From contig NZ_CP110848.1 in the NCBI RefSeq assembly GCF_026240635.1, positions 622,501 through 686,500 on the forward strand: 64,000 bases of DNA, given 5' to 3'. A program made the translations under genes and the position numbers. This document shows, piece by piece, positions 1-64,000 of this stretch. The stretch is from Trichothermofontia sichuanensis B231. GTDB lineage: Bacteria > Cyanobacteriota > Cyanobacteriia > B231. A model generated the notes under the pieces. That model saw nothing but the letters and a program-made list of their open reading frames with translations. It made no database searches and was not told where the DNA came from. Each line of letters begins with the position of its first letter. Position 1 is the first letter of the stretch.

Positions 1-1493
1 GGAATACGGTAAACCCAACCCCCTTGGCCATCGAGCCATAGCCAATCCCCCGTTTGGATTTGCTGGGTCGCAGCGGGTGCCCCCACGATCGCTGGAATTC
101 CCAACTCACGGGCCACGATCGCCCCGTGGGAATTCATCCCCCCCTGCTCCGCAATCACCCCCCGACAGTGACGCAAGTACCCAATCCAACTGGGTAAGAC
201 CGCTGTAGTGATGAGAATATGATCAGCAGGTAGTTGGGTCGGATCGTCCGGCAGTTGGGCAGCCACATAGGCTGGAGCTACCACCTGGCCCATTGCTGCC
301 CCCACGCCTCGCAACAGCGGCGGGACATCCCGGCAAGCTATTGCCGCCAAGCGGGTTAAGGGCGTGCTTGCCACCGTCAAAGAGACCGCCTCCTGAACTG
401 CTGCCCGAGTTGATGCTGCGGTTACCTCCTGAGCGGGGGGCAAGGTAGCTGAGGTTGGGTCGATCACCACATCGGTTAGGTAAAGTTGGGGCGCAGTATC
501 CGCCCGCTGGTACAAATGCCATTCCACCTGAAATCCATCGAGTGCCTGTGTCGCCGCCCATCCCGTGGGAGAAAGTGAGGTGCGCAGTGTCTGAACCAGC
601 CGTCTGAGAGTTAGCCAATCCGCCGGCGTCAGGACCGATCGCTGCCGTACTGCCTCACTGAGCAAGTAAGCTTGTATCCCTGGTCGGGCCAACTGGGGCA
701 CGCAATCCCCCTGCCAAGCCCTTGCAGCCGCCGGAAGGGCAAGGACGGATTGCACCTGATAGGCCAATTCCTGATACCCAGCCTGGATCTGAATCGGTGG
801 GTCCGCCGTCAGGGGAAGGCTATAGCTTTCCGGATCGGCCATTCCCCACTGTTGGGCCAGTCTCAATCCCCAACTGGCTTCCACCAGCGTCTGCGCCGTC
901 TGGAACTGTATCGTACCCGCCGCGATCGCTGGCCAGAGCGGTTGAATTAAGACGGCCAAGTGCAGGCGAGGTAACTCCAGACCCAGCTGTTGCCAACAAA
1001 AGAGACTACTGGCTGCAAACAGGGAAGCCCAAACCTGCTTCAGCGCTGTGGCCATAGCAGTAGGTTCCGCTGGACACACCTGTACCCCTAGCAGGGGAGC
1101 CACAGCCGCCGGGGCCACGGTCGCTGAGACGCTCAGGGAGGGCCGCAGGATTAAGGTTTCCGCCTGGAGCGGCGGGATCGCCGCCGTTAGCATCGTCAGC
1201 CAATCCCCAGGCAGGGAATTATTGAGCAGACTCCATTGCAGTTGTTGTGCGATCGCGGCTAATTGCTCCGCATTTGCCATATCCACCCGTAGACGGGAAT
1301 CGGGGAGGTTAGCCAGGATCGGCTCGGACCAGGGGATCGTTTCCAAAAAAGCCGACAACCAAGGAGCGGGAACGATGACCGTAGGGACCACTGCATAGCC
1401 CTGCTGTCGTAAGCGACCTAGTTGCAAGGCCCGTTCTCCCACCCAATGCAGCGGGAGCGCGTCAATCTCGTCTAGCCCATACAGCTGACTCAC
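1..1493 (-). CDS. PEP synthase-like / PEP-utilising enzyme (partial, 3' end off the window)
   Basis: One uninterrupted leftward frame runs from a GTG at 1493 to the left edge, about 497 codons without a stop. Near its visible end lies the phosphohistidine mobile-domain motif GGMNSHGAIVARELGIPAIVG, where the His is the residue that carries phosphate in PEP synthase and pyruvate phosphate dikinase. The N-terminus (LYGLDEIDALPLHWVGERA) resembles the start of the PEP synthase ATP-binding domain but is poorly conserved. The stretch between is degenerate compared with a true PpsA, so this may be a divergent paralogue and not a functional gluconeogenic enzyme. The C-terminal PEP-binding TIM barrel, if present, lies outside the window. 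The start is uncertain: the frame stays open upstream to about 1550, but GTG is the best available start codon. Confidence 0.72.
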   Translation of the reverse strand, partial: MSQLYGLDEIDALPLHWVGERALQLGRLRQQGYAVVPTVIVPAPWLSAFLETIPWSEPILANLPDSRLRVDMANAEQLAAIAQQLQWSLLNNSLPGDWLTMLTAAIPPLQAETLILRPSLSVSATVAPAAVAPLLGVQVCPAEPTAMATALKQVWASLFAASSLFCWQQLGLELPRLHLAVLIQPLWPAIAAGTIQFQTAQTLVEASWGLRLAQQWGMADPESYSLPLTADPPIQIQAGYQELAYQVQSVLALPAAARAWQGDCVPQLARPGIQAYLLSEAVRQRSVLTPADWLTLRRLVQTLRTSLSPTGWAATQALDGFQVEWHLYQRADTAPQLYLTDVVIDPTSATLPPAQEVTAASTRAAVQEAVSLTVASTPLTRLAAIACRDVPPLLRGVGAAMGQVVAPAYVAAQLPDDPTQLPADHILITTAVLPSWIGYLRHCRGVIAEQGGMNSHGAIVARELGIPAIVGAPAATQQIQTGDWLWLDGQGGWVYRI

Positions 1494-1856
1494 ACGTAGG
1501 CAACATTTCCGAATAAAACGTCCAGGAGAGTCCCTGGGCGCGATTTGCCATCAGCTTATCATGATTACTTTTGTCGAGGGTTTAGCAGTTTGAGCGACTC
1601 TCCCTTGAGAATAGGGCGAATGGAGAGCTGACTAGGATGCGAACCCCTACCGTTGCCGCCCCGCCAGTCGAACATTTCCCCAATGGTACCCCCGCGAATC
1701 CCTGAGATAACCCTGGAAGAAAAAACCATCGGAACGGTATGTTTAAATAATCCAAACAACTCATCCAAACAACCCATCAAATCGCCCCTGACTGAGTACC
1801 TGACTGACCAGCGGGGACGGTTTCCCCAGCCAGTACACACCCTCCCGATGTGAAAG
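1494..1856. other. Intergenic region between the divergent PEP synthase-like gene and cphB
   Basis: No gene is supported here. It must hold the promoters of both divergent neighbours, but I see no convincing boxes and no NtcA-type GTA-N8-TAC site. A 13-bp near-perfect tandem duplication (TCCAAACAACTCA then TCCAAACAACCCA) sits at 1751-1776. Confidence 0.5.
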
Positions 1857-2669
1857 ATGCCTCATTCAACTCAACCTGCTATCATTGTGATTGGTGGCGC
1901 CGAGGACAAAGTCCACGGGCGAGAAATTTTGCATAAGTTTTTAGAGCGATCAGGTGGTCCGGAAGCACGGATTGCCATTATTCCCTCGGCTTCACGGGAG
2001 CCGGCGCTGATTGGCGCTCGTTATCGTGAACTGTTTGAAGATATGGGCGCTAAGGCCATCCAAGTGATCGATGTGCGCGAGCGGGAGCAAGCCAACGATC
2101 CCCTCTGGCAAGCCTACATTCAGGAGTGCACCGGGGTGTTTATGACGGGAGGCGATCAGTTGCGGCTGTGTGCCATTCTGGCTGATACGCCGATTATGGA
2201 TCAGGTTCACGCCCGGGTGCAACGCCACGAGATTACCCTGGCGGGTACTAGCGCCGGAGCAGCAGTGATGGGCTACCACATGATTGCTGGGGGGGGCAGT
2301 GGTAAATCCCCTAATCGTGCCTTGGTGGATATGGCGACGGGCTTTGGCTTTTTACCCAACGCGATCGTGGATCAGCATTTTCACAACCGCAACCGCATGG
2401 CTCGTCTAATTAGTGCCATTTCGATGCACCCGGAATGTCTGGGGATTGGCATTGATGAAGATACCTGCATCATTGTCGAACCTGACCACTCCCTCCAGGC
2501 AATGGGGAATGGGGTCGTGACGATCGTGGATGCAACGGAACTGTCCCATACCAACCAGGCCCAGATTGGGACCACCGATCCGATCAGCATTCATAACTGT
2601 CGGTTACATTTGCTCGGACATGGCGATCGTTATCACCTCGATCGGCGACAATTAATCCCATCCTCCTAA
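1857..2669 (+). CDS. cphB: Cyanophycinase
   Basis: 270-residue cytoplasmic serine exopeptidase (peptidase S51 family) that cuts cyanophycin, the Asp-Arg storage polymer, into beta-Asp-Arg dipeptides. The nucleophile motif GTSAGAAV places the catalytic serine at residue 132, matching Ser132 of the characterised Synechocystis enzyme. MTGGDQLRL near residues 96-104 and the N-terminal IVIGGAEDK are also family hallmarks. Length is normal. It lies 309 bp upstream of cyanophycin synthetase on the same strand, the classic cphB-cphA arrangement, so breakdown and synthesis of the polymer are encoded together. Confidence 0.97.
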   Translation: MPHSTQPAIIVIGGAEDKVHGREILHKFLERSGGPEARIAIIPSASREPALIGARYRELFEDMGAKAIQVIDVREREQANDPLWQAYIQECTGVFMTGGDQLRLCAILADTPIMDQVHARVQRHEITLAGTSAGAAVMGYHMIAGGGSGKSPNRALVDMATGFGFLPNAIVDQHFHNRNRMARLISAISMHPECLGIGIDEDTCIIVEPDHSLQAMGNGVVTIVDATELSHTNQAQIGTTDPISIHNCRLHLLGHGDRYHLDRRQLIPSS

Positions 2670-2978
2670 GACACCCTGGCCTCTCCCATCCAAGTGGGAT
2701 GAGTCAGAGCTAAGCCAGAAATTAGTCTGCGACCAATTCCCGACTGCTCGGATATTACGAATTCGTCATCCTTGATTCGGTTAATCGGTTTCCTGCTTGC
2801 CTACCGCCTTCAACCCAGTTTCGCTTGTGTCTCTTTTGCCTCCCAGTCTCCGGCCTAGATTTAGAAAGAATAAAGAATAAAGTGTTCTTAGTGAACAGTT
2901 CTTCGGCTTCAGCCACCCTGAGACTAAACAGAGGCAACACCTACCCACCTTCGCCCGCTTAAGCCACGCTGCGCTGTT
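2670..2978. other. cphB-cphA intergenic region
   Basis: 309 bp without a gene. The spacing suggests cphA has its own promoter. The stretch around 2860-2890 is AT-rich and could hold it, but no box is clear enough to call. No hairpin-plus-T-tract terminator is evident after cphB. Confidence 0.4.
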
Positions 2979-5681
2979 ATGAAAATCCTGAAAATTCAAA
3001 CCTTACGGGGTCCCAACTACTGGAGTATTCGCCGCCAAAAGTTGGTGCTAATGCGCCTGGATTTAGAAGATCTTGCCGATCGGCCCTCGAATAAGATCCC
3101 CGGTTTTTATCAGGGCCTGACCCAGGCGTTACCGAGTCTGATGGAGCATTTTTGTTCCCCTGGGCACCGTGGCGGTTTCCTGAGCCGGGTGCAGGAAGGT
3201 ACCATGATGGGGCACATTATCGAGCACGTGGCCCTGGAGTTACAAACCCTGGCGGGTATGCCTACGGGCTTTGGACGTACGCGGGAAACCTCCACCCCGG
3301 GCATCTATCAGGTTGTTTTTGAGTATCTGGACGAGCAGGCCGGTCGCTATGCAGCGCGGGCAGCAGTTCGCCTTTGCCAAAGTATTGTTGAGACGGGCAA
3401 ATATCCCCAGGAGGAATTGGAGCAGGATCTGTTTGATCTGCGGGAAATTTGGGCTGATGCCGCTCTGGGTCCCAGCACAGAAGCCATTATTGCGGAGGCA
3501 GAACATCGGGGGATTCCCTGGTTACGCCTGAGTACCCGCGCCATGATCCAGTTTGGTCAGGGGGTTTATCAACGGCGGATTCAGGCTACCCAAACCGATC
3601 AAACCGGAATTTTAGGCGTTGAACTGGCGTGTGATAAGGAAGGGACAAAGAATATCCTGCGAGAGGCGGGGGTGCCGGTGCCTAGGGGCACGGTCATCCA
3701 GTACTATGACGAACTGGAAAGTGCAATACGGGATGTCGGGGGGTTTCCGATCGTTGTCAAACCCCTAGATGGCAATCATGGCCGGGGCATTACGATTAAC
3801 GTGAACTCGATGGAAGCCGCAGAAGCTGCCTACGACTTTGCCAGTGCCCATGCCAAAACCCGTGCGGTGATTATCGAGCGTTACTACGAAGGTCGGGATC
3901 ATCGAGTCTTGGTGATTAATGGCAAGGTCGTTGCTGTGGCAGAACGAGTCCCGGCCCACGTGGTTGGGGATGGCCAGTCCACTATTCGTGAACTGGTGGA
4001 GCAAACTAACCAAGACCCGCGTCGAGGCAGTGGTCATGACAACGTACTCACGCGGATAACAGTTGACGAGGCCAGTGAACAACTCCTCGCAGAGCAGGGC
4101 TATACTCTGGAGAGTGTGCCCCCCAAGGGTGTTATCTGTTACCTCAAGGCAACGGCAAACCTGAGTACCGGCGGTATTGCCATCGATCGCACCGATGATA
4201 TCCATCCTGAAAATATTTGGCTGGTCCAGCGAGTGGCTAAGATCATTGGTCTGGATATTGCGGGCATTGATATTGTCACCCCGGATATTACTCGCCCTCT
4301 ACGGGAGGTGAATGGCGTTGTCGTTGAGGTCAACGCGGCCCCTGGTTTCCGGATGCACCTGTGCCCGAGTGAGGGGATTCCCCGCAATGTGGCCGAACCG
4401 GTGATGGATCTGCTGTATCCACCGGGTACCCCCAGTCGCATCCCCATCCTGGCGGTAACTGGGACCAATGGTAAGACCACGACCACCCGCCTACTGGCCC
4501 ACATTATGAAGCAAGCGGGCTATATGGTAGGGTATACGACCACTGACGGGACTTACATCGGTGATTATCTGGTCGAACCGGGGGATAACACGGGTCCCCA
4601 AAGTGCCCAATTGATTCTCCAGGACCCGACGGTAGAAGTGGCTGTCTTGGAATGTGCACGGGGTGGGATTTTGCGATCGGGCCTTGGCTTCTCAGCTTGT
4701 GATGTTGGGGTTGTTCTGAATGTCTCAGCAGATCATCTGGGGCTGGGTGATATTGATACGATTGAAGATATGGCGCGGGTGAAAAGTGTGGTAGCGGAAT
4801 CGGCCCTGCCCAATGGCTATGCGGTCCTGAATGCCGATGATCCCCTGGTGGCGGAGATGGCCAATCGGGTGCGGGCGCAGGTCGCCTACTTCTCCTTGAA
4901 TCCTGATAACCCCCTGATCCGTGCCCACACCCAACGGGGGGGCCTAGCCGCTGTTTATGAAAATGGTTACCTCTCGATTCTTAAGGGTGACTGGACCTTG
5001 CGGATTGAGCAATCGGTGAATGTCCCCCTGGCGATGGGGGGGCGGGCACCCTTCCAGATTGCCAATGCGCTGGCCGCTAGTTTAGCCGCCTTTGCCCAAG
5101 GGGTTCGGATTGAGGAGATTCGCACTGCTTTGGCGACGTTCCAGTCCACAGCCCAGCAAACCCCAGGGCGGATGAACCTGTTTGATATGGGGTCATACCA
5201 TACTCTGATTGATTATGCCCACAATCCGGCCAGCTATGAGGCCCTAGGGAGCTTTGTGCGTAACTGGACGGCAGGGGAACGCATTGGGGTGATCGGGGCA
5301 CCGGGTGATCGCCGCGATCGGGATTTTATTGAACTGGGTCAATTGTCGGCGACGATGTTTGATCGCGTCATTATCAAGGAAGACGATGATACTCGTGGCC
5401 GCGATCGGGGGGCGGTGGCAACCTTAATTCGGGCAGGGTTGCTAGAGCGCAGGCCGGATTTTCCCCATGAGGTGATCCTGGATGAAACCGAGGCGATCGA
5501 ATATGCCCTAGATAAGCTGGCTCGATCGGGGAGTCTGGTGGTGATCTTGCCTGAAAGTGTCAGTCGCGCCATTCGCTTGGTGCGAACCCGCAAACCCCTT
5601 CAGGAGTCGTGCCCAGCCCAACCCCAAAACGGCAATGGCCAGAAGCATGGGGTGGGCGATCCGGAAACCTCGGTCCATTGA
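2979..5681 (+). CDS. cphA: Cyanophycin synthetase
   Basis: 900-residue enzyme that elongates cyanophycin by ATP-dependent addition of Asp to the backbone and Arg to its side chains. Three parts are visible: an N-terminal region (about 1-170), an ATP-grasp module (about 210-475, with VVKPLDGNHGRGI and the metal/ATP segment EVNAAPGFRMH), and a Mur-ligase-like module with the P-loop GTNGKTTTT at about 495-503 and the C-terminal signature DYAHNPASYEAL. Length matches cyanobacterial CphA1. The start MKILKIQTLRGPNYWSI is the conserved family N-terminus. The last ~25 residues are hydrophilic and variable. It follows cphB on the same strand. Confidence 0.98.
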   Translation: MKILKIQTLRGPNYWSIRRQKLVLMRLDLEDLADRPSNKIPGFYQGLTQALPSLMEHFCSPGHRGGFLSRVQEGTMMGHIIEHVALELQTLAGMPTGFGRTRETSTPGIYQVVFEYLDEQAGRYAARAAVRLCQSIVETGKYPQEELEQDLFDLREIWADAALGPSTEAIIAEAEHRGIPWLRLSTRAMIQFGQGVYQRRIQATQTDQTGILGVELACDKEGTKNILREAGVPVPRGTVIQYYDELESAIRDVGGFPIVVKPLDGNHGRGITINVNSMEAAEAAYDFASAHAKTRAVIIERYYEGRDHRVLVINGKVVAVAERVPAHVVGDGQSTIRELVEQTNQDPRRGSGHDNVLTRITVDEASEQLLAEQGYTLESVPPKGVICYLKATANLSTGGIAIDRTDDIHPENIWLVQRVAKIIGLDIAGIDIVTPDITRPLREVNGVVVEVNAAPGFRMHLCPSEGIPRNVAEPVMDLLYPPGTPSRIPILAVTGTNGKTTTTRLLAHIMKQAGYMVGYTTTDGTYIGDYLVEPGDNTGPQSAQLILQDPTVEVAVLECARGGILRSGLGFSACDVGVVLNVSADHLGLGDIDTIEDMARVKSVVAESALPNGYAVLNADDPLVAEMANRVRAQVAYFSLNPDNPLIRAHTQRGGLAAVYENGYLSILKGDWTLRIEQSVNVPLAMGGRAPFQIANALAASLAAFAQGVRIEEIRTALATFQSTAQQTPGRMNLFDMGSYHTLIDYAHNPASYEALGSFVRNWTAGERIGVIGAPGDRRDRDFIELGQLSATMFDRVIIKEDDDTRGRDRGAVATLIRAGLLERRPDFPHEVILDETEAIEYALDKLARSGSLVVILPESVSRAIRLVRTRKPLQESCPAQPQNGNGQKHGVGDPETSVH

Positions 5682-5820
5682 TCCCATCCCATCGGCTCAA
5701 CCCACGTGACGGCTAGCAAGGCTGGATGCTGAGTCGGTTGTAACTTTTGGTGTGGTGGCGCCCTATTCTGTAAGCCTGACGCTGTCATTAGGAGCGAGTC
5801 GCTACTGGGGAGCAACTTGG

Positions 5821-5998
5821 TTGATTGACCAATCTTTCCCCCCATCCCTAAATCCCTTCGCCCACAGGGGGCGAAGGGACTTTGCTTTTCCCCTCATCCC
5901 TAAATCCCTTCGCCCACCAGTGGCGAAGAGGCTTTAACCCTCGTCCAGAGCGGGCGAGGGGTTGGGGTAAGGGCTGTTCGAGTTTTGTCAGTCAATCA
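5821..5998. repeat. Dispersed repeat family B, copy 1 (MITE-like, inverted ends)
   Basis: The element opens with TTGATTGACCAA and closes with TTTTGTCAGTCAATCA, so its ends are imperfect inverted repeats. Inside are two near-identical 'ccctaaatcccttcgccca' segments, each followed by a gcgaaggg complement, giving internal stem-loops. A second full copy is at 38029-38177, with partial ends at 34081 and 43180. There is no coding capacity. Confidence 0.8.
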
Positions 5999-6120
5999 GG
6001 GGAGGCAACACTTCTTCATCTGCTATCCCGATTCCATCTCCTACAATTGGGATAGAGTCGTTGAACCCCGACGCGTTCAGCAGTATTGAAATCGGGGAAC
6101 CGTAGACAGAGGGGGATATT

Positions 6121-6354
6121 ATGTTGCAACTTACTCAGCGATCAAGTCGGTATTCAATCGATGTGCTTAAGGAAGAAGCCCGTCAGTTGGTTGAAGGTGG
6201 CGCTTTGAGTCCGCATCAACCGATCTATACTCTGTGTCAATATATTCCGGGCCGGGAGTGGATTTGTGTTGAATCTGAACTGGAACAAAATGATTATTTA
6301 TTACGTGACCCACTGATTGATCTGATTGGGGATGTAGCCTGGGAAAATGACTAG
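6121..6354 (+). CDS. DUF4327 family protein
   Basis: 77-residue soluble protein of a small family conserved in cyanobacteria, function unknown. Recognisable family features are RYSIDVLKEEARQLVEGG near the N-terminus and the core QPIYTLCQYIPGREWICVE, followed by an acidic tail. The ATG is preceded by a purine-rich GAGGGGG 6 bp upstream, supporting this start. It stands alone between repeat family B copy 1 and repeat family A copy 1. Confidence 0.88.
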   Translation: MLQLTQRSSRYSIDVLKEEARQLVEGGALSPHQPIYTLCQYIPGREWICVESELEQNDYLLRDPLIDLIGDVAWEND

Positions 6355-6472
6355 GATTAGGTGCTACGCGAACAGTGGCCAGCCTACCGGGCTATACAGC
6401 CCCTCCCTCAATCACGCTTCAATCATAAAGTCACACCTCAATCATCATCTTAATCATCAAAAAGTACAGTTT

Positions 6473-6580
6473 TATAGTCATTGCAATTTAGGCTGAAACA
6501 GTACCCTCACCCCCTGTCCCTCTCCTGCTCTGGGAGAGGAGCGTGGAAAACTGTATCGTTCTTATTTGGATTGACGATAG
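6473..6580 (+). repeat. Dispersed repeat family A, copy 1
   Basis: Full-length, about 107 bp: begins TATAGTCATTGCAATTTAGG, has a central inverted repeat of CCTCTCC and GGAGAGG around a CTGCTCT loop, and ends TTATTTGGATTGACGATA. The two ends form an imperfect 14-bp inverted repeat (TATAGTCATTGCAA against TATGGTCAATCCAA). It lies in the otherwise empty 343-bp gap between DUF4327 and mgtE. The stretch before it (6400-6470) also resembles the family D terminus (tcaatcataaagt). Confidence 0.85.
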
Positions 6581-6697
6581 GAGTGAGGATAGAGAAGGGA
6601 GAAGTGAGGGTAACGAAGCGACTATCCCTGTTCTCTTTTCTCTCTCCTCTCTCCTCATGAAAGGGGCAAAGATTGGTCAGGTAGCTAGCGGTAGAGG

Positions 6698-8098
6698 CTA
6701 TACCTGCCAGTGCTCCACCATGAAGCGAGCAACTGAGAAATAGATAAAGACACCCAGAACATCTACGGCTGTGGTGATAAAGGGGGCTGACATCAGGGCT
6801 GGATCAAAGCCGATCGCCTGAAAGAGAAAGGGTAAGGCTGCGCCAGAGATGGAAGCCAACATGGAAATCGCCCAGAGGCTAATGCCAACCGCGATCGCCA
6901 CAAGTAAGCTTCCCTGGAGAACATAAGCCCAAAGGGTGACAATGGTTCCCAGCATTAGGCCCAAGATCATCCCAGCGATCGCCTCGCGCTGGATAATGTC
7001 AAAAGCCTCTCGCAAGCGTAATTTGTCAGTACTGATCCCTCGAATAACCACAGTGGCGGATTGGGCACCCACGTTTCCCCCTGTCCCAATCAGGAGGGGA
7101 ATAAAGGCGGCGAGGGCAACGACTTTGGCCAAGATCTCATCCTGGGAGCGAATGACGGCAGAGGTTAAGGTATTGGTTAACAGGAGGACCAATAGCCATA
7201 CGACCCGGCGACGGGCCACTGTCAATAAATTGGTTTGGAAATAGTCATCGCCACCCGATTGGACCCCCCCTAGGGTATAAATATCCTCTGTAACCTCCTC
7301 TTCTAGGATGTCGATGACATCATCCACGGTGACGATACCTACTAGGCGCTGTTCGCGATCGACCACAGGGACTGCCAGGAAGTCATAGCGCTGAATCAGG
7401 TGGGCGACTTCTTCTTGATCTGTGTCTGTGTTGACGAAGATGACATCACGGGTCATGATTTCACCCACGGTTTGGTGGGGTTGGGCGGTGACGAGATCGC
7501 GCAGGGAGACGATACCGGTCAGGCGGCGGTTGGCGTCGGTGACATAGAGGTAATAGATTGTTTCGGTGGTATCGGCCAGATTGCGAATCCGTTCGAGGGC
7601 ACGGCTAACGGTGAAATTCTCCTTCAGTTGAATGTACTTGGGTGTCATGATGCGCCCTGCGGTACCCGGCTCATAGCCGAGGAGCAAGGCGGTGGCTTGT
7701 CGTTCTTCGGGACTGAGTTGTTCGAGTAGGCGTCGGACGACCTTAGCTGGTAATTCATCAAACAGGCGGGCACGATCGTCCGGGGACATGCGTTCAACGA
7801 TATTCAACACATCCTGACGCTTGAAGTCCTCAATCAGGATCTGCTGCACACTGGAGTCGAGGTATTCGTAAACTTCCGCTGCCTCATCCTTGGGCAGGAG
7901 CCGGAAGGCGAGCGCCTGTTGCGCCTCTGGTAAGCCTTCGATCGCGTCGGCAATATCGGCAGGTTGCACGGGAATCAGCAGGGCCTTAGCTCCTTGTAAA
8001 TTTTCCTGCTCTAGGAGCATCAACAACTGCTTGCGGACTAGGTCACGCAGTTCTCGTCGAGAGATAGGTTGCAGTGGGGTATCAACTTCGTTAGCCAA
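6698..8098 (-). CDS. mgtE: Magnesium transporter MgtE
   Basis: 466-residue inner-membrane Mg2+ channel/transporter. Order of domains: an N-terminal helical MgtE_N superhelix (about 30-130), a CBS-domain pair (about 135-260, with MTPKYIQLKENFTVSRAL and MTRDVIFVNTDTD), and a C-terminal pore domain with about five membrane helices (about 290-466), including TGGNVGAQSATVVIRG near 340, the conserved pore-lining segment. The cytosolic domains gate the pore in response to intracellular Mg2+. Length is typical. It is the last gene of a leftward run after prmC, about 110 bp downstream of that gene. Confidence 0.96.
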   Translation of the reverse strand: MANEVDTPLQPISRRELRDLVRKQLLMLLEQENLQGAKALLIPVQPADIADAIEGLPEAQQALAFRLLPKDEAAEVYEYLDSSVQQILIEDFKRQDVLNIVERMSPDDRARLFDELPAKVVRRLLEQLSPEERQATALLLGYEPGTAGRIMTPKYIQLKENFTVSRALERIRNLADTTETIYYLYVTDANRRLTGIVSLRDLVTAQPHQTVGEIMTRDVIFVNTDTDQEEVAHLIQRYDFLAVPVVDREQRLVGIVTVDDVIDILEEEVTEDIYTLGGVQSGGDDYFQTNLLTVARRRVVWLLVLLLTNTLTSAVIRSQDEILAKVVALAAFIPLLIGTGGNVGAQSATVVIRGISTDKLRLREAFDIIQREAIAGMILGLMLGTIVTLWAYVLQGSLLVAIAVGISLWAISMLASISGAALPFLFQAIGFDPALMSAPFITTAVDVLGVFIYFSVARFMVEHWQV

Positions 8099-8210
8099 GA
8101 CGGTCTCCCAGGGTGACAGTAAATCGATCGCGGTGCACTGCCTAAAAGGTATTGCTGCCTTCAGTTTACTGGTGACCTACCCCTTAAATAAACGCCCGTT
8201 TGAGATAGGG

Positions 8211-9128
8211 TTATCCCACCCGATAGGCCGACACAAACCGATCAATGCCCGCCCAGTCAGTATGGATCCGAATCTGGTCGTATTGCCCGTGCTGCTGGAG
8301 GGCATTGGCCACGATGGCTGCCTGGCCTACCATCAGTTCGACCAACCACACCCCGCCTGCTCGCAGATACGCTGGTGCCGCTTGGATCAGGTGACGCACC
8401 GCTGCTAGCCCATCAATCCCGCCATCTAGAGCTAGGTGCGGTTCATGCTGTGCTACTTCCGGTTGCAGGGTGGATATCCAATCGGTGGGGATATAGGGAG
8501 GGTTGGCCACCATCCCCGCCAATTGGCCGCGTAAAAAGGTGAGCGGTTCAAACCAAGTCCCTTGGTAGGTCTGAATCCGCGACTGAAGCTGGTAGTGGGC
8601 AATATTACACGCGGCGATCGCTAGGGCTGCCGCACTCACATCCACTGCGTAGATCTGGGCTTGGGGAAACGCCGCCGCCAGTCCAAGGGCGATCGCCCCA
8701 CTACCGGTGCCTAAATCTGCCCAAGGCCCCTGGGCTAAGTCAGTCGGATGGGAGGCTGCCTGTACAGTCGCGATCGCCAAATCCACGATCAGCTCCGTTT
8801 CCGGTCGGGGGATGAGGACTGCTGGTGAGACGACGAGTTGCCAATCGCGCCAATGGGTTTTGCCCACCAGATACTGCACGGGCACCCGCGCCCTCAACCG
8901 TTGCTGCCACAGCGCCTCCAGTTGGGCCAGCGGCAGAGCCAGCTCAACTGCTGTTTGCTGAGCCAGTGTCCCTAACCGCAGGGCTAAGGCATCGATCGGA
9001 GTCACCGCCTGTAACAGCCAATCCACTTCCCCAGGCGGGATACCCGCAGCGATGGCGGCAGCCATCGCCTGCGATCGCCACTGCCATAACGCCGCCCCTG
9101 TTACCTGGTAAGTTTGGGTTTCGCCCAT
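8211..9128 (-). CDS. prmC: Peptide chain release factor N5-glutamine methyltransferase
   Basis: 305-residue class I SAM-dependent methyltransferase that methylates the Gln of the GGQ motif in release factors. An N-terminal helical domain (1-110) precedes the Rossmann fold. The SAM-binding motif DLGTGSGAIALGLA and the substrate-Gln clamp NPPYIP (about residues 208-213) are intact. The segment LIPRPETELIVD is also diagnostic. Length is slightly above the E. coli protein. It is leftward between tic22 and mgtE with short gaps, but co-transcription is not certain. Confidence 0.95.
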   Translation of the reverse strand: MGETQTYQVTGAALWQWRSQAMAAAIAAGIPPGEVDWLLQAVTPIDALALRLGTLAQQTAVELALPLAQLEALWQQRLRARVPVQYLVGKTHWRDWQLVVSPAVLIPRPETELIVDLAIATVQAASHPTDLAQGPWADLGTGSGAIALGLAAAFPQAQIYAVDVSAAALAIAACNIAHYQLQSRIQTYQGTWFEPLTFLRGQLAGMVANPPYIPTDWISTLQPEVAQHEPHLALDGGIDGLAAVRHLIQAAPAYLRAGGVWLVELMVGQAAIVANALQQHGQYDQIRIHTDWAGIDRFVSAYRVG

Positions 9129-9206
9129 ACTCGCTTAGGGATAGCCACGATCGCTACCCGATCGTTATTCGATCCGCCGCGTCCTTCCCCTGCCTAAGCC
9201 AACGCC

Positions 9207-10013
9207 TTAACGCTGGGGCTGAGCGGGAGCCGGCGATTGGGGACGATTCCCCCCATTAGCACGGGCTTGATTCTGGAGATAGGACTGGATCGATTGCAGG
9301 GCATCTCGGCTGGGAATGAGCACCAGCTTATTCAACTGTGGGTCGTTGCTCCGCTGCAAAGTTTGGATCATCCCTTCCAGGTTAATCACTTCGATCGTGA
9401 TATTCACGGCCTCATTCGGCTGTTGTTGTTTGAAGCGATCGATGAGATTCTGTAATCCCTGTTTTTCAAAGAACACCGGGATAATCTGCTCCTGCCCTTG
9501 CTGAATCGTCAGATAACCGTTGTCGCGTCCCCCCTTAGCGATAAACAGGGGAACTCCCTGGAAATTCGCGGCGGTACTAGCCCCTTGCTGGCTTAACAAT
9601 TGCTTGGCCACATCCACCTGTTGCTGAGTGGGAATGTAGGCAAATTCCAGTTTGTCTTGGGGATTACCACTCTGGCGCGACATTTTGTAGACATCCCCCA
9701 GAGAAACCGGAACGACTTGTACTCCCCGCACCAGATCCGGATGACTACTACTGAGGCGGGTCAGGAAGGCTTGGGCGTCCTGCTGACTGATGAACACCCC
9801 AGCGACAGGAGATCCACTTTGCCCCTGTTGCGGCGATGCCACCAGGGGCGCACCTTGCTGATTGGTAATGGTGAAGACCGGGATAGGTCGTAGTTTTTCA
9901 ATAATTTGATTATCGGGTAGGGCTTGGGCGCGGGCACCGCCGATGACCATCGCACCGACAACCGCAGTGCCAATTAAGCTGAGGCTAGTACCAAAACGCA
10001 TCAAAGAGTTCAT
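9207..10013 (-). CDS. Tic22 family protein
   Basis: 268 residues with an N-terminal signal peptide (hydrophobic LSLIGTAVVGAMVIGGARAQA, cleavage probably after ARAQA), so periplasmic or thylakoid-lumenal. The mature part matches cyanobacterial Tic22: PVFTITNQQGAPL, GVFISQQDAQAFL, and PLFIAKGGRDNGYLTIQQ. Tic22 homologues in cyanobacteria have been linked to outer-membrane biogenesis and thylakoids, and plant Tic22 to chloroplast protein import. The C-terminus is Pro/Gln/Asn-rich and variable. It is monocistronic or the first gene before prmC. Confidence 0.9.
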   Translation of the reverse strand: MNSLMRFGTSLSLIGTAVVGAMVIGGARAQALPDNQIIEKLRPIPVFTITNQQGAPLVASPQQGQSGSPVAGVFISQQDAQAFLTRLSSSHPDLVRGVQVVPVSLGDVYKMSRQSGNPQDKLEFAYIPTQQQVDVAKQLLSQQGASTAANFQGVPLFIAKGGRDNGYLTIQQGQEQIIPVFFEKQGLQNLIDRFKQQQPNEAVNITIEVINLEGMIQTLQRSNDPQLNKLVLIPSRDALQSIQSYLQNQARANGGNRPQSPAPAQPQR

Positions 10014-10431
10014 AGTGGCTCCTGGTATGGGACTGGTAGAAACAGGTTTGGAAATTACGGAGAATCGCCCAAGGTTATCGATGTAAGATAGCAGATATCT
10101 CCTGGTTTTATCGTCTGGATCAGCATAGATCTTCTTAAGTTATCGGTGGGATCTCCGAAAATCCCCCCATTGTTGTCATCCCTGACAGGATCTTAAGCAT
10201 CTGACTTTTCAGGATTACTCTTCTCACTCGATGAGACCTAGAGACTTCGATCAATACCGCTTGGTTCCCCACAGGTTATATGGTCAAGGCTGACGATACC
10301 CTCAAGGCGGTGTGCTGTTATCGCCGCTGTTAATCTAGCAAAAAAATAAGCATTTGGCTGGGCAGTGGCTCATCCCCCCAAGGGGACACAATTTTTGGTA
10401 TGGTGGCAAGCGTGACCTGGTGCTTAGATTC
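10014..10431. other. Divergent intergenic region tic22 / GUN4
   Basis: About 420 bp between divergent genes, which should contain both promoters. I see no repeat element and no clear operator. A TTG at 10354 is in frame with the GUN4 gene and would add 26 residues that do not look like the family, so I leave that stretch as untranslated. Confidence 0.4.
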
Positions 10432-10920
10432 ATGACTGACTCTGCTGCTTCTCCCTCAGGAACCGTTGCCTTGCGATCGGATGCCAACATTGACTACGCA
10501 CCGCTGCAAACCTTACTGGCGGCTCAGTCGTTTCAAGCGGCGGATGCGCTAACCCTCCAGAAGCTCTGTGAGCTGGCAGGCCCCGCTGCGGTTCAACGGA
10601 AGTGGCTCTACTTTACAGAGGTGGAAAAGTTTCCTAAAACCGATTTGCGGACGATCGACGCGCTGTGGCGCACCTACTCTGAGGGCAAGTTTGGCTTCTC
10701 CGTGCAGCGTCAGATCTGGCTGGGGACGGGCAAAAACTGGGATCGCTTTTGGCCCAAAATTGGTTGGAAGCAGGGCAATCAATGGCCGCGCTATCCTCAG
10801 GGCTTTATTTGGGATCTGAGCGCGCCTGCGGGTCATTTGCCGCTGACGAACCAATTGCGGGGGGTGCGGGTGATGGCAGCCCTGCTGACCCATCCCGCTT
10901 GGACAGATGAGGATGTTTAA
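10432..10920 (+). CDS. GUN4 domain protein
   Basis: About 162 residues from the ATG at 10432. The GUN4 porphyrin-binding fold is recognisable from [18 protein letters not shown], the conserved [20 protein letters not shown], and [23 protein letters not shown]4 binds protoporphyrin IX and Mg-protoporphyrin and stimulates Mg-chelatase. Cyanobacteria carry one true Gun4 plus several GUN4-domain paralogues, and this short single-domain form could be either. The reading frame extends upstream to a TTG at 10354, but the ATG gives the family-like start. It ends 3 bp before ictB, so the two are probably co-transcribed. Confidence 0.85.
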
Positions 10921-10923
10921 ACT

Positions 10924-12348
10924 GTGCTGACTGCTCTCTGGCGATCGCTCACCCTTAGAGATTTGGCCGTGCACCAATGGCAGGACAGTAGCTACTTAAC
11001 CCGATGGGTGGGCTGGCTGCATTCCTGGCAACGGGGCAGTGTCCTGTTGCCATGGGGCAATGAATTGGGGGTAGGACTCCTGAGTCTGCTGTTTGTCCTA
11101 GCGCCGTTTAGCACTACTAGCCTGATTGGCTACCTCCTGCTGGCCGTCGCTGGCCTCTGGCTGCTGCTCATGGTGGCAGAGCGTTGGCACGCTTGGCTAA
11201 CCCCTATTCATGTGCCAGTGTTGCTCTATTGGGGGATATCGACGATCGCGACGGCCTTTTCCCCGGTGCGAGCAGCCGCCTTTGAAGGGTGGGTGAAGTT
11301 GACGCTCTATATCTCTTTGTTTGCAATGATGGCCCAGGTGTTGCGATCGCCGCGATGGCGATCGTGGCTCATCGGTGTGTATTTGCTAACGGCCCTGGTG
11401 GTGAGTACCTACGGTCTCCGCCAGTGGTTCGTTGGGGTCGACGCCCTAGCCACCTGGGTCGATCCTGAATCTCCCCTCGCCCAAACCACACGGGTCTATA
11501 GCTATTTGGGCAATCCCAACCTGTTGGCGGCCTATTTGGTACCCGCAGTCGCCTTCAGTATTGCCGCAATAGGGGTGTGGCAACGATGGACATTGAAGCT
11601 CCTCGCGTTAACGATGACGATCGTCAATATCACCTGTTTGCTCTTAACCTTCAGTCGCGGCGGTTGGATTGGGATGGTGGTTGTTCTGGGTGTGTTGACC
11701 TTGCTGTTCGCTTACTGGAGGAGTTGGTCGTTGCCGCTATTCTGGCGCACGTGGGCCATTCCGATCGCGTTGGCCGTGATGGTGAGTGTGATCCTTGCAG
11801 CGGTGGTGATTGTGGACCCGTTACGCGATCGGGTCGTGAGTATGTTTCAAGGGCGACAGGACAGCAGTAACAACTTCCGCATCAATGTTTGGCTGGCGGT
11901 CATCGAGATGATTCGGGATCATCCGCTCCTAGGGATTGGGCCAGGGAACGATGCCTTTAAGAAGGTCTACCCGCTCTATGCCCAGGCTCGCTTTGCTGCG
12001 CTCAGTGCCTACTCCATTTTTTTAGAAGTGTTGGTTGAGACGGGGGTTTTGGGTTTGGTCGGTTTCCTCTGGCTGTTGCTGGTTACGTTTAACCAGGCAT
12101 GGCGGCAAGTCGAGGAACTGCGTGTCCGTGCCCATCCGGAACTGCCTTGGCTATTCGCGACGATCGCGACGATGTTGGGGATGTTGGCGCATGGGCTGGT
12201 GGATACGGTTTGGTATCGCCCCCAAGTGGCCATGCTCTGGTGGCTGACCATTGCCCTGATTGCCTGCTATAGCCGTCTCCTCGGACCCCCAGCGAGCCAG
12301 ACTGACCCATCTCATCACGCGATTCAGGCAGATCTGGCTCTGGACTAG
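10924..12348 (+). CDS. ictB: IctB-family membrane protein (putative inorganic carbon transporter)
   Basis: 474-residue polytopic membrane protein with about 10-11 hydrophobic helices. It belongs to the O-antigen ligase-like (Wzy_C) superfamily, and the cyanobacterial IctB subgroup is recognisable from RVYSYLGNPNLLAAYLVP, the loop GRQDSSNNFRINVW and DHPLLGIGPGNDAFKKVYP. IctB was named from a high-CO2-requiring Synechococcus mutant, but whether it moves bicarbonate directly is unsettled. The start is a GTG 3 bp after the GUN4 stop, which is typical of translational coupling. It may instead act on a polysaccharide, given the superfamily. Confidence 0.9.
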   Translation: MLTALWRSLTLRDLAVHQWQDSSYLTRWVGWLHSWQRGSVLLPWGNELGVGLLSLLFVLAPFSTTSLIGYLLLAVAGLWLLLMVAERWHAWLTPIHVPVLLYWGISTIATAFSPVRAAAFEGWVKLTLYISLFAMMAQVLRSPRWRSWLIGVYLLTALVVSTYGLRQWFVGVDALATWVDPESPLAQTTRVYSYLGNPNLLAAYLVPAVAFSIAAIGVWQRWTLKLLALTMTIVNITCLLLTFSRGGWIGMVVVLGVLTLLFAYWRSWSLPLFWRTWAIPIALAVMVSVILAAVVIVDPLRDRVVSMFQGRQDSSNNFRINVWLAVIEMIRDHPLLGIGPGNDAFKKVYPLYAQARFAALSAYSIFLEVLVETGVLGLVGFLWLLLVTFNQAWRQVEELRVRAHPELPWLFATIATMLGMLAHGLVDTVWYRPQVAMLWWLTIALIACYSRLLGPPASQTDPSHHAIQADLALD

Positions 12349-12353
12349 TCCAC

Positions 12354-12375
12354 GCGCTGGCAGTGCGCTGGCAGT
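12354..12375. repeat. 11-bp perfect tandem duplication
   Basis: GCGCTGGCAGT occurs twice back to back just after the ictB stop codon. It is one of many two-copy duplications in this window. Confidence 0.9.
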
Positions 12376-12450
12376 CACTATCAAGCCGAATCGCCTGGGA
12401 GGATAAGACTTGCCTTGGAACACGCTATTGTTAGGGGGTAGCTAAACGCT

Positions 12451-13375
12451 ATGAAAATTGCCATTACGGGCGCAACTGGATTTGTAGGCCAACGGCTGGT
12501 GGAGCGGGCCACTGCGGAGGGGTATGAACTGGTTGTCTTGACCCGACGGCCTGAACTGGCACGGCAACGGTTGCCGCTGGCCACCCTTCCCCAGGTTACG
12601 GTGGTTGCCTATACGCCAACTGAATCGGGGGCTTGGCAAGCAACCTTGAGGGGTTGTGCGGCCGTGGTGAATCTGGCCGGGGCTGCGATCGCGGATGAGC
12701 GCTGGACCCCGGCTCGTAAACGGGTGATTCTAGAAAGTCGCCAACTAACGACCCGGAACTTGGTGGCTGCCATCGCCCAGGCGGATCCCAAACCCCAGGT
12801 GCTGGTGAGTGCCTCGGCGATCGGTTACTACGGCACCAGTGAAACCGCCCGCCCGCTTCGACGAAACCAGTCCCCCCGCAGCGGACTTCCTGGCCCAGGT
12901 GTGCCAAGCCTGGGAAGCGGAGGCGCAGGCAGTGCAGGCGAGTGGGGTACGGCTAGTGATTTTGCGGAGTGGCATTGTTCTAGGCATGGGGGGCGCGATC
13001 GCCAAAATGTTGCCGCCCTTTAAGCTCTTTGCTGGGGGGCCGATCGGCAGTGGTCGCCAGTGGTTTTCCTGGATTCATCGCGATGATCTGGTGAGCCTGA
13101 TTCTCAAAGCCATCACCGATCCCAGTATGGTGGGGGTTTATAATGCGACGGCTCCCAATCCAGTCCGTATGGCGGAATTCTGTCAGGTGTTGGGGGCTGT
13201 CCTGCACCGCCCGTCCTGGTTGCCCGTTCCCGATTTTATCTTGCATACCCTCCTAGGGGATGCTGCTCAGGTGATTTTAGAAGGACAGCAGGTCATCCCG
13301 GAACGCACGATCGCCAGCGGCTTTATCTATCAATATCCCAAGGTACGGGAAGCTTTAGTCGATATCCTCGCGTGA
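12451..13375 (+). pseudogene. TIGR01777-type NAD(P)-dependent epimerase/reductase, frameshifted
   Basis: Two overlapping frames together make one short-chain (extended SDR) protein of about 307 residues. Frame 1 (from 12451) gives the Rossmann motif ITGATGFVGQRLV, NLAGAAIADERW and the active-site region [14 protein letters not shown]. Frame 2 then continues with [33 protein letters not shown] and the family C-terminus. The break lies at 12847-12854, where GCCC is present twice; removing one GCCC restores a family-like join (ETA-RFDE). So the cause looks like a 4-bp tandem duplication, or equally a sequencing error. The family (cell-division-inhibitor SulA-like, COG1090) has no firmly known substrate in cyanobacteria. 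Confidence 0.85.
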
Positions 13376-13414
13376 TCTGTCCTACCCTGCTCTTGACTTG
13401 AACGGCCCTTACTC

Positions 13415-13555
13415 GAACCCCTCCCCCAGAGCGGGCGAGGGTTAAAGTCCCTTCGCCCCCTGTGGTAGAAGGGATTGAGGGTGAGGATTTGCTTCTCCCC
13501 ACTTGGGAGAAAGGGTTGGGGGATGCGGGCTGCCCCTAGGATCGAGATCCAAACC
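13415..13555 (-). repeat. Dispersed repeat family D, copy 1 (abutting a family A copy)
   Basis: Contains the paired segments ccctcccccagagcgggcgaggg, then cttctccccacttgggag, gttgggggatg and the terminal gatcgagatccaaacctt. The same blocks in the opposite orientation follow family A copy 6 at 24935, so A and D form a composite unit at both places. No coding capacity. Confidence 0.75.
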
Positions 13556-13663
13556 TTATGGTCAATCCAAATAAGAATGATACAGTTTTTCACTCCCCTC
13601 TCCCGCTCTGGGAGAGGGGCTGGGGGTAAGGGTGGTGTTTCAGCCTAAATGGCAATGACTATA
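13556..13663 (-). repeat. Dispersed repeat family A, copy 2
   Basis: Full-length copy in the reverse orientation: TTATGGTCAATCCAAATAAG at the left end, central inverted repeat CCCCTCTCCC / GGGAGAGGGG, and CAATGACTATA at the right end. It lies in the convergent gap between the reductase pseudogene and the leftward DMT gene, where a bidirectional terminator would be expected. Confidence 0.88.
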
Positions 13664-13731
13664 AAAATCCGGCTCCCCTATGATTAAGGTAAGGGCTGAT
13701 ATGGTACCCCCCTAAATGGGGAAAGGCTGTA

Positions 13732-14649
13732 TTATTCTGAGTGCTGTCCCAAGATGGCGATCGCAATCCCCAGCAACAGAATCATGGCCCCTATAAAGAC
13801 AAGTGGACCGGGGACTTCTTGAAAAATCATCCAGGCAAGTAAACTGGCCCCTACAGGTTCTAACAACAGGGCCAGGGCCACCACAGTTGGTGAAATCCAG
13901 CGGACAGCCCAATTACAACTGGTATGGCCGATCACCTGGGAGAGAATGGCCATAAGAATAATGCAGATGTAAACGATCGGGGGTTGGGGCCAGTAGGCCG
14001 TATTGGCCAACAGGGGTAACGGCAGCAGCAGCAGCGCAGCAGTGGTATAGGCGATCGCGGCATAGGAGCCGATGCTAAGCCCCCGTCGTTGGGCTTCGCG
14101 CCCCAGGAGAAAATAGAGACTGGCCATCCAGGCTCCCACCAGCGCCAGAGCATCACCAAACAGAGGATGACTGCCGGCTCCGCCGTGGGCATCGCCCAGA
14201 GTGATCAAGATACCCCCACTCAGAGCAATCCCAATACCAAGCAGCGTGCGTCGGCTCGGTTGCTCCCGCCATAACCACCAGGACAAAAGAGCTACCCACA
14301 CGGGATTCGTGGTCACAATTACCGTTGATGCCGCGATCGAGGTATAAGCAAGGGAGGTAATCCAGGTCCCAAAATGCACGGCAAGGCAGGTACCTGCCCC
14401 CAAAGCATAGGGAAGTGCCTGGAAGTACGGTTGAGCTAGTCGAACTTGCCGCCAGGCAGGCAGGAGACAGAGGGCCGCGATCGTCAGCCGGGAAGCCGCC
14501 AACACCAGACTGAAACCGACCCCAGCCTGAGGGACTGCCCTAAAGGCAATGCGAATAAAAATTGAGGCGGTGGCGATCGCCAGCACGCCCGTGATCAGAA
14601 GACTGCTCAGCTTCCAAACCGGGGGTGAGCCAGACATGATTATCATCAA
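13732..14649 (-). CDS. EamA/DMT-superfamily permease
   Basis: 305-residue inner-membrane protein with ten predicted hydrophobic helices in two EamA repeats (about 15-145 and 160-300). The first repeat shows TIAALCLLPAWRQVRL and TSIAASTVIVTTNPVWVAL; the second ends with the usual final helix PLVFIGAMILLLGIAIAIL. Members export metabolites or drugs, and the substrate is not readable from the sequence. The stop codon lies only about 14 bp inside a gtaaaggctgta-like sequence, the terminus of repeat family D. Unlike the second DMT gene of this window (23.8 kb), its C-terminus is intact. Confidence 0.9.
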   Translation of the reverse strand: MMIIMSGSPPVWKLSSLLITGVLAIATASIFIRIAFRAVPQAGVGFSLVLAASRLTIAALCLLPAWRQVRLAQPYFQALPYALGAGTCLAVHFGTWITSLAYTSIAASTVIVTTNPVWVALLSWWLWREQPSRRTLLGIGIALSGGILITLGDAHGGAGSHPLFGDALALVGAWMASLYFLLGREAQRRGLSIGSYAAIAYTTAALLLLPLPLLANTAYWPQPPIVYICIILMAILSQVIGHTSCNWAVRWISPTVVALALLLEPVGASLLAWMIFQEVPGPLVFIGAMILLLGIAIAILGQHSE

Positions 14650-14704
14650 TCAAGGCATTGGCCCGTCATCATATCCCTTTCTAGACCTCGTCGATTTATA
14701 GAAC

Positions 14705-14812
14705 TTATGGTCAATCCAAATAAGAACGATACAGTTTTTGACTCCCCTCTCCCGCTCTGGGAGAGGGGCTGCGGGTGAGGGTGCTGTTTCAGCTTAAATG
14801 GCAATGACGATA
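14705..14812 (-). repeat. Dispersed repeat family A, copy 3
   Basis: Full-length reverse-orientation copy lying just upstream of the DMT gene's start, so within or near its promoter region. Ends TTATGGTCAATCC and CAATGACGATA; central arms CCCCTCTCCC and GGGAGAGGGG around a GCTCT loop. Confidence 0.88.
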
Positions 14813-14904
14813 ACATTTCTGGCTTTGACCGCACAAGCGACAGACCTTGCGCTGGAATTTTTACTTGAATCGACTTGAATCCACTTGCATTGTGAAGACA
14901 AATC

Positions 14905-16011
14905 CTAGCGCCGCCGCATCATCAGGGATGACAACGGACGACGCTTGCGGATATCCATGGCTTCGGCAATGCCCTGTTCATGCCAGTCCAGAGGATGGGA
15001 CTCTTCCGCTGGAACGATCGTGACCCCTGCTTGCAGCGAAGACAGAATCGGTGGAGGGGTTGCCTGATGGCCTGACTTGGATGGCTTGTAGGGCTTTTGA
15101 GAGGATTTGCGAGCGCGTTTCCGGGCTACCTTTTGCTGGGCTGCCTTTTGCAGGGACGCAACCTTAGGGACAGACGGCGGCGCTGCGGGGACGTTGATCG
15201 CAGATGCACCCTCCTTGAAGACCACAACTGGGGGTTGGGCCAGCGGCTTAGACGATGGCCGGGCTTTGGCCTTGGTCTTAGCCCCCTTAGGGCGCTTGGG
15301 GGGCAAGGGGACCCGCTGCGCAGGGGCGGCAGGCGGCGTGCCTAGGGAGTCAGCAGCGGCAAATGGCCCTGGCGCAGATGGTGGCACCAGATGCAAAGGA
15401 ACGGATGCCGGTCGGGGGGCAGGATGAGGCACACCGGCTGGAACGGGAGAAACCGCTTTTGGCGATCGGGGCTGACTGGCTTTACCCGTTGATTTAGGGG
15501 ATTTCGGGGAAGCCTTAGATGGGTGGGGCTGACCCAGACCGGCGAACGGGGCGGTGACTGGCGTGGGTTTGGTAGCGTTAGGGAACTTAGATACTTGGAC
15601 CCGATGGGCCTTAGCAGTTGAAAACACCCCATTTTGAATGAGGGCACGCCGTAATCCCAACAGGATGATCAAGGCACCAGCCATACACCCTGCTGCTGCC
15701 ATTGCCATAAACAAAGACCAGAGGGCGCGGGGATTTTCAAATGCTGTCGGATTAGGTTCAGTAGGCGCCACCGCCGGCGGGCGCTCAACTGGCAGTTCTG
15801 GGGTCGGGCTGGGGATGGGATTAACCGCTGCCGGATTGAGCAAGGACAGCATCGCCATCACGGCAATCAGAATGATCGCAGACCAGGAGGCCGTCAGAAT
15901 CAGCATGACCCGGTTCTGGGACAGATACCGACTCAGGCTATTAACGCCCGCTTGCATCGGCGGTTTGAGCACTCCTAGAGGGATCTGGTCGGATATCCTC
16001 GCCATAGACAT
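14905..16011 (-). CDS. Unknown membrane protein with a long basic Pro/Lys/Ala-rich region
   Basis: 368 residues, not recognised as a named family. The N-terminal third has two hydrophobic helices (about 35-60, VMLILTASWSAIILIAVMAML; and about 98-120, WSLFMAMAAAGCMAGALII) separated by a Pro/Glu-rich loop. From about 135 to 340 it is low-complexity: rich in Pro, Lys, Ser and Ala with several KRPKGAKTKAK-like basic runs, and probably disordered. The last 30 residues (HEQGIAEAMDIRKRRPLSSL) look more ordered. The topology suggests a hairpin anchor with a basic cytoplasmic tail that could bind nucleic acid or acidic lipid; this is inference only. It stands alone between a DMT gene and ddl. Confidence 0.7.
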   Translation of the reverse strand: MSMARISDQIPLGVLKPPMQAGVNSLSRYLSQNRVMLILTASWSAIILIAVMAMLSLLNPAAVNPIPSPTPELPVERPPAVAPTEPNPTAFENPRALWSLFMAMAAAGCMAGALIILLGLRRALIQNGVFSTAKAHRVQVSKFPNATKPTPVTAPFAGLGQPHPSKASPKSPKSTGKASQPRSPKAVSPVPAGVPHPAPRPASVPLHLVPPSAPGPFAAADSLGTPPAAPAQRVPLPPKRPKGAKTKAKARPSSKPLAQPPVVVFKEGASAINVPAAPPSVPKVASLQKAAQQKVARKRARKSSQKPYKPSKSGHQATPPPILSSLQAGVTIVPAEESHPLDWHEQGIAEAMDIRKRRPLSSLMMRRR

Positions 16012-16075
16012 GCGGTACCTGGGGTTGCTAAGGGGAAAAGGGGTTAAGGTTGCGGCTGACCATCAGATGGATAGG

Positions 16076-17182
16076 CTAGGCAGATGATGATGCTTCTGGG
16101 GAGACGCTACACGAATGCTCTTGGCGCTCTAACCCTAACTGGACCAAGCGATCGACCAATTCGGGAAAAGGAATCCCACTAGCAGCCCACAGTTGGGGAT
16201 ACATACTGGTAGCGGTGAAGCCGGGGAGGGTGTTAATTTCATTGATCAAAACCGTGCCTGTGTCAGCCTGGTAGAAAAAATCGACCCGTGCCAGACCAGC
16301 GGCATCAATGGCCAGGAAAGCCTGAATCGCCATTTCCTGGATCTGTTGGGTAATGGCCGGGGGGAGATCAGCAGGAATGGTCAGGTCGGCGCGTCCGGCG
16401 GTATATTTGGTATCGTAGTCGTAGAAGTCGCTACTATAGCTGATTTCACCGACAACAGAGGCTTGGGGGCGATCGTTCCCCAGGATCGCACACTCCACCT
16501 CACGGGCACGCACCCCGGCCTCGACGATAATACGGCGATCGTAGCTAGCGGCATTATCTAGGGCCGCTTCCAATTGGCGGCGATCAGTGGCTTTACTAAT
16601 CCCAACGGAGGACCCCAGGTTAGCCGGTTTAACGAAACAGGGATACCCCAGGGTCATCTCAATCTCGTCACACAGTTTGGGGAAAACACAGGGGTTGGAC
16701 CAGACCTGTGCCCGACTTACGGTCAGGTAGTTCACCTGGGCAAGTCCGGCTTGGGCAAAGGCATTTTTCATCGCGATCTTATCCATCCCCAGGGCTGACC
16801 CCAGAACCCCTGACCCGACCCAGGGCACTTGCATCAGTTTGAGCAATCCCTGAACAGTCCCATCTTCCCCATTGGGACCGTGCAAAATCGGAAACCAGAT
16901 GTCTACCTCAGCCGCTTGGGCCGGGAACTGCCAGAGGGAAGTGCTCGCTTCATCGGCCAAGCGCGGGGAGCCAGGAGTAGGAACGCCCTGTTCCAGGACC
17001 TCAAGCGCCCCCTCATCGGCCTGCCAGTGGCCATCCTTGTGGATATAGAACGGCATCACCCGGTATTTCTGGGCATTGGTTGCGTGTGCAAAGGCTTGGG
17101 CAATCGCACGTGCTGAGACGATCGAGACCTCGTGCTCTCCCGATCGCCCACCAAACAGAAGCCCGACGTTCAACCTAGTCAT
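16076..17182 (-). CDS. ddl: D-alanine--D-alanine ligase
   Basis: About 368 residues; cytoplasmic ATP-grasp enzyme that joins two D-Ala for peptidoglycan precursor synthesis. The N-terminal domain opens with [19 protein letters not shown]; the ATP-grasp part shows [20 protein letters not shown] (about 195-215) and the C-terminal metal site [17 protein letters not shown]. The frame opens at a GTG (17188), but the ATG at 17182 is better because a GAGGAAGG ribosome-binding sequence sits about 5 bp before it. Length is typical of the cyanobacterial enzyme. Confidence 0.96.
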
Positions 17183-17923
17183 GCCCACCTTCCTCGTTGC
17201 TGTTGGTTGCGGTTGGTTGGCGATAGCGTATCACAAGCATTGGCTGTCATCATCTACCGGCGGCTATGGAGAGCCGCACTCTGGTGCGCACCCTGATAGT
17301 AACGGCGAAATCGTGAACCGCAAAGGGGGGCGATCGGATGCCCCTTTTGGCCGACTTTGGGCGGCGGGGTAAGCGGGCAACGGCGGGCAGGTGGGTGGGG
17401 CAAATGCCCCTTGATCAAGGCCCCCCGGTAGAGTGAAACCTTTGATTAAGATAACTGCAACAACTGGTTAGCGGGGACTTCCGTGTGAACACTTCCGTGT
17501 GAACTTAGAATGATTGCGGATTGTCCCAGTTATTTGTAAAGTTTTTTGAACTAGTTGGTCATTGAGCGGCCCAGTTTGGGGGCCGTGGTAGAGGGCTATC
17601 TGGGCGTAAATACAGGATGAGCGCAGGAAATATCAGGTAAACTAGTAAGAAATACATTTTATACCAACCGACTGTTTTCTCTAGGCGCTTATGCCAGAAT
17701 GAGCCTAGAACTGCGGATTGGGGATAACGCCATTGCGTGGTTTAGCACGAGTTATACAATATGAGCATCCGTAGCGTTATGAGCATCCGTAGGGCTTATG
17801 GAAGTGGACAGCACCTCGACGAGAACGGTAGGGGTAGCTGACCGTTTGACTGTGGTCTAGGCCAGTGATGCAGGGTTCTATGCGCCAACGACTCGATTCT
17901 GATTAGGTTGAGTAGAGTAGGTT
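17183..17923. other. Long intergenic region upstream of the response regulator
   Basis: About 740 bp between divergent genes with no supported gene. It contains a perfect 14-bp tandem duplication at 17477-17504 (ACTTCCGTGTGAAC twice) and an 18-bp spaced duplication of ATGAGCATCCGTAG at 17761-17793. Such a long leader before a regulator gene could hold several promoters or a small RNA, but no boxes or terminator are clear enough to call. Confidence 0.5.
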
Positions 17924-18571
17924 ATGAGAGAAGCAGGTGCCGGTGATAGCAAAACGCTATTGCTGATTGATGATGATCCCAACTTGACCCTGCTGGTCAA
18001 AGATTATCTAGAGTTCCGGGGTTATAGCGTTCTGGTGGCCAACAATGGTCAGGAAGGGCTGGATGTGCTAGACCAAACGATGCCGGATATGATCATTTGC
18101 GATGTCATGATGCCGGAGTTGGATGGCTATGCCTTTGTCCAACGGGTGCGTGAGAATCCCCGGACCAATTGGATTCCGATTTTATTCCTGTCGGCAAAGG
18201 GGCAGAGTGCCGATCGCGTGAAGGGGTTGAGCACAGGGGCGGATGTCTATATGGTCAAGCCCTTTGAACCGGAGGAGTTGGTGGCGCAGGTAGAGTCATC
18301 CCTGAAGGCGGCGTCACGGTTGCGGGAACATCCGACGGGGCGGCTGGAGGAAGGACCAACGATTCAGGTGCCGTTTGATGTGTCGTTGACGCCGACTGAG
18401 TTGAAGGTGGTGCAACTGGTGGCACGGGGTATGGCGAATCGGGAAATCGCTGAGCAGATGAATGTGAGCCAGCGGACGATCGAGAGCCATGTTAGCAATA
18501 TGCTGGGGAAGACGGGCTTGCACAATCGCACGGAGCTTTCCCGCTGGGCGATCGAGAATAATATGGCCTAG
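17924..18571 (+). CDS. NarL/LuxR-type two-component response regulator
   Basis: 215 residues. The receiver domain (about 10-125) has the acidic pair in LLLIDDDPN (16-18), phospho-acceptor Asp60 in IICDVMMPELDGY, and the Lys of MVKPF. The C-terminal LuxR/GerE helix-turn-helix is at about 150-210 (LTPTELKVVQLVARGMANREIA, QRTIESHVSNML). The fold and small size resemble the Ycf29/TctD-like regulators of cyanobacteria and red-algal plastids, but I cannot confirm orthology. No histidine kinase is adjacent, so the partner is encoded elsewhere. Confidence 0.92.
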   Translation: MREAGAGDSKTLLLIDDDPNLTLLVKDYLEFRGYSVLVANNGQEGLDVLDQTMPDMIICDVMMPELDGYAFVQRVRENPRTNWIPILFLSAKGQSADRVKGLSTGADVYMVKPFEPEELVAQVESSLKAASRLREHPTGRLEEGPTIQVPFDVSLTPTELKVVQLVARGMANREIAEQMNVSQRTIESHVSNMLGKTGLHNRTELSRWAIENNMA

Positions 18572-18628
18572 GGCGGAGAGTGTGCGGAGCGTGCCGTTTC
18601 GTCGTAGCCCATGCCCTATCCGGGAGGA

Positions 18629-18735
18629 TATGGTCAATTCAAATAAGAACGATACAGTTTTTCACTCCCCTCTCCCAGAGCGGGAGAGGAGCTGGAGGTG
18701 AGGGGGCTGTTTCAGCCTCAATTGCAATGACTATA
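18629..18735 (-). repeat. Dispersed repeat family A, copy 4
   Basis: Full-length reverse-orientation copy in the convergent gap between the response regulator and the pseudouridine synthase. Left end TATGGTCAATTCAAATAAG; central arms CTCTCCC and GGGAGAG; right end TTGCAATGACTATA. Confidence 0.87.
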
Positions 18736-18752
18736 CCTATGACTATACCTAT
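18729..18752. repeat. 12-bp perfect tandem duplication at the edge of repeat A4
   Basis: GACTATACCTAT occurs twice in a row. The first copy uses the terminal bases of family A copy 4, so the duplication happened at the element boundary. Confidence 0.85.
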
Positions 18753-18775
18753 TGACCGGAACGTCTCTGAGGAGG

Positions 18776-19471
18776 TTATTTAGACGGTTTAGCCAGTCGG
18801 TGTGGGGGCCGTTTAAGCGGCGATCGTGGGTGTCGCGTCCGTGGGGGCGAGGGTAACCCGACTGCGGCAGGGGGGGTGGGGTGGACGATCGTGAGCAGGT
18901 TAAGGGCTTGCTGTTCGGTTGGCGTGAGGTCTCGCCACTGTCCGGGTTGGAGGTTAGTCAGGCAAAGGTTAGCGATCGCGACGCGAATTAATCGCAGGGT
19001 GGGAAAGCCGACGGCTGCTGTCATCCGTCGCACCTGACGATTCCGTCCTTCAGTCAGGGTGATTTCCAACCAGGCGGTGGGAATTTGTTGGCGAAAGCGA
19101 ATGGGGGGATAGCGCGGGGGCACGGTAGGGGCCTCGGTCATTAATCGAACTTGGGCGGGACGGGTGCGGTAATTCTGGATGAGAACACCCTGGCGCAACT
19201 GTTCTAATGCCAAGGTGTGGGGGATGCCTTCAACTTGCACCCAGTAGGTCCGGGGATGTTGGAAGCGGGGATGGCTCAGGCGATGTTGCAACTGCCCGTC
19301 GTTGGTGAGGAGCATTAACCCCTCACTGTCGTAATCGAGTCGTCCAACCGCATACACATCAGGGACGGGGATATAGTCCTTGAGGGTGGATCGGCGATTG
19401 GTGGCTGTCGCATCAGTGAACTGGCACAGGACTTGATAGGGTTTATAAAACAGAAGGTAGCGGTAACTCAC
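18776..19471 (-). CDS. rRNA pseudouridine synthase, RsuA/RluE family
   Basis: 231 residues. The catalytic motif [17 protein letters not shown] (about 43-59) contains the active Asp that isomerises uridine in rRNA. Other family blocks are [13 protein letters not shown] at the N-terminus, [11 protein letters not shown] and [23 protein letters not shown]. The N-terminal S4 RNA-binding domain of RsuA is missing, as in RluE, so 23S rRNA is the likelier target. The C-terminal 35 residues are Pro/Arg-rich and variable. The 3' end faces the response regulator. Confidence 0.92.
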
Positions 19472-19547
19472 GGCTAAAGGGGTATGGCGTGATGAAAATT
19501 TCCTAATGAGTAATCCTGAAATTAATGAATTGAAGTAATGTGAGGGT

Positions 19548-19654
19548 TATAGTCATTGCAATTTAGGCTGAAACAGCCCACTCATCCCTAGTCCCTATCC
19601 CAGAGCCGGAGAGGGGAGTAAAAAGTGTACCGTTCTTATTTGGATTGACCATAA
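19548..19654 (+). repeat. Dispersed repeat family A, copy 5
   Basis: Full-length forward copy between the leftward pseudouridine synthase (upstream side) and the GST gene's 3' end. Ends TATAGTCATTGCAATTTAGG and TTATTTGGATTGACCATA. Its central stem is partly degraded. Confidence 0.85.
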
Positions 19655-19664
19655 ATGAAGTCTG

Positions 19665-20684
19665 TCAGGCGATAGGGAAGCCATCCCGTCCGTGGGGGAT
19701 AGTGAGGAGGGCATTGATATCCGGGCCGATCGGGATGATACCACCGGGATTGAGGGGGAAGAGGTTGCCGTAGTAGTCCCGTTTGATGATGTCAAGCTGG
19801 CAGGTGTCCGCAATGCCGGGAAGTTGGTAAAGCTCCCGCAAGTAGCCGCTCAGGTGGGGATAATCCTGAAGCCGCTGCTGGTTACATTTAAAGAGGCCGT
19901 AGTAAACCAGATCGAACCGAATCAAGGTCGTGAAGAGGCGTACGTCGGCGAGGGTGAGGCGATCGCCACACAGGTAACGGTGTTGCGCGAGGGTGGTTTC
20001 AATCGCATCCAAGGTGGTAAATAAGGCTTGACAGGCTTGTTCATAGGCTGCTTGGCTTTGGGCAAACCCGCAGCGGTAGACACCGTTATTAACGGTGGCG
20101 TAGATACGCTCGTTCCAACGATCGATGTCAATCTTCAAGTCAGCCGGGTATAGATCCAGGTCTGGATGACGGGCAAAGGCATTCAATTCAGCATTGAGGT
20201 TAACAATAATATCAGCACTTTCATTGTTGACGATCGTCGCTGTGTGATCATCCCATAACACAGGCACGGTACAGCGTCCGCTATACCCGGGTTTCGCTTT
20301 TTGGTAAAGATCTGGGAGGGTTTGGCAGCCCAGTTCGGGTTGGGTGAGAACCCACATGCCTGTGTCAGGCGAAGGTTCAACGATCGCGATCGCAATCGCT
20401 GCTTCTAAGCCCTTGAGGGCACGCACGACCAAGGTCCGATGTGCCCACGGACAGCCCCAACCGACAAACAATCGATAGCGTCCTGCCGCTGGCGGATAGA
20501 TGGCTCCTGGCTGGGACGAAATCATTTGGCGGAATTGGCTGGCGGGTCGCAGGTATTCTCCCGCCGCATTCCGGGGGGCCATTTGGGCCATCATGGTCTG
20601 CCACATGGTTGTCCAGACAAATTTCCCCAATTTGATCACTGTCGCCGGGGGGAGGGATTGACGGAAGCCAAGTTTTTTAAGCAT
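19665..20684 (-). CDS. Glutathione S-transferase family protein (glutathionyl-hydroquinone reductase type)
   Basis: 339-residue cytosolic protein of the Xi-class GST / ECM4-YqjG type, which reduces glutathionyl-hydroquinones. The active-site motif GWGCPWAHR (Cys78 in this frame) is diagnostic, followed by the linker NNESADIIVNLN and a C-terminal all-helical GST domain (about 185-320) with LCGDRLTLADVRLFTTLIRFD. Length suits the cyanobacterial group. It ends 10 bp from repeat A5. Confidence 0.92.
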   Translation of the reverse strand: MLKKLGFRQSLPPATVIKLGKFVWTTMWQTMMAQMAPRNAAGEYLRPASQFRQMISSQPGAIYPPAAGRYRLFVGWGCPWAHRTLVVRALKGLEAAIAIAIVEPSPDTGMWVLTQPELGCQTLPDLYQKAKPGYSGRCTVPVLWDDHTATIVNNESADIIVNLNAELNAFARHPDLDLYPADLKIDIDRWNERIYATVNNGVYRCGFAQSQAAYEQACQALFTTLDAIETTLAQHRYLCGDRLTLADVRLFTTLIRFDLVYYGLFKCNQQRLQDYPHLSGYLRELYQLPGIADTCQLDIIKRDYYGNLFPLNPGGIIPIGPDINALLTIPHGRDGFPIA

Positions 20685-20827
20685 GATCTGGATGCCAATT
20701 TTCTAGAGGAGCAATCCCCATCATCGATAGAGGCGGGTTATGTCCAAAGCTTGGCCGAAAAACAACGCCCTTGATCAACCCGCCCAACCCTAGGGAGTGC
20801 CGTGACACCTTGGGGGTATCGCCGCCA

Positions 20828-21262
20828 TCACGACCCGTTCACTTGATTCTGCGTCTGGCCAAACGTCCAGCGCCAGAGGGGATGGCTGGGTCCCTGTTGG
20901 TGAATCCGTTGAACCCGTCGCAGGAGCCGCTGGCGTTCACGATCGCTAATACCCACTAGGGCGTGTTGGGATTGCCAGAGCAGGGCCGAGAGCAAACTGG
21001 CTAAACACAGGGCTAAGCCCAGGGTGGGCAGGGGGTTAAAGGCCAGTCCATAGCGAAGGGCGGTCCAGGTAAAGTAGTCAAGCCAGAGGGCAACTTCCGC
21101 TCGCAGGGCATAGATACTCAGGGGCGCAATACTCAACCATAGAAGGAGAACCACCAGCCAGCGTCCCCACAGCATCCATTGATGCAGGCGTTGGATGGCT
21201 TGCTCAAATTGGGGGTCGAGGTCGGCGCTTGGGGGGCTGGAAGTCGGCTGAGACTTGCGCAT
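20828..21262 (-). CDS. Small membrane protein of unknown function
   Basis: 144 residues, family not recognised. Two hydrophobic helices are visible (about 37-55, WLVVLLLWLSIAPLSIYAL; and about 78-96, LPTLGLALCLASLLSALLW) between hydrophilic, Arg/Gln-rich ends. The gene starts 10 bp after the cobS stop, in the same orientation, so it is probably the last gene of a groEL-cobS-unknown transcript. Nothing in the sequence ties it to cobalamin. Confidence 0.75.
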   Translation of the reverse strand: MRKSQPTSSPPSADLDPQFEQAIQRLHQWMLWGRWLVVLLLWLSIAPLSIYALRAEVALWLDYFTWTALRYGLAFNPLPTLGLALCLASLLSALLWQSQHALVGISDRERQRLLRRVQRIHQQGPSHPLWRWTFGQTQNQVNGS

Positions 21263-21272
21263 GGAGGGCTGA

Positions 21273-22109
21273 TTAAACCACGGTTTTACCTAGAATCAGG
21301 GTAACTAAAACCAGAGAAAAGGTCTCGCTCCACTCAACGATCGCACCGTAGGTATCGCCAGTATGCCCCCCTAATTGTTGCTGGAACCAGGCCCCGGTCG
21401 CGATCGCGGGCATCAATCCCGCAGCAGTGAGGGCCAATCCGGTCAAGACAACGGATACCAGCCTATCTGGGCTCAGAGTGGCTAACTCTAACGGGTTGAA
21501 TCCCAACAGCACAAAACCACCCCAACCAGAGAGGAGGATCAGCAGTAAGGCCGTTGGGAAGGGTTCCCAGGGCGACTGGATGGTGGCTTTATGGAAGGCT
21601 CCCTTACCCGTGGGCCGGAGGTAGGGGTAACGCACGATCGCCAATAGTTGGCCCCAGCGTGCCCAGGCCGGAACCAACAGGAGGGCCAACCAGCGGTGTT
21701 GGGTTAAGTCGGTGAGGGCAGCAACTTTGAGGAGGAGGATGGCGACAGCAGCCATGACGCCAAAGGCACCGCTCACACTCTCACGCATAACGGCCAAGCG
21801 GCGATCGGGATCGGGGACGGCTAAGCCATCAGCCGTATCGATCGCGCCGTCTAAATGTAACCCCCCAGTGAGGGCCAGCCAACCCACGACAAGCAGGGCA
21901 CTGCGGGTTAAGCTGGGCATCCCCACCAGGGCGAGGAGATGATCACAAGCCCCCAGCAACCCGCCCAAGAGGAGGCCCACCACCGGGGCCAAACGGGCGA
22001 CGCCCTGGAAGTCCAGGGACCCACTACTGGGGACAGGCAAGCGCGTATAAAAGGCGATCGCGGCAACCAAACGCAGCATGGATAGTTGCAGCCAACGGGA
22101 GGCAGCCAA
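21273..22109 (-). CDS. cobS: Adenosylcobinamide-GDP ribazoletransferase (cobalamin synthase)
   Basis: 278-residue integral membrane enzyme that joins adenosylcobinamide-GDP with alpha-ribazole in the last steps of (pseudo)cobalamin synthesis. Recognised from FYTRLPVP near residue 20, the metal-binding TGGLHLDGAIDTADGL (about 80-96) and the C-terminal GGHTGDTYGAIVEWSE, all characteristic. There are seven or so hydrophobic stretches. It begins 8 bp after the groEL stop and is followed 10 bp later by a small membrane protein gene, so the three look co-transcribed. Confidence 0.95.
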   Translation of the reverse strand: MAASRWLQLSMLRLVAAIAFYTRLPVPSSGSLDFQGVARLAPVVGLLLGGLLGACDHLLALVGMPSLTRSALLVVGWLALTGGLHLDGAIDTADGLAVPDPDRRLAVMRESVSGAFGVMAAVAILLLKVAALTDLTQHRWLALLLVPAWARWGQLLAIVRYPYLRPTGKGAFHKATIQSPWEPFPTALLLILLSGWGGFVLLGFNPLELATLSPDRLVSVVLTGLALTAAGLMPAIATGAWFQQQLGGHTGDTYGAIVEWSETFSLVLVTLILGKTVV

Positions 22110-22117
22110 CCAACGGC

Positions 22118-23758
<1,641 letters not shown>

Positions 23759-23801
23759 TCAGGTCTCACTTTGTGTTAACACCAATAGTCCACCCTTGAA
23801 T

Positions 23802-23828
23802 TTATCACTCAAGCTCGGAGAGTGCTAA
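23802..23828. promoter_or_regulatory. CIRCE operator (HrcA site) upstream of groEL
   Basis: Read on the minus strand the site is TTAGCACTC, nine bases, then GAGTGATAA. This matches the CIRCE consensus TTAGCACTC-N9-GAGTGCTAA at 17 of 18 positions with exact spacing. It lies between groEL and the divergently spaced end of the DMT gene. CIRCE is bound by the repressor HrcA, and in cyanobacteria it controls groE genes. Confidence 0.93.
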
Positions 23829-24789
23829 ACAAATTAAGGTGTGGATTTCTCCCGTTGGGAGGTGGTGTTGTGGCTGAGGAGGAGGACACCCAGGGTGACG
23901 ATCGCGACGCCAGTTGGCGGCTGTTTAAGCGTTCCTGGATCGCCAACCAGGCCAAGACCACAGTCAAAGCCGGATTACTGGCCCCAATCATTGCGGCGGC
24001 GGTGGCCCCAATCTGACGAATGCCCAGGTTATTGAGCACATGTCCGGCCAAGGTGACGATCGCGGACAATATCCCTCCGATCCACAGCGGTCCCCACTGG
24101 ATTGGGATAGGCGGGGAGTGCCAACCCCTGAGGCTAAGGGTAGAGAGAACCAGGGTGATGGCGAAACTCATCCAGGTAAAAGGGACGGGATGGAGGTAGG
24201 CAAAACTCTGCTGCGCATTCACCGTGTAGAGGGCATAGGCCAGCCCAGCGGTGATCCCACACAGGATGCCGATCGCGCTGGTCTGGCCGCCTGTGAAACC
24301 CGTTTGGGGGAGAGTCAAAAAGCTGCCCAGGAGAATCAGAGCCATAATGCCCCACCGGAAACGCGTGGGGGGACTGCCAAAGGCATACCAGGCAATCAGG
24401 GCAGTAAAGACGGGGTAGGTAAAAAACAGGGTCAGGGCTATACCGGTGGGAATCAGGCCGACCGAGATGTACAACAAGGCCAGGTAGAGAAACATCAGCC
24501 CTCCGCCAGCGAGCGATCGCCCCAACCAGCGCTGTTGACCCGATGTACTGATCGCCCGAATCTCCTGCCAGGTGTTGGGATAGAGCGTCGTCGCCAGGGA
24601 GGCCATCAGGGGAACCACGATCACCATGCGCATAAACATCAGGAGAAAAGAATTGGGCAAGGTTGGGGCCACAAAGCCGCCGGTATGCAGGAACCCCGCG
24701 ATCGTTTGTTCCGTAAATAGAACCCGCAGGATGACGTTTTGAAAGCAAAAACAAAAGGCCGCAGCCAGAACCAGGCAAAATCCCAACAC
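23809..24789 (-). CDS. EamA/DMT-superfamily permease with a 3' frameshift
   Basis: 326 residues as read, ten-helix EamA transporter. The body is normal up to [19 protein letters not shown]. From there the open frame turns into a Ser/Pro/Thr-rich tail ([17 protein letters not shown]), whereas another frame over the same bases gives the expected last helix, [19 protein letters not shown], and stops at 23834. So a small indel lies at about 23907-23917. The corrected gene would end at 23834, just short of the CIRCE site; the uncorrected one reads through it. Substrate unknown. Confidence 0.85.
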
Positions 24790-24826
24790 CGTAATCGCGA
24801 TCGAAATAACTAAAAAATAAAAAAAT

Positions 24827-24934
24827 TATAGTCATTGCCATTTAGGCTGAAACAACACCCTCCCCCCCAGCCCCTCTCCCAGAGCGGGAGAGGGGAGTGA
24901 AAAACTGTATCATTCTTATTTGGATTGACCATAA
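24827..24934 (+). repeat. Dispersed repeat family A, copy 6
   Basis: Full-length forward copy just upstream of the DMT gene. Ends TATAGTCATTGCCATTTAGG and TTATTTGGATTGACCATAA; central arms CCCCTCTCCC and GGGAGAGGGG are perfect. It abuts family D copy 2, the same A-D composite as at 13415-13663 but inverted. Confidence 0.9.
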
Positions 24935-25126
24935 GGTTTGGATCTCGATCCTAGGGGCAGCCCGCATCCCCCAACCCTTTCCTCCCAAGTGGGGAGAAGC
25001 AAACCCTCACCCTCAATCCCTCTCCGGCTCTGGGAGAGGGATTGAGGGTGAGAGCTGCCCCCGTGGGCTGCCCCCAGCCTACCCCGGTAAAACTGTACTT
25101 TATGATTGAGGTAAAGGCTGTATTAA
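24935..25126 (+). repeat. Dispersed repeat family D, copy 2
   Basis: Begins GTTTGGATCTCGATCCTAGG, includes a CCTCTCC/GGAGAGG stem around a ggctctg loop flanked by ctcaccctcaatc and its complement gattgagggtgag, and ends ggtaaaggctgta. The left 70 bp are the reverse complement of copy 1 at 13495-13555, nearly base for base. Its end is 5 bp from the crtISO stop codon. Confidence 0.78.
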
Positions 25127-25130
25127 TCGG

Positions 25131-26690
25131 TTACAACCCTAGATCAACGGCGATGCGGTGGGCACAGGCAAAGCCGGAGAACGCGACGGCATTTAAGCCC
25201 TGGCCAGGGAAGGTACTGTCACCAACACAATAAAGGCCGGGGATCGCTGTGCGATTAAAGGGCATCCCCAATAGCCCCCGTAACTGACGCCGGGGAATTG
25301 GGCCGTAGGTCCCGTCCGATCGCCCCAAAAAGCGTCGATGGGTTCGGGGTGTTCCCACCTCCTGATAGTCCTGGGTGACAATTAAACCGGGGAAGATGGT
25401 TTCCAGGCGATCAATGACCCGTTCGGCTGCATCCTCTTTTTTCCGCTCATAGTCTCGTCGCGAGAGTCCTTGCCAATCCTCAATCCAACTGGGGGTAAAG
25501 GTATGGATGATGTGGCAGTTGGGTGGGGCTAAACTGGGATCGAGCAACGTGGGAATCGATACAAAGATCGTTCCTTCTGGCTCTTCCATTTTCTGCCAGT
25601 CCTCCAGCAAAATGTGGTGGCAGGCTGTACCAGGGGGCAATACCCGACCGTGGGGATCTTCAATCCCCAAATGCAGGTTGAGGAAACTGGGGGATTTCTG
25701 ATAGCGCTGCCGCCACTTTTGCTCGGCTGCTGGTAGGGGTTCGGTGGGCAATAGGTCTGGGAATGTATCCCAACGGGTGGCATTGGAGACAATCCGACGA
25801 GCATAATACACTTCGCCGGACGCGAGTTGGACGCCGGTTGCCTGTCCTTTTTCCGTTAAAACTTGCGTGACCCTGGACCGATAACGGATGTAGCTGCCTG
25901 CGTTCACCAGTCCCTCGACCAACTTCTGGGCAATTTGGCCAACCCCACCTTTGGGGTAATTGATGCCGCCATAATGGCGATCGCTAAACACCATACCGGC
26001 GTTGATCATGGGGGTGCGATCGGCGGGGACAACTGACCAGCAGTAGCACTCCATATCAATAAACTTGAGCAGGTTCGGATCGCTGATATAGCGACGGGCT
26101 ACTTCCCCAACATTTTGGGGTAGATATTTAACCAGCCCCAGACAGGCCCCCGGATTTTGGAAAAAGACACGGGCCAGGTAGCGGGGTTCTTCTAGAGACA
26201 GGAGTTCGATCGCGTTTAGGCAATTAAAAACCTGCCAGCATTCATCATAAAACTGGCGAATGCCCCGCTCTTCATGGGGAAAATAGGCAGTCAATGCGGC
26301 CAGGAATTGCTCGTAATCCCGGTGGACTTGCAGATCCAGACCCCCTGGCAGGTGGTAATGGATCTGGACCGGATCGGGGATCGTTTCCAAACTGACGTTA
26401 ACGGCAGCTAGGGCACGGGTGAGTAAATTGGTCGTCCCCTGTTGGCCAAAGCCAAAAATCATGGATGCGCCGACATCGAATCGATACCCCTGGCGTTCAA
26501 AATAACCCGCACTGCCACCGGGGATCAGGTAGCGCTCCAACACCAGCACCTTGGCCCCCTTGGCAGCTAACTGGGTGGCCGTCACCAAACCGCCGATACC
26601 AGAACCGATCACGATGACATCAAAGCTTGAACCAGAGGCAAGTTGGGGTGAAGGGGCAACGTTGGCCTTATCAGCAGTAGCAGGGACCAT
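25131..26690 (-). CDS. crtH: Carotenoid isomerase (CrtISO/CrtH type)
   Basis: 519-residue FAD-dependent enzyme that converts poly-cis-lycopene to all-trans-lycopene. The N-terminal dinucleotide fold is [20 protein letters not shown] (about 25-44), followed by [14 protein letters not shown] and the CrtISO-type [13 protein letters not shown]. Further family blocks are [20 protein letters not shown] and the C-terminal [22 protein letters not shown], which closes the FAD site. Length matches cyanobacterial CrtH. It is monocistronic and divergent from ycf23. Confidence 0.93.
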
Positions 26691-26964
26691 GCAAATTCAG
26701 GGGCGATTGGACTGGACGGCTTCTGTTCTGAGTTTATCGGAGTGTGGGGTCAAGTGCGATACATTTTACGGCGGCCAGATTGCCCCGCTCACGGCGACGA
26801 TCGGAAACTGCGGTTGGGAGTTAAGTAGGAAGCAGTTTGGGAATCGGTTATTGATTAGGCATCCCATGCAGGTCGGGTGAATGTGACAAAATAGCGATAT
26901 TCTTGGACGTATCGCCATTTGGGCGTATTGCCACCACGACTTCTGAAATCAAGATCCAAGATCT

Positions 26965-27714
26965 ATGACTATGCTTGCTCAATTGCAATCAGCTTTCGCT
27001 CAACGCCGCGCCCTCAAGGTGATTAGCGGCTTGATGAACTTTGATGTCGATCGCGTTCTGCCCGTTGTCCAAGCGGCAGAACAGGGGGGCGCGACCTTCG
27101 TGGATATTGCCTGTGATCCAGAATTGGTGCGGCAGGTGCGGCAGGCGATCGCGCTGCCCATCTGTGTATCGGCGGTGGAACCGGAAGCTTTTGTCCCCGC
27201 TGTGGCCGCTGGGGCAGATCTGATTGAGATCGGGAACTTTGACGCCTTCTATGCCCAGGGACGGCGGTTTGAGGTCGCAGAAGTTCTCGCCCTGACCGAG
27301 GCCACCCGGCAGTTATTGCCCGATGTCCTGTTATCGGTGACGGTGCCCCATATCCTTGATTTGGACCAACAGGTACAACTAGCGGAGCAACTGGTAGCGG
27401 CTGGCGCGGATGTCATCCAAACCGAAGGTGGTACCAGCAGTACCCCGACCCATGCGGGCACCCTGGGTCTGATCGAAAAGGCCGCGCCGACGCTAGCAGC
27501 CGCCTATGAAATCTCCCGTGCGGTATCGGTTCCTGTCCTCTGTGCTTCTGGGATTACCAATGTGACGGCTCCCCTGGCGATCGCAGCGGGGGCGGCGGGA
27601 GTTGGGGTTGGTTCAGCCATCAACCGTCTCAATGATCCGCTGGCAATGGTGGCGACGGTGCGCAGCCTCGTGGAAGCCCTGGCAACGACCACGGCAACAA
27701 CGGCCCGCATCTAG
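26965..27714 (+). CDS. ycf23: Ycf23 / DUF561 family protein
   Basis: 249-residue TIM-barrel-like protein of a family conserved in cyanobacteria and some algal plastids, function unknown. Characteristic are ALKVISGLMNFDVDRVLPVV near the N-terminus, GADLIEIGNFDAFY, the glycine-rich phosphate-binding-like IQTEGGTSSTP, and VPVLCASGITNVTAPLAIAA at the C-terminal end. The start ATG is followed by a second in-frame ATG two codons later. The upstream 274-bp gap to crtISO must hold both divergent promoters. Confidence 0.9.
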   Translation: MTMLAQLQSAFAQRRALKVISGLMNFDVDRVLPVVQAAEQGGATFVDIACDPELVRQVRQAIALPICVSAVEPEAFVPAVAAGADLIEIGNFDAFYAQGRRFEVAEVLALTEATRQLLPDVLLSVTVPHILDLDQQVQLAEQLVAAGADVIQTEGGTSSTPTHAGTLGLIEKAAPTLAAAYEISRAVSVPVLCASGITNVTAPLAIAAGAAGVGVGSAINRLNDPLAMVATVRSLVEALATTTATTARI

Positions 27715-27849
27715 GCGATTCCTCTAGGGTGATTCCTCGACAAAGACGCCACGCGATTCTCCTACGGAAACGCTGCAGGAACGGGTGGGTACTGCCCACC
27801 CCATACACCCCCTTCATGCTTGGCAAGGCAAATGGGCAAGATAATCGCT

Positions 27850-27998
27850 CAATCCTTCTCCCCCTCTGGGAGAGGGACTTGTCAATCCGGCTGCCTTTGG
27901 CCCCTTTTGGGGAGAACGGGTTGGGGGACGAGGGCTACCGGTCGGATCCAGATCCAAACCTTAATGGCGTACTGGGTAAATTAGGTAAAGGCTGTACT
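27850..27998. repeat. Dispersed repeat family D, copy 3
   Basis: Shows the family D blocks ctccccctctgggagaggga, ggggagaacgggttggggga, gtcggatccagatccaaacctt and the end aattaggtaaaggctgta. It is followed 12 bp later by family A copy 7. The two fill most of the 440-bp gap between the converging ycf23 and acyl-CoA synthetase genes. Confidence 0.72.
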
Positions 27999-28010
27999 AC
28001 CAATGTTGTC

Positions 28011-28116
28011 TATGGTCAATCCAAATAAGAACAAGCCAGTTTTTGACTCCTCTCTCCCAGAGCGGGAGAGGGGTTGGGGGTGAGGGTACTGTTTCAGCCT
28101 AAATTGCAATGACTAC
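28011..28116 (-). repeat. Dispersed repeat family A, copy 7
   Basis: Full-length reverse copy: TATGGTCAATCCAAATAAGA at the left, arms CTCTCCC / GGGAGAG around agagc, and TTGCAATGACTA at the right. Located in a convergent gap. Confidence 0.87.
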
Positions 28117-28153
28117 TAACCTGAACTTGGGTGTTTACTGGACATTGACTCTA

Positions 28154-31000
28154 CTAATCTAGCCGTAATTCTGCCCGCAGCATGGGTTCATCCATCCGAC
28201 GATGGAGTTTGAAGCCTAACTTGGTGCAGACCCGCTGCATGGCATAGTTATCGGGCAAGATATCAGCAATCACGGCACTGCGGTTTTCATCCTGGGCAAT
28301 TTGCAACAACCGCCGCAAGAGTTCGGTTCCTAACCCCTGCCGCTGGTAGGGATCACTCACTAGCATGGCAAACTCAGCTTCACGGGTGCCGATCAGTTTG
28401 CTCAAGCGACCAACGGCCAGAATTTTATGCTCCCCAGTGTCGGGATCTTTGTAATCAGCCACCAGGACGATCGCGCGATCGTAGTCAATAAAACAAATGC
28501 GGGTTAGGCGATCGTGGGAGACCCGTTGACTCAGCTTCATCAGGTGGGCATAGCGCAAATAAACACTTTCCTCCGACAGGGTTTTGTGAAAGGCCACCAT
28601 CAGCGGCTCATCTTCCGGGCGGATGGGGCGGATCGTGACCTCTAGCCCATTTTTAAGCTGCCAATGACCGACATACTGGCTGGGATAGGGCCGAATCGCC
28701 GGTGTGGGCAATTGCTTCGCGTCCATATCCGGCGGATGGAGGACGATGCGCGCATCCAACGCCAACAACCCTGCCCCATTCGTTGCCGACAGTGGCTGTC
28801 CTTGGTGTCTTTGTAGCTTTGGGTCTTCGTGTTTTTCCCCCGCCCCTGCATCCGGCAACGGAGCCGCCAACAACGGGTTAATATCAATCTCCTTAATCCA
28901 CGGCTGCTCACTCACCAGGTGACTAAAGCACACCAGTAGCTGCTCCAGACCGGCCAGATCGACGGCATTGCGGCCCCGCACCCCCTGTAACGCCCGATAG
29001 ATCAGGGTTTGCTCCATCATCCGACGGGCAAGGGTTGTGGTCAACGGCGGCAGGGCTAGGGCACGATCGCGGAATACCTCCACCAACTGCCCTCCCGTCC
29101 CAAATAGCAACACAGGCCCGAACTGGGGATCCAGACTACTGCCCACAATCAGTTCATAGCCTTCCAGATTCACCATCGGCTGGACTGTTACCCCTTGAAA
29201 TGCCTCAGCAGCCCCCATGCGTTCGAGATTGTGGGCGATCGTGGCATAGGCTTGACGCACCGCCTCGGCACTGGTGAGGTTGAGCTGCACCCCCCCCACA
29301 TCAGTTTTATGGGTCACAATCTCCGAATTTAACTTCAGCACCACCGGATAGCCCAACTGCTCCGCCCGCGCCACAGCTTCCTCGGCACTGGTGGCCAAAT
29401 AGGTGGGCACCGTGGGAATCCCATAGGCATTGAGGACCTGTTTGGATTCCAGTTCCGTGAGCAAAATGCGATTGCTGGCCCGCACCCGTTCCAGAATCGA
29501 TTGGACCACTTGCTGGGCGGTTTCAGTGGTTTCTTGCGCCTCTGCCTGGGGTAAAACGGGGGTTTCGTACAAACTCCGCAGGCTGTAGGCATATTGCCAC
29601 ATATAGTTAAAGACTTGGGCCGCTGTGTCGGGGTAGGGGAAGGTGAAAATATTGGCCCGGTTGAGGATGGCTTCCCCGGCGGCTACCTCATCGCCCCCCA
29701 TCCAACTCGCCAGGATGGGTTTGACGGGCAAGGTCGAGGCTTTCAAACTTTCCACCAGCCGTTGGGCGGTTTGGGTGGGGTCGGTCATGGCTTGGGGGGT
29801 GAGAATAGCCAAGAGGGCATCACTGTCAGGATTGGACAGCGCCACGGCGATCGCCTGGGCATAGCGATCGGCATCAGCATCCCCCAAAATATCGATCGGG
29901 TTCTGATGGCTCCAGTGGGGCGGCAGAAAGGCGTTAAATTGGGCGATCAATTCTTCCGACAACGGTGCCAGTTCCCCGCCCCCGCTGATCAGGTGATCCG
30001 TAGCCAGGACACCGGGACCGCCCGCATTGGTGAGGATCGTCAGGCGTTTGCCCTTGGGACGGGGTTGTTTGGCCAGCACTTCGGCCATGTTGAATAGGTC
30101 GTTAATTGTATTCACCCGCAGCACCCCACAGCGCCGGAAGGCCGCATCCAGCACTTCATCACTGCCCGTTAAGGCTCCCGTGTGGGAAGCGGCGGCGGCA
30201 GCAGCAGCGGCAGTCCGTCCTGCCTTGATCACAATAATGGGTTTGGTTAGGGCCACTTCACGGGCTGCCGAGAGGAAGGAGCGGGCATTGCCGATCGACT
30301 CCATATAAATAACAATGCTGCTGGTGTGGGGGTCATCGCCCAGGTAGTAGATCAAATCGCCCCAGTCTACATCCAGCATGGAGCCGATCGACACAAACGC
30401 ACTAAACCCGACATTTTCCCGGAAACTCCAGTCCAGCACCGAGGTACACAGCGCCCCACTCTGGCTAATAAAGCCCACACTCCCAGGGTTGGCCATGGCA
30501 CTGGCAAAGGTAGCATTCAACCCGGTCAGGGGATTCATCACCCCCAAACAGTTGGGACCAATAATCCGCATTTTGCCCTGGGCGAGATCGAGAATCCGGT
30601 GTTCCAGTTCGATCCCGGCAACGCCAATTTCCTTAAACCCAGCCGAGATGATGATTGCCCCTTTGACGCCAGCCTCGATACATTCCTGGATCACACCAGG
30701 GACCGTGGGCGCGGGGGTGACAATGACGGCCAAATCTACAGTTTCGGGCACGGCAGCGATGCTGGGATAGGCTTTGATGCCCAGAACGCTCCGCCGCTGC
30801 GGGTTCACGGGGAAAACTGTACCCCCGAAGGGATTACTCACCAGGTTCCACAGGAGGGTGCGGCCCACACTGCCCGATCGCTCGGTAGCCCCAATCACTG
30901 CGACCGATCGCGGGCGGAAAATGGCATCCAGGGGTTGGTGTTCGGCCCGCAGGATATCGTAGGCGGGATCAAATTTATAGGGAGCAGTGGTGGTCACCAT
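28154..31000 (-). CDS. ADP-forming acyl-CoA synthetase fused to a GNAT acetyltransferase (Pat-like)
   Basis: About 948 residues from the ATG at 31000 (a TTG at 31018 is in frame but less likely). Order: CoA-binding domain with [20 protein letters not shown]; succinyl-CoA-ligase-like domain with the phosphohistidine motif [16 protein letters not shown]-grasp domain with [20 protein letters not shown]; and a C-terminal GNAT domain (from about 790) with the acetyl-CoA site [18 protein letters not shown]. This is the architecture of the protein lysine acetyltransferase Pat/PatZ. The HTG histidine is present, so ligase activity is possible. A low-complexity spacer containing [14 protein letters not shown] separates ATP-grasp and GNAT parts and looks like an insertion of repeat DNA. 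Confidence 0.93.
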
Positions 31001-31431
31001 GACGGAACAATTTCCCAATCACAGACAGTACAGGTAGGGGCTAACGTGCCAGGTCCTAACGGCTTCCCCGACCACCGACAACAGTGCCCGGTGGGTCGAT
31101 AACGATCGTCAAGCACCCATCAGCCTCAGCCCTAGTATAAAAATGTCGCCCAACGATCGGGCAAAATCTTTTAATCTCTAAAGCTTTGTGAGGAATTGTT
31201 TGCCGAATCAACACTCCCCCGGCGAAATCCTAAGCAAACATTAACGAGCTTAAGCTCAAGTTAAGAATTAGTGTAATGGTATCCTCTGATGCGGATAAGC
31301 CAGGATAAGGGTGAGAACGGATACCTCAGTTAAGACTGGCATCAGGAGTGCTGATTAAGTTGAATATCTCTCAGATTTGAGGTTAGTTTGATGGCAATCT
31401 AGAATATCTTTCTCCGTGAAGATTCGCTTGG
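31001..31431. other. Intergenic region upstream of the acyl-CoA synthetase
   Basis: About 430 bp with no supported gene. A perfect 12-bp palindrome GAGCTTAAGCTC lies at 31246-31257 in an AT-rich stretch and is a possible operator. Promoter boxes cannot be assigned with confidence. Confidence 0.4.
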
Positions 31432-31989
31432 TGAAAAGTGCTGATTATCCTTGGCTTCAACAATTCTATGAAACGGAAAGATTGATCCTTTAGGGAAAGG
31501 CATTCGATTAATTCAGACCAGCCGTGCCTACATCATTGAGGTGGCCCTGGATCACACTGTACCAATATCTTCAGCGAATGGGACCCTGCTCCCTTTAAGC
31601 GTCGGAACCTAGACCCGGATTTGAAATTGTACCTGGAGGAATCTTCGGAGGAAATTCCCTTTAAGTACCCGATCGAAATCGGTTTTACCCTGCCGCCGGG
31701 TCGGCGTAATGAGGCAATGGAGGCAGCCGTGTGTACAGGCCTCTAGAATGGGATTAACTTCAAGCTTTACCGGCTGCGTCGAGAACTCAAGATGCGAGAA
31801 CTCAAGATGATTAATGCACGCACCCTCCGCTACGCCCTAGTGGGGCTAGTGACCCTGGTGGCGGCCAGACGGTTGTCAGATACTGCCGAGCAGCGTCTGC
31901 TGACCGCCGTATTGGATGAGGGGTTGTTTATCGGGGGGTGGGTGTTCCTCTGGGAGGCGGTTTCCCTACGCCTAGAGGCAACTGTTTAG
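31432..31989 (+). pseudogene. Remnant of a small cyanobacterial membrane protein gene
   Basis: Pieces of one protein appear in successive frames. They are ADYPWLQQFYETER, then (after a shift near 31482) IDPLGKGIRLIQTSRAYIIE, then (after a shift near 31564) WDPAPFKRRNLDPDLKLYLE and FKYPIEIGFTLPPGRR. An in-frame TAG follows at 31744-31746, and the tail LYRLRRELKMRELKMINART leads into a membrane helix. Two frameshifts plus a stop, together with a perfect 15-bp tandem duplication (CGAGAACTCAAGATG, 31780-31809), show a decayed gene. The order (acidic soluble domain then terminal helices) resembles a widespread cyanobacterial membrane protein family of unknown function. A 65-codon frame (31792-31989) survives but is only its C-terminus. 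Confidence 0.72.
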
Positions 31990-32058
31990 GGGAATTGCCG
32001 CTACAACGGGTGGGATTCTCAGGTTTAATGGAAATGCGACCTTACCCGTCCCAGTTCC

Positions 32059-34014
32059 TTGTCTGAGTCATTGTCTGAACCTGAATCATTGTTTGCGTCA
32101 TTTCAGCCATTAGCCGCGATCGCGGTTAGCCCTACTGGGGCCAGGACCCTACTCCCCCTCCTGGATGAACATATCCCCCTCTGGGTGCCAGTGTCGATCG
32201 CGGCCACTTTGCCCGCTATGGGTGCTCAATCGTCCCTACACCCCTACACGGGACCTCTACGGGAACACCTGCCCCACCTCTGGGCTAACTATCGCGGTCT
32301 CATCTGCTGCCTGGCAACAGGGGCCGTGGTCCGTCTGATTGCCCCCTTATTAACGGATAAGACTAGCGACCCCGCGATCGTGGTGGTGGATGAAGCGGCC
32401 CAAGTAGTGATTAGCCTCTGTGGTGGACATCGGGGTGGGGCCGATCACCTGACCCAAATCATCGCCAGTTATCTAGGAGCAACCCCGATTTTGACAGGCG
32501 CAGCCAATCATCGCCAAGAACCAGGGGTAGATACCTGGGGGCTGCCCTTTGGTTGGCGGCGGGGATCGGGGGATTGGACGGCTGTGAGCGGGGCGATCGC
32601 CCGTGGGGAGCCAGTACAACTGATCCAGGAAGTCGGCTCAACGGTCTGGCAGACCACCCTGGCTAATGGGTTACCCCTTCAGCTTGCACCTCAATCCCAA
32701 CCAGAAACTGCCACCTATCCCCACGTCTGGATCAGTGCCCAGCGGCGGGTGCCGGAACCCGGAGTGGCAGCCGCAAGCGTGACTGGCCCCCAGGTGCAGT
32801 GGTATCCGCGGGTGCTGTGGGTGGGGGTGGGCTGTGAGCGGGGGACACCGCAGGGGGTGATTGCCCAGGCGGTTGCAACAGCCCTGGCCAGTCAAGGATT
32901 AGCCGCTGAGGCCATTGCTGGGGTCGCCACGATTGACTTGAAGGCTGATGAAGCCGGGTTGCTGGCGTTTTGTCGCGATCAGGATCTGCCACTGGTTTGT
33001 TTTACGGCGGAGCAATTGCAAGGGGTGTCTGTGCCCAACCCGTCGGCGATCGTGGCTGCCGAGGTGGGTACCCCCAGTGTGGCAGAGGCCGCGGCCATGT
33101 TAGCGGCTGAAGGGATTGGCCCAGGGATTGCGCCAACCGAATCCCCGCGTCTGCTTGTCCCCAAACAGGTTGTGCGTTTACCGAGTCAACCCGGTGCCGT
33201 GACGGTGGCGATCGCCCAGGCGGGTGTGGAATATACGGGCCGAGTGGGTAAGCTCTGGTTAATTGGTACGGGGCCTGGTGAGATCGCTCAGATCACGCCA
33301 GCGGCACAGGCGGCTTTAAGCGCAGCGGATGCCGTGATTGGCTATTCTCTCTATATTGATCTGATTCGGTCCCGATTACGGGCGGGCCAACTGATTGAAA
33401 GTCTGCCCATTACCCAGGAGCGGCAACGGGCTGAGCGGGCGATCGCCCTAGCGAATTGGGGGTTAACGGTGGCGGTGGTCTCCTCCGGGGACTGTGGTAT
33501 TTACGGGATGGCTGGCCTAGTACTGGAGGAACTGAGCCGTCGGGGGTGGGATGGTAAAAAACCTGAGGTGCAGGTTTTTCCGGGCATTACGGCAATGCAG
33601 GCAGCGGCGGCGCGGGTGGGTGCGCCTTTAATGCATGACTTTTGTGCGATTAGCCTGAGTGATCTCCTAACGCCTTGGGAGGTTATCGAAAAACGCCTCC
33701 AAGCGGCAGCCCAAGGTGATTTTGTGACGGCGCTCTATAACCCGCGATCGCAAACCCGCACCCGGCAAATTCAAGAGGCCCAAGCTATTTTCCTGGCCCA
33801 CCGTTCCCCGGATACACCCGTTGCCCTCGTCCGCGCCGCCTACCGTCGGGATGAGCATATTACCTTAACTACTCTGGGACAATTGCTAGAAGCCACGATC
33901 GACATGCTGACGGTGGTGATTATTGGCAATCAAAGTACCCGTCGCCACGGCGATTGGCTCATTACCCCAAGAGGTTATCTGGGCTTTGGATCTGGGCTTT
34001 GGTCACCAGCATGA
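32059..34014 (+). CDS. cobJ: Bifunctional CbiG (cobalt-precorrin-5A hydrolase) / CobJ (precorrin-3B C17-methyltransferase)
   Basis: 651 residues. The N-terminal half (about 1-370) is CbiG-like: the YRGLICCLATGAVVRLIAPLL region, VVVDEAAQVVISLCGGHRGG, and a C-terminal CbiG domain with WVGVGCERGTP and STIDLKADEAGL-type features. The C-terminal half (about 395-640) is a tetrapyrrole methylase: LWLIGTGPGEIAQITPAAQ, VVSSGDCGIYGMAGLVLE, and VFPGITAMQAAAARVGAP. Both act in corrin ring contraction during cobalamin synthesis, and this fusion is common in cyanobacteria. The start is a TTG at 32059; no better start codon is visible. Confidence 0.95.
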   Translation: MSESLSEPESLFASFQPLAAIAVSPTGARTLLPLLDEHIPLWVPVSIAATLPAMGAQSSLHPYTGPLREHLPHLWANYRGLICCLATGAVVRLIAPLLTDKTSDPAIVVVDEAAQVVISLCGGHRGGADHLTQIIASYLGATPILTGAANHRQEPGVDTWGLPFGWRRGSGDWTAVSGAIARGEPVQLIQEVGSTVWQTTLANGLPLQLAPQSQPETATYPHVWISAQRRVPEPGVAAASVTGPQVQWYPRVLWVGVGCERGTPQGVIAQAVATALASQGLAAEAIAGVATIDLKADEAGLLAFCRDQDLPLVCFTAEQLQGVSVPNPSAIVAAEVGTPSVAEAAAMLAAEGIGPGIAPTESPRLLVPKQVVRLPSQPGAVTVAIAQAGVEYTGRVGKLWLIGTGPGEIAQITPAAQAALSAADAVIGYSLYIDLIRSRLRAGQLIESLPITQERQRAERAIALANWGLTVAVVSSGDCGIYGMAGLVLEELSRRGWDGKKPEVQVFPGITAMQAAAARVGAPLMHDFCAISLSDLLTPWEVIEKRLQAAAQGDFVTALYNPRSQTRTRQIQEAQAIFLAHRSPDTPVALVRAAYRRDEHITLTTLGQLLEATIDMLTVVIIGNQSTRRHGDWLITPRGYLGFGSGLWSPA

Positions 34015-34080
34015 CAGCGGCGGACGAACTTGAGACGAACCTCAATCAGTCGGTAAGTGTCATTAAACCAAAGATCCTTG

Positions 34081-34104
34081 GTTGACTGACCAATCTTTTC
34101 CCCT
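34081..34104. repeat. Partial repeat family B end
   Basis: GTTGACTGACCAATCTTTTC followed by ccc matches the left terminus of family B copies 1 and 2. The rest of the element is missing, so this is a solo end or truncated copy just after cobJ. Confidence 0.7.
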
Positions 34105-34176
34105 TCAAAAAACATGCAGGAAAATAGGCAATTATGGTTACCCTGTTAGCAAATGATCTCAACATGTTTGAGCCAC

Positions 34177-37100
34177 TCATTTAGTAGCAGTGGCCCATAG
34201 GTTCAGATCATCCTCAATAACCTCAACAGTGCTAAAGCCAGCTTGCTTAAGCTTCTCCGCTAGGGTTTTGGCAGTAAAGCCAGTTCTATGCGCCATGTAA
34301 GAGTTGCCCCTAGCGATATCGTAACTATAGCCATAAAGGATATCGATCGCAGCAATTGGCCCTGCGGCAGAAACATAAAGCGGTTCTTCCAGTTTGCCCT
34401 GAGCTACATACTCAGCTACTCGCTGCAAATCAGGTAAGGTGATCAGTACAAAGCCACCGGGTTTCAAGACACGATAAAATTCAGATAGAGCGATCGGGAC
34501 TTCATGGTGATAGACATGCTCCAGGTTGTGGGAGGAATATACCGCATCAACCGAATTAGAAGCAACGGCACTTAGATCTGTAATTGATCCCAGAAGATCT
34601 GGGTGTACAGAGGGATCAATATCCAGTCGAATCTCTTGCCACTCTGGCGATCGAAATTGCTGTGGTAGCTTATTAATATCCGCAGCACCACAGCCAACAT
34701 GAAGCAATAATTTACGATCAGGATTAGCTTCGCTAGCAGCCTCGATGTCTGAGACGGATATCTGCTGTGCTAAGGCTTCATGAACAACTTGTTGATAAAA
34801 ATTCTCTAATGCCTGTAGAGGTTCTGGATCATCATACAGTCTAGACTTGTTACGGTTGATTTTCTCAGAAATCTGCTGTCGCCATTCTGGCTCTAACCCC
34901 AACCTGACAGCAATATCAATGTATTCAGCCGCGTTATTAGCAATGGTTTCCGTCACCCCAATGCGGGTTAAAATTCCATAGGACTGCCGTCCCCGCATTA
35001 ACTGGCCAGGGCAGGTAACGATAGGCAAGTCATAGGCTAGACTATCAAGCGTAGTCAGACAGCCCGAAAACTCAAAGGTGTCTAGGAAAATATCTGCCAG
35101 TCGATAAAAATTAAAATAGTTTTGGTAAATCTCACGCGGTAAAAAAACTACATAGTCATCCGCATTTAGCCCTTGATCAGCAAAACTTCGTTGTAGCCGT
35201 TGCTGAAGTTTGCGGGTGATCTCAGGGCTGATGTGAGATTCAATAAAAACAAACTTGGCTTGCGGAATGCGTTGGGCAATGGCTGCAAAAAGCCAATCAT
35301 ACTGAGGTAAATACTTTTGTAAAGATTGTATGCAAAGATAAATAATTGCCTCTGATGGCAATCCATACTCTTGACGCGTCTTTAGTGATTTTGGCGTAAC
35401 GTCTGGCGGACTACAATGAATCCCAAGGTTGGGAAGGCGAATTAGCTTTTCTGAGTAGTGTTGCTCTGCATTCGGCAACTCCATTAACTCATTTGATAGA
35501 AAATAGTCGATCGTGGGTGAACCTGTGGTAATTGGATGTCCCCAACTCACGCATTGTATAGGTGCTAAGCGTAGTACTGACAACTGGGAAATAATCAGAT
35601 CCATTCCCACCTCTAAAAAAACTAGAATATGTAGATCTTGCTCGATAACTTTTTGGCAAATGGTATTGAGATCGCTAGGAAATTGCAGGAAGACGTCACT
35701 ATAGAGCCTGAATGCTTCACTAACAAAATCAGGTTGGGGATTAATTTGGAAACAGTAAACCTTGAAACGATCGCGATCGTGATATTTTAACCAGTTGAGG
35801 AAAAGCTTACTCACAACGCCTTGGGTTGAGATATTTGCAAAAATGTAGCCTACACGAATCTTTTGCTCTGAATCGATAGGAGGCATCTCACGGCGTTGGC
35901 ACCAGAAGGGATAATGAGCCTTGAGAATTTCATGAATTAAATTAGACCACTGACGTTGAATTTGCTGATCATTGTGGTTTTGATAAATTACATAAAAATT
36001 ATTCTTCAATTGAGGCAACGTTAATGCACTTTCTCGGCCTTCAGATGTGTCCAGATCTAAATAATTTGGCAATTGATTTAACCCTTGAATAATCTGTTCT
36101 TGATACTTTGCTAGCTCCTCAGCAGTATTGTAAATGATGGGTAATGTGAGTAACGATTCTGCCTTCAGATATAAAACTGCTGGCAAACATTCACTAGCCT
36201 CCTGCGCAACGGCAATTGCACGTTCCGGTTCACTGATATTTTGTAGAGTATAAATCCAGTGAACATAGAGGGGTAAAGACTGAGAATACCGTTTAACAGC
36301 TTCTTCATAAAGCTGAACTGCTGATTCAAACTGCTTAACTTGTTGATAACATTGTGCCAGAACTAGATAGACATCTAGGTCTTCTTTTTCTGATTTTAAG
36401 TAGCTTGTATAATGTTTTAAGTAGCTTGTATAATGATGGATCGCTGTCTCATATTCTTTGGCATAGAAGCTAGCATTACCAAAATAACGTTCAGCAAGTA
36501 GTTGCTCATTGTTGTGTTGATAGGCAACAGCAAGGTTATAATGAACGTCAGGATTATCATGTTTGAGGCTGATAGCAGTCTGATAAGTTTTAATTGCAGC
36601 CTCTATGTCCCCTCGCAGTGTCAATACATTACCCAAATTCAAATAACTGCCAAAAAATTTTGAATCTATTGCGATCGCTCTTCGGAACATTACTTCAGCT
36701 TTATCCAGTTTTTCAGCTTGCATGAATAAATTACCAAGATTATTACAAGCCAATACATTGGTATTATCTAGGACTATTGCTTGTTGATAAGCTGCTATAG
36801 CCTGCTGGGTATCCCCGATTGCCTCGAAAACTAAACCCAGGTTGTAATGCAGCAGGGACTGGTCAGGCGCTAGTGCTAGGGCAAGGTTAAGCATCGATAT
36901 TGCTGATTCATAGTCTTGATTGAGATAGTAGGCCATGCCGAGATCACGCCAGAGACTGGGATGATCAGGGGTCCAATAAAGCGCCTCCCGATATTTGGCG
37001 ATCGCTGCCTGAAACTGGTGGGCATGATGGTAAGTTAGGGCCTCAGCATACAGCCTCATCATTACCTTCTGTTTTGCATCTTGCTCCAAATTGGTAATCC

Positions 37101-37830
37101 CTGTAATGATCTTTTGCTGATGCTGCCCAGAGGCTGCAAGGTTACGAGAGTCGCTGGCTCGATATCGCTGCCATTGGAAAATCATGAAATTATGGCCAGG
37201 ATAGATAGCCTCTGATAATACTGGCATCGGTGAAAGCCACGCTAAATCACATTCAGGCGTCGTCAATAGGAAATCCTGGCTGGCTTGTTGCACCGAAGCC
37301 CAATTACTGGCAGCAACTATAATTAAAGCTTGATCGGCGAGAAATGGTTTCACCAGATGCAGTCCCATTAGCACCGATCGGTAGTCATAGGCAGCGTCAT
37401 AAAAATAAACCCCGATCGTAGGTTTATCCTGGCTGGTTCGCAAATCAATGAAAAAATCCTCAAAATTTTGATAATAAAAAGTAACCTGGTCAGATAAACC
37501 ACAGTTACTTAAATTCTCAATTAAAAGATCAAAATTATCCTGAAAAGGATCAAAGTCAGAGAAATCATCGATCGCATAGGCAAGTATTTCAGGATGGTCT
37601 TTCAGGGCACCTACTAAGCTGCGCCCCTGGAAACTGCCTACCTCACAGTAGATCTCACCAGGACTCAGGTAACTGACCGCCAAATTAAGTAGGGACAACA
37701 GTTGTGGTGACGTTGTGCCGCGAATTTGTTGACAAATCTCAGTAAATGGGTCACGGGGTGGCCAAACTCCTAGATCGTGACCCGAATTAGAACGAGAGGA
37801 CAGTTTAGTTAGGTATGCTAGAGAGTCCAT
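34177..37830 (-). CDS. Methyltransferase - TPR - OGT/SPINDLY glycosyltransferase - methyltransferase fusion protein
   Basis: 1217 residues. N-terminal class I methyltransferase-like domain (about 50-220; EIYCEVGSFQGRSLVGAL is motif I). Then about seven tetratricopeptide repeats (255-540), e.g. LGMAYYLNQDYESAISMLN. Then a family-41 O-GlcNAc-transferase-like catalytic region (about 660-1020) with CVSWGHPITTGSPTIDYFL and HYSEKLIRLPNLG. A second methyltransferase closes the protein (about 1040-1217) with LLHVGCGAADI and FYRVLKPGGFVLITLPDL. It probably glycosylates a protein or surface glycan, with the TPRs holding the target; acceptor unknown. The gene is clearly AT-richer than its neighbours, suggesting horizontal transfer. 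A 21-bp duplication adds seven residues. Confidence 0.88.
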   Translation of the reverse strand: MDSLAYLTKLSSRSNSGHDLGVWPPRDPFTEICQQIRGTTSPQLLSLLNLAVSYLSPGEIYCEVGSFQGRSLVGALKDHPEILAYAIDDFSDFDPFQDNFDLLIENLSNCGLSDQVTFYYQNFEDFFIDLRTSQDKPTIGVYFYDAAYDYRSVLMGLHLVKPFLADQALIIVAASNWASVQQASQDFLLTTPECDLAWLSPMPVLSEAIYPGHNFMIFQWQRYRASDSRNLAASGQHQQKIITGITNLEQDAKQKVMMRLYAEALTYHHAHQFQAAIAKYREALYWTPDHPSLWRDLGMAYYLNQDYESAISMLNLALALAPDQSLLHYNLGLVFEAIGDTQQAIAAYQQAIVLDNTNVLACNNLGNLFMQAEKLDKAEVMFRRAIAIDSKFFGSYLNLGNVLTLRGDIEAAIKTYQTAISLKHDNPDVHYNLAVAYQHNNEQLLAERYFGNASFYAKEYETAIHHYTSYLKHYTSYLKSEKEDLDVYLVLAQCYQQVKQFESAVQLYEEAVKRYSQSLPLYVHWIYTLQNISEPERAIAVAQEASECLPAVLYLKAESLLTLPIIYNTAEELAKYQEQIIQGLNQLPNYLDLDTSEGRESALTLPQLKNNFYVIYQNHNDQQIQRQWSNLIHEILKAHYPFWCQRREMPPIDSEQKIRVGYIFANISTQGVVSKLFLNWLKYHDRDRFKVYCFQINPQPDFVSEAFRLYSDVFLQFPSDLNTICQKVIEQDLHILVFLEVGMDLIISQLSVLRLAPIQCVSWGHPITTGSPTIDYFLSNELMELPNAEQHYSEKLIRLPNLGIHCSPPDVTPKSLKTRQEYGLPSEAIIYLCIQSLQKYLPQYDWLFAAIAQRIPQAKFVFIESHISPEITRKLQQRLQRSFADQGLNADDYVVFLPREIYQNYFNFYRLADIFLDTFEFSGCLTTLDSLAYDLPIVTCPGQLMRGRQSYGILTRIGVTETIANNAAEYIDIAVRLGLEPEWRQQISEKINRNKSRLYDDPEPLQALENFYQQVVHEALAQQISVSDIEAASEANPDRKLLLHVGCGAADINKLPQQFRSPEWQEIRLDIDPSVHPDLLGSITDLSAVASNSVDAVYSSHNLEHVYHHEVPIALSEFYRVLKPGGFVLITLPDLQRVAEYVAQGKLEEPLYVSAAGPIAAIDILYGYSYDIARGNSYMAHRTGFTAKTLAEKLKQAGFSTVEVIEDDLNLWATATK
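36394..36435. repeat. 21-bp perfect in-frame tandem duplication inside the TPR protein gene
   Basis: Two identical 21-bp units lie back to back, giving HYTSYLK twice in the protein at about residues 466-479. The length keeps the frame, so the protein merely gains seven residues in a repeat helix. Confidence 0.92.
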
Positions 37831-38028
37831 GATTGATCGGAATGGGGGTAGGCAGGTGACGGTCTATGCCCTGTCAATACCTGCTTTGGATCTAGCCTAC
37901 CCCGATCGGCCTCCTCCGCGAACACTGCTAGCCACCAGCCCAAGTTCAAGGGTAGATGCCCCCTAACAGGGGGAAGCTCCCAGCCTGAGGGGAGACTGCA
38001 TCCACCCATGAACTGTGTTGGGACCTAG
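37831..38028. other. Gap upstream of the TPR protein gene
   Basis: No gene supported. With the adjoining repeat element it makes up 388 bp between the TPR gene and phosphoketolase. No clear promoter box. Confidence 0.35.
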
Positions 38029-38177
38029 TTGACTGACAAATCTTTTCCCCTCATCCCTAAATCCCTTCTCCCACCAGGGGCGAAGGGACTTTGACCCAAA
38101 CCCCTGGCTCGTGAGCACCTCTCCCGCTCTGGGAGAGGGGTTGGGGTGAGGGCAGTCCGAGTTTTGTCAGTCAATCA
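38029..38177. repeat. Dispersed repeat family B, copy 2
   Basis: Best-preserved copy. TTGACTGACAAA at 38029-38040 and its exact complement TTTGTCAGTCAA at 38163-38174 form perfect 12-bp terminal inverted repeats. The interior carries ccctaaatcccttctccca... gcgaaggg and the CTCTCCC/GGGAGAG stem shared with family A. Located 40 bp downstream of the phosphoketolase stop. Confidence 0.87.
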
Positions 38178-38218
38178 GATGTTGGGACTAACCCCCGATG
38201 GGAAGCGTTGCTTAAGCC

Positions 38219-40636
38219 TTAACCCGGCCACCGCCAGTTAGTGATCTCATCCTTGTCAATGCCATGTTCATGGGCATAGTTGCGGTTGTCGATGATCGCA
38301 TTCTTCATGCGTTCACGCACATGGGCACCCCGCGAACCCAGGCTAGGGACGCGATCGATCACATCAATCACTAACTTAAAGCGATCGATCTCATTATTGA
38401 TAGCCAACTCCAGGGGAGTGTTGATATTGCCTTTTTCCTTATAACCACGTACATGGATGCGATCCTGATTGGTACGGCGGTAGGTCAATTTGTGAATTAA
38501 CCAGGGATAGCCGTGGAAGTTAAAGATCACCGGTTTATCCGGCGTAAAGAGGGTATCAAACTCCCGCTCTGAGAGACCATGCGGATGCTCCGAAGCCGAC
38601 ATCAAGGTCAGCAGATCTACCACATTGATAAACCGTACCTTGAGCGAGGGGAATTCCTCCCGCAGGATCGCCGTCGCTGCCAGGGCTTCTTTAGTGGGAA
38701 TATCCCCACAGCAGGCCATCACCACATCCGGTTCATCGGGATCTGTGCCACAGTCATCATTGCAGGCCCAATCCCAAATACCAATCCCCTTAGTGCAGTG
38801 CTTAATTGCCTCATCTATGCTCAGATATTGCAAATGCTTTTGCTTATCCGCCACGATGACATTGGTGTAGTTGGTACTCCGCAAGCAGTGATCAGCAACC
38901 GACAGCAAGCAGTTAGCATCCGGTGGGAAATAAATCCGGACCACATCAGGACTCTTGTTGGTGACCAAATCCACAAAACCAGGATCTTGGTGCGAAAAAC
39001 CATTGTGATCCTGACGCCAAACCGTTGATGATAACAGAATATTCCAGGAAGAAATTGGTGCCCGCCAAGGAACTTCATTGCGACAGATATCCAACCACTT
39101 GGCGTGTTGGTTAAACATTGAATCGATCACATGAGCAAAGGCTTCGTAGGTGTGGAAAAATCCATGCCGTCCAGAGAGCAAATATCCCTCCATCCAACCC
39201 ACTAGCGTATGCTCACTCAGCATTTCCATGACCCGACCATCAACAGCCAGTTCGCTGCCATCGGCATCTTCTGGCAGTAAATCCGCTAGCCAGGTTTTCT
39301 TGCTCACTTCATAGACAGCAGTCAGGCGGTTCGACGCGGTTTCATCCGGGCCAAACATTCGGAAATTATGCATATTATTGCGCATAACGTCCCGCAGAAA
39401 TGCCCCCAGTGGCCGCGTATTTTCGGCTTCCATCGTGCCCGGTTCAGGGACCTCAACAGCATAGTTGCGGAAGTCAGGCATCTTAAGTTCCTTGCGCAGG
39501 ATACCCCCATTAGTAATTGGGTTTGATCCCATGCGTAGATTGCCGGTGGGGGATAATTCCTTGAGTTCCGGAATCAGAGAACCCTTCTCATCAAAAAGTT
39601 CTTCCGGTTTGTAACTGCGTAGCCAATCTTCCAAGAGTTTTAAATGGGCCGGATTAGTGTGCAGATCTGCCATTGGCACCTGGTGCGATCGCCAGAAACC
39701 TTCAACCTTGTGGCCATCAATCTCCGCCGGCGCTGTCCACCCTTTGGGCGATCGCAGCACAATCATCGGCCACTTGGGTCGCACGATCGGGCCACCACTG
39801 CGGGCCGCCTGCTGGATTTGCTTAATTTCAGCAATCACCGTATCTAGGGTTGCTGCCATTGCCTGGTGCATGAATTCCGGATCGGAGCCTTCAACAAAGT
39901 AGGGCTTGTACCCATAGCCCTTGAACAAGCACTCCAACTCCTCATGGCTGATGCGCGACAAAATTGTTGGGTTGGCAATCTTATAGCCATTCAGATGTAG
40001 GATCGGTAGCACCGCACCATCACGAGCCGGATTGATGAACTTATTCGAGTGCCATGCCGTTGCCAGGGGACCGGTTTCCGCTTCCCCATCCCCCACTACG
40101 GCAGCAACGATCGTCTCTGGATTATCAAAGGCAATCCCATAGGCGTGGGAGAGACTGTATCCGAGTTCGCCGCCTTCGTGGATCGAGCCAGGCGTTTCTG
40201 GAGTACAGTGGCTCCCAATACCGCCGGGGAAGGAAAACTGCTTGAAGAACTTAAACAGCCCCTCCAGGTCTTCACTTTTATCGGGATAGATCTCGGAATA
40301 AGACCCTTCCAGATAGACGGGGGCAAGCACACCAGGAGCACCATGACCTGGCCCTGCCACATACACCATGCTCTGGTGGTGCTGCTTGATAATGCGGTTC
40401 AGGTGAACATAGATGAAGCTCAGGCCGGGACTGGACCCCCAGTGTCCCAAGAGGCGATATTTGACATGCTCTGCTTTGAGCGGTTCCCGGAGCAGGGGAT
40501 TATCCCGCAGGTAGATCATCCCTAGGGCCAAATAGTTGCAAGCACGCCAATAGGCATCAATCTTGCGCAGTTCTGCCGCTGTCAGAGGTTGCGTACTTGA
40601 ACTTGCTGTGGTTTGAGGCATCGATGTTGTTGTCAT
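38219..40636 (-). CDS. xfp: Phosphoketolase (xylulose-5-phosphate/fructose-6-phosphate)
   Basis: 805-residue thiamine-diphosphate enzyme that cleaves xylulose-5-P or fructose-6-P with phosphate to give acetyl phosphate. Recognised from [29 protein letters not shown], the TPP/Mg motif [20 protein letters not shown] and [13 protein letters not shown]. Length matches cyanobacterial and bacterial phosphoketolases. It supplies acetyl phosphate in cyanobacterial carbon metabolism. The ATG at 40636 lies 8 bp from a perfect palindrome (40644-40661) that may bind a regulator. No acetate kinase or phosphotransacetylase is adjacent. Confidence 0.97.
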
Positions 40637-40643
40637 AACATAG

Positions 40644-40661
40644 ATCGTTTTTGAAAACGAT
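40644..40661. promoter_or_regulatory. Perfect palindrome immediately upstream of phosphoketolase
   Basis: ATCGTTTT-TG-AAAACGAT, 8-bp perfect arms around two bases, ending 8 bp before the xfp start codon. The position within the leader suggests a repressor operator or a translational hairpin. The regulator is not identifiable. Confidence 0.55.
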
Positions 40662-40889
40662 GTTTAACGTAGCTTCTATCATAAGCGACGTTGTTTTTTT
40701 CACGCATAGGTGACCAATAATTCTCAATAGCTATGAAAATCAATATCACCTTAAGCAAACCCTGTATAAATCTCAAGGAAGGTCTCGCTACTGACAGGAA
40801 ACACCCAAGCCTAATTTTTAGGTTTTCTTCAGATGTATCAGACCGTTAACAGCTTTTAACCTAGACTCGGCTTAAAGGCTCTTCTGGGA

Positions 40890-40995
40890 TTTTGGGGTAA
40901 ACAGTATCAGCAACTACAAATAAACGATCGGAAACGTTGAGTTTATGGTGGGGGCGCTACGCGCCCCCACCATAAACTCAGGAGAGCCGGCTTAA
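40890..40995. repeat. Dispersed repeat family C, copy 1, with a perfect 20-bp hairpin
   Basis: 40938-40957 (TGAGTTTATGGTGGGGGCGC) and 40961-40980 are exact reverse complements around a TAC loop. The surrounding ~100 bp align with 55190-55283, sharing the pattern gtaaa.cgtat..g.aactaca before the hairpin and ccaccataaactcagg.gagcc after it. Lies in the 630-bp gap between the divergent xfp and cobA genes. Confidence 0.85.
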
Positions 40996-41022
40996 ATCAC
41001 CCTCAGCCAGTGTCTTTAAGAT

Positions 41023-41185
41023 ACAGCCTTTACCTTAATCATAAGGTACAGTTTTACGAAGGTAGAATGGGTGCAGCCCACTGGTGTGGCCCTCACCCTA
41101 AATCCCTCCCCCAGCACGGGAGCGGGACTTGAAAGTCCCTTCGCCCCGTTTGGGAGGAAGGGTTAGGAGATAAGGGCCTGCGTGC
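41023..41185. repeat. Dispersed repeat family D, copy 4
   Basis: Opens with the family D terminus TACAGCCTTTACC, then taatcataaggtacagttttac, ggtgcagcccac, ctcaccctaaatccctccc and an imperfect stem. The first 35 bp mirror the end of copy 2 at 25090-25126. It lies about 80 bp upstream of the cobA start. Confidence 0.72.
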
Positions 41186-41267
41186 GTCGTATTGGAGTGC
41201 ACTACGGGGCCTGGCATTCACCCTATAATCATCTGATCGATCCATTACTCTCCCCGGTTCAGTCCCT

Positions 41268-42107
41268 ATGACCTCCGATGCTTCTATCGTTGCTAGTCCA
41301 TCGACGTTTGTTGGTAAGGTGTACCTGGTGGGGGCGGGGCCAGGGGACCCTGGGTTGATGACCCTACGCGGCAAAACGCTGTTGGAATGTGCAGATGTGG
41401 TAGTGCATGACGCCCTGATCAGTCCCGAAATTTTGGCCATGATCAATCCCCTGGCTGAACGGATTGATGCGGGCAAGCGGCGGGGACGCCATTCCATGCT
41501 TCAACCGGAGATTACCCAGCTTTTGATTGACTCGGCTCATCGCCATGCGATCGTGGTGCGGCTGAAGGGGGGCGATCCCTTTGTTTTTGGGCGCGGGGGG
41601 GAGGAGATGGCGGCCCTCGTGGCGGCCCAGATTCCGGTGGAAGTGGTGCCTGGGATTACGGCAGGGGTGGCGGCTCCGGCCTATGCGGGCATTCCCTTGA
41701 CCCATCGGGACTATAGTTCATCGGTGGTATTTGTCACCGGGCATGAAGCCGCCGGCAAATACCATCCCCAGATCAACTGGGCCGCGATCGCCCAGGCGGC
41801 AGAAACGATCGTGGTTTACATGGGGGTGCAGAATTTGCCCCACATTGTCGAGAAACTTCAGCAGGGGGGGCTACCGGCCACCACTCCAGTTGCCTTGATT
41901 CGCTGGGGTACCCAACAGCAACAGGCCATTCTCACTGGGCAATTGGCGACGATCGTCGCTCAAGTGGAAGCTACAGCATTGAGTGCACCCGCGATCGTAA
42001 TTATTGGCCGCGTGGTTGAATTGCATACCCTGCTGCCAACCCAGACCCTAGCAACCTTAACCCCACCCCTGTCCTCTCTCACCTATGGTCATTGCAATTT
42101 AGGCTGA
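41268..42107 (+). CDS. cobA: Uroporphyrinogen-III C-methyltransferase
   Basis: 279-residue SAM-dependent methylase converting uroporphyrinogen III to precorrin-2, the branch point to cobalamin and siroheme. Family blocks: VYLVGAGPGDPGLMTLRGK (N-terminal SAM loop), VVRLKGGDPFVFGRGGEEM, EVVPGITAGVAAPAYAGIPL and VVYMGVQNLP. It is the single-domain CobA type without CysG's dehydrogenase part. The last seven residues (YGHCNLG) and the stop codon are encoded by repeat family A copy 8, so the natural C-terminus has been replaced or extended by the repeat. The core fold ends before that point. Confidence 0.96.
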   Translation: MTSDASIVASPSTFVGKVYLVGAGPGDPGLMTLRGKTLLECADVVVHDALISPEILAMINPLAERIDAGKRRGRHSMLQPEITQLLIDSAHRHAIVVRLKGGDPFVFGRGGEEMAALVAAQIPVEVVPGITAGVAAPAYAGIPLTHRDYSSSVVFVTGHEAAGKYHPQINWAAIAQAAETIVVYMGVQNLPHIVEKLQQGGLPATTPVALIRWGTQQQQAILTGQLATIVAQVEATALSAPAIVIIGRVVELHTLLPTQTLATLTPPLSSLTYGHCNLG

Positions 42108-42191
42108 AACAACACCCTCACCTCCAGCCCCTCTCCCGCTCTGGGAGAGGGGAGCGAAGGGCTGTATCGTTCTTATTTGGATTGGCCATAA
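42084..42191 (+). repeat. Dispersed repeat family A, copy 8, overlapping the cobA 3' end
   Basis: Full-length forward copy: TATGGTCATTGCAATTTAGG at the left end, arms CCCCTCTCCC / GGGAGAGGGG around GCTCT, and TTATTTGGATTGGCCATAA at the right. Its first 24 bases are translated as the end of cobA and provide its TGA stop. Confidence 0.9.
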
Positions 42192-42578
42192 TTCCCTTTA
42201 GGACACCTCAAAAAATTCAAATTGGCGCAACCGTGCTCACGCAATCATAAAGGCTTGGGGTGGGCAGCGGAGCCGTCCACCCGAATTAATCGAGGTTCCC
42301 TTTAGTGATTTCTGTCCCTTTCAAAAAGGACTGCCTACTTGCTCCCTATTCACCTGCTCCAAGACCCCATACAATTTACCTAATACGGATTGCAACGCTG
42401 GAATAGCAGGCATAAAACTTAACCAGTGCCAATTTATGAGGGAAGATCTTCTAGGTTTAGGGTAGAGGTGCGTCATACCTCCACCTTAAACCCAGCGGTT
42501 TGGACTTGTATTTGTAGTTGCTTATACTGTCTAGAGCAAAATCTAGAGCAAAATTTCAGGAGAGTCTAAGGAGGAAGG
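42192..42578. other. Intergenic region upstream of the PsiE gene
   Basis: 387 bp with no supported gene. A perfect 12-bp tandem duplication (CTAGAGCAAAAT twice) lies at 42531-42554, and a strong ribosome-binding sequence AAGGAGG at 42568-42574 precedes the PsiE start by 4 bp. Confidence 0.6.
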
Positions 42579-43046
42579 ATGAGAGAAAAGCAGGGGCTGT
42601 GGGAAAGGCTTGTCTATTATTGGCAGGATCGCAACTTTCTTAAACTCCTCAAGCACCTAGAGTCGCTTGTTTCCAAGCTCCTGTCGATCGCGATGATTAT
42701 GGTGATTTTTGTCACCCTATTTGAATTGATCAGCTATCTCATTCATAACCTGTTCACACCCCCCTTCGGTCGGTTTAGCGATACCCTCTTCAGCATTTTT
42801 GGCTTATTTTTAAATGTTTTAATTGCCCTGGAAATTTTGGAAAACATCACGGCCTATCTGCGTAAGCATGTGGTCCAGGTCGAACTGGTGATTGTTACCT
42901 CTCTAATCGCAATGGCCCGGAAAATCATTATCTTTGATTTGGAGCAGAAGCAAGCACTCGACCTGATTGCCCTCGCTAGTGCCGTGCTAGCCCTATCGGC
43001 GAGTTATTGGGTGGTGCGCTATGTCAACCGCCGCCAGGCTCCCTAG
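42579..43046 (+). CDS. Phosphate-starvation-inducible PsiE family membrane protein
   Basis: 155-residue inner-membrane protein with four hydrophobic helices (about 34-57, 68-90, 100-118 and 124-146). The PsiE-domain pattern is visible in LFTPPFGRFSDTLFSIFGLFLNV, LIALEILENITAYLRKH and VELVIVTSLIAMARKIIIFD. The function of the family is unknown; in E. coli psiE responds to phosphate and cAMP. The start is well defined by AAGGAGG 4 bp upstream. Alone between repeats A8 and A9. Confidence 0.88.
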   Translation: MREKQGLWERLVYYWQDRNFLKLLKHLESLVSKLLSIAMIMVIFVTLFELISYLIHNLFTPPFGRFSDTLFSIFGLFLNVLIALEILENITAYLRKHVVQVELVIVTSLIAMARKIIIFDLEQKQALDLIALASAVLALSASYWVVRYVNRRQAP

Positions 43047-43051
43047 GTAGT

Positions 43052-43159
43052 TATAGTCATTGCCATTGAGGCTGAAACAGTACCCTCACCCCCTGCCCCT
43101 CTCCCAGAGCGGGAGAGGGGAGTGAAAAACTGTATCGTTCTTATTTGGATTGACCATAA
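43052..43159 (+). repeat. Dispersed repeat family A, copy 9
   Basis: Full-length forward copy, starting 5 bp after the PsiE stop codon. TATAGTCATTGCCATTGAGG at the left, arms CCCCTCTCCC / GGGAGAGGGG, and TTATTTGGATTGACCATAA at the right. It sits in a convergent gap. Confidence 0.9.
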
Positions 43160-43215
43160 TCTCCTCACGGGTGGGGGTGGGGTGAGGGCAGGTCAAGTTG
43201 TGTCAGTTGCTCAAG
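43160..43215. repeat. Partial repeat family B end overlapping the flippase 3' end
   Basis: The string ggtgggggtggggtgagggcaggtcaagttgtgtcagt resembles the right end of family B (ggttggggtgagggcagtccgagttttgtcagtcaa). The last bases provide the stop codon of the leftward HAD-flippase gene. The match is imperfect. Confidence 0.5.
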
Positions 43216-44843
43216 CGCCGTTGGACCGCAATCAGCGCCAGAATGCCGATCGCGACGGCAAACCACAGGGTCAATAACCGGATCAAAAACGTCGCCGTGA
43301 CGGCGATTGTCGGGGTTATGCCATAGAACACAGATAGTCCAATTAATAAGGCTTCAGTGCCGCCAATCCCCCCTGGCAAAAACGTTAGGGCACCCAGCAG
43401 CCCTGATGCTGTGTGGATCAACACGGCCTGATAGGGGGTGATCGTGGGGGCACCCAAAAATTGGAACAAGACATAGAGCACCAGCCCCTCCAGTCCCCAT
43501 GCCATCAACGCCAACAGGGTACTGCCCACCAGGATTTTGGGTTTGAGCAGGGTACTGGCACTGTCAATCAGGTGTTCAAATTTGGTAGCGATCGCCGCCA
43601 CCTTGGGCCAACGCGCCAAGGGATGCAGTATGCCCCGTTTGATCCAGGCAGGCTTTTGCAGTAACAGGATCAAGACCAGTTGCACTGCTCCGATCGTCAG
43701 CACCAACCAGTGTAGATCCGCGGCAGTGGACAAGCTGAGGCAGATGAGCAACACCACCGACAGGGCATCGGTAAACCGCTCGCAGAATAACCCCGCCAGG
43801 GTCGGCGCGATCGGGATATTGTATTGGCGCTTGAGCAGAAGCGATTTAATTGACTCACCTGCCTTACCCGGAGAAGCCGTCAGGGCAAAACTGGCCAGGA
43901 AGATGCGCAAACTGTTTCCCCAGGGTACCCAGTAGCCCATTGCCCCTAGATACCACTGCCAGCGCAGGAAGCGTAACCCATATCCCAGAAACACCCCTCC
44001 AGCCAGACTAGGGAGTAGCCAGATGGGCAACCGGTTCAACGCTTCCCAAAACTGATCCACCCCACTCCACAAGACGATCGCTAAATACAATGTGGCAGTT
44101 GCAATGACCGAGAGCACCAATCCCCGCTCCCAAGCCGGGGGGGCACTCCCACTGGCGGTGCCGAAATGGCGGTAATAGGGGGCATCGGCGATCGCCAACA
44201 ATTCCCGATCGCCCTTGCTGTCGCCATAGGCATAGATATAAAACCGGCTCAGATCCCCCAGCATGGCCCGCAGCCGCACTACCTTTTCAGAGCCATAGCA
44301 GTTGCTGCCCGCGATTTTACCCGTAATGCAATGGTCCTCAACCCCCAGCGTAGTTCCAGAGACCGCATCGATTCCCATTTGGGTAATCCACGGTTGCAGA
44401 TACACCTCTAGCGACGCGCTGATCACGATCGTGCGGTGTCCCTGCTCCTGGTGCCAACGGAGCCGCTGCACTGCCTCTGGCCGCAACAACCGCCCAATCC
44501 CCGATGCTGCAAAGCGCTGTCCCCACGCTTGTACTTCAGCGAGCGGGCGACCCTTCAGGAAATAAGTCAACACACTTTCCTTGGCCTGCCAGTTGGGGAT
44601 CAAGCGCAGCGCATAGCCCAAGAGGATCGGGAACAGCCGGATAATGCCCAGATAAAACCGAGCTGCCCCCACCGATTGCCGCAAAAAAGCCAGGAAGGCG
44701 TCACTGCGGGTGAGGGTACCATCAAAGTCAAACACGGCTACGATCGGACGATCGCCTGGGACTGACGCTAGCGGTTCACGTGGCGTTTCTCCAGGCAAAG
44801 CAGAGGCAACCGTCGGTGGGGTAAAGTCATCGGAGGGCAACAA
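43203..44843 (-). CDS. HAD-IB phosphatase domain fused to a lysylphosphatidylglycerol synthase-type flippase domain
   Basis: 546 residues. The N-terminal ~200 residues form a HAD-IB (phosphoserine-phosphatase-like) hydrolase: nucleophile motif VAVFDFDGTLTRSDAF (about 34-49), VISASLEVYLQPW, and YAYGDSKGDRELLAI with the metal-binding Asp. From about 240 on there are eight or so membrane helices of the UPF0104/LPG-synthase TM type, with SPGKAGESIKSLLLKR and LTFLPGGIGGTEALLIGLS. The fusion suggests a membrane enzyme that dephosphorylates and flips a lipid or isoprenoid-linked substrate; the substrate is unknown. The start is a TTG and uncertain. Its stop lies in a family B repeat remnant. Confidence 0.87.
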   Translation of the reverse strand: MLPSDDFTPPTVASALPGETPREPLASVPGDRPIVAVFDFDGTLTRSDAFLAFLRQSVGAARFYLGIIRLFPILLGYALRLIPNWQAKESVLTYFLKGRPLAEVQAWGQRFAASGIGRLLRPEAVQRLRWHQEQGHRTIVISASLEVYLQPWITQMGIDAVSGTTLGVEDHCITGKIAGSNCYGSEKVVRLRAMLGDLSRFYIYAYGDSKGDRELLAIADAPYYRHFGTASGSAPPAWERGLVLSVIATATLYLAIVLWSGVDQFWEALNRLPIWLLPSLAGGVFLGYGLRFLRWQWYLGAMGYWVPWGNSLRIFLASFALTASPGKAGESIKSLLLKRQYNIPIAPTLAGLFCERFTDALSVVLLICLSLSTAADLHWLVLTIGAVQLVLILLLQKPAWIKRGILHPLARWPKVAAIATKFEHLIDSASTLLKPKILVGSTLLALMAWGLEGLVLYVLFQFLGAPTITPYQAVLIHTASGLLGALTFLPGGIGGTEALLIGLSVFYGITPTIAVTATFLIRLLTLWFAVAIGILALIAVQRRLSN

Positions 44844-45061
44844 AATCAGGCGTGCATCCTAGGGAGGGACCCTCCCATTTTCTGACGTTTTGGTAACGCT
44901 TGTCTGCTGTTGAACTGACGGTTATCGCTACCACCGCAGTGGCCGTTCTAGTCAAGTACGCCCATGCCTTACCCAGTAAGGCTTCTGGTTGTCATTTTGC
45001 CCCTTAGCCCAATCAGGAGACGACTCCCTCCTCTTCCCAGGTCTCTAGGAGCCTGCTGAGG

Positions 45062-45991
45062 CTATTGATAAACTGGGATGCGATCGCTCCTCACCACCGG
45101 ATCGCGGGTATTCATCAGGTATTCCAAAAATACCTGGGCAATCACCGATAGCTGCTTACCGGTCAGGTGGGACACATACCAGCAGCGCTTGATCGGGAAG
45201 TGTTGAACATCCAGAATGGTGAGTTCGTGGGTCATAGCTGCTTCTGTAATCAGGGTATGCTTCGAGAGCACAGACATACCCAACCCACCCGCGATCGCGT
45301 CTTTAATCGCCTCATTACTGCCCAACTCTAGCCGCACTTTGACCTTAACCTGGTGGTGATCAAACAATTCCTGAACAGCATCGCGGGTGCCTGATCCCAC
45401 TTCCCGCATAATAAACAGCTCATCATTGAGACACGTAATCGGAATGTTCCGGCTGTGGGCCAGGGGATGATCGGTGCGGGCCACCACCACCAGGGGGTTT
45501 TCTAAAAAGACCTGGGACGTGAGATCCAGATCAGCGGGGGGTTGGCTCAGGATATAAAGATCATCCTCGTTGTTGAGCATTCGCTGGACCATCTGCTCGT
45601 GGTTCGTCACTTGCAGAGAAATGTCGATGCCGGGGTACTGCTCACAGAACGCCCCCAGGATACGGGGAATAAAATACTTGGCGGTAGTGACTACCGCTAA
45701 CCGCAGACGGCCCTGCCGCGTCCCCTTAAAGTCGGCCACCGTCATCTCGAAGTTATCCAGTTCTTCAAAGACCGACTGGCAGGTGGTCAGCAATGCTTTA
45801 CCGGCCTCCGTCAGGTACAGTTGTTTACCAATTTGCTCGAACAAAGGCAGGCCCACCGATTGGCTTAATTGCTTCACCTGGCTAGAAACCGTGGGCTGCG
45901 TAATTGACAACTCCTCAGCTGCTTTGGTGAAACTGCCGTGGCGGGCAGCCGTCTCAAAAACCTTTAACTGGTGCAGAGTGGCGTGAATCAA
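45062..45991 (-). CDS. LysR-type regulator, CmpR/NdhR (CcmR) group
   Basis: 309 residues. N-terminal winged helix (about 5-65) with LHQLKVFETAARHGSFTKAA and SITQPTVSSQVKQL; C-terminal effector-binding domain with GRLRLAVVTTAKYFIPRIL and AIKDAIAGGLGMSVLSKH. The sequence fits the cyanobacterial carbon-responsive group (CmpR, NdhR/CcmR), which senses photorespiratory or Calvin-cycle metabolites. Its position, divergent from ndhF3-ndhD3-cupA, favours control of that operon, as for NdhR/CcmR. The start is a TTG that gives the family-like N-terminus (ATLHQLKVFE). Confidence 0.93.
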   Translation of the reverse strand: MIHATLHQLKVFETAARHGSFTKAAEELSITQPTVSSQVKQLSQSVGLPLFEQIGKQLYLTEAGKALLTTCQSVFEELDNFEMTVADFKGTRQGRLRLAVVTTAKYFIPRILGAFCEQYPGIDISLQVTNHEQMVQRMLNNEDDLYILSQPPADLDLTSQVFLENPLVVVARTDHPLAHSRNIPITCLNDELFIMREVGSGTRDAVQELFDHHQVKVKVRLELGSNEAIKDAIAGGLGMSVLSKHTLITEAAMTHELTILDVQHFPIKRCWYVSHLTGKQLSVIAQVFLEYLMNTRDPVVRSDRIPVYQ

Positions 45992-46426
45992 CGATCGTTC
46001 TCCCTTCGCTTAATTCAGACAGGTCAACATCCGGTAAATATCCCGGCCAAGATCAATCAAGATCAATTTAAGAAACACATATCAACTCGATACGTACCAA
46101 CTCAGCCCCCTGACGCTCTGTACCCATAAGAGCACGCAACCGGTAGGGATACCTGGGGGCGATCGGACAGAGCCTATAGGCCAAACTTCATTCAGTGATC
46201 GTAAATCATAAGAAAAATTTATCCAGATGAATTAACAAACATCAATGGATTTGATTTCCCGCCGCAATTCAATGTTAACTTATATTTACTAGATTTTACT
46301 GAATGGATGTAACCTATTGCATAGATATAAGTAAATTGTCTTAACCTGGACGGCAGTGTTCCACAGGGACAGTCCTCCCAGGGGGCTGCTGTACCTGAGT
46401 TGGCAAGTCTTTGAGGATCGAACTGC
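45992..46426. promoter_or_regulatory. Divergent regulatory region lysR / ndhF3
   Basis: 435 bp between the LysR gene and ndhF3. LysR-type inverted repeats are present: ATCAA-N5-TTGAT at 46241-46255 and ATAA-N7-TTAT at 46208-46222, about 170-220 bp before the ndhF3 start. AAGATCAATC is directly repeated near 46050. These are plausible NdhR/CmpR sites. The stretch 46200-46350 is AT-rich, as expected of a promoter. Confidence 0.6.
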
Positions 46427-48295
46427 ATGTTGATTGCTCCTATATTCGCCCAAACTGCCTGGTGGATTCCCCTTTATCCGTTTGTTGGCATGGCCCTATC
46501 GCTGCTGTGGTCACCGGCTGTGATTCGGCGCACGGGGCCGCGACCGGCGGGCTATGTCAACCTGATCATGTCCTTTACCGCCCTTGTCCATGCGCTGTTG
46601 GCTCTATGTGTCCTGTGGCAGCAACCGGCGATCGACCTGTCCGTGTCCTGGTTACAGGTAGCAGGGTTTGAGATTAGTCTGACGCTGGAGATTTCCAGTC
46701 TGACGATCGCAGCTATCCTGGTAATCACGGGTCTGAACTTTCTGGCCCAGCTCTACGGCGTGGGCTATCTGGAGATGGATTGGGGCTGGGCACGCCTCTT
46801 CTCCTTGTTGGGGCTATTTGAGGCGGGCATGTGCGGGCTGGCTCTGTGTGATTCGCTCTTTTTCAGCTACGTCATTCTGGAAATCCTGACGCTGGGTACT
46901 TATTTGTTAATTGGTGTTTGGTATAACCAACCCCTGGTGGTGACGGGGGCACGGGATGCTTTCCTGACCAAGCGCATTGGGGACCTGTTTCTGCTGATGG
47001 GGGTACTAGCGATTTATCCCCTGGCTGGCAGTTGGAACTATGACGATTTGGCCACTTGGGCGGCAACGGCGGAGGTGAACCCCACCCTAATCGCCCTGAT
47101 TGGTTTAGCCCTACTGGCGGGTCCAATGGGTAAGTGCGCCCAGTTTCCCCTCCACCTCTGGTTGGATGAGGCAATGGAAGGGCCGTATCCCAGCACAATT
47201 TTGCGGAATTCAGTGGTGGTGGGCACGGGGGCCTGGGTGTTGATCAAGCTCATGCCGGTGTTGACCTTATCCCCAGTGGTGTCGGCAGTGACGATCGCGG
47301 TGGGCGTGGTCACGGCAGTTGGCGGTAGTTTAATTGCGATCGCCCAAATTGACATCAAACGCGCCCTTTCCTACTCCGTCAGTGCCTACATGGGCCTAGT
47401 GTTCATCGCGGTGGGTACCCAGCAGGTGGAAGCGGCCTTCTTCCTATTGCTGATCCATGCCCTCTCAATGGCGCTGCTGGTGATGAGTACGGGGTCGATC
47501 GTGCTGAATAACATTACCCAGGATCTCACCCAACTGGGGGGCCTCTGGCGGCGGCGTCCGATTTCCGGTCTGAGCTATCTGATCGGAGCAGCCGGGTTGA
47601 CTGCTCTGCCTCCCTTGGGCGGGTTTTGGGCTTTAGTGAAATTGGCGGATGGTCTCTGGTCTACCTATCCCCTGTTAGTCGGCGTGTTGTTACTGGTGAA
47701 TGGCTTAACCAGCCTGAGTTTGATGCGGGAGTTTTGCTTGATTTTCACGGGGGCACCGCAGCAGATGACCGTGCGATCGCCGGAAAACATTTGGCTGATC
47801 ACCCTGCCCATGACGATCACGCTAGGGTTAGTCCTCCATGCGCCGCTGATCCTACTGAACTTAGGACTCTTACCCGATTGGCTGACCCTGAACCGCAGTC
47901 TGGCCTTTTTGCTGGTGGCTTCCACTATGGTGGGGGGCACCGTGGGGGCGCTACTTTATCTGCGGCCAGGGAAACGTCAACCCGTGCAATTGCCCTGGCG
48001 CTCAGTACAAGATCTCCTGGCCTATGACTTCTACACCCCGCGTTTATACCGCGCCAGTGTGGTCTTCGGTGTAGACGTTTTGTCGCGTATTACCGACTGG
48101 TTCGATCGTTACTTTGTTGATGGCATTGTCAACTTTGTGGGCCTTGCCTCATTGTTTGGCGGGGAAACCCTGAAGTACAGCAATTCCGGCCAAACCTGGT
48201 TCTACGTCTTAACCATTACCGTCGGTCTTGCCGCGATCGCCAGCCTCATGAGTTGGGGCTTCATCACCCATCTTTTCGGCACCCTGATTCACTAA
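46427..48295 (+). CDS. ndhF3: NDH-1MS subunit NdhF3 (CO2-uptake NADPH dehydrogenase subunit F)
   Basis: 622-residue polytopic thylakoid membrane subunit of the antiporter-like NuoL/NdhF family. The core block GLALLAGPMGKCAQFPLHLWLDEAMEGPYP with its charged residues, and the later LLIHALSMALLVMSTG, identify it. The order ndhF3-ndhD3-cupA and the shortened length versus respiratory NdhF1 assign it to the low-CO2-inducible NDH-1MS complex, which couples electron transfer to CO2 hydration. A TTG-free ATG start is followed by a typical first helix. ndhD3 follows after about 127 bp. Confidence 0.95.
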   Translation: MLIAPIFAQTAWWIPLYPFVGMALSLLWSPAVIRRTGPRPAGYVNLIMSFTALVHALLALCVLWQQPAIDLSVSWLQVAGFEISLTLEISSLTIAAILVITGLNFLAQLYGVGYLEMDWGWARLFSLLGLFEAGMCGLALCDSLFFSYVILEILTLGTYLLIGVWYNQPLVVTGARDAFLTKRIGDLFLLMGVLAIYPLAGSWNYDDLATWAATAEVNPTLIALIGLALLAGPMGKCAQFPLHLWLDEAMEGPYPSTILRNSVVVGTGAWVLIKLMPVLTLSPVVSAVTIAVGVVTAVGGSLIAIAQIDIKRALSYSVSAYMGLVFIAVGTQQVEAAFFLLLIHALSMALLVMSTGSIVLNNITQDLTQLGGLWRRRPISGLSYLIGAAGLTALPPLGGFWALVKLADGLWSTYPLLVGVLLLVNGLTSLSLMREFCLIFTGAPQQMTVRSPENIWLITLPMTITLGLVLHAPLILLNLGLLPDWLTLNRSLAFLLVASTMVGGTVGALLYLRPGKRQPVQLPWRSVQDLLAYDFYTPRLYRASVVFGVDVLSRITDWFDRYFVDGIVNFVGLASLFGGETLKYSNSGQTWFYVLTITVGLAAIASLMSWGFITHLFGTLIH

Positions 48296-48422
48296 AGCCT
48301 TTACAACTCCCATCACCATCCTTAATGGAGCGAGTCCAGAGATAATCCCCATCCCCTGCCTTCTTTTTTCTTTTTTCTCTTTTCTCTCCCCTCTCCCCTA
48401 TTCCCTACTCCGACCTATTGCC

Positions 48423-50042
48423 ATGCTAAGTGTGTTGATCTGGGCACCGATCGTCGGTGCAGCGATTGTGGGGCTTCTGCCCCAGTCGGTGTCAGCCAAA
48501 AACGTGCGGTTAGCCGCCCTCTGCTGGACCGGGGCCATTCTGATCTGGAATCTGTGGTTAATGACCCAATTTGATCTCGGTCAGGCCGGGTTACAGTTTA
48601 CTGAATTTGTGCCGTGGTTACCCCAAATTGGTTTGAATTATCAGGTGGGGATCGATGGCCTTTCCTTTCCCCTATTGGTTCTGAACAGTTTGCTAAGCTG
48701 GATTGCCATTTATAGCAGTCGGGAAGATACGATCCGTCCACGCCTATTTTATGCGTTGATCCTGCTGATCAACGGTGGGGTTGCCGGGGCATTTCTGGCC
48801 CAAAACCTGTTACTGTTCTTCCTGTTTTACGAGGTTGAACTGATCCCCTTTTATTTGCTGATTGCGGTTTGGGGCGATGCCAGACGTAGTTATGCTGCGA
48901 CCAAATTTCTGTTGTATACCGCCACATCGGGTGCCCTGATCCTGGCGGGATTCCTGGGCCTGATTTGGCTGACCGGGGCTTCTAGCTTTGCCTACGAATC
49001 ACTCCTGGGCCAGACGCTACCATTGGGTGTCCAATTGGTGCTGCTGGGTGTTCTCCTGATTGGTTTTGGCATCAAAATCCCCCTAGTGCCGCTGCATACT
49101 TGGCTGCCCGATACCTACGTTTCTGCTTCGACCCCGATCGCGATCCTCCTCGGCGGTGTCTTGGCCAAGCTAGGGACCTACGGGATTTTTCGGTTTGGCC
49201 TGGGTCTATTTCCGGAAGCCTGGAGTAGCCTTTCCCCCTGGCTGGCCACTTGGGCAGCAGTGAGTGTGCTGTATGGGGCAACCGTCGCGATCGCCCAGAA
49301 GGATATCAAACGGATGGTGGCCTATAGCTCGATCGGGCACATGGGCTACGTGCTCTTGGGGGGAGCGGCGATGACTGGCCTGAGCCTATCGGGTGGGGTG
49401 TCCCAGATGGTGGCCCACGGTTTGATCCTGGCCCTGTTGTTTCACCTGGTTGGTCTGGTTGAGGCCAAAGTTGGCACCCGTGAATTGGATGTGCTCAACG
49501 GCCTGCTGAATCCCGTGCGGGGGTTACCCCTCGTGAGCGCGCTGCTCATTTTAGGCGGCATGGCCAGTGCCGGGATTCCTGGTCTGGTTGGCTTTGTTGC
49601 CGAATTCCTAGTGTTCCAGGGCAGTTACACCGTTTTCCCAGTACAAACTCTGTTTTGTGTCGTGGGAACTGGTTTAACAGCGGTGTACTTTGTGATTTTG
49701 CTAAACCGCACCTGTTTTGGTCGCTTGGACAATGCGATCGCCTATTTTCCGAAGATGGAATGGTCCGAGCGGGTTCCGGCCCTCATCCTCATGTGGCTGA
49801 TCTTCCTACTAGGCATTCAGCCCAACTGGCTAGTCCGCTGGAACGAGAAAACCACAGTTGCACTAGTAGCCTCCTTCCCCACCGTTGGCCCTGGCCGTCT
49901 GGCAGATCTGCATCCGCTCGCCATGCAATCCCAGCCCTTAACAGCCCCCGCGATTTCTGCCCAAGTGCATCCCCCCGTTGCTACCTTCATCCTAGATTCC
50001 GCTCTCAGCACAGCAGAAGGTCTGCAATCTAGCTCCCCTTAG
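48423..50042 (+). CDS. ndhD3: NDH-1MS subunit NdhD3 (NADPH dehydrogenase subunit M type)
   Basis: 539-residue NuoM/NdhD-type proton-channel subunit. Diagnostic features: YQVGIDGLSFPLLVLN, LLFFLFYEVELIPFYLLIAV with the key Glu, GFGIKIPLVPLHTWLPDTYV and IAQKDIKRMVAYSSIGHMGY. With NdhF3 and CupA it forms the membrane tip of NDH-1MS. It is separated from cupA by about 240 bp that include a 7-bp simple repeat. The C-terminal ~45 residues are hydrophilic and variable. Confidence 0.95.
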   Translation: MLSVLIWAPIVGAAIVGLLPQSVSAKNVRLAALCWTGAILIWNLWLMTQFDLGQAGLQFTEFVPWLPQIGLNYQVGIDGLSFPLLVLNSLLSWIAIYSSREDTIRPRLFYALILLINGGVAGAFLAQNLLLFFLFYEVELIPFYLLIAVWGDARRSYAATKFLLYTATSGALILAGFLGLIWLTGASSFAYESLLGQTLPLGVQLVLLGVLLIGFGIKIPLVPLHTWLPDTYVSASTPIAILLGGVLAKLGTYGIFRFGLGLFPEAWSSLSPWLATWAAVSVLYGATVAIAQKDIKRMVAYSSIGHMGYVLLGGAAMTGLSLSGGVSQMVAHGLILALLFHLVGLVEAKVGTRELDVLNGLLNPVRGLPLVSALLILGGMASAGIPGLVGFVAEFLVFQGSYTVFPVQTLFCVVGTGLTAVYFVILLNRTCFGRLDNAIAYFPKMEWSERVPALILMWLIFLLGIQPNWLVRWNEKTTVALVASFPTVGPGRLADLHPLAMQSQPLTAPAISAQVHPPVATFILDSALSTAEGLQSSSP

Positions 50043-50235
50043 CCCCTTTTGGGCCAAGAGACTAGGAGGCGAGGATAGCCCGACCTGAGGGGGTGGGCAT
50101 CCTACCCCCCCTGGCAGACCCGATCATCCAAACAGCCATCTTCGTCGTAACGACCTCAGTCATCAGGAGCTGAAGCCCAAACTAGCAACCGTACAAAATT
50201 CATAAGCTGCCCTAGTCACTCAATTTTCTCCCTCT

Positions 50236-50276
50236 CTCACTACTCACTACTCACTACTCACTACTCACTACTCACT
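50236..50276. repeat. Simple sequence repeat (CTCACTA)n upstream of cupA
   Basis: Five perfect units of CTCACTA (50236-50270) plus a six-base partial unit, ending 6 bp before the ATG of cupA at 50283. The 7-bp unit length and the position in the leader make the spacing to the start prone to slippage. Confidence 0.95.
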
Positions 50277-50282
50277 GAACCT

Positions 50283-51577
50283 ATGACGATCGCCCCACCA
50301 ACGCCTACCAAACTTCCCCCCTCGACCCATGAATTTGCCGAGATCATCCATCGTCTTGAAGCGGGGGGGCCATGCTGCCCGACACCCCCGAAAACTTGAT
50401 GCAAATTATCGGCATCTATAAAGCCTATGCGGTGCCGATGGATTTCTACTGGCGCGACTTGCTCTATATAGCTGAACGGGTGTTTCTCAATCCCTTCCCC
50501 TTTTTCAAATACTTTCTGCCCCAGGAATATCTTGATCTGCATAATCATTATGCGGGGGATGATGCGGATCTGCGGATCTGGCGAGGACCAGCAACTGCTC
50601 ACCCAGAACTGCTGGAGTTTATGGAAAAGGGCGAAATCAAGAAAAAATTGCCCAAGCTCATCCATCACCTCTGGCACGATCGCATCAATATGGAATTTGC
50701 TGAAGCCTGTATGCGGGCGATGCTCTGGCATCGGGATATGGGCGGTCAGTTCGATCCCTACCTGGACACCGAAGAATACATTGCAAATGCCGATCGCGCC
50801 ATTAAAGCCTACTTCCAGGGCAACCCGCTCATGTTGGGGCTATATAAACTGTTCCCCGATATGTTTATTGAGCAGGTGCGGCAGTTATCCTACTATGCTA
50901 ACCTGGGTCTGTTCTGGGAGGTGATGGCGCCGGTCTTTTTTGAAATGTCGGATCTCTACGACGAGGGCAAAATCACCAGTGTGCCAGAGGCGATGAATTT
51001 CCTAGTGAATGGCATTTTTGCGATCGCCGGTCGCCCCATTTATCACCATGTCTACATTCGGGGTGAATGCTACGAGATTATTTCCAAATCCAAGGGGTTT
51101 ATGTGGCTCTATGAAGCCGCCCTGCCCTATGTCGAGGCAGTTTTCTACCGCACGTCTCCCTTCCGGGGGACCAAATCCTATAATGCTCAGGCAAAACAGG
51201 TTCCCGATGATCAACGGGAGTTCCACTACGGCATTCTTTACGCCGATGTGTTTCCAGTTGGTTCAGCCGGAATTCCTCCAACTCTGTTGATGCAGGATAT
51301 GCTGCACTTTTTGCCCCCCTATCTGGTGGATTATTACCGTCAGCACTGCCGGGGAGAGGATGATATGTTGGTGCAGCTAGGGATTAGCTTCCAGCGATCG
51401 ATGTATTGTGTGACGTCCGCCGTGATCCAAGCCCTACGCACCGCCCTGCTCTATGACCTGGATGACCCCAATCCCAGGCATTTGCAGGCGAATCGGGCCT
51501 TTTTTGAAGCCCAACTCGATCGCTTTAAGCGCCCGGAAGCCCGCCTACGGGATATCCAACGCCAGGATTACCGTTAA
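50283..51577 (+). CDS. cupA: CO2-hydration protein CupA (ChpY), apparent frameshift near the N-terminus
   Basis: About 430 residues if corrected. CupA is the peripheral NDH-1MS subunit that carries out CO2 hydration. The conserved start (ATG 50283) reads MTIAPPTPTKLPPSTHEFAE then IIHRLEAGG, and the second frame continues with MLPDTPENLMQIIGIYKAYA to the stop. The join falls at a run of seven G (50363-50369); eight G would give the family sequence LEAGGAMLPDTPENLMQ. As read, translation from 50283 ends at about 50399, and the main frame could only start at the ATG at 50372. The rest (about 400 residues, incl. MDFYWRDLLYIAERVFLNPF) is intact. No cupS follows. Confidence 0.9.
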
Positions 51578-51602
51578 CTGTGCCCAGGTTGAGCGAGACT
51601 TC

Positions 51603-51680
51603 TATAGTCATTGCCATTTAGGCTGAAACAGCACCCTCACCCCCAACCCCTCTCCCAGATCGGGAGAAGGGCTTAGAGAC
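51603..51680 (+). repeat. Dispersed repeat family A, copy 10 (truncated)
   Basis: Left end and stem are present (TATAGTCATTGCCATTTAGG, then ctctcccagatcgggagaagg), but the right end TTATTTGGATTGACCATA is missing and replaced by unrelated sequence. Follows the cupA stop by about 26 bp. Confidence 0.8.
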
Positions 51681-51815
51681 ATCTCTTTCTAAGCTGAAAT
51701 AACTATACTTCTGAGCAGGTAGGGGTACCTGGCGGGGAGAGTGGGCCAGTTACCGGGAAGCGGCAGCCGCAGACAGGCGATTGCACTCCGCCGCCCTTCC
51801 CAGTTGTCAATCCCC

Positions 51816-52364
51816 TTAGCGGAAATTCAGGCCAACGCCCCCCTGGAGAGAAACGGCTGCGCCCCCAGCTTCCCGATAGGCATCAAAGGCAATAATGGCA
51901 TTGCCAAATAACACCAAATTAGTATCAGGAATGGCAAAGTCGATCCCCGGCTGAATCGCAAAAGAATTCTGGTTACCGACCGGCGAGGGTGACTCCCCCT
52001 TTGAGAACGAATACCCCACCCCGATATAGGCATCACTTTGCCAACTGAGCGGAAAATCGTAGGAGATTGTGGGGACAAACGCTGTGGTTGGGTTGAACAG
52101 AAGCGTTTGCGTCCGCAGGGAGATAGGCACCTCTAGAATTTTGTACCGTGTCGCAAAGACCGCTGCGCTCTTGCGCTCTTCGCTATCAACCGCCCCATTC
52201 CTTGTCCCTTCGGTCAGACCAGCAGAAAAACCAATCCCGACATAACTGCCGTAGGCGGCCTGGGCTTGGACAGCAGGGCTATTCACTATCCAAGCCGCGA
52301 TCGCACTGCCCCCCACCCATGCGATCGTACTTAAACTGAGACCCAAATCATATAAACGTCGCAT
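51816..52364 (-). CDS. Probable outer-membrane beta-barrel protein
   Basis: About 182 residues. Signal peptide at the N-terminus (LSLSTIAWVGGSAIAAWIV, cleavage probably after AVQAQA). The mature part alternates short beta-strand segments with Gly/Ser turns (GSYVGIGFSAGLTEG, DAYIGVGYSFSKG) and ends in the strand GGVGLNFR, typical of small barrels such as porin-like proteins. No family is recognised. A GTG at 52382 is in frame, but the ATG at 52364 has AAGGAG about 7 bp upstream and is the better start. Confidence 0.72.
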   Translation of the reverse strand: MRRLYDLGLSLSTIAWVGGSAIAAWIVNSPAVQAQAAYGSYVGIGFSAGLTEGTRNGAVDSEERKSAAVFATRYKILEVPISLRTQTLLFNPTTAFVPTISYDFPLSWQSDAYIGVGYSFSKGESPSPVGNQNSFAIQPGIDFAIPDTNLVLFGNAIIAFDAYREAGGAAVSLQGGVGLNFR

Positions 52365-52423
52365 CTGCCGCTCCTTCTTCACATCAAACCAATAGGACTC
52401 ATGATTGCCAATACGGGCAATCG

Positions 52424-52449
52424 TCTTAGGCCATGATCTTAGGCCATTA
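52424..52449. repeat. 13-bp near-perfect tandem duplication
   Basis: TCTTAGGCCATGA is followed by TCTTAGGCCATTA. It lies upstream of the outer-membrane protein gene. Confidence 0.85.
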
Positions 52450-52609
52450 TTCTAAACAGGTGTCCCCAGTATGGCACCTCGGCATCTTGAGTCAATATCT
52501 TGGGTGTTCATCTGGGAGCAACCCCCACCAACGCCTGATTGGACTCGTTTACCTTAGCAAAGGTTGGCTATTTTGCCCCATCCCTAAGACGACCCCTGAG
52601 CAGCGTCGT

Positions 52610-54877
52610 TTACTGAGCACGACTCGATGGTGCCCAGCATTGGGGATGAATCCCCCCATGTTGGCAAATGTAATCAATCTGGGTTTGGTTAAGATTGCGC
52701 ACCTTAGTAAAATTCACCCCCTGCACGATCGTTGATAAGCTGGTATCACTCGCCGGACGCACAAACTCACTGCTGGCAGCGGTCGTGGATTGGGTAAAGA
52801 CCACCCGATAAAAATCCGCATCCTCCAAATTGGCCCCCCGCAGATCCGCCAGACTCAGGTCTGCATGATGTAATCGAGCAAACTGGAGTTGGGCACCCTG
52901 GAGGTCAGCTCCGGCTAGTCGGGCTGCACTGAGGTTGGCCCGCTGGAGATGCGATCGCTGTAAGTTAGCCCCTGACAGATCGGCCCCCTGCCAGTCAGAG
53001 GCGGTTAAATCGGCTAGGGGCAACTGGGCACCTAACGCCTTGACTTGGCTCATCTGTGCCCCGTGAAGATTGGCCTGGGTGAGGTTGGCATTTCCCAGAT
53101 CAGCGCCGGTGAAACTGGCCTGCTCCAGAATTGCCCGCTCCAGGTTAGCACGGCTGAGGTTGGCACTGCTCAGATTGGCCCCCGTCAGTTGCGCTCCGAC
53201 GAGATCGGCCTTTTGTAAATTGCTCCGCATCAGGTTACTGCGTTTCAACCGAACATGGCTCAAGAATGCACCGGCAAGATCAGCCTCCTTCAGATCCGTA
53301 CCACTGAGATCGGCAACCCAATCGTCAAACGTCCCCCAGCGCCCATCATCCCCTGGCCCGTAAAAACGGCTGCCCCGCAAGCTGGCTCCCACGAGGGTGG
53401 CTCCCCGTAATTGCACCCCAGCCAGATCCACCTTGTCCAGGTTTAGGGTGAATTGGGCTAGGGGTGAGACCGTTTGGCCCAGGTTCACCTGGCTCAGATC
53501 CAGATTGTGGATCTGGCCACTATAGAGCACGAGGATCTTCGCGATCGCCCGCTGGGTCGCCTGCAAACGGATTAAGATCAGGGTCTGGGCCTCCTGCTCA
53601 GCAGCAAACCGGAGGGAACTGAGATCATTCCGCAGGGTACGATTGAGGCGATGCAGGTAAGGTAAGGCTGGAGGCCCGGTACTGACGAGGGCCTGGTGCA
53701 GGGTCTCCATCAGCGGCGCTTGGGTTTCCTGGCTGAGTAAGTCTACCAACAACGGAATCGCCCGTGGCTCCCGCACCTGTCCCCCGGCATTCAGGGCGCC
53801 CAGCGCCAAAATCGCTTCCTGTCGCTCATCGGTTCCCGCATCAGACGCGGGACTGAGCAGACGCACAAGGGTGAGAAAGACCTCATTTCCCTGGTTTTGC
53901 AGTTCACGCTGGTTCGTCTGGCCCTGAACATAAAACTGAATACCGACAACTGTGCCGAGGACTGCCGTCAAACTGGACAGCAGCACAATCAGCAAGGTTA
54001 ATCCCGGATGTTGCCGCATCCACGCCCAAAGCCCCCGACGGCGAGGGATTTCCGGAGCCAGGACAATAGAGGTGATCACTGCCTGTTCCTGGAGATCCCG
54101 CCAGTTAGCCGCCGCCGGATCAGCGGCGTTGACGGTGTCAACCGTTATGCCGGGATAACTGGACCTCGTGTCTGGCCATTGCCAAGTTGTCTGGCCAGAC
54201 ACGGGGTGACGTCGCCGTTGGCTGGTATTGGCTGCCAACACATAGGTCCCCGCCAGCCGATCGTGCCAGGTGCGACGGTGGCGATCGCTAAGAGCCACAC
54301 TGCCTGCAACCGTCATTAAGGTCCCTATCAGCAGGATCAAAATGCGCAAATCGGGAAACGCGCCAGTATAACGCCACACCACGTAGGCCATACCCACAGG
54401 CACCCCCCAGCGTCCACCCAATTCCCGCAGTAGCGATCGCGCGAAACCAGGCGGCATCCCTGCGGCATCAACCACTTGCAACCCTAGCCAGCGCTTCGGC
54501 AGAGTTTGTCCTGTTTTGCCCAGTGCATAGAGTTGCCAGCCCACGACCAGCAACGGCAGGAGTAGAGCACTTGACCACAAGAGATTCGTGAGAGGAGCCA
54601 CTAGGCGATCGGGCTGACGTCGGGGGATCGCCAGCGTTTGGGCGATTGTCTCCTGGGTGGCTACCACCACTGGATTCAGAGGCACTGGTGTACCCTTAAA
54701 GGCATGGTTAGCCTGTTGCCCCAGACTCCAGGGAATCGCACTACTTGCGACAACTAGGGAAACCTCGATCGTCCAAGCACTCAAGCGCCGCCAACTGACC
54801 GGCAACGCCCTGGGACGCAACCGCTTACCAGATCGTTTAGTGGGGGCAACCCTATTACGGACGCTTGGACTTGCCAT
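52610..54877 (-). CDS. RDD-domain membrane protein with C-terminal pentapeptide repeats
   Basis: 755 residues. The N-terminal part (about 25-235) is an RDD domain with hydrophobic helices around 36-55, 98-120 and 178-195 (LRILILLIGTLMTVAGSVA), ending with TWHDRLAGTYVL. A further membrane helix lies at about 290-312 (HPGLTLLIVLLSSLTAVLGTV), then a linker of about 120 residues with HEAT-like stretches (EAILALGALNAGG). From about 480 on come many pentapeptide repeats A(D/N)LXX (ADLAGAFLSHVRLKRSNLMR, ANLSSANLSRANLERA), forming a right-handed quadrilateral beta-helix. The role is unknown; pentapeptide proteins are abundant in cyanobacteria. Confidence 0.9.
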   Translation of the reverse strand: MASPSVRNRVAPTKRSGKRLRPRALPVSWRRLSAWTIEVSLVVASSAIPWSLGQQANHAFKGTPVPLNPVVVATQETIAQTLAIPRRQPDRLVAPLTNLLWSSALLLPLLVVGWQLYALGKTGQTLPKRWLGLQVVDAAGMPPGFARSLLRELGGRWGVPVGMAYVVWRYTGAFPDLRILILLIGTLMTVAGSVALSDRHRRTWHDRLAGTYVLAANTSQRRRHPVSGQTTWQWPDTRSSYPGITVDTVNAADPAAANWRDLQEQAVITSIVLAPEIPRRRGLWAWMRQHPGLTLLIVLLSSLTAVLGTVVGIQFYVQGQTNQRELQNQGNEVFLTLVRLLSPASDAGTDERQEAILALGALNAGGQVREPRAIPLLVDLLSQETQAPLMETLHQALVSTGPPALPYLHRLNRTLRNDLSSLRFAAEQEAQTLILIRLQATQRAIAKILVLYSGQIHNLDLSQVNLGQTVSPLAQFTLNLDKVDLAGVQLRGATLVGASLRGSRFYGPGDDGRWGTFDDWVADLSGTDLKEADLAGAFLSHVRLKRSNLMRSNLQKADLVGAQLTGANLSSANLSRANLERAILEQASFTGADLGNANLTQANLHGAQMSQVKALGAQLPLADLTASDWQGADLSGANLQRSHLQRANLSAARLAGADLQGAQLQFARLHHADLSLADLRGANLEDADFYRVVFTQSTTAASSEFVRPASDTSLSTIVQGVNFTKVRNLNQTQIDYICQHGGIHPQCWAPSSRAQ

Positions 54878-55189
54878 TGTAAAGTCCTCGACTCACGGAT
54901 ACAATCCCTGCAATCTTCCCGCTGCCATTGTCTCGCAGCGGCAGGGGCCGAGCGCAAGACTCCCCATGTTGTACCTTACTGACTCCAAACTGCAAAGGGG
55001 CAACGGGTAATCGATCGTGAATACCGGGCAGTCCTCTTGCTGAGCCCAGCCTGCCCGCCTTCTACCAAGGAAACCGCGATCAGCTAACCGTGGCTAACCT
55101 CGTGAAGCCGTGCCAGGTGTTGAGTCATAGCCCTGAAGTCATTATCATGAACAGCTCTTCATCATGAACAGCTCTTCTGAGTTTATGGA
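54878..55189. other. Intergenic region with a 17-bp tandem duplication
   Basis: No gene is supported. ATCATGAACAGCTCTTC occurs twice back to back at 55144-55177. The family C copy follows immediately. Confidence 0.55.
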
Positions 55190-55283
55190 GTAAATCGTAT
55201 AGGTAACTACACATCAAAGAGCTGAAACGCTGAGTGTATGCTGGCGGCGCGCAGTTCCGCCACCATAAACTCAGGCGAGCCTC
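55190..55283. repeat. Dispersed repeat family C, copy 2
   Basis: Aligns with the copy at 40890-40995. Its hairpin is imperfect: TGAGTGTATGCTGGCGG at left and CCGCCACCATAAACTCA at right, with a longer loop. The sequence after it (ggcgagcctcattaa) parallels ggagagccggcttaa of copy 1. Confidence 0.75.
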
Positions 55284-55498
55284 ATTAAGATGATCATTAT
55301 AGACTAACTAACCTAAATTCAGAAATTCACCTGCTAAGCTGCATTCAAATTGGGGCTAAGATTAAATCTTAAAAAATTTGACGTTAAAGCTATCGGCTCG
55401 CGATCGGGTTGCTATGATTTGGGGCGATACTAAACGGTAGCCATGACTCGCTAACGTGGTAGTTATACCGATTTTAACGTCTACTCGATCGCCAGTTT
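55284..55498. other. Presumed promoter region of the GH63-like gene
   Basis: Moderately AT-rich, no gene. AACCTAAATTCAG and TTAAATCTTAAAAAATTTGA lie here, but I cannot assign promoter boxes. Confidence 0.35.
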
Positions 55499-58261
55499 AT
55501 GATGAACGCTGAACAAACTCGACTTAAGGCCGCCCGAGATCCCCAAACTCCCTGGAAGAAGTGGGGTCCCTATCTCAGTGAACGACAGTGGGGAACGGTA
55601 CGGGAAGACTACAGCGATGATGGCAATGCCTGGAACTATTTTTCCCATGATCAAGCGCGATCACGGGCTTACCGATGGGGTGAGGATGGATTGGCTGGGA
55701 TTTCCGATGATCATCAGGTGCTTTGCTTTGCCCTGGCCCTATGGAATGGTCAAGATCCCATTATTAAAGAACGCTTGTTTGGGTTAACCAACAGTGAGGG
55801 GAATCATGGCGAGGATGTGAAGGAATATTACTTCTACCTTGACAGCACGCCTACCCATTCCTATATGAAATATCTTTACAAATACCCCCAGGCGGCATAC
55901 CCCTATGAGGATTTAATTAATACTAACCGCAATCGTGGGCGGCACGAACCAGAGTACGAATTACTGGATACAGGGATTTTTGACGACGATCGCTACTTTG
56001 ATGTGTTTGTCGAATATGCCAAGGAGAGTCCAGAAGATCTTTTAATCCAGATTACGGTCTGTAACCGGGGACCTGAAGCTGCGCCGATCCATGTGCTGCC
56101 GACCCTGTGGTTCCGGAATACCTGGTCCTGGGGGGATGGCGGTTCTAAACCCGTGCTTAAGAATGTCAGTACGGCCCAAATGGCGATCGTTGAGGTCCAC
56201 CATACCGATCCGCTCTTCCAACAATGGCTGAGTGATTATTATTTCTACTGTGAGGCATCTCCCACTGGGGGTCAGAAGGTACCGCTCCTCTTCACGGAAA
56301 ATGAGACCAATAATGCCCGCCTCTTTGGGACGCCCAATGCCAGTCCCTATACCAAGGATGGCATTAACAACTACGTGGTCCACGGTCAAACCGATGCGGT
56401 AAATTCCACCCAGGGGACCAAAGTTGCACCCCACTATACCCTCACGGTAGCCGCAGGCGCAAGCTCGGTCATTCGTCTGCGTTTGGCCTGCAAAGCGGGG
56501 AGTGCGATCGCAAATCCCTTTGCCAATTTCGACACGATTTTCCAAACCCGTCGTCAAGAAGCGGATGCCTTTTATGAGGCGATTTCTCCTCCCTCACTAC
56601 AAGCGGCTGCCGATCGCATCAATGTGTGGCGGCAAGCCTTGGCCGGAATGCTCTGGACGAAACAGTATTTTTACTACGATGTAGATAAATGGCTTGAAGA
56701 GCATAATGTCAGACCCTGGGAACGGGAAAAACGCCAGTATATGCGCAATGGGGAGTGGTTCCATGTTCTCTGTGATGACATCATTTCCATGCCCGACAAG
56801 TGGGAATATCCCTGGTTTGCGGCGTGGGATTTAGCCTTTCATATGTTGCCGTTGGCGATCGTGGATTCTGATTTTGCCAAGGAACAGTTGGACCTGATGT
56901 TGCGCAATGACTACCTGCATCCTAATGGTCAAATTCCAGCCTATGAGTGGAACTTTGGCGATGTCAATCCCCCCGTCCATGCCTATGCCACGATGCAAAT
57001 TTATCTCCTGGATAAGGCGCGTAACGACGGTAAGGGCGATCTCAATTTTCTCAAATATGCCTTCTCAAAGTTATTGGTAAACTTTACTTGGTGGGTGAAC
57101 CGGAAGGATCGGGATGGTAACAATGTGTTTGAAGGCGGCTTTTTAGGGCTGGATAATATTGGGGTCTTCGATCGCAGTTCACCGCTACCCACCGGGGGCT
57201 ATTTAGAGCAGGCGGATGGGACAGCCTGGATGGTTTTCTTTAGTCAACAAATGCTACGCATTGCGGTTGAGCTAGCGGTCCATGATCCCCTCTATGAAGA
57301 ATTTGTCAGTAAGTTCTTTGAACATACGATGTGGATTGGCGGCGCAATGGATCGCATCGGCGAACATCATGATGAAATGTGGGATGAGGAAGACGGCTTT
57401 TTCTACGATGTCCTGCGCTTTCCCGATGGTAATGCCATGCGTCTGAAGGTGCGATCGCTCGTCGGCTTGTTACCCCTAGCTGCTGTAGCCATTTTTAGCC
57501 AAGAGGATCTGCTCAAGCTGCCTAACTTTATCAAACGCACTACCGACTTTTATCGTCGCCACCCGGAACTGACGGTGAATATGCATTTGCCCAATCAAGC
57601 AGGATTGGCCGGTCGGCGGATGCTGTGCCTATTTACGGAAGAAAAACTACGGCGGGTGCTGGCACGGATGCTGGATGAAAATGAATTCCTGAGTCCCTAT
57701 GGGATTCGATCGCTCTCGCGCTACCACCAGGATCATCCCTTTGTGTTCCATCACAATGGCCAGGAGTTCCGGGTTGCCTACGTGCCAGGGGATTCAGATA
57801 CAGGGATGTTTGGCGGTAATTCCAACTGGCGCGGTCCCGTCTGGATGCCGGTGAATATCCTGTTTGTCTCGGCCCTGCGACGCCTGTATGCCTTTTATGG
57901 GGATGACTTTAAGATCGAGTGCCCCACCGGATCGGGGCAGATAATGACGCTGCTGGAGGTGTCCCGCGAATTGAGTGAGCGCCTGATCCGTCTTTTCCTC
58001 AAGGACAGTAACCAGCGTCGCCCGATCTATGGAGTAGCAGAAAAATTTCAAACCGATCCCCATTGGCGGGATCTGATTCTATTTTATGAATATTTCCACG
58101 GCGATCATGGAGCGGGGATCGGCGCAAGTCATCAAACCGGTTGGACGGGGTGTGTGGCCACGCTAATCCAAACCTCAGGAATGTTCTCGAAAGAACTCAT
58201 TAAGGAACTGCTCCAGGCTCCTGATGTGGAGTACGAATTCATGCGTCGCTATAGACGCTAA
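55499..58261 (+). CDS. GH63/MGH1-like glycoside hydrolase (glucosidase family)
   Basis: 920 residues, probably cytoplasmic (no signal peptide). Recognised by the family pattern KERLFGLTNSEGNHGEDVKE, SYMKYLYKYPQAAYPYEDL, then the (alpha/alpha)6 catalytic domain (about 370-900) with PWFAAWDLAFHMLPLAIVD, IPAYEWNFGDVNPPVHAYA, YRGGFLGLDNIGVFDRS-type segments and GNSNWRGPVWMPVN near the C-terminus. Such proteins act on alpha-glucosidic bonds, possibly glucosylglycerate- or mannosylglycerate-type compatible solutes; the substrate is unproven. ATG at 55499 is followed directly by a second ATG, and either could be used. Confidence 0.88.
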   Translation: MMNAEQTRLKAARDPQTPWKKWGPYLSERQWGTVREDYSDDGNAWNYFSHDQARSRAYRWGEDGLAGISDDHQVLCFALALWNGQDPIIKERLFGLTNSEGNHGEDVKEYYFYLDSTPTHSYMKYLYKYPQAAYPYEDLINTNRNRGRHEPEYELLDTGIFDDDRYFDVFVEYAKESPEDLLIQITVCNRGPEAAPIHVLPTLWFRNTWSWGDGGSKPVLKNVSTAQMAIVEVHHTDPLFQQWLSDYYFYCEASPTGGQKVPLLFTENETNNARLFGTPNASPYTKDGINNYVVHGQTDAVNSTQGTKVAPHYTLTVAAGASSVIRLRLACKAGSAIANPFANFDTIFQTRRQEADAFYEAISPPSLQAAADRINVWRQALAGMLWTKQYFYYDVDKWLEEHNVRPWEREKRQYMRNGEWFHVLCDDIISMPDKWEYPWFAAWDLAFHMLPLAIVDSDFAKEQLDLMLRNDYLHPNGQIPAYEWNFGDVNPPVHAYATMQIYLLDKARNDGKGDLNFLKYAFSKLLVNFTWWVNRKDRDGNNVFEGGFLGLDNIGVFDRSSPLPTGGYLEQADGTAWMVFFSQQMLRIAVELAVHDPLYEEFVSKFFEHTMWIGGAMDRIGEHHDEMWDEEDGFFYDVLRFPDGNAMRLKVRSLVGLLPLAAVAIFSQEDLLKLPNFIKRTTDFYRRHPELTVNMHLPNQAGLAGRRMLCLFTEEKLRRVLARMLDENEFLSPYGIRSLSRYHQDHPFVFHHNGQEFRVAYVPGDSDTGMFGGNSNWRGPVWMPVNILFVSALRRLYAFYGDDFKIECPTGSGQIMTLLEVSRELSERLIRLFLKDSNQRRPIYGVAEKFQTDPHWRDLILFYEYFHGDHGAGIGASHQTGWTGCVATLIQTSGMFSKELIKELLQAPDVEYEFMRRYRR

Positions 58262-58315
58262 ATCGTATCGGGTTCCAGCCTTCATCCCCAGCCGCTCGCT
58301 CTACATGGGTGAGCG

Positions 58316-58513
58316 GTACAGCTTTACTTGGTTAGGCTGGGCAGTCCACGGGTGCGGCCCTCACCCTAAATCCCTCTCCCAGAGCGGGAGAGGGACTGGA
58401 AAATCCGGCTCCCCTTCTCCCCACTTGGGAGAAAGGGTTGGGGGATGAGGGCTGCCAGTCGGATCCAGATCCAACCGTTAACGGTGTACTGAGTCAATTA
58501 GGTAAAGGCTGTA
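58316..58513. repeat. Dispersed repeat family D, copy 5
   Basis: Contains ggtacagctttac, gggcagtccacgg, ctcaccctaaatccctctcc, the stem CTCTCCC/GGGAGAG, cttctccccacttgggag, gtcggatccagatcca, and the end aattaggtaaaggctgtaa. It is the longest copy and lacks an adjacent family A element. Confidence 0.75.
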
Positions 58514-58805
58514 AGCGATTTTTAAACTTGTATTGGCTAGACTTGAAACTTTGATTCGGTGGTTGATTAAGAGATGCCGTTGCGAGGGTCTCAACGTGCC
58601 CCATTGGCTCCGTCCTCCCGCTTTGCCCACCGCTTGTTAGGAATGAACAGCGTTTGCAACCTTGTGGCGAGATCATTCGGGGGTAGCCTATCTCGGGGCC
58701 TGCCCCTTTAAACCTGCAATCAGGAAGAGTCTATTAAAAAAACGCTGAGATACCCATCATCCCACCGACAATGGGAAAGTAGCGCACTAGCCCGCGGAGT
58801 CCCCT
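58514..58805. other. Intergenic region before the zinc-ribbon protein gene
   Basis: No gene supported. Only the short leader of the next gene is expected here. Confidence 0.35.
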
Positions 58806-59393
58806 ATGGCTTACGGATGCGAAATTGGTCCAGGTCGAAGCGTTTACCTCGATAATCTGGGTAACCAAACGGTTGTTACGATCGCCAGCAGCGGTCCCGG
58901 TCAACAACAACAGGCTAGTAACAGCTTCACCACTGGCGTTTGGACACAGCCACCCCAAATTTTTCAAGCGGGGGAGGGGGTAGTGATCCGCATTAGCACT
59001 GCGCAGGGTTATCAGGATATTCAAATCCTGGGCAGTAGTATGAGCATGATGTCCGGGAACTTTAGCCATCAAGGCTTGCAACAACTTCAGGTGCAACCAG
59101 TACAGCAACCCCCTAGCGCAGCCATGCCATCGATGCCAGCAATGCCGCCGATGCAACCCATGCCACCGATGCCGCCGATGCCGCCGATGCAACCCATGCC
59201 ACCGGGAGGTGGAATGCAGATGAGTTTGCATCCAATGGAGATGCGCATGGGCAATATGGAGATGCGCATGGGCGATAGGGCGATCGCGGCGCCCAGTGCC
59301 TCAACAACGGTCCGACGGTTTTGTAGCCAGTGCGGCGCAGCCGTACAACCGGGAGATCGCTTTTGTGCCAGTTGTGGCCATCAATTGGCCTGA
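58806..59393 (+). CDS. Zinc-ribbon protein with Met/Pro-rich linker
   Basis: 195 residues, family not named. N-terminal ordered part (about 1-100) is Gly/Val-rich (GPGRSVYLDNLGNQTVVTIA, VVIRISTAQGYQDIQILGS). The middle (about 105-160) is low complexity: repeated MPPM/QPMPP units then MEMRMGN repeats. The C-terminus is a classic zinc ribbon, FCSQCGAAVQPGDRFCASCG, with four Cys for one zinc. It could be a scaffold or chaperone-like adapter; the Met-rich part resembles a metal-binding or disordered segment. Function unknown. Confidence 0.78.
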   Translation: MAYGCEIGPGRSVYLDNLGNQTVVTIASSGPGQQQQASNSFTTGVWTQPPQIFQAGEGVVIRISTAQGYQDIQILGSSMSMMSGNFSHQGLQQLQVQPVQQPPSAAMPSMPAMPPMQPMPPMPPMPPMQPMPPGGGMQMSLHPMEMRMGNMEMRMGDRAIAAPSASTTVRRFCSQCGAAVQPGDRFCASCGHQLA

Positions 59394-59399
59394 GGGTAA

Positions 59400-59457
59400 T
59401 TATAGTCACTACAATTTAGGCTGAAACAGCCCCCTCACCCCCAACCCCTCTTCCACT
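59400..59457 (+). repeat. Dispersed repeat family A, copy 11 (truncated)
   Basis: Only the left end remains (TATAGTCACTACAATTTAGG through ccccaacccctcttcc). It stops close to the folP stop codon at 59479. Confidence 0.75.
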
Positions 59458-59478
59458 GGTAGCCAATGTGGGGGCAGC

Positions 59479-60372
59479 CTATGTTCGCCAGAGGGCATCT
59501 GCGACGCGACAGACAGCCTGCATTTCTTGGCAGTCGTGGATGCGCACAATATCGGCCCCTCCCGCGATCGCGGCACAACAGGCTGCTGCTGTTCCCCAAA
59601 TGCGGGCTTTCGGATCGGGTTGATTGAGCAGATGACCAATAAAACTTTTGCGCGAAGGGCCAACCAGGAGGGGATAACCCAGCGATCGCAAGTACGGCAA
59701 TTGGCGTAAGATTTGCAAATTTTGATCAACAGTTTTGGCAAAACCAATCCCTGGATCCAGGATGATATGTTCAGCCGGAATACCAACTGTTTGGGCAGCC
59801 GTAATTCGGGTTTCCAAAAAAGTTTTAATCTCCCCCATGAGATCCTGATAGTCAGTCAGTTGTTGCATGGTCTGGGGAGTGCCTCGGATGTGCATTAAAA
59901 CAATTGGAACCTGTAGCTCAGCTACAGTGGTCAGCATTGCCTCATCAAAGGTAGCGGCTGAAATATCATTGATAACATCAGCCCCCGCAGCGATCGCGGC
60001 CCGTGCCACGCTTGCCCGGGTGGTATCAACGGAAATGGGAATCGCTAACGGGCTGTAGTCGCTATAGCCCGATCGCAACGCCGTAATCACGGGTACCACT
60101 CGTGCCAATTCTTCCGCCTCGCTGACCGTGACGGCTCCCGGTCGCGTTGATTGGCCCCCAATATCCAGAAGATCAGCCCCTGCCTGGGCCAATCGGTGGG
60201 CCTGGGCAACAGCAGTTTCCAGGGAATTGAACTCGCCCCCATCACTGAAACTATCGGGCGTTACATTCAAAATAGCCATCAGATAGGTGCGCTGTCCCCA
60301 CACAAAGGCACGATCGCGCAGGCGCAAGGTGGGCGAAGACGGGGCAGAAAACCGCATGGTCAAAGAAAGCAT
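59479..60372 (-). CDS. folP: Dihydropteroate synthase
   Basis: 297-residue TIM-barrel enzyme that condenses p-aminobenzoate with dihydropterin pyrophosphate in folate synthesis; target of sulfonamides. Key blocks: MAILNVTPDSFSDGGEF (about 33-48), DLLDIGGQSTRPGAVTV, VINDISAATFD, ILDPGIGFAKTVDQNL and LLVGPSRKSFIG; the end DIVRIHDCQEMQAV is also conserved. Length is typical with a ~20-residue N-terminal extension; the alternative ATG six residues on is equally likely. The gene is alone, facing the zinc-ribbon gene. Confidence 0.97.
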   Translation of the reverse strand: MLSLTMRFSAPSSPTLRLRDRAFVWGQRTYLMAILNVTPDSFSDGGEFNSLETAVAQAHRLAQAGADLLDIGGQSTRPGAVTVSEAEELARVVPVITALRSGYSDYSPLAIPISVDTTRASVARAAIAAGADVINDISAATFDEAMLTTVAELQVPIVLMHIRGTPQTMQQLTDYQDLMGEIKTFLETRITAAQTVGIPAEHIILDPGIGFAKTVDQNLQILRQLPYLRSLGYPLLVGPSRKSFIGHLLNQPDPKARIWGTAAACCAAIAGGADIVRIHDCQEMQAVCRVADALWRT

Positions 60373-60551
60373 TCTCTAAAACGGTCCTGATTCTACCCTA
60401 GGGGCAGGTAGGGCTAGAACCTGGCACCAGCATGGCTCACCTGGACAGACTTGTCTACCGCCTTGTTCAAGCTGGCAGTTACACCGATCCAGGGTAGACA
60501 TCCTGCCGTAAGCTGAGGAAGATACTCCTAGATCCCCGACCCTGGACAGCA

Positions 60552-61433
60552 ATGATGGTGCCTGCGGTTGAACTGGCGAATGTGCAGAAGTTCTATAACG
60601 GTGTGCCTGTAGTCAATGACCTCTCGTTTACGATCGCACCGGGCGAGATTTTTGGTCTCCTGGGGCCTAATGGTGCGGGAAAATCGACAACGATCCGCAT
60701 GTTGACCACCCTCACCCGTCCCACCCACGGTACAGTGACAGTAGCCGGGTTTGATGTAGTGCGCGAGGCGGCAGCAGTCAAGCGCAACATTGGAGTGGTG
60801 TTGCAGCAAACCAGTGTCGATGGCGACCTAACCGTTTGGGAAAATCTGGAACTGCATGGGCGGTTGCACCACTTGCCGCGATCGCAGCGTCAGGCCGCAA
60901 TTGATCGCTGGCTCGACTATGTGGACTTAGGCGATCGGCGGGAGAGTCTGGTTAAAACCCTATCGGGGGGCATGAAGCGCCGCTTGCAGATCGCCAGGGC
61001 TTTATTACATCAACCCAAAATTCTGTTTTTGGACGAACCCACGGTGGGTCTTGACCCACAAACACGGCGACGACTCTGGGAAATTATCCGCGACCTCAAT
61101 CAACAGGGAATGACCATGTTGTTAACGACCCACTACATGGAGGAAGTAGAATATCTCTGTGGTAGTGCTGCTAATCCAGAGATACCCAATCGGATTGGGA
61201 TTATGGATGGTGGCAAGCTCATTCAGTTGGGGACACTAGCCGAACTCCGTCGCCAGCATGGAGAAGGGTTGGTCATGATCCAAAACCAGGACCGTTGGGA
61301 ATACAAATTTTTCCCAACCCTGGAAGCCGCCAATCAGTATCTTGATGGCCAACCGAATAAAACAGGCATGATGGTCCGTGCCTCGAATCTGGAGGATATT
61401 TTCGTAGAATTAACTGGGCATCGGCTCGATTAG
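60552..61433 (+). CDS. ABC transporter ATP-binding protein (DrrA/NatA type)
   Basis: 293 residues. Walker A GPNGAGKST (38-46), Q-loop near VLQQTSVDGDLT, ABC signature LSGGMKRRLQIA, Walker B ILFLDEPTVGLDP, and H-loop in LLTTHYMEE. The class drives ABC-2-type exporters of drugs, lipids or polysaccharide. No membrane permease gene is next to it (a PCP-reductase domain gene follows), so its partner is encoded elsewhere or it works alone. The segment YLCGSAANPEIPNRI is a small insertion compared with usual members. The C-terminal ~60 residues carry a DrrA-type accessory domain. Confidence 0.93.
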   Translation: MMVPAVELANVQKFYNGVPVVNDLSFTIAPGEIFGLLGPNGAGKSTTIRMLTTLTRPTHGTVTVAGFDVVREAAAVKRNIGVVLQQTSVDGDLTVWENLELHGRLHHLPRSQRQAAIDRWLDYVDLGDRRESLVKTLSGGMKRRLQIARALLHQPKILFLDEPTVGLDPQTRRRLWEIIRDLNQQGMTMLLTTHYMEEVEYLCGSAANPEIPNRIGIMDGGKLIQLGTLAELRRQHGEGLVMIQNQDRWEYKFFPTLEAANQYLDGQPNKTGMMVRASNLEDIFVELTGHRLD

Positions 61434-61508
61434 TGCTAACGGCTTAGCAAGGTGCGCCCGGACGCACACGCCGATCACGATGCGGCTACAATCATTGACA
61501 GATTGGTC

Positions 61509-61542
61509 GTGCTGTTGGTGCCCGCTAGGGCACCAACAGCAC
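61509..61542. terminator. Perfect 15-bp hairpin downstream of the ABC gene
   Basis: GTGCTGTTGGTGCCC at 61509-61523, loop GCTA, then the exact complement at 61528-61542. It is strong enough to be a terminator, but the following bases (tgaagcagccatatttt) hold only a weak T-rich run, so factor-independent termination is unproven. Confidence 0.55.
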
Positions 61543-61630
61543 TGAAGCAGCCATATTTTGTTAATTGCGCAACATTGACTACAATAGCACCGTAGTATCA
61601 GTTTCCTCTCTACGGGCTGTGAATTGAAAC

Positions 61631-61816
61631 ATGGATGACCCCAACCTAGCCGATACCCTGCAATGGACGGCTGATGCCCAAGTAAAGCTGAAAAATATCC
61701 CTTTCTTCGTGCGGTCCCAGGCCCGCCAGCGGATTGAGCAATTGGCTCGCGCCCAGGAGTTAACAGTGGTGACTTCGGAACTGGTTGAGCAAGCCCGCCT
61801 GGAATTTGGTCAATAA
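61631..61816 (+). CDS. Small PCP-reductase-domain protein
   Basis: 61 residues. It is the C-terminal 'PCP_red' domain of the protochlorophyllide reductase B subunit, standing alone: [40 protein letters not shown] and [10 protein letters not shown] are typical. In ChlB this domain caps the pigment site. Stand-alone versions are common in cyanobacteria and of unknown role. The gene ends about 38 bp from the convergent GMC gene. Confidence 0.87.
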
Positions 61817-61853
61817 CTTTGGCAACGGTAATACGCCCTCAACCTCAGAAACC

Positions 61854-63518
61854 TCAGATATCATCCTGTCGGAGTTTTTCGACAATGCGATCGCAGGCCC
61901 GTGCTGTGATTGCCATTTCTGTCAGGGTGGGACTTTGCCAGCCAGCAGAAACCCAACAGGCCCCATCGGTAACCAGAACATTAGGGGCTTCCCAACACTG
62001 GTTATCAGGATTCAACACAGAGGTTTGGGGATTTGCACCCATGCGGGCACCCCCAACTTCATGAATGTAGTAACCAGGGGGAGCCACCGGCGTAGTGACT
62101 TGTTCCAGCCAGCGGACCCAATTGGCTACCAGGGGAAAATGAAACAGCTCGGTTAGCTTGAGGCATTGCCCCCTAAGGAGGGCCACGATCGCTTGAATCT
62201 GTTGGCGCATGTGGGCAACCATTTTGTACTCGTTGGAGGACCAGGCACAGTCAATATGGGCAACGGGAATTCCCCAGGCATCGACTTGATTGGGATCAAG
62301 ACTGATCCGGTTTTCAGCGCGCGGTAAGACTTCCCCATGCCCAATCAGAAAACCGACGGAACCCTCACCTGCTTTTTGTAAAGGGCGAGGGACGGCGAGC
62401 CGTTGAATTCCCCCCCAGAGACCGTAGCCCCGTAAAAATTCCGCTTCGGGTTTATCTAAGTTCCAAACGCAGGGGATAAAAAAGCTTTCGCTACCTGATA
62501 GCGGGAAGGGTGCCGCCGGGGCAGGTAGCTCTGGCAACAGGAAAAACTGGGTCGTAGAGACATGATCCATTAAATAGCAGCCCAGTAACCCGGAAGCATT
62601 GGGCAGACCATAGGGTTGGTAAGCGTCGGTGGAATGCAGGAGAATCCGCACGGACTCGATCGTTGAAGCACACAGCATAATAATGCGCCCACGAACCTCG
62701 TGGCTGGTTTTGGCTTGACGATCGACATAGACGACCCCCGTGGCTTTGTGGGTATCGCGATCGAAGGTGAGATGGCTGACCACAGCATTGGGACGCAGGT
62801 CTACCCTACCGGTAGCCAGGGCTGCTTGTAGGGAGGAACCCACACTCGACGATCGCGGCCAGGGCTGCTCAGGGGTGGGTCGATGCGAACCAAAACCTCG
62901 TGAATGGATGAGCGGTAAATCGGGGCATTGACGGTGCAGCACCGATTGTAGGTAGGCTTCTCCTGGGGTAAACGGGGCAGGGGGTAAATACTGGCCATCG
63001 GGCAATTGGGGCAAACCATCACAATGACCTTGGACCCGGAAAAAGCGCTCCAAGCGGGCGTAATAGGGAGCCAAATCAGCATAGGTAATTGGCCAGTTAT
63101 CGCCGTAGCCATCCCGACGGGCGGCCTGAAACTCATAGTCAGAGAGGCGGAGGGTAATACCGCCCCAAGTGAGGCTGCGCCCCCCCACTTGCCGCCCCCG
63201 TATCCAGTAGAACGGTTTATGGTCTGGCGTGGTGTAGGGATTGTCTCGCTCATCGACAAAAAAATCCGGGTTGGCTTTCCAATAGCCGGGATGGGCCGCT
63301 TGATAGGATTGCCGCCGGGAAATGGCCAGGTTATACACCCGACGTGCCAGGTCACGAACCGGATGACCCAGATCGATCTTGGGATCTAAATCACGTCCTG
63401 CTTCCAAAACCAGTACCTGCAGGCCCCGTTGGCTGAGTTCCTTCGCCGCAACCCCACCCGTTGCGCCTGATCCCACCACGATCGCATCATACGGTTCCGG
63501 TGTCGCCACAATCGGCAT
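61854..63518 (-). CDS. GMC-family FAD-dependent oxidoreductase
   Basis: About 554 residues from the ATG at 63518. The N-terminal FAD fold YDAIVVGSGATGGVAAKELS (about 10-29) and LEAGRDLD follow at once, so this start fits the family; the open frame reaches back to 63677, but that 53-residue stretch is IS-derived. Middle blocks are WIRGRQVGGRSLTWGGITLR and SCYLMDHVSTT-type elements (GCYLMDHVSTTQFFLLPE). The C-terminal block HEVGGARMGANPQTSVLN and VTDGACWVSAGWQSPTLTEM holds the conserved active-site residues. It oxidises an alcohol or sugar; substrate unknown. Confidence 0.9.
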   Translation of the reverse strand: MPIVATPEPYDAIVVGSGATGGVAAKELSQRGLQVLVLEAGRDLDPKIDLGHPVRDLARRVYNLAISRRQSYQAAHPGYWKANPDFFVDERDNPYTTPDHKPFYWIRGRQVGGRSLTWGGITLRLSDYEFQAARRDGYGDNWPITYADLAPYYARLERFFRVQGHCDGLPQLPDGQYLPPAPFTPGEAYLQSVLHRQCPDLPLIHSRGFGSHRPTPEQPWPRSSSVGSSLQAALATGRVDLRPNAVVSHLTFDRDTHKATGVVYVDRQAKTSHEVRGRIIMLCASTIESVRILLHSTDAYQPYGLPNASGLLGCYLMDHVSTTQFFLLPELPAPAAPFPLSGSESFFIPCVWNLDKPEAEFLRGYGLWGGIQRLAVPRPLQKAGEGSVGFLIGHGEVLPRAENRISLDPNQVDAWGIPVAHIDCAWSSNEYKMVAHMRQQIQAIVALLRGQCLKLTELFHFPLVANWVRWLEQVTTPVAPPGYYIHEVGGARMGANPQTSVLNPDNQCWEAPNVLVTDGACWVSAGWQSPTLTEMAITARACDRIVEKLRQDDI

Positions 63519-63557
63519 AACCACGTCCTTGGACAGCCTTTCAATTTTAGCTCTTAG

Positions 63558-63571
63558 ACGGGAAGCCCCGT
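63558..63571. mobile_element. Right-end hairpin of an IS200/IS605-type element
   Basis: ACGGG, loop aagc, CCCGT within the stretch between the tnpA stop and the GMC start. Short end hairpins of this kind near the transposase 3' end, with nearby catcccgacgctcacc, are typical of IS200/IS605 ends. The exact boundary with the GMC gene is not determined. Confidence 0.6.
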
Positions 63572-63676
63572 GCTCTACCTGAAAGGTGAGCGTCGGGATG
63601 AAAGGCGCGTGAGTTGAGGTGCGTTGCCTGACCGATTCCGCAGGACAGGGAAGGCAACAGCGCCGAAACGAACACA

Positions 63677-64000
63677 CTATTTCCCCTGGTTCTGCACATA
63701 TTTCCTAAGCACTTCGAGCGGTGCGTCTCCACAAGAATCAATTGAGTACGATTCGTTCCAGAACCCCTTGTCCCAGTTCCAGTAAGCCTTCCTCAGTTAC
63801 GATTCAAATTCTGCTCTGACAACTCGACTGCTGACAGACTTCATATTGTTAATGAATTTGCTCAGTTGCATCTGGGGAGCGTACTTGAAAACGAGGTGTA
63901 GATGATCCGCTTCTCCATTGCATTCTAGTAATTCACACTTCCATTTCTGGCACAGTTCGCCCATGATCTCCTGAAGGCGCATCATCATCTCTGGAGGCAT
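63677..64000 (-). pseudogene. tnpA: IS200/IS605 transposase TnpA, interrupted by a stop codon (partial at the window edge)
   Basis: Y1 HUH transposase. The HUH motif is visible as GEADHLHLVFKYAPQMQLSK. A TAA at 63797-63799 ends this frame after VVRAEFES. The same frame then continues across the stop with LRKAYWNWDKGFWNESYSID and LRKYVQNQGK to a TAG at 63677-63679. The catalytic tyrosine lies in this second part (LRKYVQ), so the stop separates the HUH site from the nucleophile and the copy is probably inactive. The N-terminus lies beyond the right edge. Confidence 0.85.

What the first reader, a model, noticed from the sequence alone, without database searches (positions are those of the whole stretch)
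34177..37830. Four-part protein: methyltransferase - TPR - OGT-like glycosyltransferase - methyltransferase
A SPINDLY-type O-GlcNAc-transferase-like domain flanked on both sides by methyltransferase folds in one 1217-residue chain, in an AT-rich, probably transferred gene. It could both glycosylate and methylate the same target. I know TPR-OGT proteins from cyanobacteria, but not this double-methyltransferase form as a described system.
Basis: partly seen in the sequence, partly recalled or inferred. Interest (0 to 1): 0.75.

Follow-up and report, generated by a model that had tools for sequence, protein, structure and literature searches.

The report
Pilin-linked glycosyltransferase with two methyltransferase domains
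A cyanobacterial gene really does encode one long protein that joins two methyltransferase-fold domains to a repeat-guided sugar-transferring domain; relatives in other cyanobacteria often sit beside a pilin gene, so it most likely puts a methyl-capped sugar on type IV pili or another surface protein, although one of its methyltransferase domains looks inactive.

Summary
In detail: 34177-37830(-) is one intact 1217-aa ORF with the order Methyltransf_24-like / TPR / GT41 / Methyltransf_11, and both flanks have a methyltransferase fold. The design is not unique: 16 other cyanobacterial genes read here have the same four-part chain (Leptolyngbya/Stenomitos types, Oscillatoria, Microcoleus, Tychonema, Prochloron). 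The three-part N-MT-TPR-GT41 form is commoner; the C-terminal MT also occurs alone, fused to N-MT, or fused to GT41 in Proteobacteria. In seven of ten four-part loci of one family a type IV pilin gene lies 167-669 bp away; in Tychonema and Microcoleus the gene neighbours a pilin-GT41 pair. TPR-GT41 proteins (Ogt) beside pilA are reported to glycosylate PilA. Best reading: a pilin/surface-protein O-glycosyltransferase with a fused glycan-methylating domain. N-MT keeps its SAM loop but lost its presumed cation site (DD to AA); none of 23 chains with a C-MT keeps that site, against 17 of 36 without, so I read N-MT as non-catalytic. The window's GT has also lost motif residues. Low GC (43% against about 55%) fits acquisition from an AT-rich relative. 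The window gene itself is not beside a pilin gene. No activity is shown.

The parts
34177..37830 (-). Whole gene: 1217-aa N-MT / TPR / GT41 / C-MT protein
37096..37830 (-). N-terminal methyltransferase-fold domain (aa 1-245; Methyltransf_24 at 62-171)
   Evidence: Pfam; AlphaFold pLDDT 88, pTM 0.87; Foldseek to SAM-dependent O-methyltransferases, E about 1e-9
37624..37644 (-). SAM-binding loop of N-MT, EVGSFQG (aa 63-69), retained
   Evidence: alignments
37396..37398 (-). D145 of N-MT (position of COMT D141), retained
   Evidence: COMT equivalence inferred from spacing
37309..37314 (-). A173-A174 of N-MT, where active-looking relatives have Asp-Asp (COMT D169/N170 position): presumed cation site lost
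36166..37083 (-). TPR array (about aa 250-555)
   Evidence: Pfam; PDB TPR matches
36394..36435 (-). 21-bp tandem duplication inside the TPR region (HYTSYLK twice, aa 466-479)
34783..35895 (-). GT41 catalytic region (aa 646-1016)
   Evidence: Pfam; PDB matches to OGT, SPY, TtOGT, XcOGT
35821..35823 (-). Q670 at the position of OGT H498 (His in 22 of 32 non-four-part relatives, Asn in 11 of 16 four-part ones)
35314..35316 (-). K839 at the position of OGT K842 (nucleotide-sugar phosphate contact), invariant in all 49 aligned sequences
35044..35070 (-). FSGCLTTLD (aa 921-929): family motif SGG(N/H)TT(L/F)(E/D) altered to SGCLTTLD
34180..34782 (-). C-terminal methyltransferase domain (aa 1017-1217), Methyltransf_11
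   Evidence: Pfam; 55-68% identity to C-MTs elsewhere, motifs invariant
34687..34701 (-). SAM-binding motif HVGCG of C-MT (aa 1044-1048), intact

Best explanation
A cytoplasmic O-glycosyltransferase of the TPR-GT41 (OGT) type for a surface protein, most likely a type IV pilin, with a fused methyltransferase that caps the glycan. The TPR array would hold the unassembled pilin (or another exported protein), the GT41 domain would add a sugar from a nucleotide-sugar donor, and the C-terminal class I methyltransferase would methylate the sugar just added. The N-terminal COMT-like domain would be a non-catalytic relic or scaffold that may still bind SAM. Shown: domain order, folds, motif states, recurrence of the design, pilin adjacency in relatives. 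Inferred: substrate, sugar, methyl acceptor, order of steps, inactivity of N-MT. In this genome the gene appears to be a recent, AT-rich arrival at a site away from the pilin locus.
For: Four-part chains recur in many cyanobacteria. A type IV pilin gene (Pilin_GH + N_methyl) lies 167-669 bp away, divergently, in 7 of 10 four-part loci of family f15, while nine three-part loci of that family have none in the 14-15 kb fetched. In Tychonema and Microcoleus the four-part gene neighbours a pilin-GT41 pair. Cyanobacterial Ogt genes beside pilA are reported to act in PilA glycosylation (review PMC12288463), and pilA-GT41-GT41 exists in this genome at 3.114 Mb. The TPR part of Caulobacter FlmG binds the flagellins that its GT part modifies (PMC7591256). 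The C-MT family travels with GT41: next to it in Acetobacteraceae and Rhodovulum, fused to it in Accumulibacter and Nitrosomonas. A 1447-aa relative has MT11-GT2-GT4-TPR-GT41 in one chain, which points to methylation of a glycan. C-MT SAM motif invariant. N-MT cation site absent in 23 of 23 chains that carry C-MT, intact in 17 of 36 that do not.
Against: The window gene has no pilin neighbour, and this genome has separate GT41 genes beside its pilA. The window's GT and N-MT do not fall firmly with the pilin-adjacent four-part clade; a common clade for GT is not rejected (p-AU 0.144) but not supported either. The GT domain lacks the OGT catalytic His and has an altered GCLTT motif, so it could be inactive or use another mechanism. 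Pilin adjacency within f15 is partly shared inheritance of one locus, and six four-part loci show no pilin. The loss of the N-MT site has no tree-corrected significance (2 supported independent pairs).
Confidence: 0.45

Rival explanations
1. Same chemistry, different target: the protein glycosylates and methyl-caps another exported protein (adhesin, S-layer or RTX protein) or a polysaccharide precursor, not pilin.
For: No pilin near the window gene, near nine three-part paralogues of f15, or near the four-part genes of L078, L088, L089, L128, L129 and L133. GT41 proteins elsewhere modify flagellins (PMC7591256) and adhesins (PMC3012730).
Against: Repeated pilin or pilin-GT41 adjacency in several families.
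Confidence: 0.25
2. The methyltransferase acts on the protein itself (for example lysine methylation of pilin) in parallel with glycosylation.
For: Trimethylation of the C-terminal lysine of PilA1 is reported in Synechocystis (PMC7076178 and PMC12288463); no enzyme is named in the passages read.
Against: C-MT family members lie next to or inside glycosyltransferase chains, including an MT11 in one chain with GT2, GT4 and GT41 domains. The reported mark is in a species not shown here to have a four-part gene.
Confidence: 0.12
3. In this genome the gene is a transferred, drifting copy with little or no enzymatic activity.
For: Low GC and GC3 against the genome, long terminal branches in GT and N-MT trees, lost N-MT cation site and altered GT motif, a perfect 21-bp tandem duplication, no functional neighbours.
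Against: Intact 1217-codon frame, all four domains above Pfam cut-offs, C-MT motifs fully conserved, K839 and WGHP of the GT retained.
Confidence: 0.13
4. A separate question of history, not exclusive of the above: the four-part order arose more than once by joining C-MT to different N-MT-TPR-GT41 genes, or by domain swapping.
For: Best GT and N-MT trees put the window and Tychonema outside the main four-part clade, while C-MTs of all fused cyanobacterial chains form one clade (99/82).
Against: Holding window plus main clade together is not rejected (p-AU 0.144), nor Tychonema plus main clade (0.29).
Confidence: 0.4

Closest known systems
Cyanobacterial Ogt/OgtA, the pilA-adjacent TPR-GT41 pilin glycosyltransferase (Nostoc punctiforme, Synechococcus elongatus; via review PMC12288463)
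   Same: TPR plus GT41, association with type IV pilin genes
   Different: Only about 28% identity of the GT to this genome's pilA-adjacent GT41 proteins; the window protein adds two methyltransferase domains and belongs to a different GT41 branch
FlmG of Caulobacter (flagellin glycosyltransferase, PMC7591256)
   Same: Modular TPR substrate-binding part and OGT-like catalytic part
   Different: No methyltransferase domains; target is flagellin
TtOGT of Thermobaculum terrenum (PDB 5djs) and XcOGT (2jlb)
   Same: Closest solved bacterial GT41 catalytic domains; TtOGT also has an SGC motif
   Different: No methyltransferases; TtOGT has His at the position that is Gln here
COMT-type O-methyltransferases (3tfw, SafC 5log, COMT)
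   Same: Fold of N-MT
   Different: Presumed cation ligands absent in the window protein; no sequence-level match in PDB even with a profile
Accumulibacter and Nitrosomonas Nm84 TPR-GT41-MT chains (L165, L168)
   Same: GT41 fused to the same C-MT family at the C-terminus
   Different: No N-terminal methyltransferase found; distant GT41 branch (26-28% identity)

Membership tests
GT41 (OGT/SPINDLY) glycosyltransferases | Sequence match above Pfam PF13844 gathering score | tested here: met
   113.7 bits, cut-off 25
GT41 (OGT/SPINDLY) glycosyltransferases | OGT-like fold | tested here: met
   Foldseek best hits all OGT, SPY, TtOGT, XcOGT; model pLDDT 72
GT41 (OGT/SPINDLY) glycosyltransferases | Lysine at OGT K842 | tested here: met
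   K839, invariant in 49 of 49
Catalytically OGT-like GT41 enzymes | Histidine at OGT H498 (needed for catalysis in OGT, from general knowledge; not a condition of GT41 membership) | tested here: not met
   Q670; His also absent in all 16 other four-part proteins and 10 of 32 other relatives
pilA-linked Ogt | Gene adjacent to a pilin gene | tested here: not met
   No pilin among the window gene's neighbours; met in 7 of 10 f15 four-part relatives
pilA-linked Ogt | Glycosylates PilA | not testable with these tools
   needs mutant and mass spectrometry
COMT-type / Methyltransf_24 methyltransferases (N-MT) | Rossmann methyltransferase fold and SAM loop | tested here: met
   EVGSFQG present
COMT-type / Methyltransf_24 methyltransferases (N-MT) | Cation-binding acids | tested here: not met
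   D145 kept, 173-174 are Ala-Ala; ligand equivalence inferred from the same 28-residue spacing as in COMT
Class I SAM methyltransferase, Methyltransf_11 (C-MT) | Pfam match and SAM motif | tested here: met
   41.9 bits, cut-off 21.2; HVGCG
Four-part N-MT/TPR/GT41/C-MT proteins of cyanobacteria | Same domain order in one chain | tested here: met
Four-part N-MT/TPR/GT41/C-MT proteins of cyanobacteria | Common descent of the whole chain with the main clade | tested here: inconclusive
   Not supported by the GT tree, not rejected (p-AU 0.144)

The most novel reading that the evidence does not exclude
A single-chain enzyme that adds and then methyl-caps a glycan on type IV pilins, in which an older N-terminal methyltransferase has been catalytically replaced by a C-terminal one, the four-part order having been assembled more than once.
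Probability: 0.2. Interest if true: 0.65.

Novelty: new variant of a known kind. Interest (0 to 1): 0.45.

Why it matters
Pilin glycosylation affects pilus assembly, motility and biofilm formation in cyanobacteria, but the enzymes that build and modify the glycan are poorly known. This family offers a testable link between GT41 pilin glycosylation and methylation, with a clear gene-neighbourhood prediction. No paper found in the searched library describes a GT41 protein fused to methyltransferases, though most subscription papers are absent from that library.

Tried and rejected
ORF or assembly artefact: rejected, since many genomes share the order. 'Unique fusion': rejected. A strong claim of independent fusions from the first clade test (p-AU 9.5e-5): withdrawn, because that set held the window and Tychonema together with the main clade while leaving out a three-part protein (L133_6093) nested in it; with L133_6093 added, window plus main clade gives 0.144. 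N-MT site loss driven by C-MT gain: striking in counts (0 of 23 versus 17 of 36) but not significant on the tree. Flagellin genes beside proteobacterial C-MTs: flagellins exist in 21 of 23 such genomes, but contigs could not be matched to the C-MT loci for all, so adjacency is not shown. PDB sequence profiles for N-MT and C-MT gave no close match. Donor of the AT-rich gene: not found.

Full report
OBSERVATION. The minus strand 37830-34177 carries one uninterrupted 1217-codon frame starting with ATG. hmmscan finds Methyltransf_24 (62-171), a TPR array, Glyco_transf_41 and Methyltransf_11 (1042-1129), all above their curated cut-offs. The gene is AT-rich (GC 0.427, GC3 0.384) in a genome whose sampled long ORFs average about 0.55 and 0.60 once two edge artefacts are left out; the nearest genes are 0.52-0.60. 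It lies between a cobalamin-biosynthesis gene and a phosphoketolase gene, with which it has no evident link (those two identities are my own reading of the translations).

FOLDS. An alignment of 50 N-MT domains gave an AlphaFold model with mean pLDDT 88; its best PDB matches are SAM-dependent O-methyltransferases of the COMT type, E about 1e-9, TM-score about 0.6. The GT41-C-MT half gave a moderate model (pLDDT 72) whose best matches are OGT, SPINDLY, TtOGT and XcOGT. The C-MT assignment rests on Pfam and on motifs invariant across 13 sequences, HVGC among them.

RELATIVES. The window genome has a three-part paralogue (N-MT-TPR-GT41, 1014 aa, also AT-rich) at 3,337,227. Three-part proteins occur in many cyanobacterial families. 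A search of 390 cyanobacterial genomes with the C-MT found matches in 43, and reading the loci showed the same four-part chain in ten f15 loci and one f34 locus. A scan of named genomes added Tychonema BBK16, two Oscillatoria, Prochloron and Microcoleus vaginatus, and put names (Stenomitos, Leptolyngbya, Lyngbya, Tildeniella, Pantanalinema) to several of the others. The C-MT also occurs fused directly to an N-MT (about 420 aa), in several cases beside a separate TPR-GT41 gene; after a TPR array; alone; fused to a GT41 in Accumulibacter and Nitrosomonas; and alone next to GT41 genes in Acetobacteraceae and Rhodovulum. A 1447-aa relative combines MT11, GT2, GT4, TPR and GT41. Together these arrangements tie the C-MT to GT41 glycosylation.

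PILIN LINK. The 180-aa neighbour of the f15 four-part genes is a type IV pilin (Pilin_GH plus N_methyl). It lies 167-669 bp away, divergently, in 7 of 10 four-part loci of f15; nine f15 three-part loci had none in the 14-15 kb regions fetched. In Tychonema and Microcoleus the pilin lies 2.4-3.7 kb away, next to a second GT41 gene. Three-part genes in other families (L229, L230, L036, L022) also lie near pilins. In this genome a pilin gene is followed by two GT41 genes at 3.114 Mb, far from the window gene. A review states that Ogt genes adjacent to pilA act in PilA glycosylation and that trimethylation of a PilA1 lysine is reported in Synechocystis (PMC12288463, PMC7076178).

ACTIVE SITES. In N-MT, relatives with an intact look have D145, H148, D173, D174; by spacing (28 residues) D145 and 173-174 match COMT D141 and D169/N170, the cation ligands (general knowledge of COMT; equivalence inferred). 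The window has D, Y, A, A. Across 59 N-MTs, 0 of 23 chains with a C-MT keep the acids and 17 of 36 without do, but only two supported independent comparisons exist on the tree, so this is a correlation, not a test. In GT, the K842 equivalent is invariant, whereas the H498 position is Gln in the window and mostly Asn in other four-part proteins, and the SGG(N/H)TT motif reads SGCLTT. C-MT is intact. I therefore expect C-MT to be the working methyltransferase, N-MT to be non-catalytic, and regard GT activity as unproven.

HISTORY. C-MTs of fused cyanobacterial chains form one clade. GT and N-MT trees place the window outside the main four-part clade, weakly; a single origin is not rejected. Four-part genes elsewhere are within about 6 points of the GC of their own surroundings, so the low GC here is peculiar to this genome and fits acquisition from an AT-rich cyanobacterium; no donor was identified.

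VERDICT. A real, recurrent variant of TPR-GT41 glycosyltransferases, undescribed in the papers searched. Most likely a pilin or surface-protein glycosyltransferase with a fused glycan methyltransferase. Mechanism inferred, moderate confidence.

Noticed in passing
L028:5081-9424, L029:10017-14345: 1442-1447-aa proteins; the one scanned (L028) has MT11-GT2-GT4-TPR-GT41 in one chain, beside two further TPR-GT41 genes: a near-complete glycan-building polyprotein.
   Followed up: partly
L074:3957-6920, L075:6366-9365: GT41 chains of 987-999 aa with a C-terminal methyltransferase only 30-34% identical to the window C-MT: possibly another GT41-MT fusion in family f5.
   Followed up: no
L080:6944-8293, L085, L086, L127, L133, L083, L094, L036, L073; own genome 1980176-1981489: A separate roughly 440-aa Methyltransf_31 protein recurs beside these glycosyltransferase loci; this genome has a 53% identical copy away from them.
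   Followed up: partly
L231:2389-7881: 1830-aa N-MT-TPR-GT41 followed by a second TPR array and further glycosyltransferase matches, in a genome that also has a four-part gene (G121).
   Followed up: partly
window 18670, 24874, 28052, 43099, 58374 (relaxed matches at 13597, 14746, 38118, 42130): Repeated intergenic palindrome CTCTCCCAGAGCGGGAGAGG; one relaxed copy lies just upstream of the four-part gene.
   Followed up: no
window 36394-36435: Perfect 21-bp tandem duplication (HYTSYLK twice) in the TPR region.
   Followed up: no
own genome G000:C1:3114176-3119300 (L210:9176-14300): Pilin gene followed by two GT41 genes, the pilA-ogt arrangement; the second GT41 gene is also AT-rich (GC3 0.45).
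   Followed up: partly
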